Positions 1 through 39,974 of a stretch of DNA of 39,974 nt are shown here, piece by piece. Each line of letters starts with the position of its first letter. Within the stretch, counting starts at the first letter, position 1. Location: the IMG/VR virus record IMGVR_UViG_3300030329_003574, positions 1 through 39,974 of that record; one strand, written 5' to 3'. The notes under the pieces were generated by a model, which was not told where the DNA came from, did no database searches, and was given only the letters and a program-made list of their open reading frames with translations. The position numbers and the translations under genes were made by a program. Origin of the DNA: a virus.

Positions 1-885
1 TTCTCCTTTTCTTCTTTCCCAAGAATAAAACTTATTAAAGAATTGTTGTTGACTCTTTAAAAATTCAGGAACAGATCCTTTATATAAATAAGAGTTAACC
101 TCATCAATAGAAAACGCAAATAATTGTGCAAGCTGTTTGTAATTTTCAGTATAATTTATATACACTGGCCACTCAGAACACGTTTCAAATAATGCACCAT
201 AATTGGTAGTTATCATATGTAGACCTGCAGCTAAAGACTCTATAGCAGATATACATGAAGTTTCTTCCCATATACTAGGAAAGCAATACACATCATAATC
301 AGGTAATTTTTTTCTAATTTTATCGTTACTTACATAACCAATATAGTTTACATTAGGTAAGGACTTTGCTTGATCATATAATTCTTTATATTGATCATCA
401 TTATCTTTTTTAAATTGATCACCATATATTTGAGTGCTTGAGTAGACATCTAGCTCTATATCTTTACTTTTAATAAGTTGCATTGCACCTAATAAAATAT
501 TTAAACCCCTCCATGGTGTAGAGTGGTAAATCATTCTTAATTTGTTTTTTCTCTCAAATTTTTTATTTGGAAATGGTTCAACGGCATTTTTTATAACTGT
601 GCATCTATCGGTAGGAACTTTAAATCTCATTCTAAATTTTTCGTAACACCAGTGAGAATTAAAAATATAATAATCATACTTTTTATGATTATCTTTATTA
701 GAAAACCAATCTATTAGATTAGGTTGATCATAAGAATTTTGTTGCCAAAGTATATTTATTTTGTCTTTACTAAGAGGTATCTTTTCTGGAACTGAAGTAG
801 TAATTTGAAAATTGTCTAGTAGATTGTTGTCTACATATTTATACAGAAGCTCATATTGAATCTCAGTTCCTCCTAGAGGATTCAT
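1..885 (-). CDS. GT4-type glycosyltransferase (3' end beyond window)
   Basis: Reads open from an ATG at 885 to base 1 (295 codons), so the C-terminus is missing. It starts MNPLGGTEIQYELL, the glycine-rich N-terminal loop of GT-B enzymes. The middle has IYHSTPWRGLNILL, the acceptor-side motif of group 1 transferases. The C-terminal half has VYCFPSIWEE followed by an E-x7-E motif (ETSCISAIE) and SLAAG, the nucleotide-sugar binding signature. Such enzymes move a sugar from an NDP-sugar to an acceptor; in a phage the target could be host surface glycan, DNA or virion protein, and the sequence does not say which. The ATG overlaps the upstream stop as ATGA, so translation is probably coupled. It lies at the end of the tail module, after three oxygenases. 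Confidence 0.85.
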   Translation of the reverse strand, partial: MNPLGGTEIQYELLYKYVDNNLLDNFQITTSVPEKIPLSKDKINILWQQNSYDQPNLIDWFSNKDNHKKYDYYIFNSHWCYEKFRMRFKVPTDRCTVIKNAVEPFPNKKFERKNKLRMIYHSTPWRGLNILLGAMQLIKSKDIELDVYSSTQIYGDQFKKDNDDQYKELYDQAKSLPNVNYIGYVSNDKIRKKLPDYDVYCFPSIWEETSCISAIESLAAGLHMITTNYGALFETCSEWPVYINYTENYKQLAQLFAFSIDEVNSYLYKGSVPEFLKSQQQFFNKFYSWERRKGE

Positions 886-1073
886 TTAGTATCGCTTTTA
901 CCACCCACAGAAGCTGGCGTGATTATCAAATCTTGTTGAAAATCTGCAGCTGTAGTGTCTGTACCTGGATCAGCTACATCAGCATCAAATTCTGCTTTAT
1001 CTTTATATTCTTTACCAGTTCTCTTATTTTTTACTTTTTCTATAACGTGAGCTTTTACTCTTTTTATTTCCAT
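882..1073 (-). CDS. Small conserved phage protein, function unknown
   Basis: A 63-residue protein with a lysine-rich N-terminal half (MEIKRVKAHVIEKVKNKRTG) followed by an acidic middle and a Ser/Thr/Gly tail. There are no membrane segments or cysteines. The stop overlaps the glycosyltransferase start and the gene follows another small basic protein by 1 base, so it sits in a compact cistron chain. I recognise no domain. Its place at the end of the tail operon suggests a late, possibly virion-associated product, but this is inference. Confidence 0.65.
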   Translation of the reverse strand: MEIKRVKAHVIEKVKNKRTGKEYKDKAEFDADVADPGTDTTAADFQQDLIITPASVGGKSDTK

Positions 1074-1074
1074 A

Positions 1075-1218
1075 TTAACGTCCTTGTCCTTTATAGGGTT
1101 GTTTCTTCATACTCTTTTTTTTATGTTTATTCAATCTCTTTGTATGCCTTCCTGGTCTTTTTTTTGGAGTTCTTTTTATGTAATGATTAACACCAAATTT
1201 TGGTTTCTTCTTAGCCAT
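1075..1218 (-). CDS. 47-residue very basic protein
   Basis: ATG at 1218, TAA at 1075-1077. The product begins MAKKKPKFGVNHYIKRTPKK and is almost entirely Lys, Arg, His and Gln after that, ending in YKGQGR. The start lies inside the last codons of the upstream gene (8-base overlap), and the spacing to the next gene is 1 base, which argues that this is a real cistron rather than chance. So basic a peptide is likely to bind nucleic acid or be packaged with DNA. That is inference from composition; no named domain is recognised. Confidence 0.7.
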   Translation of the reverse strand: MAKKKPKFGVNHYIKRTPKKRPGRHTKRLNKHKKKSMKKQPYKGQGR

Positions 1219-1552
1219 TTTCTTGCGATCTATCTATTTGAGCATAACTAATTATACCTTGTAACTCATCAGCAGTTCCTGCTGTCATTTTTAAGGAGTC
1301 TCCTTCTTCTAATACTAAAGTTTCATTTATAATATCTACTACTTCGTTTGCTGGTATTGCTTTGTTTCTTATTCTAAACGTTGATGATGCAGAACTATCT
1401 GTAAACTGCACTGATAAATTGACCGGTGACCCTGAAGCATTATCTATTTGTATTTGTTTGATTAAACATCTTGCTGATGTTGGTGATGTTAATACAGTTG
1501 TTGTAGCTGTTGAGCTTAAATTAATACCTGCATTTTTATATTGTATTGTCAT
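1211..1552 (-). CDS. Probable virion protein, beta-rich
   Basis: A 113-residue protein. It is rich in Thr, Ser, Val and Ile with alternating hydrophobic residues (for example QIQIDNASGSPVNLSVQFTD), typical of a small beta-sandwich. No signal peptide or transmembrane segment is visible. Its ATG overlaps the stop of the 54-residue upstream gene (ATGA). Similar small beta-rich proteins are common near tail genes of marine phages, often as head or tail decoration, but I cannot name the family. Function is assigned only as possible minor virion protein. Confidence 0.65.
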   Translation of the reverse strand: MTIQYKNAGINLSSTATTTVLTSPTSARCLIKQIQIDNASGSPVNLSVQFTDSSASSTFRIRNKAIPANEVVDIINETLVLEEGDSLKMTAGTADELQGIISYAQIDRSQENG

Positions 1553-1713
1553 GATATAAACCAGTTAAAAGTTGATTGTTCATTTTTTAAGTCTTGTTGG
1601 TATGATGTATTTAATTGTTGCTTAACAGTATCCAAAGACTGTAATACTTGCCTCTGATTTTCAGGTTGGTAAGTTTCTTTAGGCTCTGGAATGTACGCTG
1701 TAATTTTTGCCAT
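1549..1713 (-). CDS. 54-residue protein coupled to the tail nozzle gene
   Basis: ATG at 1713, TGA at 1549-1551. The start shares a base with the stop of the large upstream gene (TAATG) and its stop overlaps the next start (ATGA), so it fills the gap exactly. The product begins MAKITAYIPEPKETYQPENQ, followed by a Gln/Asn-rich helical stretch, and ends NWFIS. The composition suggests a short amphipathic helix. No family is recognised. Perfect fit between neighbours is the main evidence that it is expressed. Confidence 0.65.
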   Translation of the reverse strand: MAKITAYIPEPKETYQPENQRQVLQSLDTVKQQLNTSYQQDLKNEQSTFNWFIS

Positions 1714-3872
1714 TATCTTCTACCATCAGGTTGTACATCAGCACGAAATGTTCCATATCTCCAAGATTGTCCAGATGAAGTATTTTCTATTTTTAAACTA
1801 GCCGCTCTGCCTCTTGCTCGAGTATCAACTTTTTCTGTTGAGCTAGAAATTGTAAATGGACCTAAAGGAGATGATGCTGCTGTGTCTACAGGAAAATCTT
1901 TTAAGTTAATTGTTATTTGTGCATTACCCGTTATTCTTTTAAAATCTGGAATGAACCTTCTAATTTTAGTAAAAAATTCACCATTACCATCTAGGGCAAG
2001 CTGAAAGTCCCCTGACTGTATATTTGCTAATATGGCAGTAGTGCCGGAGCTATTAACTTGATCAACTCCTTTTTCGTGTTCATAAAATGTTGTAGAACCA
2101 TTAGCGTTTGTAGCACCTTTGATCGTTGGAAAAGTTGGAACACCAGTCAAAGTGTATTCTGTTGCATAGGGATGATCAAAAAGTTGTGCGTCATAATAAG
2201 TTGTTCTAGCTAGTGATCCCGTTGTCCACGTGTTTTCAGTATAATTTAAAGTAACGTTTCTATCTATTACGTTTGATCCTGATTTTGGATAATACCATGT
2301 CACTTCACCAAAAAGTGTATTATAACCAGCATAAACTTTTTTAGCTTGATCAAAATTTATACCAAGATCACCAGTGTTATTTGTTGTAAAAACAAAATCT
2401 TCAACAGAACAAGGTAGACTTTTTACTGTACCATCGTATACAAAGAATCCACCAGAATCAGCCATCCAATATACAACACCATCCGCATAGACCAATGCGT
2501 GCTTACCGATCAAACCACAATTAGATCCAACTTTTCTTATTGAGAATGTGAAAGGTGGTCCAACAAATTGAGATATATACGCGGCTGTATCTGTCAAAAT
2601 AAAAATATAATCTTTACCTTTTACAGCTCCTCTTATCTCTGTGCCATCATCAAGCTGAAAAGTTCCAGCTGTATTAGTAGAGGTTGGAGCATAGTCTGCT
2701 ATGTCCTCTTGATCAGAGAATCTTATAAACATTTTATCTTGTGTGCTTGCCGTACCAACTGTTGTTTCAGTTCCTAAATGAAATAGATGTCTATCTTGAT
2801 CGGAAACAATTGTCATGACAGACTTAGTTGGATTGCCAGTTGCAACGGTAGCTCTAGTTTGTGGAGCGTTTAAATTTACGTTTATTGGTTCCCAAGTAAA
2901 AGTTTTACCATCTAATATTGTTGCGACCAAAGTTTGTCCAAAATTATCTAATGACCAATCAGCAGATGGTAATACAACTGTGCTGGCAGAAGAGGCCTGT
3001 CCCCATCCAACGAATCCAGTTGTGTCCTCAACAATAGCTCCGTTAGAGTGTGCTGATCTTGTTGATCCATTAGCTCCTCTTGTAATTCCTGTAAGATCAT
3101 TTGATGACTTACCGGTGTACGTTATTAATTCACCGCCTACTAAAATTTCACCAGTGGTTGGAAATAAAGATGCATCAGCTAAAGTTATGTTTGTGGCCGA
3201 ACCATTATTACCTTGAGCATCATCAGCCAAAGAACCATTGAGCGTTGATGATATAGCACCAGCTAAAGTACCACTCCACAAACCAGTTCCCCAACCAAAA
3301 CCAAATGTTTGGTTTAAAGATCCAGGTCTTACATATGGATTAACAGAAGCAGAACCTGACGCTGACGCAGTTCCACTTGAAACTATATCCATAGTAATTG
3401 TGAAAGAGTTCGTGTCAGGAACAGTGATTACTTGGAACGTACCACTAAAATTTGCTGCAACGAAACCTGTGGGTGCAGAGCTTATAGTGAATGTAAATAA
3501 ATCTCCTATTTCTAATCCATGCCCAGCTAAATTTACTGTTACTGTAGCCGAACCACTTACTGTATTAAAAGTCGCTCCTGTTAAGGCTGTATCTAAAGGT
3601 GTGATATCGTAGAAAGCTTCAGAGTAATAAAGGATAAGAGCTTTATGTGTTCCTAACACAACATATCTTCTACCATCAAGATCTGTCCATTGATGCTGTG
3701 CTCTTGCAGCACCTACTATGGTGCTAGCAGTAAGTTGCTCCCAACCGCCAATTTTTTCAGGTAGACCATATCTAAATCTTACATTGTCTCCATCAATATA
3801 CTGCCCCTCTGCAGCTGTAGGAGTAATCTGTTTGTTGAAGCCTGGTCTTATGTTAACAAAATTTAAAGGCAT
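1713..3872 (-). CDS. Tail nozzle / packaged-DNA stabilisation-like virion protein
   Basis: A 719-residue protein. The N-terminus has INIRPG-type sequence (FVNIRPGFNKQITPTAAEGQ, then DGDNVRFRYGLPEKIGGWEQ), a pattern I associate with large podovirus tail proteins of the P22 gp10 / T7 gp12 type that form beta-propeller nozzles. The rest alternates short beta strands and Gly/Thr turns, with repeated aromatic and Asp-Gly turns fitting propeller blades (DGRRYVVLGTHKALILYY, ADGVVYWMADSGGFFVYDG). No transmembrane segment. It probably closes the portal channel in the tail. An extended -10 box lies immediately upstream. Family placement is by pattern memory, so the exact name is uncertain; its role as a large tail structural protein is more secure. 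Confidence 0.6.
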   Translation of the reverse strand: MPLNFVNIRPGFNKQITPTAAEGQYIDGDNVRFRYGLPEKIGGWEQLTASTIVGAARAQHQWTDLDGRRYVVLGTHKALILYYSEAFYDITPLDTALTGATFNTVSGSATVTVNLAGHGLEIGDLFTFTISSAPTGFVAANFSGTFQVITVPDTNSFTITMDIVSSGTASASGSASVNPYVRPGSLNQTFGFGWGTGLWSGTLAGAISSTLNGSLADDAQGNNGSATNITLADASLFPTTGEILVGGELITYTGKSSNDLTGITRGANGSTRSAHSNGAIVEDTTGFVGWGQASSASTVVLPSADWSLDNFGQTLVATILDGKTFTWEPINVNLNAPQTRATVATGNPTKSVMTIVSDQDRHLFHLGTETTVGTASTQDKMFIRFSDQEDIADYAPTSTNTAGTFQLDDGTEIRGAVKGKDYIFILTDTAAYISQFVGPPFTFSIRKVGSNCGLIGKHALVYADGVVYWMADSGGFFVYDGTVKSLPCSVEDFVFTTNNTGDLGINFDQAKKVYAGYNTLFGEVTWYYPKSGSNVIDRNVTLNYTENTWTTGSLARTTYYDAQLFDHPYATEYTLTGVPTFPTIKGATNANGSTTFYEHEKGVDQVNSSGTTAILANIQSGDFQLALDGNGEFFTKIRRFIPDFKRITGNAQITINLKDFPVDTAASSPLGPFTISSSTEKVDTRARGRAASLKIENTSSGQSWRYGTFRADVQPDGRR

Positions 3873-3877
3873 GCAAA

Positions 3878-3886
3878 ATTATACCA
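3878..3886 (-). promoter_or_regulatory. Extended -10 promoter for the tail nozzle gene
   Basis: On the minus strand the sequence TGGTATAAT is a perfect extended -10 (TGnTATAAT). The -35 region has no good match. Only five bases separate the box from the ATG at 3872, so a transcript would begin at or next to the start codon and would be nearly leaderless. The box follows the oxygenase genes, so it could restart transcription for the structural gene. Confidence 0.4.
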
Positions 3887-3944
3887 CAAGCACTTTTAGT
3901 AAGAAAGTAGTCCATTTTAGATTGAAAATCAGTCTATTTGGTTA

Positions 3945-4436
3945 TTAAATATAATTAACATTAATATTAAATCTTGCATGTTGATCTGTGCAGTTAGTGC
4001 TTGCGTGAAGTTTAGACGGGTTAAAAAATAAAGCTCTGTTGGCCACCGATTTGACTTCTTTTCCATTTTCTAAAATAGTTGCACCATTACAAGTATTGAG
4101 AGAAAGAATTAATCCTTTTGTAGGAGACTTATAATCTAGATGTTTTGGATGAGTAATTTTTTTATCAGATCTAGGATAACAATTAGCTTTAGCTCTTATT
4201 AAAAAGTCATAAGTAATTTTTTTTAATAGAATCTCATGCAGCATTGGATACCACTCGCTTGAACTTCCTCTTCCATTTTTGTAGAAGAAGTGGATAAAAT
4301 AAAACATCTTTTTATCACTTTCTTTCTGGTTATCATTTACAGTGCGTATGTAATAATAGGGAAAATAATTACTTAAACATACGTCTCTTAACTTTTCAAA
4401 CTGCTCTTTTGGAAGAAAATTATCAATAACTTTCAT
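3945..4436 (-). CDS. 2-oxoglutarate/Fe(II)-dependent oxygenase-like protein (1)
   Basis: A 163-residue protein. It shows the jelly-roll oxygenase signature: H99-L-D101 (PKHLDY) as the iron-binding HxD, a distal histidine at about H144 (SKLHAS), and R155 (HARFNIN) placed to bind 2-oxoglutarate. FFNPSKLHAS matches the usual strand preceding the distal histidine. A good ribosome site (AGGAG) precedes the ATG. It is the last of three oxygenase genes in the direction of transcription. Such enzymes hydroxylate protein, nucleic acid or small-molecule substrates using oxygen; the substrate is not predictable here. Sequence identity with the other two seems low, so they look like separate acquisitions rather than a recent triplication. 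Confidence 0.7.
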   Translation of the reverse strand: MKVIDNFLPKEQFEKLRDVCLSNYFPYYYIRTVNDNQKESDKKMFYFIHFFYKNGRGSSSEWYPMLHEILLKKITYDFLIRAKANCYPRSDKKITHPKHLDYKSPTKGLILSLNTCNGATILENGKEVKSVANRALFFNPSKLHASTNCTDQHARFNINVNYI

Positions 4437-4459
4437 TTGTCTCCTAATTATTTTTTAAA

Positions 4460-5011
4460 TTATAATACATACTCGTACCACCCAGTTATTGTATATTTTT
4501 TTTCTTTAATAGCTGGTTCACCAATGTGTAAATGAGTCCATCCGGCTGGCCAAATATAAAAATTTCCGGCTTTGGGTTCTGCTCTTACATTATGTTGTGG
4601 AAAAAGTGTGCCACCACCTTCTTCAATATCATTTAAAAAAATCATCCAAGATAAAAATCTTTTGTTGTAAATTTTTCCTTCGTTCTCACAGTGTAAATGA
4701 TGATAGTATTTGCCCGGTTCCCACATTGCAAACTGTGCTAAACCTGTAAGCTTCCACTTAGCTAAATTATTGATTTCTGGGTATTTTTTTATGTATTCTG
4801 TCATTGCTTTTTTAACTTCTCTACCTACACCCCAACAATGATTTTCTACATTGTCATCTTGTTGTGAGTATATTTGAATACAAACTTCTAAATTAGGTAG
4901 ATCCATGACACCAGCTTTTCCTGGTTTTCCCGTGCCCTCTTTATCAAACCATCTAATAGCTTCTCGGCATTTGTCGTAATCTAATATTTTTTCTTTTTTA
5001 AATATAAACAT
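4460..5011 (-). CDS. Prolyl 4-hydroxylase-like 2OG/Fe(II) oxygenase (2)
   Basis: A 183-residue protein. The core WEPGKYYHHLHCENEG carries H107-x-E109, an HxE form of the iron triad. GGGTLFPQHNVRAEPKAGNF is the typical strand pair of the prolyl 4-hydroxylase superfamily, and WPAGWTHLHIGEP holds the distal histidine at about H160. A basic residue near K172 (KKYTITGWYEY) could hold 2-oxoglutarate. The E in place of D is seen in some phage and bacterial members and is compatible with activity. The gene ends 23 bases before the next oxygenase gene. Substrate unknown. Confidence 0.8.
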   Translation of the reverse strand: MFIFKKEKILDYDKCREAIRWFDKEGTGKPGKAGVMDLPNLEVCIQIYSQQDDNVENHCWGVGREVKKAMTEYIKKYPEINNLAKWKLTGLAQFAMWEPGKYYHHLHCENEGKIYNKRFLSWMIFLNDIEEGGGTLFPQHNVRAEPKAGNFYIWPAGWTHLHIGEPAIKEKKYTITGWYEYVL

Positions 5012-5014
5012 TAA

Positions 5015-5272
5015 TTATTTTTTGTTTTTTTTAAAGTATTCGATAGTCTCAGCTATCGTTTGTTGCCTTTCGTATTCCTCTTTTATTTCTTCTGATGTTG
5101 GTTGTGGATATACCGAATCCCATCTATCTATGACATATGTTTCATTAACAGCAGTAAGATCATAACTAGCCTGTGGTACTAATGCTTTCATAACAGTATT
5201 TATACCCCAAGCAAAACCATTTTCATTTGAAAACATTTTTATTGTTTCTTTTACTGATAGTTTTCTTGCCAT
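5015..5272 (-). CDS. XkdW-like / tail-assembly-type small protein
   Basis: An 85-residue protein with a predicted helical N-terminus, a central WDSVYPQPTSEEIKEEYERQ segment and a charged C-terminal helix ending in KKNKK. The P-T-S-E-E-I plus acidic helix pattern resembles small proteins found beside phage tail fibre genes (XkdW-like). It is placed between two oxygenase genes, its start overlapping the upstream stop as TAATG. Function is not established; it might be a chaperone or assembly factor for a neighbouring fibre. Confidence 0.55.
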   Translation of the reverse strand: MARKLSVKETIKMFSNENGFAWGINTVMKALVPQASYDLTAVNETYVIDRWDSVYPQPTSEEIKEEYERQQTIAETIEYFKKNKK

Positions 5273-5865
5273 TATTTAAATTGCTTTCCTGTTACCCAAG
5301 TTACTAATGAATTTCTTTCGCCTTTTGTTACAGGCGTAACTTCGTGTAAAATATAAGATGGAAACATTATTAATGTTCCTTGTTTTTTATCCATTAACGT
5401 ACCTTGATCACTCTCATAAAGATATAGTTCTCCACCTTCATATTTTTTGGGGTCGGTTAATTGAATTGATATAGATAATTTTCTAACAACAAAATCTGTT
5501 CCTCTATCAACGTGTTTTCCATATTTGTTAGATGGTGCTTTATAATTAGTAAATTGAAAACCCTCATTTAAACCAAATATATCAAAATTAAAAAATCTTT
5601 CATTTAAATTCAATACTATGTCGGTTACTCTACGAAATACCCAAGCCATATTATCAGAAGGATATAACCAAGATATTTTACTTTTTCTAATACTATTTTG
5701 ATTTTTACTCCTTGTTCTTCCCTTAATTAGTCCTTTTGTATTAGCAATTTTAATTATCTCCTCACATTCTTCTTTTGTAAAAGCATCATGACAGTAAGAG
5801 TAAAGAGAAACTTTATCTAATCTAAAGTTCCAAGAGGAATTCTGAAATCTAATTTTTTCTTTCAT
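5272..5865 (-). CDS. PKHD-type 2OG/Fe(II) hydroxylase (3)
   Basis: A 197-residue protein with a complete catalytic set: H118-V-D120 (YGKHVDRG), distal H174 (YILHEVTPV) and R184 (GERNSLVTWV), the order and spacing of PKHD hydroxylases. GGELYLYESD and GTLIMFPSYILHEV are the usual strands around the site. This is the best-preserved of the three oxygenases. Its first 17 codons lie in a 73-bp segment that is duplicated directly upstream. It is likely a soluble enzyme of the infected cell or modifies a virion protein. Target unknown. Confidence 0.85.
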   Translation of the reverse strand: MKEKIRFQNSSWNFRLDKVSLYSYCHDAFTKEECEEIIKIANTKGLIKGRTRSKNQNSIRKSKISWLYPSDNMAWVFRRVTDIVLNLNERFFNFDIFGLNEGFQFTNYKAPSNKYGKHVDRGTDFVVRKLSISIQLTDPKKYEGGELYLYESDQGTLMDKKQGTLIMFPSYILHEVTPVTKGERNSLVTWVTGKQFK

Positions 5866-5959
5866 TAAGTATTATTTCTAATACTATATCTAATCTAAAG
5901 TTCCAAGAGGAATTTTAAAATTTAATTTTTTCTTTCATTAAGTATTATTTTAAATACTA
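5814..5959. repeat. Tandem 73-bp duplication of the oxygenase start region
   Basis: Bases 5814-5886 and 5887-5959 align end to end without gaps and differ at about five positions. Each copy holds the intergenic bases, an ATG and roughly the first 17 codons of the hydroxylase gene. The upstream copy (ATG at 5938) acquired a TAA as its eighth codon, and 73 is not a multiple of three, so it cannot extend the enzyme. The upstream copy now acts as leader with a seven-codon mini-ORF ahead of the real start at 5865. Confidence 0.85.
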
Positions 5960-6340
5960 TTCTATTGCATCCCAACTTTGATTTTCTTCATTCCATCTAT
6001 AAGGTTGACCATCTGTAGGCATAGGTATTGGAGTTTCCCATTGACAAGTGTCTTCGTTTAATACCCAAGAAGCAAAAGGTTTTATTGGTATAAAAGCATC
6101 TCTGCTTTCATCATAAGTAAACCCTGTTCCAGCAAAATTTTTTCTAAAAGGTGTTCCCCCTAATCTATGAGTATTAGCAACAGTGTTATAAGATGTTTGT
6201 TTCCAAATTGTATCTTCACCATAAAGACCTTTTAAAAAAGTTATACCAGCTTCTTCAGTGGGTGCTTCATTGTTATGAACAACTACCACTCTTACTACAG
6301 TATTATTACTTGAATTTTTTAATTGAGCAAAACTAGCCAT
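5957..6340 (-). CDS. Conserved marine-phage protein next to fibre genes
   Basis: A 127-residue protein. The N-terminal half has short beta strands (NTVVRVVVVHNNEAP), and the C-terminal half has FTYDESRDAFIPIKPFASWV followed by a Trp/Pro-rich tail (CQWETPIPMP, PYRWNEENQSWDAIE). I know this YD..RDAFIP.KP..SW pattern from many cyanophage and pelagiphage genes of unknown function, usually beside tail fibre genes. The stop lies in the last bases of the 73-bp duplication and the start overlaps the upstream stop (TAATG). Possibly a fibre accessory or tip protein. Confidence 0.7.
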   Translation of the reverse strand: MASFAQLKNSSNNTVVRVVVVHNNEAPTEEAGITFLKGLYGEDTIWKQTSYNTVANTHRLGGTPFRKNFAGTGFTYDESRDAFIPIKPFASWVLNEDTCQWETPIPMPTDGQPYRWNEENQSWDAIE

Positions 6341-7266
6341 TATACTGTGTAACTTCCTGATCCTGTAAATTGCATTATTGTATTTGCACCTGATGTTGTA
6401 ACTGTTGGCGAACCTGTTGTAGTTGATGAATATTTAGCAGTAGGCACGCTTATTACAACTATACCTTTTCCGCCATTGCCACCTAATGATTCACCGCCTA
6501 CGCCATGAGTTCCCCAAGCTGTGCCGCCTCCGCCACCACCAGTGTTTGCAGTTCCAGGAGTTCCAGGGTTAACGCCAGGAGCGCTTACTCCAGATGCGCC
6601 GCCACCTGATCCGCCTGATCCATTTGGACCATTCCAAGAACCGGCTCCGCCTCCTCCAGCATAAGTTACTGAAGAACCTGTAATTGAATTTGCTGTACCA
6701 GCTCCACCATTACCTGCAGTAGTTCCTGATGCATCGGTTCCAACGGCACCAGCGCCGCCGCCTCCGCCACCAGCTCCAGGATTTCCACTTTGTCCTGCGC
6801 CACCAGAACCAGTTCCGCCGTCATTTCCTTGACTTGGAGATACGCTTGGAGTGTTACCTGAACCAGGAGTTAATCCACCTGCTGGGTTTCCATTTCCTGT
6901 ACCACCGCCCGAGCCACCAGATTTGGCTGGTCCATATAAATTACCTGCAGCGCCACCGCCTGTGGAAGTTATTGTTATTAATCCTGCAGCTGCTCCTGAA
7001 ATTTCTGAGCTGCCGCCGTTATCGGGACCGGCCGACGGACCAGCAGCAGCACCATCACCAACTGTGACTGTGATTGTGCCTCCAACTTTTACTGTTTGAG
7101 TGGATGTTCTATATCCACCAGCTCCAGCACCGCCGCCACTAGTAAAGCCATAACTAGAATTACCTCCGCAACCACCACCAGCTACCACTAAAAATTCAGC
7201 ATCGTATGTTGGAGCTCCACCACCGGAACCGAAACCTAAAGATTTATATCCGAATTGAATGGCCAT
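6340..7266 (-). CDS. Glycine-rich tail-fibre tip / adhesin-like protein
   Basis: A 308-residue protein. After a short N-terminal segment (MAIQFGYKSLGFGSGGGAPT) comes AEFLVVAGGGCGG and then long glycine runs broken by Ser, Asn, Ala and Pro (SGGSGGGTGNGNPAGG, GGGGGGAGAVG). The pattern resembles stacked polyglycine II helices as in T-even phage receptor-binding adhesins, although the domain is also common in marine phage fibres of unknown role. The C-terminus returns to beta structure (GIVVISVPTAKYSS). It probably sits at a fibre tip and contacts the host surface. The glycine codons raise local GC above that of neighbours, which by itself does not show transfer. Confidence 0.7.
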   Translation of the reverse strand: MAIQFGYKSLGFGSGGGAPTYDAEFLVVAGGGCGGNSSYGFTSGGGAGAGGYRTSTQTVKVGGTITVTVGDGAAAGPSAGPDNGGSSEISGAAAGLITITSTGGGAAGNLYGPAKSGGSGGGTGNGNPAGGLTPGSGNTPSVSPSQGNDGGTGSGGAGQSGNPGAGGGGGGAGAVGTDASGTTAGNGGAGTANSITGSSVTYAGGGGAGSWNGPNGSGGSGGGASGVSAPGVNPGTPGTANTGGGGGGTAWGTHGVGGESLGGNGGKGIVVISVPTAKYSSTTTGSPTVTTSGANTIMQFTGSGSYTV

Positions 7267-7277
7267 TAGTCCTCCTA

Positions 7278-8492
7278 TTATGCGTCGTTAGCTGCGTCGG
7301 TAGTGATAAATAGTTTAATACCTAGTAATCTACAATCTCCTGTATATGTGTCACTGCCGTCTGATGCGTTTCTGAAAACTTGAAAAAAAGTTAAATCGTC
7401 ATCAGCTGGAGTTCCTGCAATTGTAATTGCTCCACTTGCTGACGAAACTAATACATCTTCAACAGCTCCGCCACCAGCGTCTGTAACTTCAACTGCTGTT
7501 CCAAAAGCTATGTCTGCTGTATCATCGTTTGCAACTCCAACGCCTTGCAATCCTAAAATTACGTTTCCTGTATTTGTATTACTTGGAGACCACCAAAATT
7601 GAAAAGTCACTGTTCCTAAATTCCATGATTTAGGTAATGCTACAGCAAATTGTGCAAATTCATTTGTACCTGGATCAAAATCTAAAACTTTTAAATCTGG
7701 TCTAGTCGCTGTTGTTTCTACTTGTTGTGGGTCAGCACCGTTTGTTGTAGCGCCATACATAGCCGAAGCAGGCACCCATATAGTTTCTGTTCCTGCAATT
7801 TTTACTGCCTTTGTTCCTGATTTAAGAACACCTGTTCCTAATGGATTAATATTAATATCTACATTAGAGTCTGAAGATGATGTTGCAGAAACTGTTGGAC
7901 CATTTCCAGTTGCTGCATTTGCAAGAGTAAGTTCATTAATTGCTGATCCAGTAGCAGTTAATTTTAATAATTCGTTTCCACCAGTATCTAAAATTGAAGT
8001 TCCAATTGCAGGTGATGTTAAAGTTTTGTTTGTTAAAGTTTGAATTCCAGAAGTGTCAACCACTCCAACATCAAGAATATCAGGGTTGGTTACATCATTA
8101 GCTGTCGCGTAAAGTAATCTTGTACCTTTGTCTGTAGCTGCAAATGTAATAGTATCTCCTGAACCCGATGCATACTTAAATTGAACTGTAAAAGAACCTG
8201 ACGTTGAATTTCTTATGATGTACATTCTTTCAATGTCTAAAGGTATGGTAACAATTTGATTACCAGTTATTGTTCCTGTAAACTCAATCATGTTTTGTTG
8301 AGCAGTTCCGGTTGTGTTTCCGTCCACCACAGTTAAAGCTGTTGTTTGCGCTCCACCTGCGATTGATGTTTGATTAAATCCTCCAACTAATTGTTGTAAT
8401 AATGTTAAATTTGTATTTGTTTTATCGCCCCATGTTCCTGCATTTTCGCCAGTAACCTGAAGTTCAACTCCGAGTGATGTGTATGTCGACAT
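7278..8492 (-). CDS. Tail fibre / virion structural protein
   Basis: A 404-residue protein starting with SLGVELQVTGENAGTWGDKT, the GENAGTWGDKTN motif that many marine phages carry at the N-terminus of fibre-like proteins and that I take as the virion attachment domain. The middle has repetitive fibre sequence (TLTNKTLTSPAIGTSILDTG, ANAATGNGPTVSATSSSDSN), and the C-terminal 170 residues look like a compact beta-sandwich (VTFQFWWSPSNTNTGNVILG). Lies between two other fibre genes. It likely forms part of the host-recognition apparatus. Confidence 0.75.
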   Translation of the reverse strand: MSTYTSLGVELQVTGENAGTWGDKTNTNLTLLQQLVGGFNQTSIAGGAQTTALTVVDGNTTGTAQQNMIEFTGTITGNQIVTIPLDIERMYIIRNSTSGSFTVQFKYASGSGDTITFAATDKGTRLLYATANDVTNPDILDVGVVDTSGIQTLTNKTLTSPAIGTSILDTGGNELLKLTATGSAINELTLANAATGNGPTVSATSSSDSNVDININPLGTGVLKSGTKAVKIAGTETIWVPASAMYGATTNGADPQQVETTATRPDLKVLDFDPGTNEFAQFAVALPKSWNLGTVTFQFWWSPSNTNTGNVILGLQGVGVANDDTADIAFGTAVEVTDAGGGAVEDVLVSSASGAITIAGTPADDDLTFFQVFRNASDGSDTYTGDCRLLGIKLFITTDAANDA

Positions 8493-8527
8493 AATTATAA
8501 AATCCTTATATTGTTATATTACTAAAG

Positions 8528-9928
8528 TTAAGCTGCCAAATCAACCTCAGTCCAAGTATTGTTGACTCCTAAATCTACTTCATTCCATGGTGTAATATTA
8601 ATTGACTGAAGTGTTGCAGTCAACTGTATGCCCGTTAAATCTACTGTAGCATGAGCATTAATTTCTTGTACTCCAGAAATAGACGTTTGTAATTGTGATC
8701 CAGTGCCCTCTGCTACAGAAACAGCGTCAGCAGTGCCTAAAACAAAAGCTGCTCCTATGTTAGTTACACTTACTATAGCTCCTCCTGCTAAATCTTCTTC
8801 ACCAACATTTGATTGCAATTGAATTCCACTAGGCTCAGCTAATGTTAAAGCTCCGACCTCTACTGGACCAACTGATGATTGAATGCCTATTCCTTGAGGT
8901 GCTGGATTTACGTCTTGTGCACCTACAGCATCGCCTTGAGATGATTGTAATAGTAATCCAAAAGGAGTTGCTATAAAATCAGCTACTGATTCATGTGCCT
9001 CACTTACTGTAGTTTGTAACTGCATACCAGATTGTTCAACAACAAAATCTGTGAAAGCAGATTCTTCACCAATATTAGACTGTAAGCTTAATGTACCTAA
9101 TTCAACAGAGTATCCTACATTCCATCCGCCATTACCCCATTCTAATCGACCCCAACCAACATTAATTTCATTTGTGACAGATACACTAGGAGTCGAAGTT
9201 TGTAATTGTATTCCACCTACCTCTAACGTACCTGCTATACCCCAGCCTTCATTATTATTCCAAGTTTTTCGACCCCACCCTCTATTGATTTCAGTTTCGA
9301 TGCCTTCTTCACCAACATTAGTTTGTAATTGTGAACCTGAAACGGCTACAGTTGTATCTTGTAAATTACCCCAACCACCTACGCTAGAGTTCCATACTTG
9401 TCCACCCCAACCAAATTCTGGAAAGGCAGTTACACTACTTATAGATGAATTTAATTGTATACCAGTTACATTTATATCATTTTCTATAGTGCCCCAAGAA
9501 TTTGTATTCCAACCTAATGCACCCCAAGTATTTTGAGTGATATCAATTTCTCCACCCATTCCAATACCGTGAATGTAACATGCGTAGTAAAAAGTTGTGT
9601 CACTTGCTGGAGTTACTTCTACGTATCTCGTTGTAGCTGCGTTAAATGTTGAGGTGTTAAAGTAATCAGCTTGAGATGCTGCACCATCAAGATAATAGCT
9701 GACACCAGTAGAATAAACGTTAGATTGTGGGCTTGAAGTTTGTGTGGCGAAAAATAATGGGTGATTGTCGTTAGTGTTATCAGATTGATCAAATCTTAAA
9801 GTTCCACTTTTGACCCAAGATAGATCTATATCTCTTGTTCCATCTAAGTAATAAACACTACCAGTTGCTCCTCCACCTAGATATAGGCTGCCCGTTGCTA
9901 CGGTAACGGTGTAAGTAAGTTGTGCCAT
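8528..9928 (-). CDS. Fibre protein with cupredoxin-like N-terminal domain and repeats
   Basis: A 466-residue protein in two parts. Residues 1-130 look like a cupredoxin fold: H56 (NDNHPLFF) and the loop C117-Y-I-H120-G-I-G-M124 have the order of type 1 copper ligands. Residues 131-466 carry about ten copies of a G-x-x-L-Q-[ST] repeat (GSQLQTNVGEE, GIQLQTSTPS, GMQLQTTVSE) and four Trp/Gly blocks (GWGRKTWNNNEGWG, GWGRLEWGNGGW). This resembles a long fibre or stalk with beta turns. There is no signal peptide, so copper would bind in the cytoplasm or after release. Metal binding is inferred from the ligand pattern alone. Confidence 0.65.
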   Translation of the reverse strand: MAQLTYTVTVATGSLYLGGGATGSVYYLDGTRDIDLSWVKSGTLRFDQSDNTNDNHPLFFATQTSSPQSNVYSTGVSYYLDGAASQADYFNTSTFNAATTRYVEVTPASDTTFYYACYIHGIGMGGEIDITQNTWGALGWNTNSWGTIENDINVTGIQLNSSISSVTAFPEFGWGGQVWNSSVGGWGNLQDTTVAVSGSQLQTNVGEEGIETEINRGWGRKTWNNNEGWGIAGTLEVGGIQLQTSTPSVSVTNEINVGWGRLEWGNGGWNVGYSVELGTLSLQSNIGEESAFTDFVVEQSGMQLQTTVSEAHESVADFIATPFGLLLQSSQGDAVGAQDVNPAPQGIGIQSSVGPVEVGALTLAEPSGIQLQSNVGEEDLAGGAIVSVTNIGAAFVLGTADAVSVAEGTGSQLQTSISGVQEINAHATVDLTGIQLTATLQSINITPWNEVDLGVNNTWTEVDLAA

Positions 9929-9944
9929 AACACCGGGCTCCTAA

Positions 9945-10388
9945 TTATGCGATTCTTATAATAGCTTGTGTGTTATTTGGGTTAGGAAACTGAATCGTAA
10001 AAGTTCCTGACGTAGCTGTTTTATCTGAGCCAAAGTCCAATACACAAACAGATTTGTTACTGTCCGAAGTGTTATAAATTAAAGCGCCTCTTGCTGTTAA
10101 TGTTACACCTGTAAAAGATAAGTCACTAAAATCTACGAATGCTACTGTTCCTTGTGTTGAAACAAGAGCGTTTACTAATAATCCTCCACCTTGCGTGTAT
10201 TGACCAGTGTTTGAAACTTGGTTTCCAGAACTATCTCCTGGGTAAACTGTTGTATCTGCTCCAATAGATGCTTGTGAAGTGTATAAAGCTAATTTAAATT
10301 TATCACCTGAAGTAGGTGTAAAGTTATGAACTCCTTCAAGAATTTCCTCTTTGAACGAGTTTGTAATTGCGTTAGTTGTTATTGCCAT
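9945..10388 (-). CDS. Minor virion protein of marine-phage type
   Basis: A 147-residue protein, beta-rich, with FKEEILEGVHNF and DKFKLALYTSQASIGADTTV near the N-terminus and FTIQFPNPNNTQAIIRIA at the end. I have seen this KLALYTS.A..GADTT pattern in many marine phage structural modules, always unassigned. It sits between the head-tail adaptor genes and the fibres, so a role as tail or baseplate decoration is likely. A clear ribosome site (AGGAG) precedes the start. Confidence 0.65.
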   Translation of the reverse strand: MAITTNAITNSFKEEILEGVHNFTPTSGDKFKLALYTSQASIGADTTVYPGDSSGNQVSNTGQYTQGGGLLVNALVSTQGTVAFVDFSDLSFTGVTLTARGALIYNTSDSNKSVCVLDFGSDKTATSGTFTIQFPNPNNTQAIIRIA

Positions 10389-10405
10389 TTTATTCTCCTA
10401 TAATT

Positions 10406-11056
10406 TTATGGTGATGGCGAATCGATTTTTACTCTCGGCACTCCATCAGTATACTGACCTCTACGTCTTGAACCCATTTGCTCAAGGGCAAAAGCCTCTA
10501 ATGCTTTATCATACCTTGTTTTATATAGATTGTACATATCAAGGGGACCTTTTAAATAAGAAAAACACTCTACAAGCACTCCATATAATAAAAGATTCTG
10601 AAATTGATCCGATAACATAGTGGTAGTAGAGGAATCAAAATGTGGTGGGTTCTTAACATATTGTATTTGTATTGCCAAAGCTGAGGATGGTGTAGGTGCA
10701 ACTATTATGTTTTTATCATTATATACAGCATAATACTTAGGAATCCCAGTTGATCCGTCAGGATTAAATTCTGCAATAAAAGTTTGATCTCTTTTTTCTA
10801 AAAATATTTCAGATCCACTATTTGTTATTTTAACAGCTCTTAAATATTTAAGATCTCCTGGGAGACTTACTGCTCTATTACTTGAAGTGAATGTTGAATT
10901 AGAATATTTTCTCAAATCACTATAGTCAACTTTACTAGCTATATCCAATTCTGTATTTGTAATAAATTGATCTATTAGGCTATCCGATAAAACAGTGCTA
11001 CTAACTTCAGTGTAGTTTCGTACTTGTGTTAAAAAATTTGTGTATGTTATAGCCAT
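10406..11056 (-). CDS. Head-tail adaptor / tail-tube-like protein
   Basis: A 216-residue protein with a helical N-terminus (TYTNFLTQVRNYTEVSSTVL), a central sheet (SLPGDLKYLRAVKITNSGSE) and a C-terminal helix pair (ALEAFALEQMGSRRRG). The arrangement, with LPGDFL-like turn and a YY.V segment followed by PTPSSALAIQIQYV, is that of adaptor proteins that bind below the portal (the P22 gp4 / T7 gp11 role). It overlaps by one base the start region of the next structural gene, as expected for co-translated tail components. Confidence 0.65.
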   Translation of the reverse strand: MAITYTNFLTQVRNYTEVSSTVLSDSLIDQFITNTELDIASKVDYSDLRKYSNSTFTSSNRAVSLPGDLKYLRAVKITNSGSEIFLEKRDQTFIAEFNPDGSTGIPKYYAVYNDKNIIVAPTPSSALAIQIQYVKNPPHFDSSTTTMLSDQFQNLLLYGVLVECFSYLKGPLDMYNLYKTRYDKALEAFALEQMGSRRRGQYTDGVPRVKIDSPSP

Positions 11057-11502
11057 TATGTTATTACTATTGTTACTGGGTTAACTAAAGATGTTAATTG
11101 TCTTCTTCTATTTTGTAGCGATGGATCTCTAGGCTCCATACTCTGTTGGCTAGTATCTAAACCATTTGTATTTATCTCTGTTGTAAAAGTTTCAAAAGCA
11201 AAATCTCCTGGTAAAGTTAAATTTGCAACACCTACAGAGGCACCTCCTGAATCAGAAAATGTGCTATCACCATCAACCAAAAATTTTTGAGATGGTTGTT
11301 GAAATTTTATGTTTCTTGGATTTTGTAAAGCAATTGCATCACTTACTGCATATCTTCTTCTTATTTGTGGTTGTTTTGGTTCATACTCTGAATAGTGAAC
11401 TAAAGAACCATTCCATTCTTTAACCATTTCATCATATGGAAAAGCCATTCCTGATCTATCTGATATTGCTAATGATCTTCTGCCTGAAGCGTATTTTGCC
11501 AT
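11056..11502 (-). CDS. Conserved structural-module protein, function unknown
   Basis: A 148-residue protein starting MAKYASGRRSLAISDRSGMA with FPYDEMVKEWNGSLVHYSEY after it. This opening is widely shared by marine phages in the same location, between the two head-tail adaptor genes. The C-terminal half is beta-rich and Thr/Asn-rich. The conserved context supports a head completion or tail role. No catalytic motif seen. Confidence 0.65.
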   Translation of the reverse strand: MAKYASGRRSLAISDRSGMAFPYDEMVKEWNGSLVHYSEYEPKQPQIRRRYAVSDAIALQNPRNIKFQQPSQKFLVDGDSTFSDSGGASVGVANLTLPGDFAFETFTTEINTNGLDTSQQSMEPRDPSLQNRRRQLTSLVNPVTIVIT

Positions 11503-11504
11503 AA

Positions 11505-12200
11505 TTATAATCCGTTAGGATAAAAAGATTGTGGTGTTATATACGTAGATGTTCTTTGACCATCTTCATCTAACGCCCTTTTCAATTCATCTTCATATAT
11601 TAATTTATTTTGTTGCACTAAGTTTGGATTTTTTTTCATAGATAAGTAATATGCTAATCCAGAACACATACACGGTAAAAATCTGTAAGCCACATCAGCT
11701 TGATTGGTATATGCACCCGCATCCTCTATTCTTTTAACTATATAATATTTTAAAGTTGTATAAGTATTCAAATCAGGCGCTTGATATAAAAATATTTTCG
11801 GTGTTGTTTCTCTTTGAACGTAATATTGAGAAGGTTGTCCAGTTGCAAGTTTGTTAGGTAAGGCTGCATAAGTTGATCTGTCAATTTTTGTTAACGATAC
11901 ATCTTGGGTACTAGAACTGTTTGATGCTGCTGCTGTTGAAGAAACAAAAGCTTCAAGCACGTCACTTGTTGTTGAAGGAGTAGTATACTCAGCTTGTCCT
12001 GATACTAAGGAGTTTTCGACCAAAGCTACTTTCCATAAATGAACACCTCTGTTACCCCACTCAGAAAATAATAAATTTAAACTTCTTCTAGCAGATTTTA
12101 AATCATATCCAGAATTAGTTCTAATAGCACATCTTTCATATGCTTCTTCTATAATATCATCAATATTTAAATCAAATGTTGTTGATCCTGATGTTGCCAT
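11505..12200 (-). CDS. P22 gp4-like head-tail adaptor
   Basis: A 231-residue protein. The N-terminus DDIIEEAYERCAIRTNSGYD followed by SARRSLNLLFSEWGNRGVHLW is the characteristic helical start of gp4-type packaged-DNA stabilisation proteins, and the C-terminal ALAYYLSMKKNPN-like helix (SGLAYYLSMKKNPNLVQQNK) fits too. It should bind the portal and start the tail. Its ATG meets the stop of the upstream gene. Confidence in the family is good, based on motif order rather than an alignment. Confidence 0.75.
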   Translation of the reverse strand: MATSGSTTFDLNIDDIIEEAYERCAIRTNSGYDLKSARRSLNLLFSEWGNRGVHLWKVALVENSLVSGQAEYTTPSTTSDVLEAFVSSTAAASNSSSTQDVSLTKIDRSTYAALPNKLATGQPSQYYVQRETTPKIFLYQAPDLNTYTTLKYYIVKRIEDAGAYTNQADVAYRFLPCMCSGLAYYLSMKKNPNLVQQNKLIYEDELKRALDEDGQRTSTYITPQSFYPNGL

Positions 12201-12589
12201 TAAATAACTCCTCTATAATAATCTATCATACCACCTGTGCTTCTTTTAGCAAAAGTTTTTACATTAGTTGGTTTAGGTCCCACATTGGCAGCTGCCCGTT
12301 TCCTGGCAACGGCAGACTTTCTCTGCCCCTCTGACATTCGTCTTGCTTTCGCTAGAGGTACGCATTTTGGATACTTCCGTTTCGCATCCGCTTTCTGTTT
12401 CGATCTTCCACACTTTGCGAAAGTACCATCTTTTCGCTTGCTCCCAATATCTACCCAATTTTGTCTGAACCATTCTTTTAGACCTCCTTTTTTCATGCCA
12501 GCAGGGACACAATTAGGAACTAACTTACCGCCTTTTTTTTTCATTCCTTTTTGTTCATAGCCAACCCAACATGAACCTCTTTTTGACAT
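12200..12589 (-). CDS. Basic protein with KEWFRQNWVDIG motif
   Basis: A 129-residue, strongly basic protein. The central segment GGLKEWFRQNWVDIGSKRKD, followed by CGRSKQKADAKRKYPKCVPL, is a motif found in many marine phage and viral genes of unknown function; three cysteine pairs spaced through the first 80 residues (GSCW, PNC, KCGR, KCVP) could hold zinc. The C-terminus is Arg/Lys-rich. It lies in a run of four basic proteins upstream of the adaptor genes, suggesting DNA-binding or packaged proteins. Confidence 0.7.
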   Translation of the reverse strand: MSKRGSCWVGYEQKGMKKKGGKLVPNCVPAGMKKGGLKEWFRQNWVDIGSKRKDGTFAKCGRSKQKADAKRKYPKCVPLAKARRMSEGQRKSAVARKRAAANVGPKPTNVKTFAKRSTGGMIDYYRGVI

Positions 12590-12873
12590 TAGATCATTCC
12601 TTTGTAATATTTCTCGTAAGATTTATTAGAAATTTTCTTTCCGTCTATTTCACTTTTAATGTATGAACCAATATATTTTCCCATACTCGCCTTAATCATT
12701 TTTCCTTTTGCAGCAGGTTTTGGTCCTCTGAAATCTTTTCTTTTTACTCCAGAAGGATCTTTTATTTTACCTGCACATATTTTAGATGCGTAAGCATTAG
12801 CATAGGCGCTAGGGTATACCTTAAATTTTCGCTTCGCTGCAGCTTTACCTCTTGGACATAATTTAGTCATCAT
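12589..12873 (-). CDS. Small basic protein with CPRGKAAAKRKF motif
   Basis: A 94-residue protein opening MMTKLCPRGKAAAKRKFKVY followed by PSAYANAYASKICAGKIKDP. This CPRGKAAAKRKF..YPSAYAN.YASK.C pattern is a recurrent phage domain of unknown function (I recall it as DUF5872-like). Two cysteines are conserved in it. The rest is Lys-rich. Its start overlaps the 3' end of the TTG-start gene at 12863-13018. Possibly DNA-associated. Confidence 0.75.
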   Translation of the reverse strand: MMTKLCPRGKAAAKRKFKVYPSAYANAYASKICAGKIKDPSGVKRKDFRGPKPAAKGKMIKASMGKYIGSYIKSEIDGKKISNKSYEKYYKGMI

Positions 12874-13018
12874 TAACTCCTGTTAAATTTTGTGCGGCCG
12901 CATTGAGAGATGTTCTCTCCTGTTTACGGTTGTACAACTTTTTTGATTTTATCACTTTAGGTCTGTAAGTTCTAGACCTTACGAGTTTTGCGAATGGATT
13001 CTTTGGCGTTTTTTGCAA
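12863..13018 (-). CDS. 51-residue basic protein with TTG start
   Basis: No ATG lies in this frame, but TTG at 13018 follows GAGGTGG at a good ribosome-site distance. The product has NPFAKLVRSRTYRPKVIKSK followed by KLYNRKQERTSLN, a KNPFAK.{2,3}R..YR.{2}V pattern that I know from other marine phages, and ends VNDD. It fills the gap between the genes at 12972-13250 (out-of-frame overlap of 47 bases) and 12589-12873 (11-base overlap). A gene missed by an ATG-only search. Confidence 0.7.
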   Translation of the reverse strand: MQKTPKNPFAKLVRSRTYRPKVIKSKKLYNRKQERTSLNAAAQNLTGVNDD

Positions 13019-13250
13019 TTTTTACCACCTCATTTTTACCCATCACTTTAGCACGTTGCTCCATAACAGTTAAGATCTGTATTTTCCTTGCAAAAGATTT
13101 ATTTACGTTTTTTACTTTTTTTACAGTGGCTCTAGCATCGGCTGGGGTAGCAAATTTTATACCCACAGTATCTCGTGGGTTTTCATCAGTATATAATCTT
13201 CTACCAGTCCCTTTAGGCTTCTTTCCAGTGCCTTTCTTAGGATCTGCCAC
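12972..13250 (-). CDS. Basic phage protein, function unknown
   Basis: A 92-residue protein. It starts MADPKKGTGKKPKGTGRRLY and continues TDENPRDTVGIKF, a KPKG[ST]GRRLYTDENP motif that recurs in cyanophages and pelagiphages. The C-terminal half is a helical, Lys-rich segment. Its 3' end overlaps the TTG-start gene and its 5' end overlaps the preceding gene by 14 bases. Likely a small packaged or DNA-binding protein; unproven. Confidence 0.7.
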   Translation of the reverse strand: MADPKKGTGKKPKGTGRRLYTDENPRDTVGIKFATPADARATVKKVKNVNKSFARKIQILTVMEQRAKVMGKNEVVKIAKNAKESIRKTRKV

Positions 13251-13455
13251 GCTTCATATCCTTAATATGTTTTTTTATTATTTTAGATTGCTTCTTGTGT
13301 AGTTTAGATGCCTTATTTAAAGCAGAGGCCACTTTCTTTAATTTGCCGTTTTTCATACCACCCTTTGAATAAATTTTGACTTTTCTTTTTTCTCCACGAG
13401 CACCTCGTAATTGTCCCTCTACTTGTTTAGTCATTTGTGATCGTCCTATTGGCAT
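13237..13455 (-). CDS. Basic small protein, GRSQM start
   Basis: A 72-residue protein that is about 40 percent Lys and Arg. It begins MPIGRSQMTKQVEGQLRGAR, then has a helical segment of Lys/Ser (KKVASALNKASKLHKKQSKI). No membrane segment. It starts 1 base after the endolysin-side gene ends and overlaps the next by 14 bases. Composition suggests nucleic-acid binding. Family not identified. Confidence 0.65.
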   Translation of the reverse strand: MPIGRSQMTKQVEGQLRGARGEKRKVKIYSKGGMKNGKLKKVASALNKASKLHKKQSKIIKKHIKDMKRGRS

Positions 13456-13456
13456 A

Positions 13457-13927
13457 TTATTCTAACCATGGTATATACGATGTCTTACCATCAATTCGAT
13501 TTGCACGCAACCATTGTTGTCTGTTTGTATTTCTTGAATAACTGCAATGAATCCACCCCGACGAAGGTTCGCCATCTTTGTAAAATTCAAGGATACCTTG
13601 GTCTACTTCTAGGTTATCTCTAATCCATCTTGCAAGTTCTCTATTGTCTACACCTGGTATTTCAAAATCAGCAGCAGCCGCTTCTTTATCTGCAACATGT
13701 TGACTGGTAATTTTACTACCAATTTCTACGCAAAGCTGAGCACATCTAAATCCGCTGGATATGATTAGGGGCTTGTCAAAATGAGAACGTATCGGTTGAA
13801 GAACATTTACTGCAAGAGCTTTTAAATTCTCGATTTGTTCAGGACTAGGATTGTTATTTATTCCTTTACGTTCAGCAACTTGGCTTTTGGTAAGCTCGTC
13901 TAAAGTTATGTTAGCTGTTAATTTCAT
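13457..13927 (-). CDS. Peptidase M15-type endolysin
   Basis: A 156-residue protein of the zinc D-Ala-D-Ala carboxypeptidase / L,D-endopeptidase (M15) fold. Zinc ligands are H77 (SQHVAD), D87 (AAADFE) and H127 (GWIHCSY), the usual HxxxxxxxD...H order, with ISSGFRC before them. It should cut peptide cross-links in peptidoglycan. It has no signal peptide, so release would need a holin; membrane protein genes follow upstream at 14572-16062. Its ATG overlaps the stop of the preceding gene. Confidence 0.85.
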   Translation of the reverse strand: MKLTANITLDELTKSQVAERKGINNNPSPEQIENLKALAVNVLQPIRSHFDKPLIISSGFRCAQLCVEIGSKITSQHVADKEAAAADFEIPGVDNRELARWIRDNLEVDQGILEFYKDGEPSSGWIHCSYSRNTNRQQWLRANRIDGKTSYIPWLE

Positions 13928-14568
13928 TTGTTCTCCTTAATTTTATAAAACATATCGTCTGTATCATCTGTTACCCAATCTTTGTTTTCGACAGACCACT
14001 CTGTAGTTTGCACTTTAAAGTCTGGCCAAGATCTGTCAGTAGTATAATTAGAAACACTCCACAAGATACGATTATTAGGCTGAGCAGCATAATTGCCGTT
14101 ATCAAGCGCCAAAATATGTGCACACTTATGTTCTTGAGGAATTTCAGAATGCTCACAATCAATTTCATTAACTTCTGGGCTCGCCCAGTCGATTGTAAAT
14201 TGATATTCTCCTGCATAGAATTTTTTATCTTTCCCTAAAAATTTACCACGTTGACCGCTAAGAAAATCAAATTCAGTAACAGAAGGATAATAACTAAAAC
14301 AGTTCCACAGTTCCAACTGGTCAACTGACATATTGGGCACTTCGGCTCGATGAAACGATTTTTGGAAAAACGCTGAGATAGGCAAGCGCCAATAACACGC
14401 GCCGTTGGGTAGCATACAGTGAAAAAGTAATGAACGGCCCGTAATGCTCGCCATGCCAAAGATGACACAATCAAGACTTTCTTTTTTATACTTAGAATCC
14501 AAATCATATAAGTATTCTTTCTTTACTTTAGCATACACTGTGGGAATGTTGATGTTAAGATAGGCCAT
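13924..14568 (-). CDS. Conserved marine-phage protein next to endolysin
   Basis: A 214-residue protein rich in Trp and Tyr with sequence YWRLPISAFFQKSF, MSVDQLELWNCFSYYPSVTE and FAGEYQFTIDWASPEVNEID (compact, soluble). No signal or membrane segment. I recognise it as a type often found in marine phages next to lysis genes, but its function is unknown. Its start is 3 bases from the stop of a membrane peptide gene, and it ends overlapping the endolysin gene. Confidence 0.7.
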   Translation of the reverse strand: MAYLNINIPTVYAKVKKEYLYDLDSKYKKESLDCVIFGMASITGRSLLFHCMLPNGACYWRLPISAFFQKSFHRAEVPNMSVDQLELWNCFSYYPSVTEFDFLSGQRGKFLGKDKKFYAGEYQFTIDWASPEVNEIDCEHSEIPQEHKCAHILALDNGNYAAQPNNRILWSVSNYTTDRSWPDFKVQTTEWSVENKDWVTDDTDDMFYKIKENK

Positions 14569-14571
14569 AAA

Positions 14572-14658
14572 TTATTTATTATCATTCAAAACCACATAAA
14601 TCACTATGCAAAATAGAACAAAAGCAACAATGGTATTTACAGGTATAAATGATTCCAT
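14572..14658 (-). CDS. 28-residue single-pass membrane peptide
   Basis: ATG at 14658 shares bases with the stop of the upstream gene (TGATG). The product begins MESFIPVNT, then has one hydrophobic segment IVAFVLFCIVIYVVL, and ends NDNK. The stop lies 3 bases ahead of the next start. One membrane helix with a short polar tail is compatible with a holin, antiholin or spanin helper. No family match; the fit between neighbours is the main evidence. Confidence 0.65.
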   Translation of the reverse strand: MESFIPVNTIVAFVLFCIVIYVVLNDNK

Positions 14659-14867
14659 CAGTCTAATATTATTTTTTTAATACTTTTTTGACCCATGTAT
14701 ATTTCTGTCTCTGCTTTTGATTTTATACATTTGTAACTTACACTTGGGTTGTAATCTCTTTCTGCAACTCTCTTACCACGTAAGCAGGTTGCCATATTAT
14801 CTTGTATTCTATGTTCTTTAATCTCTCCGTTAATAAACATCAAAAGAGCTACTACAGTTTCTATCAT
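14658..14867 (-). CDS. Small protein with hydrophobic N-terminus
   Basis: A 69-residue protein. MIETVVALLMFINGEIKEHR gives a weak hydrophobic N-terminus, followed by CLRGKRVAERDYNPSVSYKC, in which the two cysteines may form a disulfide if exported. It ends with a Lys-rich helix. Its ATG overlaps the stop of the exported protein gene. Members of this group are common in marine phage lysis regions, unassigned. Confidence 0.6.
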   Translation of the reverse strand: MIETVVALLMFINGEIKEHRIQDNMATCLRGKRVAERDYNPSVSYKCIKSKAETEIYMGQKSIKKIILD

Positions 14868-15382
14868 TTTTTCTCCTTGTAATTATCTAAAGTTATTATA
14901 TCTGGATTTTCTTTCATGTATTGATTTTTTAAAACAGTCCAGTAACTAATTTTTGGATCAAAATCTCTTTCTCCATCAAAGTGAGATGATGACATTACAC
15001 CCACTTTCATGCACATATTAATTAACTCTGCAAATTCTGGTGGTGGAGGATTTATTCTAGGCACCCTTTTACATTCTTTAATAACTTCTAATTGAGTCTT
15101 AATTTTCATTTGTTTTTCTTGTTCAGCAATAAATTCATCTGTGCACGCTGTTCCTAAATATTTTCTGTAAGTAAATCTCAACAATCTATCATCTTCAGTG
15201 TTTTCATAATTATTACTAGGACTATAATGATTGTAGTTGTACTGATCATCTCTTTGTTCTACGGAAACATCAAAACTACCTTGACTACACGTGTTTGTAC
15301 CATTGTTAAGATACTCGTTTCTCGCTTGTGCAGCTGTACAAAGTAAAAAACTAACGATTAAGATCCTTAATATCATATTCAT
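14864..15382 (-). CDS. Exported protein with signal peptide
   Basis: A 172-residue protein. MNMILRILIVSFLLCTAAQA is a typical signal peptide with AQA cleavage before RNE. The mature protein has several cysteines (NTCSQG, TACTDEF, KECKRV, NMCMKV) and a proline run (INPPPPEF). It likely lies in the periplasm. In the lysis neighbourhood it could be a spanin-like or inner-membrane-facing protein. No lipobox. Specific function unknown. Confidence 0.7.
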   Translation of the reverse strand: MNMILRILIVSFLLCTAAQARNEYLNNGTNTCSQGSFDVSVEQRDDQYNYNHYSPSNNYENTEDDRLLRFTYRKYLGTACTDEFIAEQEKQMKIKTQLEVIKECKRVPRINPPPPEFAELINMCMKVGVMSSSHFDGERDFDPKISYWTVLKNQYMKENPDIITLDNYKEKK

Positions 15383-15677
15383 GCTCCCTCACTTGATCTG
15401 CTAATTGTCTATATAAATTTTCTGCCATTTCCCAAGTAGCTTCGGCTGCAGATAATCTTGTTGCTGTGTCAGTAAGTTTTTCCTTTGCAACTTCTAGGTC
15501 TCTTTCTAAATTTACTAAGGTTTGTTTATTTGCTTCAATAGTGTCTGTGAGATTAAGAACATATCTAATAGAAGTAAATGTTCCAGCAAGTATAGCTGCT
15601 ACCACGGGAACAATAACTATGTTTTTTTTGATCCATTCAAATCTAGATAATTTAATTTTTTTCTTTACCATTTGCAA
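15351..15677 (-). CDS. Membrane-anchored coiled-coil protein
   Basis: A 108-residue protein. One transmembrane segment (IVIVPVVAAILAGTF) lies after a basic N-terminus, then a long acidic coiled coil (LERDLEVAKEKLTDTATRLS). This shape, cytoplasmic tail, single helix and coiled coil, is that of an inner-membrane spanin (i-spanin) or holin partner, in the same neighbourhood as the endolysin. No lipoprotein partner is nearby, so i-spanin is only suggested. Confidence 0.65.
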   Translation of the reverse strand: MQMVKKKIKLSRFEWIKKNIVIVPVVAAILAGTFTSIRYVLNLTDTIEANKQTLVNLERDLEVAKEKLTDTATRLSAAEATWEMAENLYRQLADQVREHEYDIKDLNR

Positions 15678-16062
15678 ATTCTCTTTGTCTATCTTTTAAT
15701 TTTTCAATATCATTTGTAGCTTTCTCTACTTGTTTTTGTAAAAACTCTATATTAACTTTATTATGCATACCATCTTCTATAGCTTTATTTAATCTATCTA
15801 CAGACTTATACAAATCCTCCACCAACATGTAGAGCTCTGCCTCTCCAGAAGACTTACCTAATTGTCCTCTTGGATACTTAATCCTAAATTCTGTGTTTTG
15901 CTCTAAATCTTTTTCAATTAACTCTAACTTTGTCGAGTGCGAATTTAAGGTCTCATGTAAGCCAAAATACGCCCACGTTCCAATCGCAACCATAGCGATT
16001 AAGCTAGCAACTGTCTTCATAGGCATTTGCACTTTTGCTTCTTCGCTAATTTTTAGAGCCAT
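15652..16062 (-). CDS. Membrane protein with coiled coil (holin/spanin-like)
   Basis: A 136-residue protein. After MALKISEEAKVQMPMKTVAS comes one hydrophobic helix (LIAMVAIGTWAYFGL) and then a coiled coil to the C-terminus. The MALKISEE..VQMP opening is shared by many cyanophage and pelagiphage genes in this position. Its start follows the amphipathic peptide gene by 3 bases. It probably acts in host lysis or membrane remodelling; the exact role is unproven. Confidence 0.7.
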   Translation of the reverse strand: MALKISEEAKVQMPMKTVASLIAMVAIGTWAYFGLHETLNSHSTKLELIEKDLEQNTEFRIKYPRGQLGKSSGEAELYMLVEDLYKSVDRLNKAIEDGMHNKVNIEFLQKQVEKATNDIEKLKDRQREFANGKEKN

Positions 16063-16065
16063 AAA

Positions 16066-16134
16066 TTACCTATTAAATTTTGATAATAGTTTATCCCAAA
16101 CAGATTTAATTTTGTCCCAAACTTTTTTTAACAT
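16066..16134 (-). CDS. 22-residue amphipathic peptide
   Basis: ATG at 16134 (an alternative ATG is at 16140) follows AGAAGGAG at about 7 bases, a strong ribosome site that lies in the last codons of the upstream gene. The product begins MLKKVWDKIKSVWDKLLSKF. Two near-identical VWDK blocks spaced by seven residues put Trp, Leu and Val on one face and Lys on the other. Such a helix binds membranes, as antimicrobial peptides and some lysis peptides do. A similar peptide is encoded at 35988-36059. Function is inference. Confidence 0.6.
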   Translation of the reverse strand: MLKKVWDKIKSVWDKLLSKFNR

Positions 16135-16391
16135 TTCCATCTCCTTCTTGCTTGTCTTAATCTAGAATTTGGATCTTTAGCTGCTTTAGGAAACTTTTTC
16201 ATTTGTCCTAGTGATCTTGCACAAAATGATTTACGTCTCTTTGCATCTTTAGATCCAGGTTTAACTTTTCCTGTAACTGCTGTTTTAAGTTTAGATCCAG
16301 GGTTATCTCGTCTATACTTAGCAACACCAGCTGCTGTCATCCCCGCTCCACTTTTTGTAGAACGAAAATATTTTTTGCTTCGTGGAGGCAT
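16128..16391 (-). CDS. Basic phage protein, MPPRSKKYF family
   Basis: Starts at ATG 16391, since GGAGGAGATACA gives an ideal ribosome site directly before it; an in-frame ATG at 16442 would add 17 residues. The 87-residue product (MPPRSKKYFRSTKSGAGMTA, then GVAKYRRDNPGSKLKTAVTG) is a pattern found almost unchanged in many marine phages. It is Lys/Arg-rich with two cysteines. Function unknown, probably DNA-binding or packaged. Its stop overlaps the amphipathic-peptide start. Confidence 0.75.
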   Translation of the reverse strand: MPPRSKKYFRSTKSGAGMTAAGVAKYRRDNPGSKLKTAVTGKVKPGSKDAKRRKSFCARSLGQMKKFPKAAKDPNSRLRQARRRWKC

Positions 16392-16443
16392 TGTATCTCC
16401 TCCACGTTTAAGGCCCATAATTTCCATACGGCCATTTTTCATT

Positions 16444-16734
16444 TTACGTGAATGTTATTGTTACACCACCAGTACCACCAATAGTAGCATGAATACCTTC
16501 TGGAAATAAAATACCACTTCCAGGAAGATAAAAATCTAAACCTTCTTCACCAAAAAGATAAGTAGCTATGGTAGTTCCTGAAGCTCCACCACTTTTGAAA
16601 ATGATAGAACCACTAGCTGAATTACCTTTGGCTTGTATTGAAGTCAATCTTGCTCGCTGAGTCGTTGGCACCATTTGTGCCGTAGACGTAGCATGAGCAC
16701 TCGACTGGTCTGATGAAAAACTTGATCCACCCAT
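16444..16734 (-). CDS. Minor virion protein, beta-rich
   Basis: A 96-residue protein with a Ser-rich N-terminus (MGGSSFSSDQSSAHATSTAQ), followed by beta strands with a compact turn (EGLDFYLPGSGILFPEGIHA). No charge clusters or membrane segments. A UUCG-capped hairpin lies upstream. Similar small beta-rich proteins sit between the capsid gene and lysis genes in related phages, where they are assumed to decorate the head or tail. Family not identified. Confidence 0.65.
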   Translation of the reverse strand: MGGSSFSSDQSSAHATSTAQMVPTTQRARLTSIQAKGNSASGSIIFKSGGASGTTIATYLFGEEGLDFYLPGSGILFPEGIHATIGGTGGVTITFT

Positions 16735-16755
16735 AATTTTTTTCTCCTATAGTTC

Positions 16756-16775
16756 GTGGCTCCCGAAGGAGCCAC
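16756..16775 (-). promoter_or_regulatory. 8-bp hairpin with UUCG tetraloop in the 5' leader
   Basis: The minus-strand transcript reads GUGGCUCC-UUCG-GGAGCCAC, a perfect 8-bp stem closed by a stable UUCG tetraloop. It is not followed by a U tract, so it is not an ordinary terminator; it lies 21 bases ahead of the next start codon. It may stabilise the mRNA end or be a processing point in the polycistronic message. Confidence 0.7.
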
Positions 16776-16785
16776 TAATTATTTA

Positions 16786-17343
16786 TTAGCTCCAAGGATT
16801 AGCAAATGTTCCATTACCAATCAATTGTGCACTAACTTGCCAGATTAAACCATCAACTGCTCTACATTGAATTTGAGCACCTTCTAGTCCACCTTTAGTT
16901 GTAGCTGTTAATGTAAGAGTGTCAGTCCCACCTGCATTAAATGCAGTTACAGCTCCTGGATCAGTTGCTGTGTTGTTGTAGATTGCCATTCCTCTGAATA
17001 CATCAGCTGTTGCTCTACCTGCTGCAGTTCCTGCGTTTAAAACGAAAGTATTACTACTTGTTAAACTTGTAGTAACAATAAATTCGTACATAAGTCCAAC
17101 TCTATTTGTTGAATTAGGATCGTCTGATCCTGCAACAGCAGCTGTAGATGTGTCGATTATTGAAGGTAAATTAAAGACAGTATTAGTATTTCCAATCTGT
17201 ATAATTTTACCTTGATATTTATCGATACCGGCGATGTCTGTTCCACCATCAACTGTTCCAGTTATCGATTGTGCCATTTCTGGACCTGTTCCTAAGAATC
17301 CTCTTAAAGATCTTACTGGTCCACTAAATGTTGTTCTAGCCAT
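16786..17343 (-). CDS. Structural protein downstream of the capsid gene
   Basis: A 185-residue beta-rich protein, MARTTFSGPVRSLRGFLGTG followed by many Gly/Thr-rich strands and FEYRGMAIYN-like turns (RGMAIYNNTATDPGAV). It ends with WQVSAQLIGNGTFANPWS. This 'TFSGPVRSL.GF' opening is common in phage genes right after the capsid gene. It is probably a decoration or head completion protein. It follows the terminator and embedded promoter at 17435-17474 and an AGGAGG ribosome site. Confidence 0.7.
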   Translation of the reverse strand: MARTTFSGPVRSLRGFLGTGPEMAQSITGTVDGGTDIAGIDKYQGKIIQIGNTNTVFNLPSIIDTSTAAVAGSDDPNSTNRVGLMYEFIVTTSLTSSNTFVLNAGTAAGRATADVFRGMAIYNNTATDPGAVTAFNAGGTDTLTLTATTKGGLEGAQIQCRAVDGLIWQVSAQLIGNGTFANPWS

Positions 17344-17434
17344 AATTTCCTCCTATGTGTATAGCCATTGTACTATGCCGTCTCTATACCGTCTGCCTAG
17401 CCAGTCGACATAATAATTTAATCTAGGTTGTTTC

Positions 17435-17463
17435 ATTATACATAAAAAAAGGGGCGATGTGAA
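17435..17463 (-). promoter_or_regulatory. Sigma70-type promoter inside the post-capsid terminator
   Basis: The minus strand carries TTCACA (17458-17463), a 17-base spacer and TATAAT (17435-17440), five of six -35 positions and a perfect -10. The -35 lies in the loop side of the terminator hairpin, so the same bases both end transcription of the capsid gene and restart it for 17343 and below. Spacing is optimal, which makes chance unlikely but does not prove activity. Confidence 0.6.
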
Positions 17464-17474
17464 CACCGCCCCTT
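17444..17474 (-). terminator. Rho-independent terminator after the major capsid gene
   Basis: Minus-strand RNA has GGGGCGGUG-UUCA-CAUCGCCCC, a 9-bp stem with one G-U pair and a four-base loop, followed by seven U. It lies 33 bases beyond the capsid stop codon. A second, A/U-rich hairpin of 8 bp (17480-17500) precedes it. This would cut down read-through from the capsid gene into the next module. Confidence 0.85.
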
Positions 17475-17506
17475 AAATGAAATACTATAAGTTAGTATTT
17501 GCTAGA

Positions 17507-18415
17507 TTATAACTTACCGTTACCAAAGACACATCTTGGATCTGAAAATCCAAATGAATATCTTTCTCTAGCTTTAAATCTAACGTTACCAGTATCGAAG
17601 TCACCTTCCATTGCAGTTTTGATCGGTGCTCTTACGAACATTTTAAAGCCATTAGGCACATCCGTCATTAGGAAGTAAGCATCATTGTCAGATAAAAAGT
17701 TATTCACTCTGTATCCTTGTGGTACCATTCCCATAGAAACGATTGCGTTAATGTCATTATCTGCTGTGCTCGTTCTTTGTGGAGACTTCATTAATCTCTC
17801 AGCTGTAAATTGTAATTCTTTTGGAATTATCATTTTTACACCTTGAGATGCGATTTTTAAGCCTCTTTCGTCAACGAACGATGAGATATCGATCAACGAT
17901 TGCTCAAGAGAAGTTTCGTTTAAGTCAGCTGCAGTTGCTAATACGTTACTGAATGTACCGCCTGTCGCTAATGGGTGGTTATTCGCTATTAACGGTTTAC
18001 CATCTCCACCAGGGAAAGCTGCATTTTCAGCATTGTTTAGAATGTTAGCTGCTTTAACTTGCTTCGTGTTAGACATAGATCTTGCAAGTGCTCTAGTGTA
18101 TCTAGCTGCAAGTCTGTCATAAAGGTTATCTTCGATTGCTTCTTCTGTGATAGCAAATGCTAAAGCGATTGTTTCGTGTGTGTATCTAGCTGTGAATGTT
18201 TCATTAGCTTGATCGAACACTACTCCAGCACCTTCTTGTTTAGTCGGTGCAGAAGCGAAACCACTTAACATTACTTCTTCTTCAAAAGCTCTGTCAGATG
18301 TTTCAGTAGCGAAAATCTCTGCGTGTTGATTTTCGTACCTGTTATATTCCAGGCCGAACAAGGCGTTCAATCCTGGCTCTAGTTCTTTTACTAGCTGTGA
18401 TCGTGATATTGCCAT
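17507..18415 (-). CDS. Major capsid protein
   Basis: A 302-residue protein, typical for a HK97-fold major capsid protein of marine podoviruses. It has an N-terminal helix region (RSQLVKELEPGLNALFGLEY), a middle TARYTHETIALAFAITEEAI segment and the spine-helix-rich segment DRLAARYTRALARSMSNTKQ. The C-terminus FKARERYSFGFSDPRCVFG is typical of the Mu-like subgroup. The position behind scaffold and decoration genes and the strong terminator just after it support this role. No protease is visible nearby, so maturation may not require cleavage. Confidence 0.85.
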   Translation of the reverse strand: MAISRSQLVKELEPGLNALFGLEYNRYENQHAEIFATETSDRAFEEEVMLSGFASAPTKQEGAGVVFDQANETFTARYTHETIALAFAITEEAIEDNLYDRLAARYTRALARSMSNTKQVKAANILNNAENAAFPGGDGKPLIANNHPLATGGTFSNVLATAADLNETSLEQSLIDISSFVDERGLKIASQGVKMIIPKELQFTAERLMKSPQRTSTADNDINAIVSMGMVPQGYRVNNFLSDNDAYFLMTDVPNGFKMFVRAPIKTAMEGDFDTGNVRFKARERYSFGFSDPRCVFGNGKL

Positions 18416-18418
18416 AAA

Positions 18419-18994
18419 TTATACTCCTGTTCCATTTCTGTAGAAATGCTTATTAATTCTAACTAGAACGTTCGCATTTGCTGTTGTCGTGTCACTATTG
18501 TCTGGATCCTGAGAAATGTCTATCGCTTGGATTACAAACGATGCATTTGTTCCTGATACAGATACATCTAGTTGCACTTCAGAAATACCTGTTGTTGTGT
18601 TACCACTACCAGTTGTCACTGAATAGTTTTGATACAAGTCCGCTCGTGTAAACGCAGCGTCCGCATCCATTAGGAAAACAGCATCCGGGTCGTCGACAAC
18701 AAATGCTGTAATATCACTTGCTACGATTGCTCCTGGATAACTATTACTAAAGGTCGGTTTTTGCGTTGTAGGGTCTGTATAAAAACATCCATTGAATACT
18801 CCGATAACAGCTGCTGAGTTGTTTGCCGTATGTCTGTCAATGTTTCCTGCAGTTAATGGGATTACCAAATCACCTTGGAAAATTGCAGTCGTATGGTTAC
18901 TTGCAATTGTATATCTATTTTGAGCTCCAACTAATGGTGTGCCGTCGAGTTTTCTGTAAGGTCTTAGACCATACTTTTCAACTACGTTTGCCAT
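18419..18994 (-). CDS. Probable capsid decoration protein
   Basis: A 191-residue protein just upstream of the major capsid gene, beginning MANVVEKYGLRPYRKLDGTP, a start common to marine phages at this locus. It is beta-rich with Gly and Thr turns and no membrane segment. Position before the capsid gene and abundance of similar genes suggest a head decoration or cement protein; no family was proven. The gene ends 4 bases before the capsid start. Confidence 0.7.
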   Translation of the reverse strand: MANVVEKYGLRPYRKLDGTPLVGAQNRYTIASNHTTAIFQGDLVIPLTAGNIDRHTANNSAAVIGVFNGCFYTDPTTQKPTFSNSYPGAIVASDITAFVVDDPDAVFLMDADAAFTRADLYQNYSVTTGSGNTTTGISEVQLDVSVSGTNASFVIQAIDISQDPDNSDTTTANANVLVRINKHFYRNGTGV

Positions 18995-19053
18995 GTGTTT
19001 TCTCTCCTATTTATTGTTATTAACCAACCTTGTCGGTAGTAAACGTTAATAAA

Positions 19054-19524
19054 TTAACTTTTACGGCCACCTCCAAAGGTTACTTTGGACTGCCTCTCAA
19101 CATTGATTGGCATGTCCGGGTGTTGTTCCTTCATAAGATCCTGGTCAATCGCTGTTATTCTATCCTGAGTAATTTTCTTAAAATACTCGGCACGTGACTC
19201 TAAAATCTCTGTTGGTATCCTTGCCAACGCAAGGCCTCCAATTCCGACGATACCCTGGTGTTTTCCTTCAGATAAAACTGGGTAATCATTTTCACCGATT
19301 TCACTTAAAAGTGTATCGGCTCTAACAAATTCCCAACCTTCTCTTAGTTTCCTAGATACATTCGATGTATCTTCGAAACCGGATGTGGCTAATCTTATCC
19401 AACGATGCGAAAAGCCATTAGGCGCGGGTGGTGCGTCTAAACTGGAAGATGGAGTCCATTCTTTACGTCTAGCTTCCTTAGCCCTAGTCGTAGACTCGCG
19501 TGAAGTTCTCATTTTTGTCGTCAT
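19054..19524 (-). CDS. Conserved head-module protein, function unknown
   Basis: A 156-residue protein, basic and Arg-rich at the N-terminus (TTKMRTSRESTTRAKEARRK) and then SSSLDAPPAPNGFSHRWIRL. The segment PPAPNGFSHRWIR is shared by other marine phage head genes. It is between scaffold and decoration genes, so it likely takes part in head assembly. No catalytic motif found. Confidence 0.65.
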   Translation of the reverse strand: MTTKMRTSRESTTRAKEARRKEWTPSSSLDAPPAPNGFSHRWIRLATSGFEDTSNVSRKLREGWEFVRADTLLSEIGENDYPVLSEGKHQGIVGIGGLALARIPTEILESRAEYFKKITQDRITAIDQDLMKEQHPDMPINVERQSKVTFGGGRKS

Positions 19525-19525
19525 G

Positions 19526-20530
19526 TTATTCTGCCTCCTTCACGTATTTAGCGTATTCCTCTAAAGGCACCCCTAATTTCTTAGCGATTACTACCTGTGA
19601 TTTGGTGAGTTTCACAGACTTGCGTCCTCCTTGTCTACGACTTACAGAAGCTACATTTTGGACGGGTCGGCTAGCTTGTGTCTTTTTCTCTTCTGTCGTA
19701 TCTTGGGCAAATTTCTGAGGGAAATACTCCTTCATACGTTTGTTAATGTTATTATAATATTCATCAGTGTCAGATACAACCCCTTGGTTGATTAACTGCT
19801 GGTGAATTGACATTGCTGCACCTGTCATAACTTCATCAGTACCAAACCACGAATTCCTCGTCGCCCATTCAGTCGCTTTTTCGCTGACTGGCGGTGGTGT
19901 TGTTTCTGCTTCAGTTGACTCTTCAGCTTTGTCTTTTTTGGCTGCCTCTTCTCTAGCTTTTTTAGCGGTTAAAGAAACATTAACTTTTTCTTTTTCCACT
20001 GCAAGCTTCGCGATGGCTGCATTAGCTTCAGCTATCTTATCTGAATCTTGTGCGTCAATAGCTTCTTTCAACATTTTCTTTTGTCTGTCTGTTTCAGAAT
20101 CTACTCTTGCATCATATTCTTTAAGATAGTTGTTACTTGTTTCTTCTGATGTTTTTTCTAAATCAGAGAACTTTTTCTTGAGACCTTTTGCATATTTTAA
20201 TGCAGCTTGTTCTCTACGTTCAGCTTCTTTTTGCTTGAACACTAGTTCATTGATTCTTTTCTGATAATCAGAAGTTTTTTTTGTTAAGTTGTCCTGCTCT
20301 TTTTTTTCTTCAGGCTTTTCAACTTTTTCTTCTACTGGTTTTTCTTCAACCTTGGTTTCTTTTTCTTCTGCAGGTTTTGAAATATCAGTATATCCTAAAT
20401 CAACATTCTCTTTTGGGAGATGTGTTGGATCAGGTTCTGCTTGTTTTTGATTGACATCGATAGTTTCTTCATTGACTCCATCAGTGTCTAAGTCCACCTC
20501 GTTTTGAGGTGTTTGGTTTTCTTCCGCCAT
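19526..20530 (-). CDS. Scaffolding protein
   Basis: A 334-residue protein. The N-terminal 90 residues are acidic with Glu, Asp and Lys repeats (KETKVEEKPVEEKVEKPEEK), followed by a long coiled coil (RINELVFKQKEAERREQAAL) and a basic C-terminus (ASVSRRQGGRKSVKLTKSQV) likely to bind capsid subunits. Gene order portal - co-chaperonin - scaffold - decoration - capsid is typical. It would be released from or degraded in the mature head. Confidence 0.8.
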   Translation of the reverse strand: MAEENQTPQNEVDLDTDGVNEETIDVNQKQAEPDPTHLPKENVDLGYTDISKPAEEKETKVEEKPVEEKVEKPEEKKEQDNLTKKTSDYQKRINELVFKQKEAERREQAALKYAKGLKKKFSDLEKTSEETSNNYLKEYDARVDSETDRQKKMLKEAIDAQDSDKIAEANAAIAKLAVEKEKVNVSLTAKKAREEAAKKDKAEESTEAETTPPPVSEKATEWATRNSWFGTDEVMTGAAMSIHQQLINQGVVSDTDEYYNNINKRMKEYFPQKFAQDTTEEKKTQASRPVQNVASVSRRQGGRKSVKLTKSQVVIAKKLGVPLEEYAKYVKEAE

Positions 20531-20539
20531 TTTTTCCTC

Positions 20540-20989
20540 CTAGTAAGCGTGCAAAATATCAGCAGGGTTGTTTATTTGAGCGATGATTTCATCATCGTTA
20601 AGGATTCGAACCTCCCCACCATCTATTTTGAATCTAGAGCCGGCATATCTACCGAAAATGACCCATTGTCTTTCTTCGCACCACTTTCCAAAAGGAAACT
20701 TTTCTTTGTCTCTATAACAAAGAGGTCCCATCTTTAACACTAACCCACAAACTGTTGTCATTTGTATTGTGTCGTGAGTTTGGTCAGCCAATATTAATCC
20801 ACCTTTAGTTTTTTTAGGTCCTGCGTATGGCAAAACTAATAACCTATATCCTGTTGGATTAGGTAATCTTTCTAAAAGTTTTTTATCTATTGATTTTTCG
20901 TCTAAGACCTTCGAGACTTCTTCTTCGTTTTTATAAGCTTTCTCAAGACCTTCTGTCCGTTTCGGTTGCGCCGTGGACTTTGTTGTCAT
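20540..20989 (-). CDS. GroES-like co-chaperonin
   Basis: A 149-residue protein. After an extended charged N-terminus, residues about 45-145 fit the GroES beta-barrel: NPTGYRLLVLPYAGPKKTKG is the first strand and GGLILADQT continues the mobile-loop region; VCGLVLKMGP and RQWVIFGRYAGSRF continue the barrel, and DDEIIAQI matches the C-terminal strand (V.DEIIA). It would cap host GroEL to fold the phage capsid protein, the role known for T4 gp31. It lies directly behind the scaffold gene, fitting that use. Longer than host GroES because of the N-terminal extension. Confidence 0.8.
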   Translation of the reverse strand: MTTKSTAQPKRTEGLEKAYKNEEEVSKVLDEKSIDKKLLERLPNPTGYRLLVLPYAGPKKTKGGLILADQTHDTIQMTTVCGLVLKMGPLCYRDKEKFPFGKWCEERQWVIFGRYAGSRFKIDGGEVRILNDDEIIAQINNPADILHAY

Positions 20990-21171
20990 TACTGCTCCTG
21001 TTTTTTTAGCAAGTCCTTAATGTCTTGCTGCAAATCCTCAAGGGATTTGATTTGTCCACGATGATACATTAATTGCTTTTCATCGTCAACATTATAGATA
21101 AGGTTAGTTTTAACATTATCAAGTCTTCTATTTAGAAGTTTTTTAATTAAATCTAGAGTTTCTAGATCCAT
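20989..21171 (-). CDS. 60-residue helical protein
   Basis: A 60-residue protein, MDLETLDLIKKLLNRRLDNV then NLIYNVDDEKQLMYHRGQIK and a charged helix ending in LLKKQEQ. Composition and heptads of Leu fit a coiled coil. Its start overlaps the stop of the holin-like gene and its own stop overlaps the GroES-like start. I recognise it only as a type common near phage chaperonin genes. Function unknown. Confidence 0.65.
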   Translation of the reverse strand: MDLETLDLIKKLLNRRLDNVKTNLIYNVDDEKQLMYHRGQIKSLEDLQQDIKDLLKKQEQ

Positions 21172-21554
21172 TATTTTTTGCCGTTTCTAAATATTTGTGT
21201 GCCCTTTATTCCAAATATGCTCGCTACGACCAAGATCCACAGATTTGTGAACCATGACGGGAGCGACTGGAAATATTCAAAGAAAAGTTTTACCTTTTCC
21301 ATAGCTGCCGGATCGTCTGACATCACTGCCCACATTAACACCACGATGGGGGCCGAAATTATTATCAAAACAAATTCGTCCTTGTAGTCGTTTTGTCTAG
21401 CCTCAAGTAATTTACCTTGGTAGGCCTCTTCACCTCGAGCTTGACGCTCTGCATGAAGTAATTGAGCTTCTGACATTGCCATCTTAGCTTTTTGTCGATT
21501 CTGATATATTTTAGAACCAGCTTGAGCTGCTATTTTTAATGCACTTAGCCACAT
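21171..21554 (-). CDS. Two-helix membrane protein, possible holin
   Basis: A 127-residue protein. The N-terminal half is a basic amphipathic helix (WLSALKIAAQAGSKIYQNRQ), the C-terminal half has two hydrophobic segments, EFVLIIISAPIVVLMWAV and LWILVVASIFGIKG, separated by a loop. Two transmembrane helices and a basic tail fit a class II-like holin, but similar phage genes are also called hypothetical. Its ribosome site (GGAGG) lies inside the end of the endonuclease gene. Confidence 0.6.
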   Translation of the reverse strand: MWLSALKIAAQAGSKIYQNRQKAKMAMSEAQLLHAERQARGEEAYQGKLLEARQNDYKDEFVLIIISAPIVVLMWAVMSDDPAAMEKVKLFFEYFQSLPSWFTNLWILVVASIFGIKGTQIFRNGKK

Positions 21555-22081
21555 GTTTCCTCCAATACTTTGTTTAGTTTTCGATATTTCTCATTATGAT
21601 TTTGATTATCGATATACATTTTTAGCACCATATCGATTTTATTTTTCCTACGCAACGATAAAAAATTATATATTTTAAAAAATATGTTTACAGCAGCCCT
21701 TCCTCTTGCTCTCCATCTATAAGTATATTTATGGTGACTTTTTCTGGGTTTTATAGTGAATACCGAGCCACACTTAAAAAAGGTATGAATATTTTGAACA
21801 ACGTCCAAATCTGACATTTCTACTGCTATGGATGGAATTTGATACTTGACGTTTTTAGTCCGTCTTGTTGTTTCATAACTTATATAACCTTCACCATCAA
21901 TAATCCCAGCGTAATAAGCTTCTTTATCTGACTCCGATAAATTTTTTTCCGCTAACTTGGATTGAAGAGATTCCTTTGATATCGGATTTTGCCCCCACTT
22001 CTCTATGTGGACAACCACCCCCTTTGAGTCCTTGTGGGTTTGGTCCTCTTTCTGGTGGAGGTCCAAATTCTTTTCCGCCAC
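21545..22081 (-). CDS. LAGLIDADG homing endonuclease (single motif)
   Basis: A 178-codon frame with EAYYAGIIDGEGYISYE (about residues 55-70), the first-helix LAGLIDADG signature with acidic D62. One motif means it would act as a homodimer, cutting DNA at a specific site to spread its own gene. The frame starts at GTG 22081 after GGAGG, but the first 52 codons run out of frame over the conserved small gene at 21924-22118, so that part may not be translated; no other good start is visible downstream. It lies between that gene and the holin-like gene, and its last codons supply the ribosome site of the latter. Confidence 0.75.
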   Translation of the reverse strand: MAEKNLDLHQKEDQTHKDSKGVVVHIEKWGQNPISKESLQSKLAEKNLSESDKEAYYAGIIDGEGYISYETTRRTKNVKYQIPSIAVEMSDLDVVQNIHTFFKCGSVFTIKPRKSHHKYTYRWRARGRAAVNIFFKIYNFLSLRRKNKIDMVLKMYIDNQNHNEKYRKLNKVLEETCG

Positions 22082-22118
22082 TTAAACTTCCTCCTCTTCG
22101 TTTATTTTTTGATTGCAT
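21924..22118 (-). CDS. Conserved 64-residue protein (GPPPxRGPNPQG)
   Basis: ATG at 22118 follows GGAGGG at a good distance. The product begins MQSKNKRRGGSLSGGKEFGP, then PPERGPNPQG, CPHREVG and ends SIQVSGKKFIGVR. GPPP.RGPNPQG..., CPHRE and IQV.GKKFIGV[KR] recur in marine phage small proteins of this locus. The endonuclease frame overlaps its last 158 bases out of frame, so the endonuclease gene seems to have been inserted at its 3' side. Function unknown. Confidence 0.75.
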   Translation of the reverse strand: MQSKNKRRGGSLSGGKEFGPPPERGPNPQGLKGGGCPHREVGAKSDIKGISSIQVSGKKFIGVR

Positions 22119-22452
22119 ATGTAAACCCTCCGCTTTTATAAGTAACTACACCGCCCTTTTTCCTCTTCATTTTTTTACTCATAAAATCTTTTACGGTTTC
22201 TGATATAGATTTTCTAATTTTTCTCATTTCTAATTTTGAAGCCATAGGCACCATCATTACTTTTTCATCTTTTTGCAAAAATCTACCTACAGTTCCACCG
22301 GTACCAGAAGATGGTGTAAATTTTCCCATTTTTGTAATTTTTTCTGCTTCTTTTTTAGTTATTTTCTTTGCACCTTTTTTTAAAGCAGCTTCTATTTTTT
22401 TCTTAGAATGCGTGAATAAAACTTTGCCACCTGGCATTAATAATCTAATCAT
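22102..22452 (-). CDS. Basic structural-region protein
   Basis: A 116-residue Lys-rich protein, MIRLLMPGGKVLFTHSKKKI at the start and GGVVTYKSGGFTYAIKK at the end. No membrane segment. The GGVV.YKSGG tail is like those of other small proteins of this operon. Its start overlaps the upstream stop (ATGA). Possibly a DNA-binding internal protein. Family unknown. Confidence 0.65.
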   Translation of the reverse strand: MIRLLMPGGKVLFTHSKKKIEAALKKGAKKITKKEAEKITKMGKFTPSSGTGGTVGRFLQKDEKVMMVPMASKLEMRKIRKSISETVKDFMSKKMKRKKGGVVTYKSGGFTYAIKK

Positions 22453-22676
22453 CTTAATTTAGCTAAATCTTGTTTTGTTAAATTTTTACCACCATGCATT
22501 TTGATACCATACTTTAGATCTGTTTTAGCATCTGATCTTTTACCCGCACCTCTAACACCTGATTTCATAATCTCAGTAATGGATCTGCCACCAGCTTTTT
22601 TGTAAGACTTATATGCCATTTTAATACCTTTAGTAAGTAATCCACCTAACATCATTTTTCTATATTGGTTTTTCAT
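22449..22676 (-). CDS. Basic protein with GGLLTKGIKM N-terminus
   Basis: A 75-residue basic protein. MKNQYRKMMLGGLLTKGIKM opens it, and the same [ML].GGLL.KGIKM.YK motif opens the proteins at 34716-35108 and, weakly, 34249-34713. The remainder is Lys/Gly-rich (GIKMHGGKNLTKQDLAKLR). The shared start suggests a targeting or packaging signal. Directly follows the portal gene. Confidence 0.65.
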   Translation of the reverse strand: MKNQYRKMMLGGLLTKGIKMAYKSYKKAGGRSITEIMKSGVRGAGKRSDAKTDLKYGIKMHGGKNLTKQDLAKLR

Positions 22677-25006
22677 TATTTTTGTAACTTCCTTTCAGCA
22701 ATATCTAATCTTTTATCAGATTGCTCATCTTGTTGTGCTAACCTATCATACTCTAAGTTTAATTTGTTAGCTTGTCTTTGATTTTCTTGGTCTTGTTTAA
22801 ATCTTACCTCATTTTCTTTTCTTTGCATATCCATAGCTCTTAAATCTACCTCTTGTTGCTTGATTCTGACTAAAGGATCTTGTTTATTAGCTTGTGCTTG
22901 CATCTCACCAACCACTAAACTCTCAGTAATCTCTGCAACAGCTGTAGCCACAGCATTATCAAAAGCAAACTGAAATTGTTGAGGATCAGTTTGTTGTAAT
23001 GATAATAAATTTTGGTCTTGTGCAAATTGTTCTTTGACTTCTTTCTGCGCTTTAAATGAAATATGATCAGAAACGTGAGCTTGTAAGTTTGCATACACCA
23101 TCGGATTAATCTGAACCATTCTAGATGCCATAAAAGTTGTGTGTGCAGCGATGTGAGCGTCATGATCTTGAAATTCAAACGCTGTAAGAAGTTGCATTTG
23201 TAGCGCTCTTGCGTTTTCTTTTGCGGGATCTAGCGGTTGAGGTGGTTTTGGTGCGGGTTTCATCAAAGTATCGATCTGTTTTGTGCCTAAAGCTTCATAA
23301 ACACGTCTATACGCTTCATAAATGTTGTGTAATTGTGGATTTGACTGAGCAATTTGCAATTGTGTCTGTGCTAACGTCACTCTTTGAGCCATAGACATGA
23401 TATTTGGGTCAGCAACAGGCAAAATATCGACTCTGTTATCAAAATCTAACTGTTTAATCATACGATTTGCACCATAAACATCGTAAGGGTACTCAGGTGG
23501 TAGATATTCTCCGCATAATCTTGCTAAAATTTTAAATTCTAACCTCATGGCGTAATAACAACGCTTGTGAACCCCTGTCATAACCCTAGATCCACGCTCC
23601 ATTAAGGCTATTGTAGTGCCAACAGCTCTGTTTTGAGTGTCATTACCTGTGCTTAAATCAGTAATTTGTGCAAACTTAGTCCCTGCGTTAACAACAAAAC
23701 CTAAAAGTTGAAATAAAGTTGGGCTTGGTTCTGTAAAAGGTAATTGAAAAAACTGATCTCTAATATTTCCACCAGGTGCATCCACATCTCTAAACTCTCC
23801 AGGCTGTATTGGTTGGTCATCATCTCTTACTCTTAACCCTCTAGACTTAAATCCTGCTGGTAAATTTTTTAAAGTTCCTGCATCTATGAGTTGTCTCAAT
23901 GCAATTGTTGCTGCTCGTGATAAACCACCTATCATATGGATTAATCCAAAACCATAAAAACCTAAACCTGGTAAAAATTTGTAATGAACAAAGTATTCTA
24001 TTCTTGAAAAATTAGCATCGTCAGGCCTATAGTTTCTGTAAATAGATAATATTTCACCTGAACCTTCATCTAATGTAACGATGTAAGGTATTTTAATTCC
24101 TTTTTTAATTTTTTTATCAAAGTTTTCATAATCATCCAAATTTAAATCCACGTGCATTTCTAAAATGTTATAGATATAATCTGAAAAAGTATCTTTCATA
24201 CCATCTAATTTATTTATGGCATCTTGCACATCATCTTTTTTCTGTTGTGGTTTAGGTAATTCAATATCTCTATAAAAACCTGCTGCTATTTTTTTGTTTA
24301 TTTCGTTCTCTGTCATTTTAATGACATGAGTAATTCTTCCTGCATCTTTTAAATCTGATGCGTAGTAAGGCACTACTAAATCTTCTGCAGGTATAAACTT
24401 AGAACAGGGTCTTTGTAAAAATTCATCATAATATATTTTTTTAAATGTTGAACCAGATAACGGTAGATAAAATAACATCTGATCCATATCAGTTGTATAG
24501 TCTTCCATCTTCTCCATGAGAAGATAGTTCATGTATTCTTTAACTCTCTGTGATTGTTGTTCGGTGGCCGGTGTTCTTAAACCAACAATTGATGTTCTTA
24601 CCGGACCATCGCTTGGTAATAATTCTTTGTATGCTGATGCTTGAAACTGTGTAACTGATTCTGCAAGTAAAGGATGAGTGACACCGGAAGCACCTTTAAA
24701 GGGCTTGGATTGTTCTGTGTAATTTGTGCCTAATAAATCTAAACCTTTGATGTAGGCATCTTCCCAATCTTTTCTAGAAGTTTTATCTTTTTTATATTCA
24801 GATAATAACTCAGATCCTAAACTTTTTAGGATTCTTTCATCCATGTCATCGGCTAAATTTGCAGAGAACTCTTCTTCAAGATTCTCGACCACCGGTTCTT
24901 GGCCCTCAACCATTACTTCAGGTGGTAAACCCTCTGGTTGTTCTTGTGGTGTATCAACCTTAACTTCTTCTTCGATTTGTTCTTGATTTTCTTTTTCTAT
25001 AGCCAT
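22676..25006 (-). CDS. Portal protein
   Basis: A 776-residue protein with an acidic N-terminal 50 residues, then a large helical/beta core. Sequences such as THPLLAESVTQFQASAYKEL, FFQLPFTEPSPTLFQLLGFV, and the DLSTGND segment are typical of portal proteins of P22-like and marine podoviruses. The C-terminal 130 residues form a Gln- and Glu-rich coiled coil (KQQEVDLRAMDMQRKENEVR), a stem that would enter the head. It should form the 12-subunit ring at one capsid vertex through which terminase pumps DNA. Large size fits the barrel-carrying type. Confidence 0.85.
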   Translation of the reverse strand: MAIEKENQEQIEEEVKVDTPQEQPEGLPPEVMVEGQEPVVENLEEEFSANLADDMDERILKSLGSELLSEYKKDKTSRKDWEDAYIKGLDLLGTNYTEQSKPFKGASGVTHPLLAESVTQFQASAYKELLPSDGPVRTSIVGLRTPATEQQSQRVKEYMNYLLMEKMEDYTTDMDQMLFYLPLSGSTFKKIYYDEFLQRPCSKFIPAEDLVVPYYASDLKDAGRITHVIKMTENEINKKIAAGFYRDIELPKPQQKKDDVQDAINKLDGMKDTFSDYIYNILEMHVDLNLDDYENFDKKIKKGIKIPYIVTLDEGSGEILSIYRNYRPDDANFSRIEYFVHYKFLPGLGFYGFGLIHMIGGLSRAATIALRQLIDAGTLKNLPAGFKSRGLRVRDDDQPIQPGEFRDVDAPGGNIRDQFFQLPFTEPSPTLFQLLGFVVNAGTKFAQITDLSTGNDTQNRAVGTTIALMERGSRVMTGVHKRCYYAMRLEFKILARLCGEYLPPEYPYDVYGANRMIKQLDFDNRVDILPVADPNIMSMAQRVTLAQTQLQIAQSNPQLHNIYEAYRRVYEALGTKQIDTLMKPAPKPPQPLDPAKENARALQMQLLTAFEFQDHDAHIAAHTTFMASRMVQINPMVYANLQAHVSDHISFKAQKEVKEQFAQDQNLLSLQQTDPQQFQFAFDNAVATAVAEITESLVVGEMQAQANKQDPLVRIKQQEVDLRAMDMQRKENEVRFKQDQENQRQANKLNLEYDRLAQQDEQSDKRLDIAERKLQK

Positions 25007-25014
25007 AATTTAAA

Positions 25015-26916
25015 TTAACATAGAGGTTTGAATATATCCACTACAAGCCCTCCCTCTCGTTTGTACAGTTTTTGAGTATAAGCCATACCAGGTTTAACCT
25101 CAACAGCAAAAGCATCAAAATACAAGTTTGGGTTTGAAGGCTCCATAAAAAGAAACTTATCTGAGCTTATATTTCTTCCTGATTCTTTTTGTGCATTTGA
25201 ATGATAAACACTTTTATACTCTTTCCCGCTTAACGGGTGTCCTTTCTTATAATTGAAGGTATCTGTGGCTACGTATTTATAAGGTTTACTAGGATCTGAT
25301 AGAGATAGTTTTATAGGTCCTGCTTTTGAATCTTGAAAGTTTGCAGTTTTTTTCATTAGATCTGCCATGACGGATTTACCCTTATTGTTAATACCCTTTC
25401 CACTTGCGTATCCGTAGAATCTTTCATTTCCTGCCTTATAGCCTTGTCTCAAATGTAATTTATTAAAAGGCATTACAGCCACGTAACTGATGTTTTCTTT
25501 CGCAGCCTTATTTAATAAATATTTTAAAGCGTAGTCTCCATAAGCATCTGAATCTAACAAAGGGTAATAATCTTTACCTCGTGCTGTAGCACCAGCTAGT
25601 TTTGAAATTTCTTTGTTCACAGTTTGCAGCGCAGCCACATCAGCATTAGTCATATTATCAGCGTTTTGTAAAAGTTTATTTCTTTGTTCTACAAGTAATC
25701 TAGTCTCAATTTGTTTTTGAAAGGGATTATATCTTGCATTAGGACCAAAAGCTTCTTTAGCGGTTAATTGTTTTGCTATTGCTTGGTTAGCATCAGATTG
25801 AATCTCATGTATTACAAAAGCTTTTTTACCATTAGGTGTGGATCTAACATCATATCTTACATGGAATAAATTATTTTTTAGATCAGAAAAGTGCCCCATA
25901 TTTTTCATCGGATTTCTGTTTGTTGCAATAGGCTCGTCTAAAACAAAAACTGTTTCTTTATAATTTTGACCGCCTGGGAATGTATAGTTTCCTTCTTTAC
26001 CATATTGTGTAGGTTTAATTCCTGATCTCGCACCAGTTGCTTTTGCATAAACTTCATCAACAGTGCCTCTCATCTTATTTATAAGTCTTCTTGCTTCTGT
26101 TGAAGTATAAACATCATCCACTGCTGTTATTCCTGTCAGTTCATCAGAGAAAGCTTTATAACTTTGTTTGACATCATTTCTCATTCCTTGATCTATACCT
26201 CTACGCATACTTAGTAAATGTAGGTCTAAAGTATCAAATCTTTCTCTCAAGATAGGAAATTGATTTTTAAGAGTTCTGTTCAATGTTAAAGTATTTTCAA
26301 AAGCAGGTTTATATGCAAAATTTTTTACAGCATCATCTGAGTAAGTAACCGCTTTCAACCTATTAGCAGGATTACCTCTTAAAAAATTACCAACATCTTG
26401 TGCAGAAAGTTTTAAATTGTATTTTTTTGCTGCAGCCAATAATCCTCCGGCTAATTCACCAGCCTCATCAAACACAGCTACGTTAGAATCAAATAATTCT
26501 TCTTTGTTGACAGTGGCTGTTTTACCAGCGTATCTGCCTCTATCATATGTAAATTGTTTAGATGCTCTTTCAACTCTACTAGTGGGTTGTCCAAATATTT
26601 TAAAATTAACTTTACGTGAAGATGTTAAATGGTCTACCCATTCATCAGCAGAATATTTACCAGGTCCTTTTCTCATAGCCCAATCATAAGTAGATGAGCC
26701 AAATAAAGGCTGTACCTTTTCACCCATTTGTAAATCGCCAGTTTGTATTCTAGGATTTACAGGAACTAAATCTTTTTTTGCAATTTCTTTTGCAGTAAGT
26801 TTTTTTGTTTCAGGTGTATATGTAATTAACTTTCGTTGCTGACCGGTGGCCTGTGAAGGCTTAGCCTTTTTAGTGATTAGTTTACCTAAGCCCTGTAAGA
26901 TTCCTTTGAGGGACAT
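25015..26916 (-). CDS. Large protein with EIQSD domain, possible ejected protein
   Basis: A 633-residue protein. The N-terminal 200 residues are basic and helical. The C-terminal half carries YTFPGGQNYKETVFVLDEP, NNLFHVRYDV and FVIHEIQSDANQAIAKQL, a pattern (NYRE...HVR...EIQSD..Q) seen in very large phage polyvalent and internal proteins of unknown function. YGDYALKYLLNKAAKENISY follows, as in those. No known catalytic triad, but conserved polar residues suggest an enzyme. Located between portal and terminase, so it may be an internal protein ejected with the DNA. This is inference. Confidence 0.6.
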   Translation of the reverse strand: MSLKGILQGLGKLITKKAKPSQATGQQRKLITYTPETKKLTAKEIAKKDLVPVNPRIQTGDLQMGEKVQPLFGSSTYDWAMRKGPGKYSADEWVDHLTSSRKVNFKIFGQPTSRVERASKQFTYDRGRYAGKTATVNKEELFDSNVAVFDEAGELAGGLLAAAKKYNLKLSAQDVGNFLRGNPANRLKAVTYSDDAVKNFAYKPAFENTLTLNRTLKNQFPILRERFDTLDLHLLSMRRGIDQGMRNDVKQSYKAFSDELTGITAVDDVYTSTEARRLINKMRGTVDEVYAKATGARSGIKPTQYGKEGNYTFPGGQNYKETVFVLDEPIATNRNPMKNMGHFSDLKNNLFHVRYDVRSTPNGKKAFVIHEIQSDANQAIAKQLTAKEAFGPNARYNPFQKQIETRLLVEQRNKLLQNADNMTNADVAALQTVNKEISKLAGATARGKDYYPLLDSDAYGDYALKYLLNKAAKENISYVAVMPFNKLHLRQGYKAGNERFYGYASGKGINNKGKSVMADLMKKTANFQDSKAGPIKLSLSDPSKPYKYVATDTFNYKKGHPLSGKEYKSVYHSNAQKESGRNISSDKFLFMEPSNPNLYFDAFAVEVKPGMAYTQKLYKREGGLVVDIFKPLC

Positions 26917-26924
26917 TCACCCTC

Positions 26925-27824
26925 CTATGTGTACATCTTTGTAGGTTTTTTTCTTCCTAACTTACAACCTTTTGCCATAACGGATTTACCTTTTTTATAT
27001 CCAGGCATCATACCGCCACCCATTGCCATCATAGGTCGTTGCATCATGCCACCGCCCATAAAGGAACCCATATATTTAGAAGATCCTTTTGGATCTTTTT
27101 TACCATACATAATTTCTTTTAATATTCCTTTTCCTCTATTTCCAAATTTTTTAGCTCTTTCTCTCAAGGAGGCAATTTTTTTCTTACCCTCAACCGTAGC
27201 CATTTTACCTTTGTTAGCCATCATAGGTTTTCTTTTCATCATGCCACCGCCCATTTTGCCTTGTGCTTTTAATTTCTGTGTAGCTTCAGATAATCCGCCA
27301 CTCATCATCATAGGTTTTTTCATCATCATACCGCCACCCATTTTCTTTTTAGCTTTTTCTTCATTCTTTTTTATTTTAGATTTTAAATATTGTATTCCAG
27401 CAACTCCTGCTAATGCGATAGGTAAAACAATTTTTCCTATTCTTGTTGCTTTAACACCTTCTTTAGCAAATTTAGCTAATTCTTTTCTTTTGTTGAATTC
27501 AGCTGGAGTTTCTCCTGGTTTAAAACCTTTCGCTTGTCTAATTTTTTCTAAAGTTGTTGTGTTTCTAAATCTTCTCATTTGTTTAACTGATGAGGGTTTT
27601 GTTGCATCTTTCAGACCTCTTAAATATTTTCTGTATTGTGCTCCTTTTCCTTGAACGAACTTACTTTCTTTAGCTTTGATAATTTTACCTGGTTTCATTT
27701 TCTCATCTTGTAAACCCATACCTCTGCCTTTTGCTTTTTCTGCTCTAAGCACTGCAAAGTCTTTTCCGTCAATTTTGTTTTTTGGTGGGGCTTTAGATGC
27801 AATCTTTTTTTGTTTTGGTGTCAT
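26925..27824 (-). CDS. Basic Gly/Met-repeat protein
   Basis: A 299-residue Lys/Arg-rich protein. A hydrophobic segment (IGKIVLPIALAGVAGIQYL) lies near residue 135. The second half has five Gly/Met blocks (KKMGGGMMMKKPMMMSGG, KMGGGMMKRKPMMANKGK, SFMGGGMMQRPMMAMGGG, MMPGYKKGK), unusual in any protein. Similar Met-rich proteins occur in other marine phages, unassigned. Its composition fits a packaged or membrane-active protein that enters with DNA. No enzymatic motif. Confidence 0.6.
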   Translation of the reverse strand: MTPKQKKIASKAPPKNKIDGKDFAVLRAEKAKGRGMGLQDEKMKPGKIIKAKESKFVQGKGAQYRKYLRGLKDATKPSSVKQMRRFRNTTTLEKIRQAKGFKPGETPAEFNKRKELAKFAKEGVKATRIGKIVLPIALAGVAGIQYLKSKIKKNEEKAKKKMGGGMMMKKPMMMSGGLSEATQKLKAQGKMGGGMMKRKPMMANKGKMATVEGKKKIASLRERAKKFGNRGKGILKEIMYGKKDPKGSSKYMGSFMGGGMMQRPMMAMGGGMMPGYKKGKSVMAKGCKLGRKKPTKMYT

Positions 27825-28261
27825 TATTTTACTCCTTCAAATTTTCCACCTTTGATAGCAGCACCCATACCTCTAGCTAATCCACCAGAGCTATATTTAA
27901 TTTTGCCACCAATTGTGATTGATTTTTGTTTACCTCGTTTTGATCCTGTTATTCCATATGAATATTTATCTCCAGATTTTCCTACAGTAAAATCATATTT
28001 AGTTGGTGGACTATCATAATCTTTGTATTGTGTTTTCTCTACGCCAGCCTTAATATCTGTTCCACCTTTTGTAGTTACGCTAACACTTGGACCTATCGTA
28101 GTTTCCTGATCATCTTGATACACTTCTAATTTTGGAGTGATAACACCTTTTTCTTTTATTTTTTTTCTAACTGTAATTGGTGAACTTGGTCCACTAATAT
28201 TCTCAGGGACAGGGACTTGTCTAATTCTGCTCATATCTATTGTTTTCATAACCATGATCAA
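27824..28261 (-). CDS. Small protein downstream of large terminase
   Basis: A 145-residue protein, basic at the ends, with beta strands in the middle (GPSVSVTTKGGTDIKAGVEK, DKYSYGITGSKRGK) and a C-terminal GGLARGMGAAIKGGKFEGV tail. The GGLARG.G.A.KGG tail also occurs in other phage proteins of this type. Its ATG overlaps the terminase stop by 4 bases. Function unknown; probable virion component. Confidence 0.65.
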   Translation of the reverse strand: MIMVMKTIDMSRIRQVPVPENISGPSSPITVRKKIKEKGVITPKLEVYQDDQETTIGPSVSVTTKGGTDIKAGVEKTQYKDYDSPPTKYDFTVGKSGDKYSYGITGSKRGKQKSITIGGKIKYSSGGLARGMGAAIKGGKFEGVK

Positions 28262-29739
28262 TAATATTTATATTCTTTTTCTATCTTAAAATTAGGTGCA
28301 TCTAATTCGTCAGTGTAAGTGCTAATAAATCCACCTTGCCTGAATCTTATCACAGCTTGGGTCATAGAATCAACATAGTCATCGTATTGTCCGTTAGGAA
28401 AAGCTGCACATTCTTCAATAACCTCTTGAGCAAATTTTTCATGTAAAGGCGCATAAACCATAGCTGATTCAAATATTGGAGCTACAGAATTTATTCTTGT
28501 ATGTTTATCTCTACCTTTTGCCGGAACATAATCTATGACTGGAATACCAGCTCTTCGAAGCTCATGAATCAAAGGTTGTCCTGATGCCTTGGCCTCAATT
28601 ATAACTGTTTCAGGTTGCCAGTATTTATATTGTTCTAACGCTACATTTTTTAAATCTGGAAAGTCATATCTTCCTTTCATAGCGTCTAATAAAATTATGC
28701 AATCTTCATAACCTTCTGCTGGTTGAAATATTCCCCACGTAGTTATGGCAGAATAATCAGCAGTTTCTTTTTTAGAAAACGCAGTATCATAGCTTTGTAT
28801 GACATGTTTAAGTGCGGGTAATTTTTCAAACTCCCAATCCTGCCACCAATCTCTTTTTATGATAGCACCTTCTTCAGAAGTTGGATCTTGCATGTATTGT
28901 GCATTCCAATTTTTTGTAGATACAGAAGCTTTAACACCTTCAAGTTCTTCTAATTTCCAATACTCAGGCCAAACAGGATTCCCACTTTCAAGTATGGCAG
29001 GGAATGATATTGTTCTCCACTTATCTGATTTAGGCTCAGATTGTGATCTGATGAGCCTTCCTGTTAAATCATCGGTAGCCCATCTTGTCATTACAACAAC
29101 AATAGAACCACCTGGTTGAAGTCTTTGTCTGGGTCCTGAACTATACCATTCAAATGCACGATCCATTGCGGAATCGGACATTGAATCTTGTTCTGTATGT
29201 GGGTCATCGATAATAAGAAGATCCGCCCCTCGTCCTGTAATAGAACCGCCTACCCCCGCTGCAAAATATTCTCCACCATGATTAGTCTCCCAACGTCCTT
29301 TAGCCTTACTATCTTCCCTAAGTTTAACATCTCCAAAAATACTTTTGTAGTCTTCAGTCTCCATCAAGTTTCTAACTTTGCTACCGAACCTTGTTGCAAG
29401 TTCTGCGTTGTGAGAAACTTGCATTAATTTCATTTTAGGATTACGGCCTATCATCCAAGCAGGAAACAAGTAAGATGCAAACTCAGACTTGGTATGTCTC
29501 GGTGGCATATTCACAATTAAACGATTATGTTTACCAGTGGCTATTGATTCAAATTCATTTGCAATGATTTGATGATGACCAAACTTTGTAGGATCTGTTG
29601 TGTCTCTACAAATAAAATCGGGCCACATTGCTCGCACAAATATCAAAAAGTTATCCTGACATAATTTTATATATTCGATCTGCTTTTTTAAAATTAACGC
29701 CCGTAGTTCGTCATCTGTAAAATTATCAAGACTTGCCAT
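28258..29739 (-). CDS. Terminase large subunit (TerL)
   Basis: A 493-residue protein. Residues 78-86 (MPPRHTKSE) are the Walker A variant and LLIIDDP at 174-180 is the Walker B of the packaging ATPase. The nuclease domain shows SYDTAFSKK, VIIEAKASG and YDDYVDSMTQA, three acidic clusters that bind metal for cutting DNA. It powers DNA entry into the head through the portal. The small subunit is 4 kb away at 33722-34249, so the pair is split. A promoter-like site lies just upstream. Confidence 0.9.
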   Translation of the reverse strand: MASLDNFTDDELRALILKKQIEYIKLCQDNFLIFVRAMWPDFICRDTTDPTKFGHHQIIANEFESIATGKHNRLIVNMPPRHTKSEFASYLFPAWMIGRNPKMKLMQVSHNAELATRFGSKVRNLMETEDYKSIFGDVKLREDSKAKGRWETNHGGEYFAAGVGGSITGRGADLLIIDDPHTEQDSMSDSAMDRAFEWYSSGPRQRLQPGGSIVVVMTRWATDDLTGRLIRSQSEPKSDKWRTISFPAILESGNPVWPEYWKLEELEGVKASVSTKNWNAQYMQDPTSEEGAIIKRDWWQDWEFEKLPALKHVIQSYDTAFSKKETADYSAITTWGIFQPAEGYEDCIILLDAMKGRYDFPDLKNVALEQYKYWQPETVIIEAKASGQPLIHELRRAGIPVIDYVPAKGRDKHTRINSVAPIFESAMVYAPLHEKFAQEVIEECAAFPNGQYDDYVDSMTQAVIRFRQGGFISTYTDELDAPNFKIEKEYKYY

Positions 29740-29764
29740 AATTATCTAGTTTATTGGGTCCCCT

Positions 29765-29773
29765 TTTATACCA
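29765..29773 (-). promoter_or_regulatory. Extended -10 promoter upstream of terminase
   Basis: The minus strand has TGGTATAAA, a TGnTATAAA extended -10, 25 bases before the terminase ATG at 29739. The -35 is weak (TAGTTA at 17 bases). It would start the long late operon (29739 to at least 17507). Its resemblance to the box at 3878 supports a phage-wide promoter type. Confidence 0.45.
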
Positions 29774-29910
29774 TATAGTTTGGCACATAACTACATCTAT
29801 TCGTGTTGCTTACTAAAGGTTGCGACCAGCAAAACCTAGCTGGTGAACGTAGCTACAAGGTGAATTTTTAAGATTGCAGGTGGTTTGTTTTTGTGAGCCT
29901 TCTAGATACA

Positions 29911-29936
29911 CCAATGGCGTTGTTAAACGCCATTGG
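29911..29936. repeat. Perfect 11-bp inverted repeat
   Basis: CCAATGGCGTT, a four-base GTTA loop, and AACGCCATTGG form a perfect 11-bp stem 13 bases past the stop at 29949. No U tract follows on either strand. It could be a processing hairpin or factor-dependent terminator between the accessory genes and the terminase promoter. The rest of 29740-29948 shows only a weaker dyad, ACCAGC/GCTGGT at 29825-29844. Confidence 0.7.
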
Positions 29937-29948
29937 CACGTTGTTAAT

Positions 29949-30194
29949 CTAACTACTTAATTTTTGTATTAAGTAATTAAATTTATTAACTATCTTTTGT
30001 TTAAAGTCGTCTATTAAAGGGTTGCCTTGATTCTCTAGTATTAACTTCTCAACTTCGCCCTCTAACATTTTGTACATAACTTCATAATTTAATTTACTGA
30101 CCGCGTCTGGGTTTAAATTAACATTTTTAGTTATGTTAGTGTTAGCCGAATGCTCGGCTAACACTTTGCTTATGTTCATTGGAACATTAGGCAT
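29949..30194 (-). CDS. Small protein of unknown function
   Basis: An 81-residue protein, MPNVPMNISKVLAEHSANTN at the start and a charged C-terminal helix (KQKIVNKFNYLIQKLSS). No domain recognised. Overlaps the next upstream gene by 8 bases, suggesting translational coupling. It lies in the accessory region preceding the terminase promoter; may be an early gene. Confidence 0.55.
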   Translation of the reverse strand: MPNVPMNISKVLAEHSANTNITKNVNLNPDAVSKLNYEVMYKMLEGEVEKLILENQGNPLIDDFKQKIVNKFNYLIQKLSS

Positions 30195-30513
30195 TATTAT
30201 CTCCTAATGCTTTGTACTCATTATATTCAATCTCACTTGTGAATTGATTGAATAAATCAGTATGTTTGATTTTGAAATTAGCAGTATCGAACTTTTTTCT
30301 TTTTCGATTTATTCGCTGTATTCCAAATATGTTATCTTCTTTATCTTTAGCAAAGATAACATTTACCTTTTTATCTTCGAATAGATTAACAACACTTTGT
30401 TTCATAGTGTCAACTTCTTTGGCTAATCTATTCTGTTTTAGTTTTAAGTTAGCATAAGCTACAACAAGTTTTTCCTCGTCTTGCTTTAATCTAACTTTTT
30501 TTGCTGTACTCAT
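30187..30513 (-). CDS. Helical basic protein of unknown function
   Basis: A 108-residue protein, with a Lys-rich coiled-coil start (MSTAKKVRLKQDEEKLVVAY) and a second half with FGIQRINRKRKKFDTANFKI. It might bind nucleic acid. A copy of the 22-bp promoter-like element lies 30 bases upstream (30544-30565), suggesting control in common with 31232 and 31651. Family unknown. Confidence 0.6.
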   Translation of the reverse strand: MSTAKKVRLKQDEEKLVVAYANLKLKQNRLAKEVDTMKQSVVNLFEDKKVNVIFAKDKEDNIFGIQRINRKRKKFDTANFKIKHTDLFNQFTSEIEYNEYKALGDNNA

Positions 30514-30543
30514 AGTTATTGCCTTTCATTATTGTTTAACTAT

Positions 30544-30565
30544 TCTCTTGTCTTATCAAATCCCA
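30544..30565 (-). promoter_or_regulatory. 22-bp conserved element, copy 3
   Basis: Minus-strand copy of the element TGGGATATGATAAGACAATA(GA), here with A to T and T to G changes (GGGATTTGATAAGACAAGAG). It stands 30 bases before the start at 30513. The TTTGAT core could be a -10, but the conserved flanks on both sides are more like a phage promoter or an operator. Other copies: 31255-31276 and 31663-31684. Confidence 0.6.
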
Positions 30566-30680
30566 CATTAATATCAATGTATTTGTGTCCATTTTGGGTC
30601 TGTTCATTTTAGGTTTTCCACAAACAAATGTGGAACTTTTTTAGAACCCCCTGTGAACTTGTAGCTTCTGGGCAACTTGT

Positions 30681-30728
30681 GTTGTGTATAAAACACAACG
30701 AGCCGAGCCGTCGCCAACGAGCGACGGC
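30681..30728. repeat. Two adjacent perfect hairpins in the 30514-30740 gap
   Basis: GTTGTGT-ATAAA-ACACAAC (30681-30699) and GCCGTCGC-CAACGA-GCGACGGC (30707-30728) are perfect 7- and 8-bp stems, the second entirely G/C apart from the loop. They lie past the stop of the gene at 30741. No U run follows on the minus strand. An A/T-rich dyad with a T run on the plus strand is at 30616-30642 but no plus-strand gene is present. The GC-rich stem contains the ACGAG motif of the island at 31753-33060. Confidence 0.6.
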
Positions 30729-30740
30729 GACGGCAAATCA

Positions 30741-31232
30741 TTACCAACTACAAGTGTATATCGGAACTTTTTTGTTTTTGATTTGTTCTTTACACCAAGC
30801 AATAAACTTCTTGTCTTGTGCCTTGTATTCTCTTACAGAACTTTCTTGGAATTGCTGACCCCAAAAAAATCCGTCCGAGCAGAAATTATCGTGATAGTTT
30901 TGTTTGAACGTTTCTTCCAACTCCCTCACGACCTTTTCCGTAATATAGACTTCATCTCCAGCATTAAAACCGAGATGACTTAATCCTACACCCATGGCTT
31001 CAAAAGGGTCTTCCGCCTTTTTCATTTTTTCAAAGCTTCGCTTTTCTCTCTTCTCTTGTTCGGCTTCGTTCTGTTCCCGCCACTTACGAGCAAAGAATGT
31101 TTGAAGTCTTGCGTGCTTACGCCAAACAAAAACGTGCTTGGCTTCCTCTTCTCTTTCTTTCTCATCATCAGAATAATATTTGTCCCAATTTATCTTTCTA
31201 CCCCGAAGATGAGCATATTGATCTAGTCCCAT
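30741..31232 (-). CDS. MGLDQY-family phage protein
   Basis: A 163-residue protein, MGLDQYAHLRGRKINWDKYY at the start, then WRKHARLQTFFARKW and a C-terminal WGQQFQESSVREYKAQDKKF. The MGLDQY.{5,}WRKH.RLQ pattern occurs in many phages; some entries call it phosphoglycerate kinase-like, which I doubt. Rich in charged residues. The 22-bp element is 22 bases upstream. Function unknown. Confidence 0.65.
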   Translation of the reverse strand: MGLDQYAHLRGRKINWDKYYSDDEKEREEEAKHVFVWRKHARLQTFFARKWREQNEAEQEKREKRSFEKMKKAEDPFEAMGVGLSHLGFNAGDEVYITEKVVRELEETFKQNYHDNFCSDGFFWGQQFQESSVREYKAQDKKFIAWCKEQIKNKKVPIYTCSW

Positions 31233-31254
31233 TTGCGTCTCCTTTTTTTATATT

Positions 31255-31276
31255 TCTATTGTCTTATCATATCCCA
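31255..31276 (-). promoter_or_regulatory. 22-bp conserved element, copy 1
   Basis: Identical to copy 2 over 22 bases (TGGGATATGATAAGACAATA plus GA on the minus strand). It lies 22 bases ahead of the ATG at 31232, with the SD AAGGAG between. TATGAT is one base from a -10 consensus but no consistent -35 is found, so a phage-specific polymerase or operator is possible. Confidence 0.7.
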
Positions 31277-31312
31277 AACCATTTGCAACAAGAAAAAACG
31301 AAGAATAATTGT

Positions 31313-31651
31313 CTACCGATTCTCTACTAATTTTTCACACTCCTCGAGAGTATAGTGATTACTTTTAAAGAATTTGTCCCTTTCAATATGTAGTCCAAAC
31401 GGAGGCACTTTTAAATTTTCAAGTTCATCCATTGAAATACTACCTAAATCCCAATCCGAAATTTTAGCCCCACCGAACGCGATATTGTTCGCGGGATTTA
31501 ATTCCGTCAGAAACCAAAACCCTCGTCCCGTAGGATTGAACAACTTTACAACGGCCTTGAAACTTTTTTGTCCCTGCGCCACCTCGTTCTCTTTAAAGTT
31601 TTTAATTAGTTTTTCTCTAATCTCTTTTGTAAGTAATAACATTTTTTTCAT
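31313..31651 (-). CDS. DUF2958 protein
   Basis: A 112-residue protein with KLFNPTGRGFWFLTELNPAN and FGGAKISDWDLGSISMDELE, then FGLHIERDKFF, the conserved K.F.P.....W..TE......FGL......E.G..S..EL......IERD pattern of DUF2958. These small proteins are found on plasmids and phages; the role is not known, with an antirestriction-type link only suggested for some. Element copy 2 sits 11 bases upstream. Confidence 0.75.
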   Translation of the reverse strand: MKKMLLLTKEIREKLIKNFKENEVAQGQKSFKAVVKLFNPTGRGFWFLTELNPANNIAFGGAKISDWDLGSISMDELENLKVPPFGLHIERDKFFKSNHYTLEECEKLVENR

Positions 31652-31662
31652 AAGTCTCCTTT

Positions 31663-31684
31663 TCTATTGTCTTATCATATCCCA
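31663..31684 (-). promoter_or_regulatory. 22-bp conserved element, copy 2
   Basis: Same bases as copy 1, 11 bases from the ATG at 31651, with AAGGAG inside the remaining gap. With three copies always on the coding strand just before a start, chance is unlikely. Confidence 0.7.
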
Positions 31685-31752
31685 TACTAAAATCAAACGA
31701 AAAAATTCGTAGGATTACAGGAGGTTCTTGCCTCGTGGCGCAAGTCATAGCA

Positions 31753-31874
31753 TAGAATTATTTTAAACTAGTTCCAATCAGAACGACACGAGACGGCATT
31801 GTCCTGCCGGGGGGCACAAAGCTAGTTTAGAATGATTCTAAACTGGTTGTAATAAGAACGACACGAGACGGCAT
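31753..31874. repeat. 47-bp direct repeat pair, 75-base period
   Basis: Bases 31753-31799 and 31828-31874 align without gaps with six mismatches of 47. Both end in AGAACGACACGAGACGGCAT, which is identical. The second copy starts in an 17-base palindrome (31826-31842), the first copy has a decayed version. Nothing codes here: the 31685-31873 stretch has no supported gene. Forms the left edge of the GC-rich island. Confidence 0.8.
31824..31844. promoter_or_regulatory. Perfect dyad operator-like palindrome
   Basis: AGTTTAGAAT-G-ATTCTAAACT gives 10-bp arms around one base. Its core TTTAGAATGATTCTAAA fits, as I remember it, the consensus of the Irr iron-control element (TTTRGAAYNRTTCYAAA) used by alphaproteobacteria. 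It lies in the left repeat pair, 170 bases before the DUF2958 gene and just beyond the membrane peptide gene. Regulator identity is inference. Confidence 0.5.
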
Positions 31875-31978
31875 CAGAAGGGCATGCCCCGCTGCAGGAG
31901 CCACCAGCATGCCAGTAGGATCAGCAGCAGGCCTCCCGAGAACGAGGGCATAAGAAACAGGACGATGGCGATGAACAT
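31874..31978 (-). CDS. 34-residue hydrophobic membrane peptide in GC-rich DNA
   Basis: ATG at 31978 follows the stop of the upstream gene by 8 bases. The product MFIAIVLFLMPSFSGGLLLI continues LLACWWLLQRGMPF, a hydrophobic hairpin or single helix with almost no charge. Local GC is about 58 percent (70 of 120 bases, hand-counted), unlike neighbours. Ribosome-site match is weak (AAGGTAG). The stop ends at the left repeat. May be a toxin-like or membrane-acting peptide; the role is unknown. Confidence 0.5.
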   Translation of the reverse strand: MFIAIVLFLMPSFSGGLLLILLACWWLLQRGMPF

Positions 31979-31986
31979 AATCAACG

Positions 31987-32166
31987 TCACGCTACCTTCT
32001 TTCCCACTAGTATTCTTACTCCCTGCTTTTTCCAGGGCTCGGCCAGCAGTGCCAGCTCAGCACGCAATGTATGGAGCTGCTCAGTTGTAATATTAGCGAC
32101 GGTTACCGGGATCTTGGCCTTCTTGATTCTCTTTGGTTTATAGCTATAGCTTTTTGTAAATGGCAT
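31987..32166 (-). CDS. 59-residue basic protein behind the tandem RNA leader
   Basis: Start ATG at 32166 follows AAAGGAGGATAAG, a full ribosome site; an in-frame ATG upstream at 32202 lacks one. The product starts MPFTKSYSYKPKRIKKAKIP, then VTVANITTEQLHTLRAELAL and ends VRILVGKKVA. The middle helix and Lys/Arg ends suggest nucleic-acid binding. GC is well above the phage average. It is the first gene below the 344-base structured leader and its promoter, so it is probably controlled through that RNA. No family recognised. Confidence 0.7.
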   Translation of the reverse strand: MPFTKSYSYKPKRIKKAKIPVTVANITTEQLHTLRAELALLAEPWKKQGVRILVGKKVA

Positions 32167-32196
32167 CTTATCCTCCTTTAATTTACCTTTCATCAG

Positions 32197-32224
32197 GGGC
32201 ACCGTACCGCTAGGTCCGGTGCCC
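32197..32224 (-). promoter_or_regulatory. Hairpin just before the ribosome site of 32166
   Basis: On the minus strand GGGCACCG and CGGTGCCC pair over 8 bp; past one mismatch, three further pairs (ACC/GGT) close a TAGC loop. It ends 58 bases before the start codon. With no U tract it is not a standard terminator and could instead control access of ribosomes. Confidence 0.7.
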
Positions 32225-32568
32225 GTTTAGTCAGTTGTTAAGGCTCGTATACCAGGAGCCGTAGTCAAGCAAAGTGCATCGCGCTTCAAAGCTTTAAGGG
32301 TATGACCCGTCTCTACTTGACCCCAGACCCGAAGTGAATTGTACCATCGAGGTTTATCGGTGATCAACCGACCTCTAGGCACGCATGCCATCGGATCAGG
32401 ACTCAAGTTTGGCCAAGTTTACGGAATGCTATCACCACGTTTAAGGCAAATCTTGGCAGAGCCGCTTAACTTGACCCCAGAACCAAGTATACCTACCAGC
32501 TAGCAGTCGGTCGGTTTAACAAGATACTAGCGATCTCTCACCGCTTGGTTCAGGGCTCAAGCTTTCTT
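32225..32568 (-). ncRNA. Tandem structured RNA, two 154-base units
   Basis: Between the promoter at 32575-32604 and the gene at 32166 no gene fits. Unit A closes by CUUGAGCCCUGAACCAAG (32544-32561) with CUUGGUUCUGGGGUCAAG (32470-32487), 16 of 18 pairs. Unit B closes by CUUGAGUCCUGAUCCGA (32391-32407) with UCGGGUCUGGGGUCAAG (32316-32332), 15 of 17. Both 5' and 3' arms repeat at exactly 154 bases. Each stem has the same G-G and U-U mismatches at positions 6 and 10. Position 16 changes A-U to G-C and position 13 A-U to U-G, while position 7 changes C-G to U-G; the wobbles exist only in minus-strand RNA. Inside unit B are GGCA/UGCC (32376-32387 area) and GAGGU/ACCUC hairpins; unit A has AGUAU/AUACU. 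Other small stems follow (GGCTC/GAGCC, 32242-32260). It looks like a two-domain leader RNA; ligand or partner unknown. Confidence 0.7.
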
Positions 32569-32574
32569 ATGAAC

Positions 32575-32604
32575 GTTATATAAGACCAGATGGGAGGATG
32601 TCAA
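32575..32604 (-). promoter_or_regulatory. Sigma70 promoter of the structured leader
   Basis: The minus strand has a perfect TTGACA (32599-32604), then 18 bases and TATAAC (32575-32580; alternatively TATATA at 16). Transcription would begin near 32568 and enter the tandem RNA immediately. Its orientation agrees with the strand bias of the RNA covariation. Confidence 0.7.
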
Positions 32605-32698
32605 GAACTATTTTTATAATTTTTTCCATCACACCCAAAGCTCCAGCTCACTAGAAGTTCCTGTGCCCCCGCTCACCGCTCAGTCCGCGGGGATGCTG

Positions 32699-32850
32699 TT
32701 GTAGTTCTTATCCGAGAAACGTGATTTATGAAAACGACAAACGAGCTTCGGCACCACCAGTTCCGCCGGTGACTGAGCTCCTAGCACAGCCTCCGCGGGG
32801 CGATTGTAGTTCTTGTACGAGAAACGAGATTTATGAAAACGACAAACGAG
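32699..32850. repeat. 47-bp direct repeats, 105-base period, GC-rich
   Basis: Bases 32699-32745 and 32804-32850 agree in 44 of 47 positions. Each is preceded by TCCGCGGGG (3-base gap difference). Both end in GAAAACGACAAACGAG. A weaker third version, GAGAAACGAGGTTTCAGTAA followed by ACGAGG, is at 33016-33041 inside the nuclease gene. The stretch 32605-32851 has no convincing gene; the plus-strand frame through the repeats reads them twice and is likely chance. Confidence 0.8.
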
Positions 32851-32851
32851 A

Positions 32852-33346
32852 TCAGGAGATCCGTGCTAGATCCAGCTCCGTCAGGCTGCCGGTGCCATCC
32901 CTTACCATATCCGCGAACCGAGATTCTCTAACGAGGGAACGAGAACGAGAGCTACGCTGCTGAAGGAGCTCCCAGATGGCATCCTGGAAGGCGGGCCAGT
33001 GTACTGGAGTCGAGAACGAGAAACGAGGTTTCAGTAAACGAGGATCCGAGAACGCGGACACCGGTCTGTACAGTTTGTAAGCACTCTCCAAGAGGGAGTG
33101 ATTGCAGATCAAAACAATACCACCAAAGTGTAAATGTTTATTTATCCAACTAATTTGCCATTTAGAAAGCTTTGGATACTTGACCTTGTCTGATTTTAGT
33201 TCCATCCAAAAACCAGTTCCATTCATACACCCATTAAAGTCAGGTATGCCATTAATTGTTTTAGATTCTATGCGAGTAAAATGTATTTGATTACAGTTCT
33301 TTTGAATCAATCTAGATAGCTTTGACTCTCGTTTTTTTGTTGCCAT
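32852..33346 (-). CDS. PD-(D/E)XK nuclease with GC-rich C-terminal extension
   Basis: A 164-residue protein. Residues 30-85 are a VRR-NUC / resolvase-like nuclease core: GIPDFNGC with D36 and GFWMELKSDK with E49-x-K51 form the metal-binding triad. INKHLHFGGIVLICN is the following strand. From about residue 95 the protein changes to Arg/Ser-rich sequence (RSSRSRSLVRESRF) encoded by GC-rich DNA carrying ACGAG-type repeats, so the tail has a different base history from the core. Probably cuts branched or foreign DNA. The core is intact, so activity is plausible. Confidence 0.7.
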   Translation of the reverse strand: MATKKRESKLSRLIQKNCNQIHFTRIESKTINGIPDFNGCMNGTGFWMELKSDKVKYPKLSKWQISWINKHLHFGGIVLICNHSLLESAYKLYRPVSAFSDPRLLKPRFSFSTPVHWPAFQDAIWELLQQRSSRSRSLVRESRFADMVRDGTGSLTELDLARIS

Positions 33347-33353
33347 AATGAAG

Positions 33354-33650
33354 TCAGTTTTTGATTTTTTCTTTGCTTAAAATACAGCCCAAAGGGAAGA
33401 TGTTTGTATCACTAAACACCGCTTCTTTCTCATCAAATGTAGCGAATGAAGTCAGGGTCTTTTTCTTTTTATCAATTTTATATATGTAGCCCTGTGAAAT
33501 CATAGTGCAACACTCAAGCTTGTCCATCTCCTCTTCGTTCTTGTGACCAGCGTCCCCGGTGATATCAATCCATCTTATTTTGTAGAAATAGTATTTCTTC
33601 TTACCGACAATGGCATTTTTGTATTTACTTTTTTTTCGTCGCTTTGACAT
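33354..33650 (-). CDS. Conserved small phage protein
   Basis: A 98-residue basic protein, KKYYFYKIRWIDITGDAGHK then CCTMISQGYIYKIDKKKKTL and FSDTNIFPLGCILSKEKI. The [YW]..[VI]RW.DI.GDAGH pattern is common in marine phage genes and is unassigned. Overlaps by 26 bases a frame at 33625-33765. Likely cytoplasmic. Function unknown. Confidence 0.65.
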   Translation of the reverse strand: MSKRRKKSKYKNAIVGKKKYYFYKIRWIDITGDAGHKNEEEMDKLECCTMISQGYIYKIDKKKKTLTSFATFDEKEAVFSDTNIFPLGCILSKEKIKN

Positions 33651-33765
33651 TTACTTCTCCAACCATAGTCTTTATGTCAGGGTTATGCACCTCATTAAAT
33701 AAAGTTATAAATGATGACCAATTATAACTTTTGAGATATTTCTTTTGTCTCTGGCTTAACTTCAA
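33625..33765 (-). CDS. Possible 46-residue gene with TTG start
   Basis: A frame open across the 71-base space between terminase small subunit stop (33722) and the start at 33650. It encodes SYNWSSFITLFNEVHNPDIK and TMVGEVNVKATKKK. Codons look natural, but no ATG serves and TTG at 33765 has no clear ribosome site; the first third lies over the terminase gene. Gene packing suggests something is here; real only if a start exists. Confidence 0.35.
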   Translation of the reverse strand: MKLSQRQKKYLKSYNWSSFITLFNEVHNPDIKTMVGEVNVKATKKK

Positions 33766-34249
33766 TCGTTTTGGCGTTGAAGCCGTCGATCTTGTTTGAA
33801 AGCTCTTTGAGTTTCTTTTCAAGCTCTGCACGTGACATACCCTCCAATCCTGATACTCTAACTTCTTTCTTATCAATATATAGACCAGCTAATTGTCCTG
33901 ACCTGTATTCTGCATTTACAGCTGCTGAGTATTGTTTATTCTCTGCTGCCAAGTCAGCATATCTTTCTAATCTTCTATATCTTCTAATTTTATTTCTCTC
34001 GTATTTAGAGGATGCCTCATCTAATTTTTTATCTAAGTATTTACAAATGTGTGGATTTAATTTTCTATTGGTTAATCTGCTTGCTATTACAGAGTAATCA
34101 TTATCGTTCTTACATTCATATTTTGCTTTTCTCAAAGCATCTGATTTAGTAATCTCACCCCAGTTTGCAACTAATATATCAACAAACATCTTTTGTTTTA
34201 TAGTTAAGTCCTTATCAGTTCTTAATTCTTTCTTTTTAAGGCCAGGCAT
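33722..34249 (-). CDS. Terminase small subunit-like protein
   Basis: A 175-residue protein. The N-terminal LTIKQKMFVDILVANWGEIT followed by KSDALRKAKYECKND and NPHICKYLDKKL matches the small terminase pattern LT.KQ..FV......G..T..AL..A.Y, with helix-turn-helix DNA recognition. The C-terminal half is coiled coil and suits oligomer formation. It should pick the packaging site. It lies 4 kb upstream of the large subunit, with the GC-rich island between them. Confidence 0.7.
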   Translation of the reverse strand: MPGLKKKELRTDKDLTIKQKMFVDILVANWGEITKSDALRKAKYECKNDNDYSVIASRLTNRKLNPHICKYLDKKLDEASSKYERNKIRRYRRLERYADLAAENKQYSAAVNAEYRSGQLAGLYIDKKEVRVSGLEGMSRAELEKKLKELSNKIDGFNAKTIEVKPETKEISQKL

Positions 34250-34713
34250 TAGTTAGGTGCCTTACCAGATAGTTCTTTTTGCATAATAGCTTGGGCCTTC
34301 TTACCTAAATTTTTTCTGTAAGTTCTCAACTGTCTCATACCCGTAATCATTATAGACTGAATTGTTCTTGTTTTACTTAAACCTTCTGATAATTTTTTTC
34401 TATACACTGGGCTAACTTTAGGTCCAAATCTTACCTTCCTTGTTCTTCCTATAACATCATATCCTTTTTTAACTTTTTTCTTCATTTCATTACTAATGAT
34501 AGAAGCTTTTGCTTCTTGTTTATCTAATTTTTTTAAAGCATTTTTGAATGTTTTTCTGTACTTTATTGGATCTGGTTTAGCATAAATATTGTTTATTTCT
34601 TTTATTTTATCGGCTATTTGTTTTTTAACCTCAGGACGTTTCATAAAGACTTTCACGGCTCGACCACCAAGTCCTTTTATAGCACCACCTAAAAAATATT
34701 TTCCTGTTTTCAT
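34249..34713 (-). CDS. Basic protein, MK..K.FLGGAIKG start
   Basis: A 154-residue Lys/Arg-rich protein. MKTGKYFLGGAIKGLGGRAV at the start resembles 34716-35108 (MKTRKMLVGGLLSKGIKM) and 22449-22676. The rest is helical and positively charged (GRTRKVRFGPKVSPVYRKKL). Overlaps small terminase by one base. Possible packaged or DNA-associated protein. Unknown family. Confidence 0.6.
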   Translation of the reverse strand: MKTGKYFLGGAIKGLGGRAVKVFMKRPEVKKQIADKIKEINNIYAKPDPIKYRKTFKNALKKLDKQEAKASIISNEMKKKVKKGYDVIGRTRKVRFGPKVSPVYRKKLSEGLSKTRTIQSIMITGMRQLRTYRKNLGKKAQAIMQKELSGKAPN

Positions 34714-34715
34714 AA

Positions 34716-35108
34716 TTAATAACCTCTTTTAGCTAACTTGGGTTGGATCATCAATCCACCTTTAAAATTCTTTTTAACTTTTTTTCCCTCAATCATTGCT
34801 TCTTTTTTTGCTTTTTGCTTTTTAAGGAATAAGTTCAATCTATTTTTAGCAACTGTCATTACCTTCGTGGCTTTTTTCTTAAACGTAGGATCTTTAAACC
34901 CTTGGCCTTGTGCAATCTTTTTATTAATTAAATTTACATATTTTTTTAGGCCTCTCGCTTTTTGGGTATTAATATCAAATCTAGATGCCCCAACTTCTCT
35001 CCCAAGTTCAGTTAATTTTCTTAAAGCTTTTTTGGATGCAGGATCTTTGTAGATCATTTTAATGCCTTTTGACAATAAACCACCCACTAACATTTTTCTA
35101 GTTTTCAT
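34716..35108 (-). CDS. Basic protein, GGLLSKGIKM start
   Basis: A 130-residue basic protein. MKTRKMLVGGLLSKGIKMIY at the start shares its GGLL.KGIKM.YK with 22449-22676; the end GGLMIQPKLAKRGY is another tail type seen in marine phage proteins. The central part is Lys-rich and helical. It is the first gene after the iteron region and has TATAAT only eight bases upstream. Function unknown. Confidence 0.65.
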   Translation of the reverse strand: MKTRKMLVGGLLSKGIKMIYKDPASKKALRKLTELGREVGASRFDINTQKARGLKKYVNLINKKIAQGQGFKDPTFKKKATKVMTVAKNRLNLFLKKQKAKKEAMIEGKKVKKNFKGGLMIQPKLAKRGY

Positions 35109-35116
35109 AATTTTTT

Positions 35117-35145
35117 ATTATATAGATTTCTACAACCTATTTAAA
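35117..35145 (-). promoter_or_regulatory. Promoter of gene 35108
   Basis: Minus strand: TTTAAA, 17 bases, TATAAT (35117-35122). The ATG is 8 bases after the box, so the transcript would be nearly leaderless. A perfect -10 with fair -35; the same near-leaderless geometry is found at 3878. Confidence 0.45.
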
Positions 35146-35185
35146 CCTGACCCTATAGAGAATTTTGCCCTTCCGTAAGACGTTG

Positions 35186-35289
35186 TGGTGGGTCTAGACC
35201 CACCAGAGGGACACCTATAGACCCACCTTAAATTGACCTACTATTGTTGGTATACAACAATAATAGTAAATAGACCCATGAGACCCACC
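35186..35289. repeat. Iterons AGACCCACC around a perfect palindrome
   Basis: AGACCCACC occurs at 35196, 35219 and 35281, with AGACCCATG at 35272, all on the plus strand; an inverted copy at 35187 makes the 20-base palindrome 35186-35205 with GGTCTAGACC centre. A second dyad, TATTGTTG-GTATA-CAACAATA, lies at 35243-35263. Repeated sites near the polymerase-side genes suggest an origin or a repressor cluster. No gene is visible in 35109-35581. Confidence 0.65.
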
Positions 35290-35335
35290 TGTTTAGGCCG
35301 CCTACATAAATGTGTTAATGACTCTGAAATATCTA

Positions 35336-35411
35336 TATAATAGATTTTACATCTGTAAATTGTGTGATATAAATATCACATAACTAGTCCCAAGTTTCCC
35401 CTTGGGTTTTT
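35336..35411 (+). ncRNA. Possible short plus-strand RNA
   Basis: TATAAT at 35336-35341 has only a weak -35, but it is followed on the same strand by TTACA-TC-TGTAA, a perfect hairpin TGTGATAT-AA-ATATCACA (35363-35380) and a terminator (35389-35411). No reading frame lies between. The start is uncertain; the RNA would be about 65 nt, or 130 nt if it reads on to the next terminator. Confidence 0.3.
35389..35411 (+). terminator. Plus-strand terminator, 6-bp stem
   Basis: CCCAAG-TTTCCC-CTTGGG is followed by five T on the plus strand. A short but complete intrinsic terminator, acting on transcripts toward higher coordinates. Confidence 0.6.
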
Positions 35412-35443
35412 ACGTAAAGTTATCTTTTAGTTATAACCTTTCG

Positions 35444-35476
35444 CCCTGGTTGGTTAACCCCAACCAGGGTTTTTTT
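35444..35476 (+). terminator. Strong plus-strand terminator, 10-bp stem
   Basis: CCCTGGTTGG-TTAACC-CCAACCAGGG is followed by seven T on the plus strand, a near-ideal intrinsic terminator. All neighbouring large genes are on the minus strand, so it must serve a plus-strand transcript from 35109-35440 or insulate the next plus-strand microgene. Confidence 0.85.
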
Positions 35477-35581
35477 GTTTCCGGTGTCCGGTGTTCTGTG
35501 TTATAAGATACATATGGGCAACTCCAGTGAAAACCTCCCTCAATGTGTTTCTAGGATTGCCCTAAGATATAGGAGACCACC

Positions 35582-35656
35582 ATGAACCAATTAGATTATT
35601 TTAATATAGGAACGTTTATTATAATAGTTATATTAATCGTATTACACTTGGCCTAA
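35582..35656 (+). CDS. 24-residue membrane peptide on plus strand
   Basis: ATG at 35582 follows ATATAGGAGACCACC, an AGGAG ribosome site at a good distance. Product begins MNQLDYFNI, has one hydrophobic helix GTFIIIVILIVLHLA and stops. Its stop codon overlaps the convergent minus-strand stop by two bases. Start and helix quality make it likely real. It is one of several membrane microproteins here. Confidence 0.6.
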   Translation: MNQLDYFNIGTFIIIVILIVLHLA

Positions 35657-35868
35657 GTAGGCTCTTCACCACCACACACATAACCGATCACTTGCTTACC
35701 TTTATACTCATGATAATAATGATTAGAGAATAGTTTTCTCTGTTTAGTTTCAGTCACTCTAACATTGTAATGATACCAAGATTCACAGGGTAAAAAGATT
35801 TCAAAACTGTCCATCTCAATTTTACCAAATGTAGTTAAATACAGTAAAGTAATTATTATAGGCTTCAT
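35653..35868 (-). CDS. Small exported protein
   Basis: A 71-residue protein. MKPIIITLLYLTTFGKIEMD is a signal-like start, and the mature part has FLPCESWYHYNVRVTETKQR and QVIGYVCGGEEPT, with two cysteines that may pair. Many marine phages have small exported proteins ending in IG[YF][IV]CG. Its start overlaps the lipoprotein stop (ATGA). Role unknown. Confidence 0.65.
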   Translation of the reverse strand: MKPIIITLLYLTTFGKIEMDSFEIFLPCESWYHYNVRVTETKQRKLFSNHYYHEYKGKQVIGYVCGGEEPT

Positions 35869-35987
35869 TTCATATTTCCCGTAGTAATTCTAACTACAGT
35901 AATCCAAGGGTTATATTCCCTATGCTCATTAGACTTCGCACATCCTACAAGAACCACAACCACTAAACTAAGACAAAAAATTCTCAT
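35865..35987 (-). CDS. 40-residue lipoprotein
   Basis: ATG at 35987. MRIFCLSLVVVVLVGC then AKSNEHREYN: a short basic start, hydrophobic core and lipobox LVGC, so cysteine 16 should be lipidated after cleavage. The mature part is only 25 residues. It lies between a membrane-active peptide gene and an exported protein. It could be a small o-spanin-like partner, but other uses are possible. Confidence 0.7.
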   Translation of the reverse strand: MRIFCLSLVVVVLVGCAKSNEHREYNPWITVVRITTGNMK

Positions 35988-36059
35988 TCATTTCCAACCC
36001 ATTAATTTTAGCAGCCATTGTTCTATTTTATCTATTAATTTCATTATAAATTTTTTCAT
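35988..36059 (-). CDS. 23-residue amphipathic peptide
   Basis: ATG at 36059 overlaps the upstream stop (ATGA). The product MKKFIMKLIDKIEQWLLKLM ends GWK, alternating Lys/Asp/Glu and Ile/Leu/Trp/Met in helical phase. It resembles the peptide at 16066-16134 in design, not in sequence. Such helices lie on membranes. Its stop is directly before the lipoprotein start. Confidence 0.55.
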   Translation of the reverse strand: MKKFIMKLIDKIEQWLLKLMGWK

Positions 36060-36457
36060 GTACTTTTAAAATCCAATTTCTTCTTAATCATATCTATCCT
36101 TTTTTTAACAGATCTTCTCTCTTCTTTCGAATCAGCAGCTCGATAGTTAGCATACTCATTTTTATAATCTATCCAATATCTTTGTACTTCTGTAAATACA
36201 ATTATCTTTTCATCTAAACATTTTCTATAACGATTGTGTACCATATCAGGATCTAGGCCTGCATAATAGCAGATATCTTCAAAATCTTTACTTTTATCCA
36301 GGAACCATTCATGTGCATCTTTCTTATAATAGGCTTCATTTTTACCACCTAAGGTATATAAACAATCCTCAAAAGCTTGAATAATTATAGCTTGGTATAA
36401 CCTGACACCATTTGGTTTAGGTTGTCTTACAAATTCAGTAGCAATATTAGTGCCCAT
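36056..36457 (-). CDS. Conserved marine-phage protein
   Basis: Start placed at the ATG 36457 (MGTNIATEFVRQPKPNG); an ATG ten codons earlier at 36487 would add residues that are only the shadow of the upstream gene. The product (133 residues) has RLYQAIIIQAFEDCLYTLGG and AHEWFLDKSKDFEDICYYAG, a pattern shared by many cyanophages (RL.QA.I.QA.EDA......AH.WF). Helical, soluble. Role unknown. Confidence 0.65.
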   Translation of the reverse strand: MGTNIATEFVRQPKPNGVRLYQAIIIQAFEDCLYTLGGKNEAYYKKDAHEWFLDKSKDFEDICYYAGLDPDMVHNRYRKCLDEKIIVFTEVQRYWIDYKNEYANYRAADSKEERRSVKKRIDMIKKKLDFKST

Positions 36458-36647
36458 GATTTTTAATAAGTATGGAGAGCATGTCATAGTAGAACAACCT
36501 TAAAGAATTAGAATTAACTTTATTCTCGTACTCCTCATGAAGATCTTCCATGAGTCGAGTTTTGGCCATACCGTTCATCTTTTTTACAGATTTGAAGTCA
36601 ATGATTGGGAGTTCATCATCGAAGAACATTTGCATAGCCACCAGCAT
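36447..36647 (-). CDS. Small protein of unknown function
   Basis: A 66-residue protein, MLVAMQMFFDDELPIIDFKS, then helical Lys/Glu sequence and FYYDMLSILIKNHGH. Overlaps the next gene by a few codons. No domain found. The start codon is uncertain because no clear ribosome site exists. Confidence 0.5.
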   Translation of the reverse strand: MLVAMQMFFDDELPIIDFKSVKKMNGMAKTRLMEDLHEEYENKVNSNSLRLFYYDMLSILIKNHGH

Positions 36648-36676
36648 TGAAAAGACATGGATGTGGGAGCTGGCGA

Positions 36677-36922
36677 CTAAGCATTTTTAACTAAGGACAA
36701 ACCACGATTCTTTGCAATTCGTTTACGTCCTATTCTCCAGTTATTCTCAACTTTATCTAAAAAGCCAAGGTTACCATTCCCCATACCATAATCATTTCCA
36801 CAATATAACTGGAACATGACAGAAGTAATACTATCGTAGGTTCTCTTATCAGGGCTAATAATTACTAGCTTATCAAGAGTCTCATCAAGTACCGTTTCTA
36901 ACGGTTTTTTCACCGCTGCCAT
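36677..36922 (-). CDS. Small protein of unknown function
   Basis: An 81-residue protein, MAAVKKPLETVLDETLDKLV, SPDKRTYDSITSVMFQLYCG, ends RIGRKRIAKNRGLSLVKNA. A helical core with a basic tail could bind nucleic acid. Good ribosome site (AGGAG). No family recognised. Confidence 0.55.
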   Translation of the reverse strand: MAAVKKPLETVLDETLDKLVIISPDKRTYDSITSVMFQLYCGNDYGMGNGNLGFLDKVENNWRIGRKRIAKNRGLSLVKNA

Positions 36923-37013
36923 AACAATCTCCTATTTTTAATAAAAAATTGTGTCCGTTATTCTGTGATAATAAGAAGATTTGAAACCCCTTCTTTTCAT
37001 AAGGTTGAGGAAT

Positions 37014-37042
37014 ACCCTATAAGCAATATAGACTTATAGGGT
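37014..37042. repeat. 10-bp hairpin after gene 37055
   Basis: ACCCTATAAG-CAATATAGA-CTTATAGGGT is a perfect 10-bp inverted repeat 13 bases beyond the stop at 37055. No U tract follows on the minus strand, so it may be a processing site or mRNA stabiliser. Confidence 0.7.
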
Positions 37043-37054
37043 TAAGATCAAGTA

Positions 37055-37273
37055 TTATTTTTTTGCTTTTGTTAGCGATTTGCCTTCTGCAAGCAGCTTA
37101 GCTTTGAATGATTCGGGGGATACCCCATTCTTCTTTGCTAGTTTTTTTGCTTCGGAATCAACCAATTTGGCAATCATAGCTCCAGGGCCTCTGAATCCTT
37201 GCTTGCCCATGGCCTTAACAATTGCGTATGTATCTACATCAATTGCTACAGATTTCCATTTATTGATATCCAT
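37055..37273 (-). CDS. Possible ribbon-helix-helix regulator
   Basis: A 72-residue protein. A beta strand (KWKSVAIDVDTYAIVKAMGK) is followed by two helices (GAMIAKLVDSEAKKLAKKNG), the layout of Arc/CopG repressors. The C-terminus is basic. Small size and early-type location fit a regulator. Not proven; needs a profile match. Confidence 0.5.
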   Translation of the reverse strand: MDINKWKSVAIDVDTYAIVKAMGKQGFRGPGAMIAKLVDSEAKKLAKKNGVSPESFKAKLLAEGKSLTKAKK

Positions 37274-37431
37274 GCTTTATACTCCTTTTTATTGTTACAC
37301 TTCGTTTTATATAGCCGTTCTACCTCACAAATATAAACTTCATGCGCTGCTCTTGGGTTTCCGGATCTAGCTATCTTTCTATTGATAGCTGCGATACGTT
37401 TATCTGCCCAAGATTTAGGCGAAGATGGCAT
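37246..37431 (-). CDS. Small basic protein
   Basis: A 61-residue protein, MPSSPKSWADKRIAAINRKI, ARSGNPRAAHEVYICEVERL, then YKTKCNNKKEYKAW. Helical and basic with two cysteines. Overlaps 37055-37273 by 28 bases and the membrane peptide upstream by 17. Function unknown. Confidence 0.5.
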   Translation of the reverse strand: MPSSPKSWADKRIAAINRKIARSGNPRAAHEVYICEVERLYKTKCNNKKEYKAWISINGNL

Positions 37432-37519
37432 AGGCTAATAAACCAAATAATATTAATAGTATTTTCGGACTAATTAATAATATTGCTGTTAAAATGGTTC
37501 TCGTTATCAAAGGTCCCAT
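37415..37519 (-). CDS. 34-residue hydrophobic membrane peptide
   Basis: ATG at 37519 overlaps the upstream stop (TAATG). MGPLITRTILTAILLISPKI then LLILFGLLAYAIFA: nearly all hydrophobic with one Lys-Pro break, so one or two membrane spans. Its 3' end overlaps the next gene. Translational coupling on both sides supports it. Similar peptides are at 14572, 31874 and 35582. Confidence 0.6.
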   Translation of the reverse strand: MGPLITRTILTAILLISPKILLILFGLLAYAIFA

Positions 37520-37794
37520 TATGCATTCTCCATAAATTCTAAGTTTCTTCTCTCAATCTCAATCTTCACAAGTTCTTTTGCAACAAACTCATTGATTGGA
37601 TAGGTTGGTGAACCTAGTATATCTAATTGACATCTAGTAATTTTTTTGACTGCATCATCAAAATAAATAGAACCCTCTACCACAGGATTGCCCTGAGCAT
37701 CGATTGTAAGCAAGTCTTGTAAAATATTATCAACTTTAGATGCAAACTCTCTCCACTCTTTACAATTAGATTTTAATAGTGTGTTTTTACTCAT
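37519..37794 (-). CDS. Small acidic protein
   Basis: A 91-residue protein. MSKNTLLKSNCKEWREFASK, then ILQDLLTIDAQGNPVVEGSI and a helix EFVAKELVKIEIERRNLEFM. No membrane segments. Overlaps the next gene by 4 bases. Family unknown. Confidence 0.55.
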   Translation of the reverse strand: MSKNTLLKSNCKEWREFASKVDNILQDLLTIDAQGNPVVEGSIYFDDAVKKITRCQLDILGSPTYPINEFVAKELVKIEIERRNLEFMENA

Positions 37795-38033
37795 TGTCTT
37801 TTCCCTATATGTGGTGCTCTTTCTAATGTGTTTTGTATGAAGTCCATAATTTTATGGAAGTCAATACTTGCTTTATGAGGTGGCATGTATTGATTCGCAT
37901 CAACTTTAACTCCATCTACATGAAAAACAATTTTACCATCAGAAGTTAACTCTACAAGAATAGCTTTTGTTCCATCTTCTATCTCGTGCACCATGTCGTT
38001 ATTGTCACTGACTAACTTTGGTTTATAGTTCAT
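37791..38033 (-). CDS. Small protein of unknown function
   Basis: An 80-residue protein, MNYKPKLVSDNNDMVHEIED, then ILVELTSDGKIVFHVDGVKV with beta strands. It starts after AAAGGAG. First minus-strand gene after the plus-strand block; the space 38034-38105 must hold divergent promoters but I see no strong consensus. Confidence 0.55.
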   Translation of the reverse strand: MNYKPKLVSDNNDMVHEIEDGTKAILVELTSDGKIVFHVDGVKVDANQYMPPHKASIDFHKIMDFIQNTLERAPHIGKRQ

Positions 38034-38105
38034 GTTATACTCCTTTTAGTTATAACGTTATTTAACAATTCTTTATAAAAAAAGCAAGAATTAAATGGGA
38101 TACGA

Positions 38106-38318
38106 ATGAAATTTTTTATGTCAATTGCGGTGTGTTCTTTTTTGGATTTCTCCTGTATGCCCTATGTTCAGTATCCAATAGCTTATGAATCATGGAACAC
38201 TTGTATGAATGCTGCTTATGAAGAATCTATCAAAATTATGAGTGCATTAGATCAAGATGTAGTAGAACGAAATCGATTAGCTACTAAATTTACATGTACA
38301 GAAGCCCATGGTGCCTAG
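38106..38318 (+). CDS. Small exported protein on the plus strand
   Basis: A 70-residue protein. MKFFMSIAVCSFLDFSCMPY is a signal-like start, and the mature part has SWNTCMNAAYEESIKIMSAL and ATKFTCTEA, with cysteines that could pair. I recall similar small exported proteins in pelagiphages. First gene of a short plus-strand block (38106-39109). Role unknown. Confidence 0.65.
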   Translation: MKFFMSIAVCSFLDFSCMPYVQYPIAYESWNTCMNAAYEESIKIMSALDQDVVERNRLATKFTCTEAHGA

Positions 38319-38356
38319 GGGTTGCACTCTACACAATATATGGTATATAATCTCTT

Positions 38357-38629
38357 ATGAAGCACTATTTTGTTCAGATACGATACAAAGGGAAGTATTT
38401 TAATGGGACAATCAGTGCTAAGACGGATGGCGAAGCTTTAAAACTAGCTGAAAAAAAAATGAAAGCCGGGGAGCTTCAATATCAAGATGAAGACTTCTAC
38501 GATAAAAATAGAATATTCATCACATACGAGGAGATAAAAAATGGCACTACAGGAGTTAATATCAAAGAAACTTCAACTGGAGTCCAAATGGGCAACACAG
38601 GCGTTATCTCAGAAAAGAGTAACACCTGA
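38357..38629 (+). CDS. Small protein, partly overlapped
   Basis: A 90-codon frame, MKHYFVQIRYKGKYFNGTIS, AKTDGEALKLAEKKMKAGEL. The last 30 residues overlap the next gene out of frame and are low complexity. TATAAT (38346-38351) is five bases before the ATG and no ribosome site is visible, so it may be leaderless. The N-terminal 60 residues look real. Confidence 0.5.
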   Translation: MKHYFVQIRYKGKYFNGTISAKTDGEALKLAEKKMKAGELQYQDEDFYDKNRIFITYEEIKNGTTGVNIKETSTGVQMGNTGVISEKSNT

Positions 38630-38729
38630 TATGAAGTGGATAGATATAGAAATTAAAGATCTGAAAAAAAGAATCAATGAACAAAGCGTTATTGATGCTT
38701 CATTAGATCTTTTTGACATTACAACTTAA
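38541..38729 (+). CDS. Small helical protein
   Basis: A 62-residue protein with a strong ribosome site (GAGGAG) before the ATG. MALQELISKKLQLESKWATQ then TPDMKWIDIEIKDLKKRINE: mostly helix and coiled coil. Overlaps the previous frame by 89 bases. Unknown role. Confidence 0.6.
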   Translation: MALQELISKKLQLESKWATQALSQKRVTPDMKWIDIEIKDLKKRINEQSVIDASLDLFDITT

Positions 38730-38751
38730 ATAGCTTAGTACATTATTAATT

Positions 38752-38964
38752 ATGTCACTAAAGCAAGCACTCCTTGACGCTCTCAATAAAAAATACGATG
38801 CTGAAATAGCAGAAGCAGATGCTACAATAAAAATTTATTTGGAAAATTCAGTTGGTATTGGTGAACACCCCCAACACATTAATGAAATAGATAAATTAAT
38901 TGGTAAGATTTGTCATAACAAAGAGAAGAAAGAAGAGTTAGAAAATTTTGCAGACGATTCCTGA
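38752..38964 (+). CDS. Small helical protein, marine-phage type
   Basis: A 70-residue protein, MSLKQALLDALNKKYDAEIA, then IKIYLENSVGIGEHPQHINE with KLIGKI following. The YL.NSVGIGEHP segment recurs in cyanophage small proteins of unknown role. Two helices. Overlaps the next gene by 17 bases. Confidence 0.65.
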   Translation: MSLKQALLDALNKKYDAEIAEADATIKIYLENSVGIGEHPQHINEIDKLIGKICHNKEKKEELENFADDS

Positions 38965-39109
38965 CACGATTACATACCTTAAAAAATTCTACAAGAAACA
39001 ATTAGATAAATATTTTGGAATTGTTGAGCACATTGGTTCAAAGTTAAGTGTTTGGGCTTGGCAAAAACGTTGGAAAAATAGAGATGAAGGTACGGGTTAT
39101 TTAGATTAA
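38948..39109 (+). CDS. 53-residue protein with TTG start
   Basis: TTG at 38948 follows AGAAGAG; the frame is closed by TAG only nine bases earlier, so no ATG is possible. The product has QTIPDTITYLKKFYKKQLDK and SVWAWQKRWKNRDEGTGYLD, a basic helical protein with four Trp. It fills the gap and ends 9 bases into the convergent gene. A gene missed by ATG-only searches. Confidence 0.65.
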   Translation: MQTIPDTITYLKKFYKKQLDKYFGIVEHIGSKLSVWAWQKRWKNRDEGTGYLD

Positions 39110-39340
39110 CCCATCATTTCTTAATTCCTGCGGTGGCCGCTGTGGACTACACATAGGGCAATCAACTCGAACAGCAGTTCCCTCAGCCGTATCCTTGTAC
39201 ACATAAATTTCTCTTTTATCTTTACATCTTAAACAAGATATTTTTCTTTCATCAATAGGTATATATCTTTCTGGTTTACCTTTTTTAATTTTTTCTACTT
39301 GGTCATAGAAATCTTTTGCATCTTCATCAGTCATTATCAT
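39101..39340 (-). CDS. Zinc-ribbon protein
   Basis: Start placed at ATG 39340 after GGGGAGAAACAC; an upstream in-frame ATG (39391) lies inside the polymerase gene. The 79-residue product has C36-x2-C39 (CLRCKDK) and C61-x2-C64 (CPMCSP), a zinc ribbon. Small zinc proteins next to polymerase genes may act in replication or transcription. Coupled to the polymerase stop by 14 bases overlap. Confidence 0.7.
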   Translation of the reverse strand: MIMTDEDAKDFYDQVEKIKKGKPERYIPIDERKISCLRCKDKREIYVYKDTAEGTAVRVDCPMCSPQRPPQELRNDGLI

Positions 39341-39974
39341 GTGTTTCTCCCCAACTCGAACCTTGTGCAATATCAACTTTAAATGGCACACGTAAATTTT
39401 CTATCGAGTTTTCCATTTCTTTTTTTATCTTAATTATATCATCCTGGCCATAAATACTGAAACATAATTCATCATGTATTTGTAACATGGGCATAAATCC
39501 TGCATTATGACAATCAATCATAGCTTGTTTAGCCTGGTCAGCTGCTGATCCTTGTATTAGCCTATTTAGTGCTTTGTAAGTAAAGGCACGCCTTATATTG
39601 TTTCCATAATTAGCTTTGGCTTCATTGTAATTCATAGCTTGATTCATACCAAATGTTGCTGGTTCCCATTTATCAAATCTACATTTTCTTCCTTTTATAG
39701 TTCTTATAAATCCAAACTTGCTAGCTGATTGTGTTACAGCTTCAGCTAATTTTTTTACAAAAGGAACCCTTGAATTATATTGATTTAAAAGAATCTCTGC
39801 TTTGTCTTTAGATATTCCAAGTTCTTTTGATAATTTATTTTTACCCATACCATAAAACAAACCTAAGTTTATTGTTTTTGCTTGCGTCCTTGATATTTGT
39901 GCCATGTCAGCTACAATCTGATGAAAGTCCGCTGATTCATCTTGATAAGCTTTTATAAACTCTTCAGAACCATC
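39327..39974 (-). CDS. polA: Family A DNA polymerase, C-terminal part
   Basis: The 5' part lies beyond the window; 215 residues are present. DFHQIVADMAQISRTQAKTI followed by NLGLFYGMGKNKLS is motif B (K for dNTP binding, Y for sugar discrimination), and LQIHDELCFS is motif C with the catalytic aspartate. AADQAKQAMIDCHNAG sits between. This copies phage DNA, the usual enzyme of T7-like and pelagiphage podoviruses. The frame is intact to the last base, so the gene is probably functional. Confidence 0.9.
   Translation of the reverse strand, partial: DGSEEFIKAYQDESADFHQIVADMAQISRTQAKTINLGLFYGMGKNKLSKELGISKDKAEILLNQYNSRVPFVKKLAEAVTQSASKFGFIRTIKGRKCRFDKWEPATFGMNQAMNYNEAKANYGNNIRRAFTYKALNRLIQGSAADQAKQAMIDCHNAGFMPMLQIHDELCFSIYGQDDIIKIKKEMENSIENLRVPFKVDIAQGSSWGETHDND

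Follow-up and report, generated by a model that had tools for sequence, protein, structure and literature searches.

A 22-bp element that stands three times in front of small accessory genes of a phage raises the question of what reads it: an RNA polymerase of the phage, the RNA polymerase of the host, a regulator, or the translation machinery. The window analyzed here is the whole stretch of 39,974 bases making up the virus record, which is a fragment of a phage genome because its end falls inside a DNA polymerase gene. The explanation that we prefer, with a probability of about 0.77, is that each copy would be a promoter for host RNA polymerase with its primary (sigma-70) factor and that three one- or two-gene units beside the terminase would be read separately.

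Genomic context and relatives of the phage

The minus strand of the window carries the large genes scanned, among them those for terminase, portal, capsid, and structural proteins. The window terminase shares 70.6% identity with that of Pelagibacter phage HTVC023P and 60 to 64% with those of HTVC027P, 023Pt_psg01, and DSL-LC04, and the window phage presumably has a SAR11 host. All three elements lie in an accessory region between the genes of the terminase small subunit (33722-34249, weak matches) and large subunit. No tRNAs were found in the window, and an Rfam scan of it gave no match. About 1.1 kb at 31700-32850 is without clear genes and likewise without Rfam or tRNA matches; it contains a direct repeat of 52 nt (31748-31799 and 31823-31874, 85%) and another of 47 nt (32699-32745 and 32804-32850, 94%). 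A perfect 12-pair hairpin at 30138-30165 (AGTGTTAGCCGA...TCGGCTAACACT) lies inside the start of the gene at 29949-30194, and a similar palindrome is seen in the relative locus L047.

The three copies and their genes

The copies occupy positions 30544-30565, 31255-31276, and 31663-31684, all on the minus strand, which is the coding strand, and end 30, 22, and 11 bases before the ATG codons at 30513, 31232, and 31651, exactly as the first-pass annotation had described them. Two of them are identical, as it also stated: copies 2 and 3 agree over the 23-mer GGGATATGATAAGACAATAGAAA, from which copy 1 deviates at 3 of the 23 positions. A search of the window that tolerated three mismatches in the 23 bases returned only these three sites (30542-30564, 31253-31275, and 31661-31683, minus strand), and 100 dinucleotide shuffles of the window gave no match at the same threshold.

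Copy 1 (TGGGATTTGATAAGACAAGAGA) is accompanied by a -35 hexamer, TTGATA (30572..30577), 16 nt before the -10 hexamer TAAGAC (30550..30555), which is preceded by TGA. Its predicted start, near 30543, was placed from this geometry and from the leaders of relatives. The gene that follows (30187..30513) encodes 108 amino acids beginning MSTAKK, with a weak match to phrog_6244, and overlaps the next gene (29949-30194). Copy 2 (TGGGATATGATAAGACAATAGA) has TTGCAA at 31283..31288, TAAGAC at 31261..31266, and a predicted start near 31254, and it precedes a gene for 163 amino acids beginning MGLDQYAHLR (30741..31232). Copy 3, with the same sequence as copy 2, has TTGATT at 31691..31696, TAAGAC at 31669..31674, and a predicted start near 31662. 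Its predicted leader of about 11 nt contains AGGAG, and its gene (31313..31651) encodes a DUF2958 protein of 112 amino acids (PF11171; E value, 3.2e-19). All of these features and genes are on the minus strand.

Recurrence of the element in relatives

Contexts of the element were collected from an IMG/VR pattern scan (20 contigs), a terminase search (80 relative loci), and one further scan, which listed 80 of 119 stretches. At least 174 distinct contexts fell within two core mismatches, a selection that inflates core conservation, and a later count reached at least 178. Motif counts exclude L001, L027, L028, and L105 to L138 (duplicates, controls, and chance genome hits), the 178-context count excludes L254 to L256, L241 is excluded from the leader counts and from the 178-context count as well, and L227 was merged with L049 on the basis of a shared key. 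A same-strand start codon with a ribosome site follows within 320 nt in 177 of the 178 contexts, and the remaining one meets the contig end. The start codon lies 13 to 45 nt downstream of the element in 145 of 178 contexts. Among 4,000 random positions used as a control, 30% had a start within 320 nt and 3.9% had one at 13 to 45 nt.

The recurrence was also followed by gene, with loci that were terminase anchored, plus the window, so that the motif played no part in their choice. The strict element is present in all 23 distinct regions upstream of MGLDQ homologs. Upstream of MSTAKK homologs, the element or a relaxed form was found in 25 of 31 distinct regions (15 strict, 4 core only, and 6 relaxed), and 3 of the 6 regions without it still show TTG...TGATAAGAC by eye. 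The genes downstream of the element belong to several unrelated families. Good copies number only one to three per element-bearing record, and the core is absent from the complete genomes of HTVC023P, HTVC027P, 023Pt_psg01, and DSL-LC04. A genome scan for the exact form TTG-N9-TGGGATWTGATAAGAY gave 18 scattered, chance-like hits in the collection searched, none of them SAR11 named, so that this spelling is not evidently widespread among host promoters.

Geometry of a probable sigma-70-type promoter

The first-pass annotation saw no consistent -35, but each of the three copies, read on the minus strand, has TTG at a distance of exactly 10 nt before GGGAT. In relatives, 64 of 71 distinct contexts whose loci had not been selected for TTG have it at the same offset (-13 from the core), as do 40 of 47 contexts from the terminase-anchored loci alone, while TTG at other offsets occurs in 0 to 9 contexts. 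The hexamer most often found at -35 is TTGACT. Read as a sigma-70 promoter, the element is TTGACT-N16-TAAGAC with an extended -10 TG at -15/-14, and its N16 spacer falls within the 16 to 18 bp that separate TTG from the -10 in such promoters. T at -12 and A at -11 are present in all 174 contexts, which were selected by core. Position -7 mostly lacks the usual T, being C in 122, T in 39, and G in 13 of the 174 contexts, and a plain sigma-70 scan misses the promoter because the scan accepts only -10 hexamers ending in T. The alternative -10 TATGAT was rejected, since its second-base A is T (TTTGAT) in 73 of the 174 contexts.

By the standard of Escherichia coli, TAAGAC would be a poor -10, and C at -7 would be odd. 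Myers et al. (2021; PMC8407463) examined four alphaproteobacteria and report -7T to be lacking from more than 60% of the sigma-70 -10 elements; by their account, -7T is no defining feature of alphaproteobacterial sigma-70 promoters, C at -7 is common in them, and the start usually lies 6 bp from the -10. C in place of T at -7 would thus fit an alphaproteobacterial (SAR11-type) host. Such promoters resemble the element in the TTG of the -35, in a -10 that does without T at position -7, and in a start, for the element a predicted one, some 6 bp past the -10. The element differs from them in its spacer of 16 rather than 17 bp, its nearly constant extended -10, its fixed spacer sequence TGGGAT, and its near identity between unrelated genes.

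Under the preferred reading, the contacts of host RNA polymerase would be TTG (-34 to -32) and the extended -10 TWTGATAAGAC (-17 to -7), and initiation 6 to 7 nt after the -10 would yield leaders of about 30, 22, and 11 nt. Promoter activity would depend on TTG and TGATAAGA, and TGGGAT at -22 to -17 would provide an extra contact, either as a basal spacer element or for a regulator. The sequence comparisons support a promoter family that is conserved among HTVC023P-type pelagiphages and would be of host-type design.

Which polymerase reads the element

The size and conserved flanks of the copies had first been likened to promoters of phage RNA polymerases. The promoter half of that proposal is supported by the fixed -35/-10 geometry, the strand, the position upstream of unrelated genes, and the structured leaders described below; the phage polymerase half is not, given the bacterial -35 and the lack of a polymerase match. 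PF00940 matched none of 20 phage records (the window, the 4 complete relatives, and 15 other virus records), a set in which several records are fragments and G011 (the record of L197) and possibly others may not be close relatives; the positive controls T7 and N4 matched. Like the promoters of T7 and SP6, the element is short, repeated, and nonpalindromic and stands on the coding strand before genes. It is also fixed in sequence and ends at the predicted start, and its AATAGA is presumably comparable to the end of the SP6 promoter. However, it differs from those promoters in its constant bacterial -35, the lack of a detected polymerase of this kind, and its scarcity, with 0 to 3 copies within two mismatches per record and no genome-wide set. 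A promoter for a single-subunit phage RNA polymerase is therefore very improbable.

A phage sigma factor was not detected either, as PF04545 (Sigma70_r4) gave nothing over the cutoff in 13 records; on T7 it gave one subthreshold hit of 12.2 bits. In HTVC023P, gp23 and gp27 have homologs in element-bearing families: gp23 is homologous to a gene of L139 (E value, 1e-36), and gp27 is homologous to a gene of L216 (1e-12) and weakly to the window MSTAKK protein. Upstream of gp23 and gp27, TTGACA-N16-TATATT and TTGACA-N16-CATAAT, respectively, were recognized by eye. Since neither PF00940 nor Sigma70_r4 was matched and the HTVC023P homologs have near-consensus sigma-70 promoters, host RNA polymerase with sigma-70 would be the simplest reader. 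An alternative host sigma factor, such as RpoH, would account for a long fixed sequence with C at -7 and for the absence of the exact sequence among SAR11-named records. This alternative is unlikely in view of the combination of TTG, extended -10 TG, and TA--A, which is sigma-70 geometry, and of the near-consensus promoters of the HTVC023P homologs.

No description of promoters was found in the literature for HTVC023P-type phages, and the word "promoter" is absent from the main text of PMC12753301 and PMC9599517. The former reports high expression of HTVC027P gp33 and gp34 at 6 to 9 h after infection. These genes occupy the same genomic region, but no homology links them to genes of the window, and they give regional context only. 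Upstream of gp34, gp36, and gp38 of HTVC027P (L024), another repeated promoter-like form, TTGACA-N17-TAGGAT, was seen by eye, as were TAGGATAATCCTA-type palindromes at gp36 and gp38.

Leaders and the predicted start of transcription

The leader between the element and the gene is at least 48 nt long in 32 of 177 contexts (21 families). In 13 of 19 leader families, the longest RNA stem begins 4 to 6 nt after TAAGAY, compared with 1.85 expected from shuffles, and in the other 6 it begins elsewhere; the test used 19 family representatives and excluded L197, whose 276-nt leader is unlike the others. A leader containing TTATCAGGTTGACA occurs in seven distinct forms, all seven at 10 to 11 nt after the hexamer (measured to the search motif). 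The genes behind it, an MDEKLI gene as well as MGLD genes, are unrelated. The fold proposed for this leader has 161 of 161 cells paired, with three pairs changed on both sides; these double changes are confined to two of the seven sequences and thus represent few independent events. Because wholly different leaders begin at the same place, the RNA would start at the predicted site, and transcription is likely to begin about 6 to 7 nt after the -10.

The 5' leaders between element and gene comprise about 20 structured modules, unrelated to one another and roughly 50 to 220 nt long, that extend from the predicted first base (L031, L049, L059, L100, L151, L152, L178, L204, L234, L242, and others). 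L053 seems to join the module of L049 to that of L234 in tandem, and in L242 two others seem to be combined likewise; tandem reuse of the scanned module is represented by L234 and the visually matching L053, and the scan returned a single contig. Rfam gave no match on eight leader-bearing loci.

The leaders also bear on the idea that the element acts in the mRNA or in translation, as might be suspected from its closeness to start codons in most copies. A likeness exists to the start-associated sequences (SAS) of cluster K mycobacteriophages, which are short, asymmetric, phage-specific repeats found before many gene families, mostly in one orientation, and according to PMC3203893, SAS (GGGATAGGAGCCC) overlaps the ribosome site 3 to 7 bp from the start codon. 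In contrast, the element lies at the predicted promoter, 13 to 45 nt from the start codon in 145 of 178 contexts and up to 221 nt away, and stays there as the leader lengthens. In long-leader relatives it keeps its place with respect to the leader stem even though 69 to 221 nt separate it from the start codon, and the upstream TTG is constant, which makes a role in translation hardly credible.

The spacer motif and a possible operator

The strictness of the spacer TGGGAT exceeds what sigma-70 alone should require, and a basal spacer contact and an operator appear equally possible as its explanation. The first-pass annotation had named a common operator as its second option, and in that version the promoter would be of the same host type, and a phage or host regulator would in addition bind TGGGATATGATAAGA and switch the genes as a set. 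We regard this extension as tentative. TGGGAT is as fixed as the -10 in the 174 core-selected contexts, and the element precedes several unrelated gene families. Distant forms (L061, L063, L070, L090, and L101) have AAGAT at this place and so contain TAAGAT-N4-TAAGA, a direct repeat with a 10-bp period that could be a two-protomer site. In addition, ATGGGATAT is found near the HTVC023P gp10/gp11 and gp23 promoters at other spacings, possibly by chance. Against an operator, neither PHROGs nor Pfam assigned a regulator family to any of the 10 small or unknown proteins searched from one near-complete relative, and L049, L052, and L053 retain TTG and TGATAAGAC but have GAGAC in place of GGGAT.

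At 7895-7972 of HTVC023P (L022), the divergent genes gp10 and gp11 have CATGGGATATTAA in common, which also occurs before gp23 and could be an operator. Middle promoters of phage T4 that depend on MotA combine a -10 with a fixed upstream motif read by a phage factor. The element resembles them in pairing a -10 with such a motif, whereas it keeps a canonical -35 and has no known phage activator.

Implications for HTVC023P-type pelagiphages

The preferred reading, a host RNA polymerase/sigma-70 promoter, would offer a direct handle on these phages in the form of a defined promoter whose start point is predicted, and the leader modules are candidate structured RNAs. A broader proposal, which we consider doubtful, is that the element is a nearly invariant promoter-plus-operator through which host polymerase and a putative phage regulator would control a small accessory regulon, and that it also launches interchangeable leader RNAs from their first base as swappable parts. 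If this is true, promoter, RNA module, and gene would be swapped as separate parts, with modules single or apparently tandem in many members of the family.

Follow-up and report, generated by a model that had tools for sequence, protein, structure and literature searches.

The window, that is, the whole stretch of 39,974 bases that was analysed, is an IMG/VR virus record with a GC content of 36%. Its TerL is 71% identical to that of Pelagibacter phage HTVC023P and 64% identical to that of HTVC027P, which places the window among the HTVC023P-type phages of SAR11, the most abundant bacteria of the ocean. The genes of the minus strand follow one another in the order TerS (33722-34249), a VRR-NUC-like nuclease named from a reading of the sequence (32852-33346), the array region, small ORFs, TerL of the phrog_38 type (28258-29739) and portal. 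The next gene 3′ of the array, which lies outside it on the same strand (31987-32166), encodes 59 aa (MPFTKSYSYKPKRIKK...) behind the Shine-Dalgarno sequence AAGGAGG, and no family match was found for it.

The array, one of a family of arrays carried by HTVC023P-type SAR11 phages, consists of two modules on the minus strand that, with their c strands, occupy 32561-32263. Directly 5′ of it lies a sigma-70-like promoter (32575-32604), in which TTGACA (32604-32599) and TATAAC (32580-32575) are separated by an 18-nt spacer; a strict promoter scan misses it because the final T of the -10 box is absent. Promoters scoring at least 10/12 were found within 60 nt 5′ of 13 of 193 arrays, against 2.8 in shuffles, a modest enrichment. 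Module 1 starts with strand a (CTTGAGCCCTGAACCAAG, 32561-32544), followed by domain X1 (32485-32546; 62 nt inside CC..GG), whose two hairpins have mutually complementary loops, GCTAGT (32531-32526) and GCTAGC (32504-32499). Strand b (CTTGGTTCTGGGGTCAAG, 32487-32470) pairs either with a or, by its GGTCAAG, with strand c (CTTGGCC, 32411-32417), from which it is separated by domain Y1 (32418-32469); AAA and the next strand a come after c. Module 2 repeats this arrangement with strand a (CTTGAGTCCTGATCCGA, 32407-32391), domain X2 (32331-32392; 62 nt, nested stems with the loop palindrome TGATCA at 32366-32361), strand b (TCGGGTCTGGGGTCAAG, 32332-32316), domain Y2 (32270-32315) and the variant strand c CTTGACT (32263-32269). 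The stem-loops thus extend over 32561-32470 and 32407-32316 with equal inner gaps of 62. A tail hairpin (GGCTCCTGGTATACGAGCC, 32242-32260), which also accompanies the array in L113 and has a variant next to that in L160, is followed by a GC-rich hairpin (GGGCACCGGACCTAGCGGTACGGTGCCC, 32197-32224) that closes the region and falls in part within the computed fold. GC-rich ACGAGAACGAG / CTCGTTCTCGTT repeats, perhaps another RNA or DNA array, were seen at 32699-33060 of the window and in L032, L047 and L068.

The first-pass annotation had interpreted 32225-32568 as a tandem RNA leader with covarying closing stems, a range that was well chosen. Both arms of unit 2 are displaced from those of unit 1 by exactly the 154 bases that it reported, the two stems share a G-G mismatch at position 6 and a U-U mismatch at position 10, and the differences noticed between them are C-G against U.G at position 7, A-U against U.G at position 13 and A-U against G-C at position 16. 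Two stems by themselves prove little, and the folding z-scores are around -2 (MFE z -1.95 for the window region). Homologues were first found in 27 contigs with a two-arm pattern, and the collection came to at least 394 units, at least 305 of them distinct, in at least 231 loci, nearly all of them IMG/VR contigs; the genome scan and the early scans of viral contigs covered the CCTGGGG form of the arm, and a later viral-contig scan was wider. One candidate array, L211, lies in GC-rich, coding-like DNA and was rejected as fortuitous, about one such match being expected by chance. L210 is a phage contig binned into an Actinomycetota MAG, its array identical to that of L135, and L012 (13,440 bases) is a single large inverted repeat with an array in each half, probably an assembly artefact.

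Among 177 distinct units picked on positions 1-11 alone, pairing was near-perfect at positions 12-17 and strong at positions 18-19, with many pair types; at position 16, 165 Watson-Crick and 9 U.G pairs were counted where 57 and 20 were expected. When the partner strand was slid by 1-3 bases or shuffled, the signal was lost. Pairing of the homologues at positions 12-19 confirms that the stem structure in the window is real. The mismatches are conserved as well, G.G in 294 and U.U in 280 of 302 units. In about 2100 cells at positions 12-18, a 5′ U faced a 3′ G 130 times and A.C occurred 10 times, which assigns the structure to the minus strand of the window, the sense that the annotation had derived from the wobbles and in which it had placed its promoter. 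The tandem array is thus almost certainly a structured RNA. It was also said to be of an unrecognised kind, which agrees with the search of Rfam 15 (4227 families including GOLLD, ROOL, pRNA and riboswitches): the window matched no family at the gathering score and nothing relevant at E values up to 10, and the array units of 12 and a further 8 array loci gave no match either.

Comparison of the homologues defines a module as a-X-b-Y-c, in which a and b close X and c can pair with the same b, closing Y. The a:b stem has about 19 positions with conserved mismatches. The second domain, which lies between successive units, has CTTGRCC at its end, and in most cases AAA and the next arm come after it; strand c follows 187 of 297 units, a c-to-a distance of 10 being the rule. 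Strand c is complementary to GGTCAAG, the outer half of b, and the ends of the Y domains covary (position 2 is Watson-Crick in 72 of 124, with 32 expected), from which it follows that b is common to both helices. Strand b is predicted to serve two helices that either compete or abut. By nearest-neighbour energies a:b is the more stable helix, with a median advantage of 3.2 kcal/mol over b:c, which may accordingly be a minor helix. Positions 1-9 are invariant within the main scaffold and, for this reason, are no proof of pairing by themselves. A second scaffold, ACTGATCCCTG...CTGGGATCAGT with c′ = ACTGATC and the same inner CCC + U.U stem, is carried by sister phages that were retrieved by their terL, independently of the motif, and in it a, b and c are altered jointly; c′ follows 10 of 30 scaffold-2 units among the matches listed, against 1 of 297 scaffold-1 units. 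A third scaffold, suggested by L315/L317, did not recur. Arrays hold from 1 to at least 7 units, with hairpin lengths of mostly 54-104.

The segments enclosed by this scaffold are diverse. The units listed contain 285 distinct X and 181 distinct Y domains. By sequence these form about 285 families without saturation, of which 186 have a single member, and the Chao1 estimate is about 554 families. Of the 99 families with several members, 32 have the same domain as X in one array and as Y in another. X1 has 8 homologues, in which 98.4% of cells are paired and 7 pairs show double changes (0 of 500 shuffles), and two other scaffolds with unrelated stems, those of L249/L275 and L315/L317, carry it as well; X2 has 5 distinct homologues, whose consensus fold shows double changes too. 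This interchange of X and Y, together with the presence of X1 on other stems, means that the domains are portable cassettes shuffled between arrays and positions. Within modules, neither complementarity between X and Y nor common palindromes exceeded chance, and palindromes were the only sequence motif common to domains in general.

The commonest hexamers in unrelated domains are the palindromes GTGCAC, ATGCAT, ACTAGT, TCTAGA and GCTAGC, and palindromic hexamers number 322 in the domains against 225 after shuffling (z 7), with no enrichment in the flanking phage DNA. The enrichment concerns many domains, not all, and MFE folds put about half of the palindromes in stems. Within single families one palindrome is replaced by another, as in CGCGCG / CGATCG / CAGCTG (also CGGCTG, with G.U), in CCATGG / CCTAGG / GTGCAC and in the GAGGTAAA family, whose natural loops are CCGCGG, CCTAGG or CGCGCG. 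When the central dinucleotide changed, the palindrome was kept in 52 of 109 ordered comparisons, those inside a family being non-independent, against 0/47, 2/38 and 0/51 for three false pairing rules put through the same test; such switches occur in 17 families, against 0 or 1 in controls. Since adjacent central bases cannot pair in cis and 41 of the 42 switched variants have no other partner inside the domain, pairing between two molecules is the reading that is left. Self-pairing between molecules through palindromic loops is therefore regarded as probable, and the pattern is that expected of symmetric intermolecular kissing loops with palindrome covariation, as in GOLLD and ROOL. The domains of the window itself contain palindromes without switches among their few homologues, and the X1 loop has a partner in cis.

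The position of the arrays in the genome is constant, 0.6-3.6 kb upstream of terL in all 113 loci where terL is in reach, and their strand is opposite to that of terL in 109 and the same in 4, of which the window is one. The genes that recur next to the arrays are terL, terS and those of the VRR-NUC-like and GP88-like proteins, the last two named from sequence reading, and the flanking genes often have their own promoter 3′ of the array. Scaffold-1 or scaffold-2 arrays are present in 15 of the 22 terL relatives whose upstream region is complete; as the terL used for this search was itself taken from a contig with an array, the share is no global estimate. In most of the closer relatives of the window the place of the array is taken by GC-rich CTCGTTCTCGTT repeats, which marks this place as hypervariable. 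The palindrome TTTAGAATGATTCTAAA, which we take to resemble the alphaproteobacterial iron-control (Irr/ICE) box, was noted in 26 of 135 array tails, near the array of the window (31748-31874) and right after the last c in L004, L008, L109, L119, L124 and L173. About 20 loci, including L003, L006, L009, L135 and L163, have a tiny zinc-ribbon-like ORF (ICPICxEFTxYDEWAKPQVACINCGVEE) just before the array.

Searches by blastn with whole arrays or the c-a junction found no array in 50,697 phage records, and the array of the cultured phage HTVC027P was found only once the second scaffold had been recognised. It has one scaffold-2 module (18049-18100, minus strand) in the unannotated gap between gp34 and gp35, with a promoter-like TTGACA...TATATT 5′ of it and Y, c′ and a Flavobacterium-1 RNA (Rfam RF02976) after it. 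This RNA, which to our knowledge is known but uncharacterised, lies directly 3′ of the array on the same strand (17753-17873 of the HTVC027P record, MN698241; L212:5754-5874 minus) and also occurs in an array contig (L184:7674-7795 minus), being the only Rfam family matched in the array loci searched. Phage 023Pt_psg01 has a unit too. Heptad repeats such as CAAGCTTCAAGCCACAAGC lead into the TTGACA of promoters 3′ of arrays in HTVC027P (L212, about 17.4-17.7 kb) and in many array contigs.

The best reading of these data, to which we give an even chance, is that of a self-assembling, non-coding phage RNA composed of modular kissing domains. The array would be transcribed during infection and fold module by module, and copies of the transcript, or identical domains, would hold one another through kissing loops, so that the multivalent array builds a homotypic RNA assembly; as its use we favour a scaffold or a sequestering body inside infected cells. 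That an RNA-only assembly is the purpose of the array is slightly doubtful. We propose more tentatively a combinatorial self-recognition, in which domain shuffling gives every phage a private set of homodimerising domains on the scaffold with its shared strand, and transcripts of the same phage type assemble into an RNA-only body. Alternatively, the domains might act like aptamers, as decoys for factors of the host or of rival phages or as inhibitors of them, and owe their diversity to an arms race, with stems that serve stability and exchange and palindromes that are secondary. Unsaturated diversity, shuffling and the changing content of a hypervariable locus would suit such decoys, an unlikely explanation that does not predict the change from palindrome to palindrome in 17 families.

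The fixed place upstream of terL raises the question of whether the elements act as DNA, as one-strand hairpins for recombination, like attC, or as packaging sites near terS/terL. Hairpin lengths like those of attC, cassette-like exchange and mismatches in a conserved stem agree with this, and G.T is also allowed in single-stranded DNA. However, the recurrent neighbours include no integrase, attC core boxes and ORF cassettes are absent, the orientation towards terL varies, and inside the domains there are covarying folds and palindromes that tolerate G.U, which makes a DNA-level function improbable. It is quite improbable, too, that the transcript is a precursor processed into small RNAs, in which every domain would regulate different targets by pairing: the common stem with its invariant mismatches could be a processing signal for independent domains, but the loops are kept by compensatory change and not by match to a target. 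Finally, the initial interpretation as a leader or two-domain riboswitch was right about a structured, covarying RNA outside Rfam with a promoter in front, and its functional part was not supported. A cis-regulatory role would fit the promoter in front and the genes behind, and in L132 and L182 the last c lies about 18 nt 5′ of a start codon. Neither one conserved aptamer fold nor consistent downstream genes were found, however; the arrays, whose units number from 1 to at least 7 and whose domains change and are unrelated, stand in variable orientation before genes that often have promoters of their own, none of the domains goes with one particular downstream gene, and the domains of the two window units are unrelated, each with its own homologues elsewhere. 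This role is highly improbable.

The arrays appear to be undescribed so far, as no prior description was found in the literature searched, which is weak evidence since subscription papers were mostly outside it. Work on marine RNA motifs from 2009 reportedly concerned the IMES motifs. We know of no close match to an architecture in which a single scaffold carries hundreds of exchangeable folded domains whose loops are kept self-complementary by evolution. Kissing-loop multimers are known already, and, as far as can be told, the combination of exchangeable dimerising domains with a shared-strand scaffold is new. As a natural library, the arrays would supply small modules for RNA dimerisation, and the proposal is directly testable in cultured HTVC027P, stranded RNA-seq of this phage on HTCC1062 being public (PRJNA1253180; PMC12753301). 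If true, arrays for self-recognition within a phage would be a new kind of modular viral RNA.

The closest known systems are GOLLD and ROOL, phage and prophage RNAs that form RNA-only multimeric cages (PMC12286853). A Nature 2025 study of GOLLD, ROOL and OLE saw kissing loops by cryo-EM and used the same palindrome-covariation argument for those of OLE and GOLLD (PMC12286853). Like GOLLD and ROOL, the arrays are non-coding and phage-borne and have several domains, with kissing loops supported by palindrome-to-palindrome covariation. In contrast, GOLLD and ROOL each form one large fold of about 600-800 nt with a single consensus, whereas the arrays consist of modules of about 150 nt with hundreds of exchangeable domains on a common a/b/c scaffold without an Rfam match. 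The Flavobacterium-1 RNA has another fold and sequence, and array units do not match RF02976. The pRNA of phi29 uses two different interlocking loops and the gp16 ATPase. It is a phage RNA that multimerises by loop-loop pairing, as the arrays would, and the array locus lies between terS and terL; unlike phi29, array phages encode TerS and a phrog_38-type TerL in place of a gp16-type packaging motor, and their arrays have no Rfam match. Integron attC arrays share the tandem one-strand hairpins, the conserved mismatched stem, the variable loops and the exchange of cassettes, but the arrays described here have arms that read CTTGAG/TCAAG, folded domains between the stems and no nearby tyrosine integrase, attC boxes or ORF cassettes. 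The retroviral dimer initiation site uses palindromic kissing loops, including GCGCGC and GUGCAC, as the arrays would. It occurs once per genome, whereas each array displays many different palindromes.
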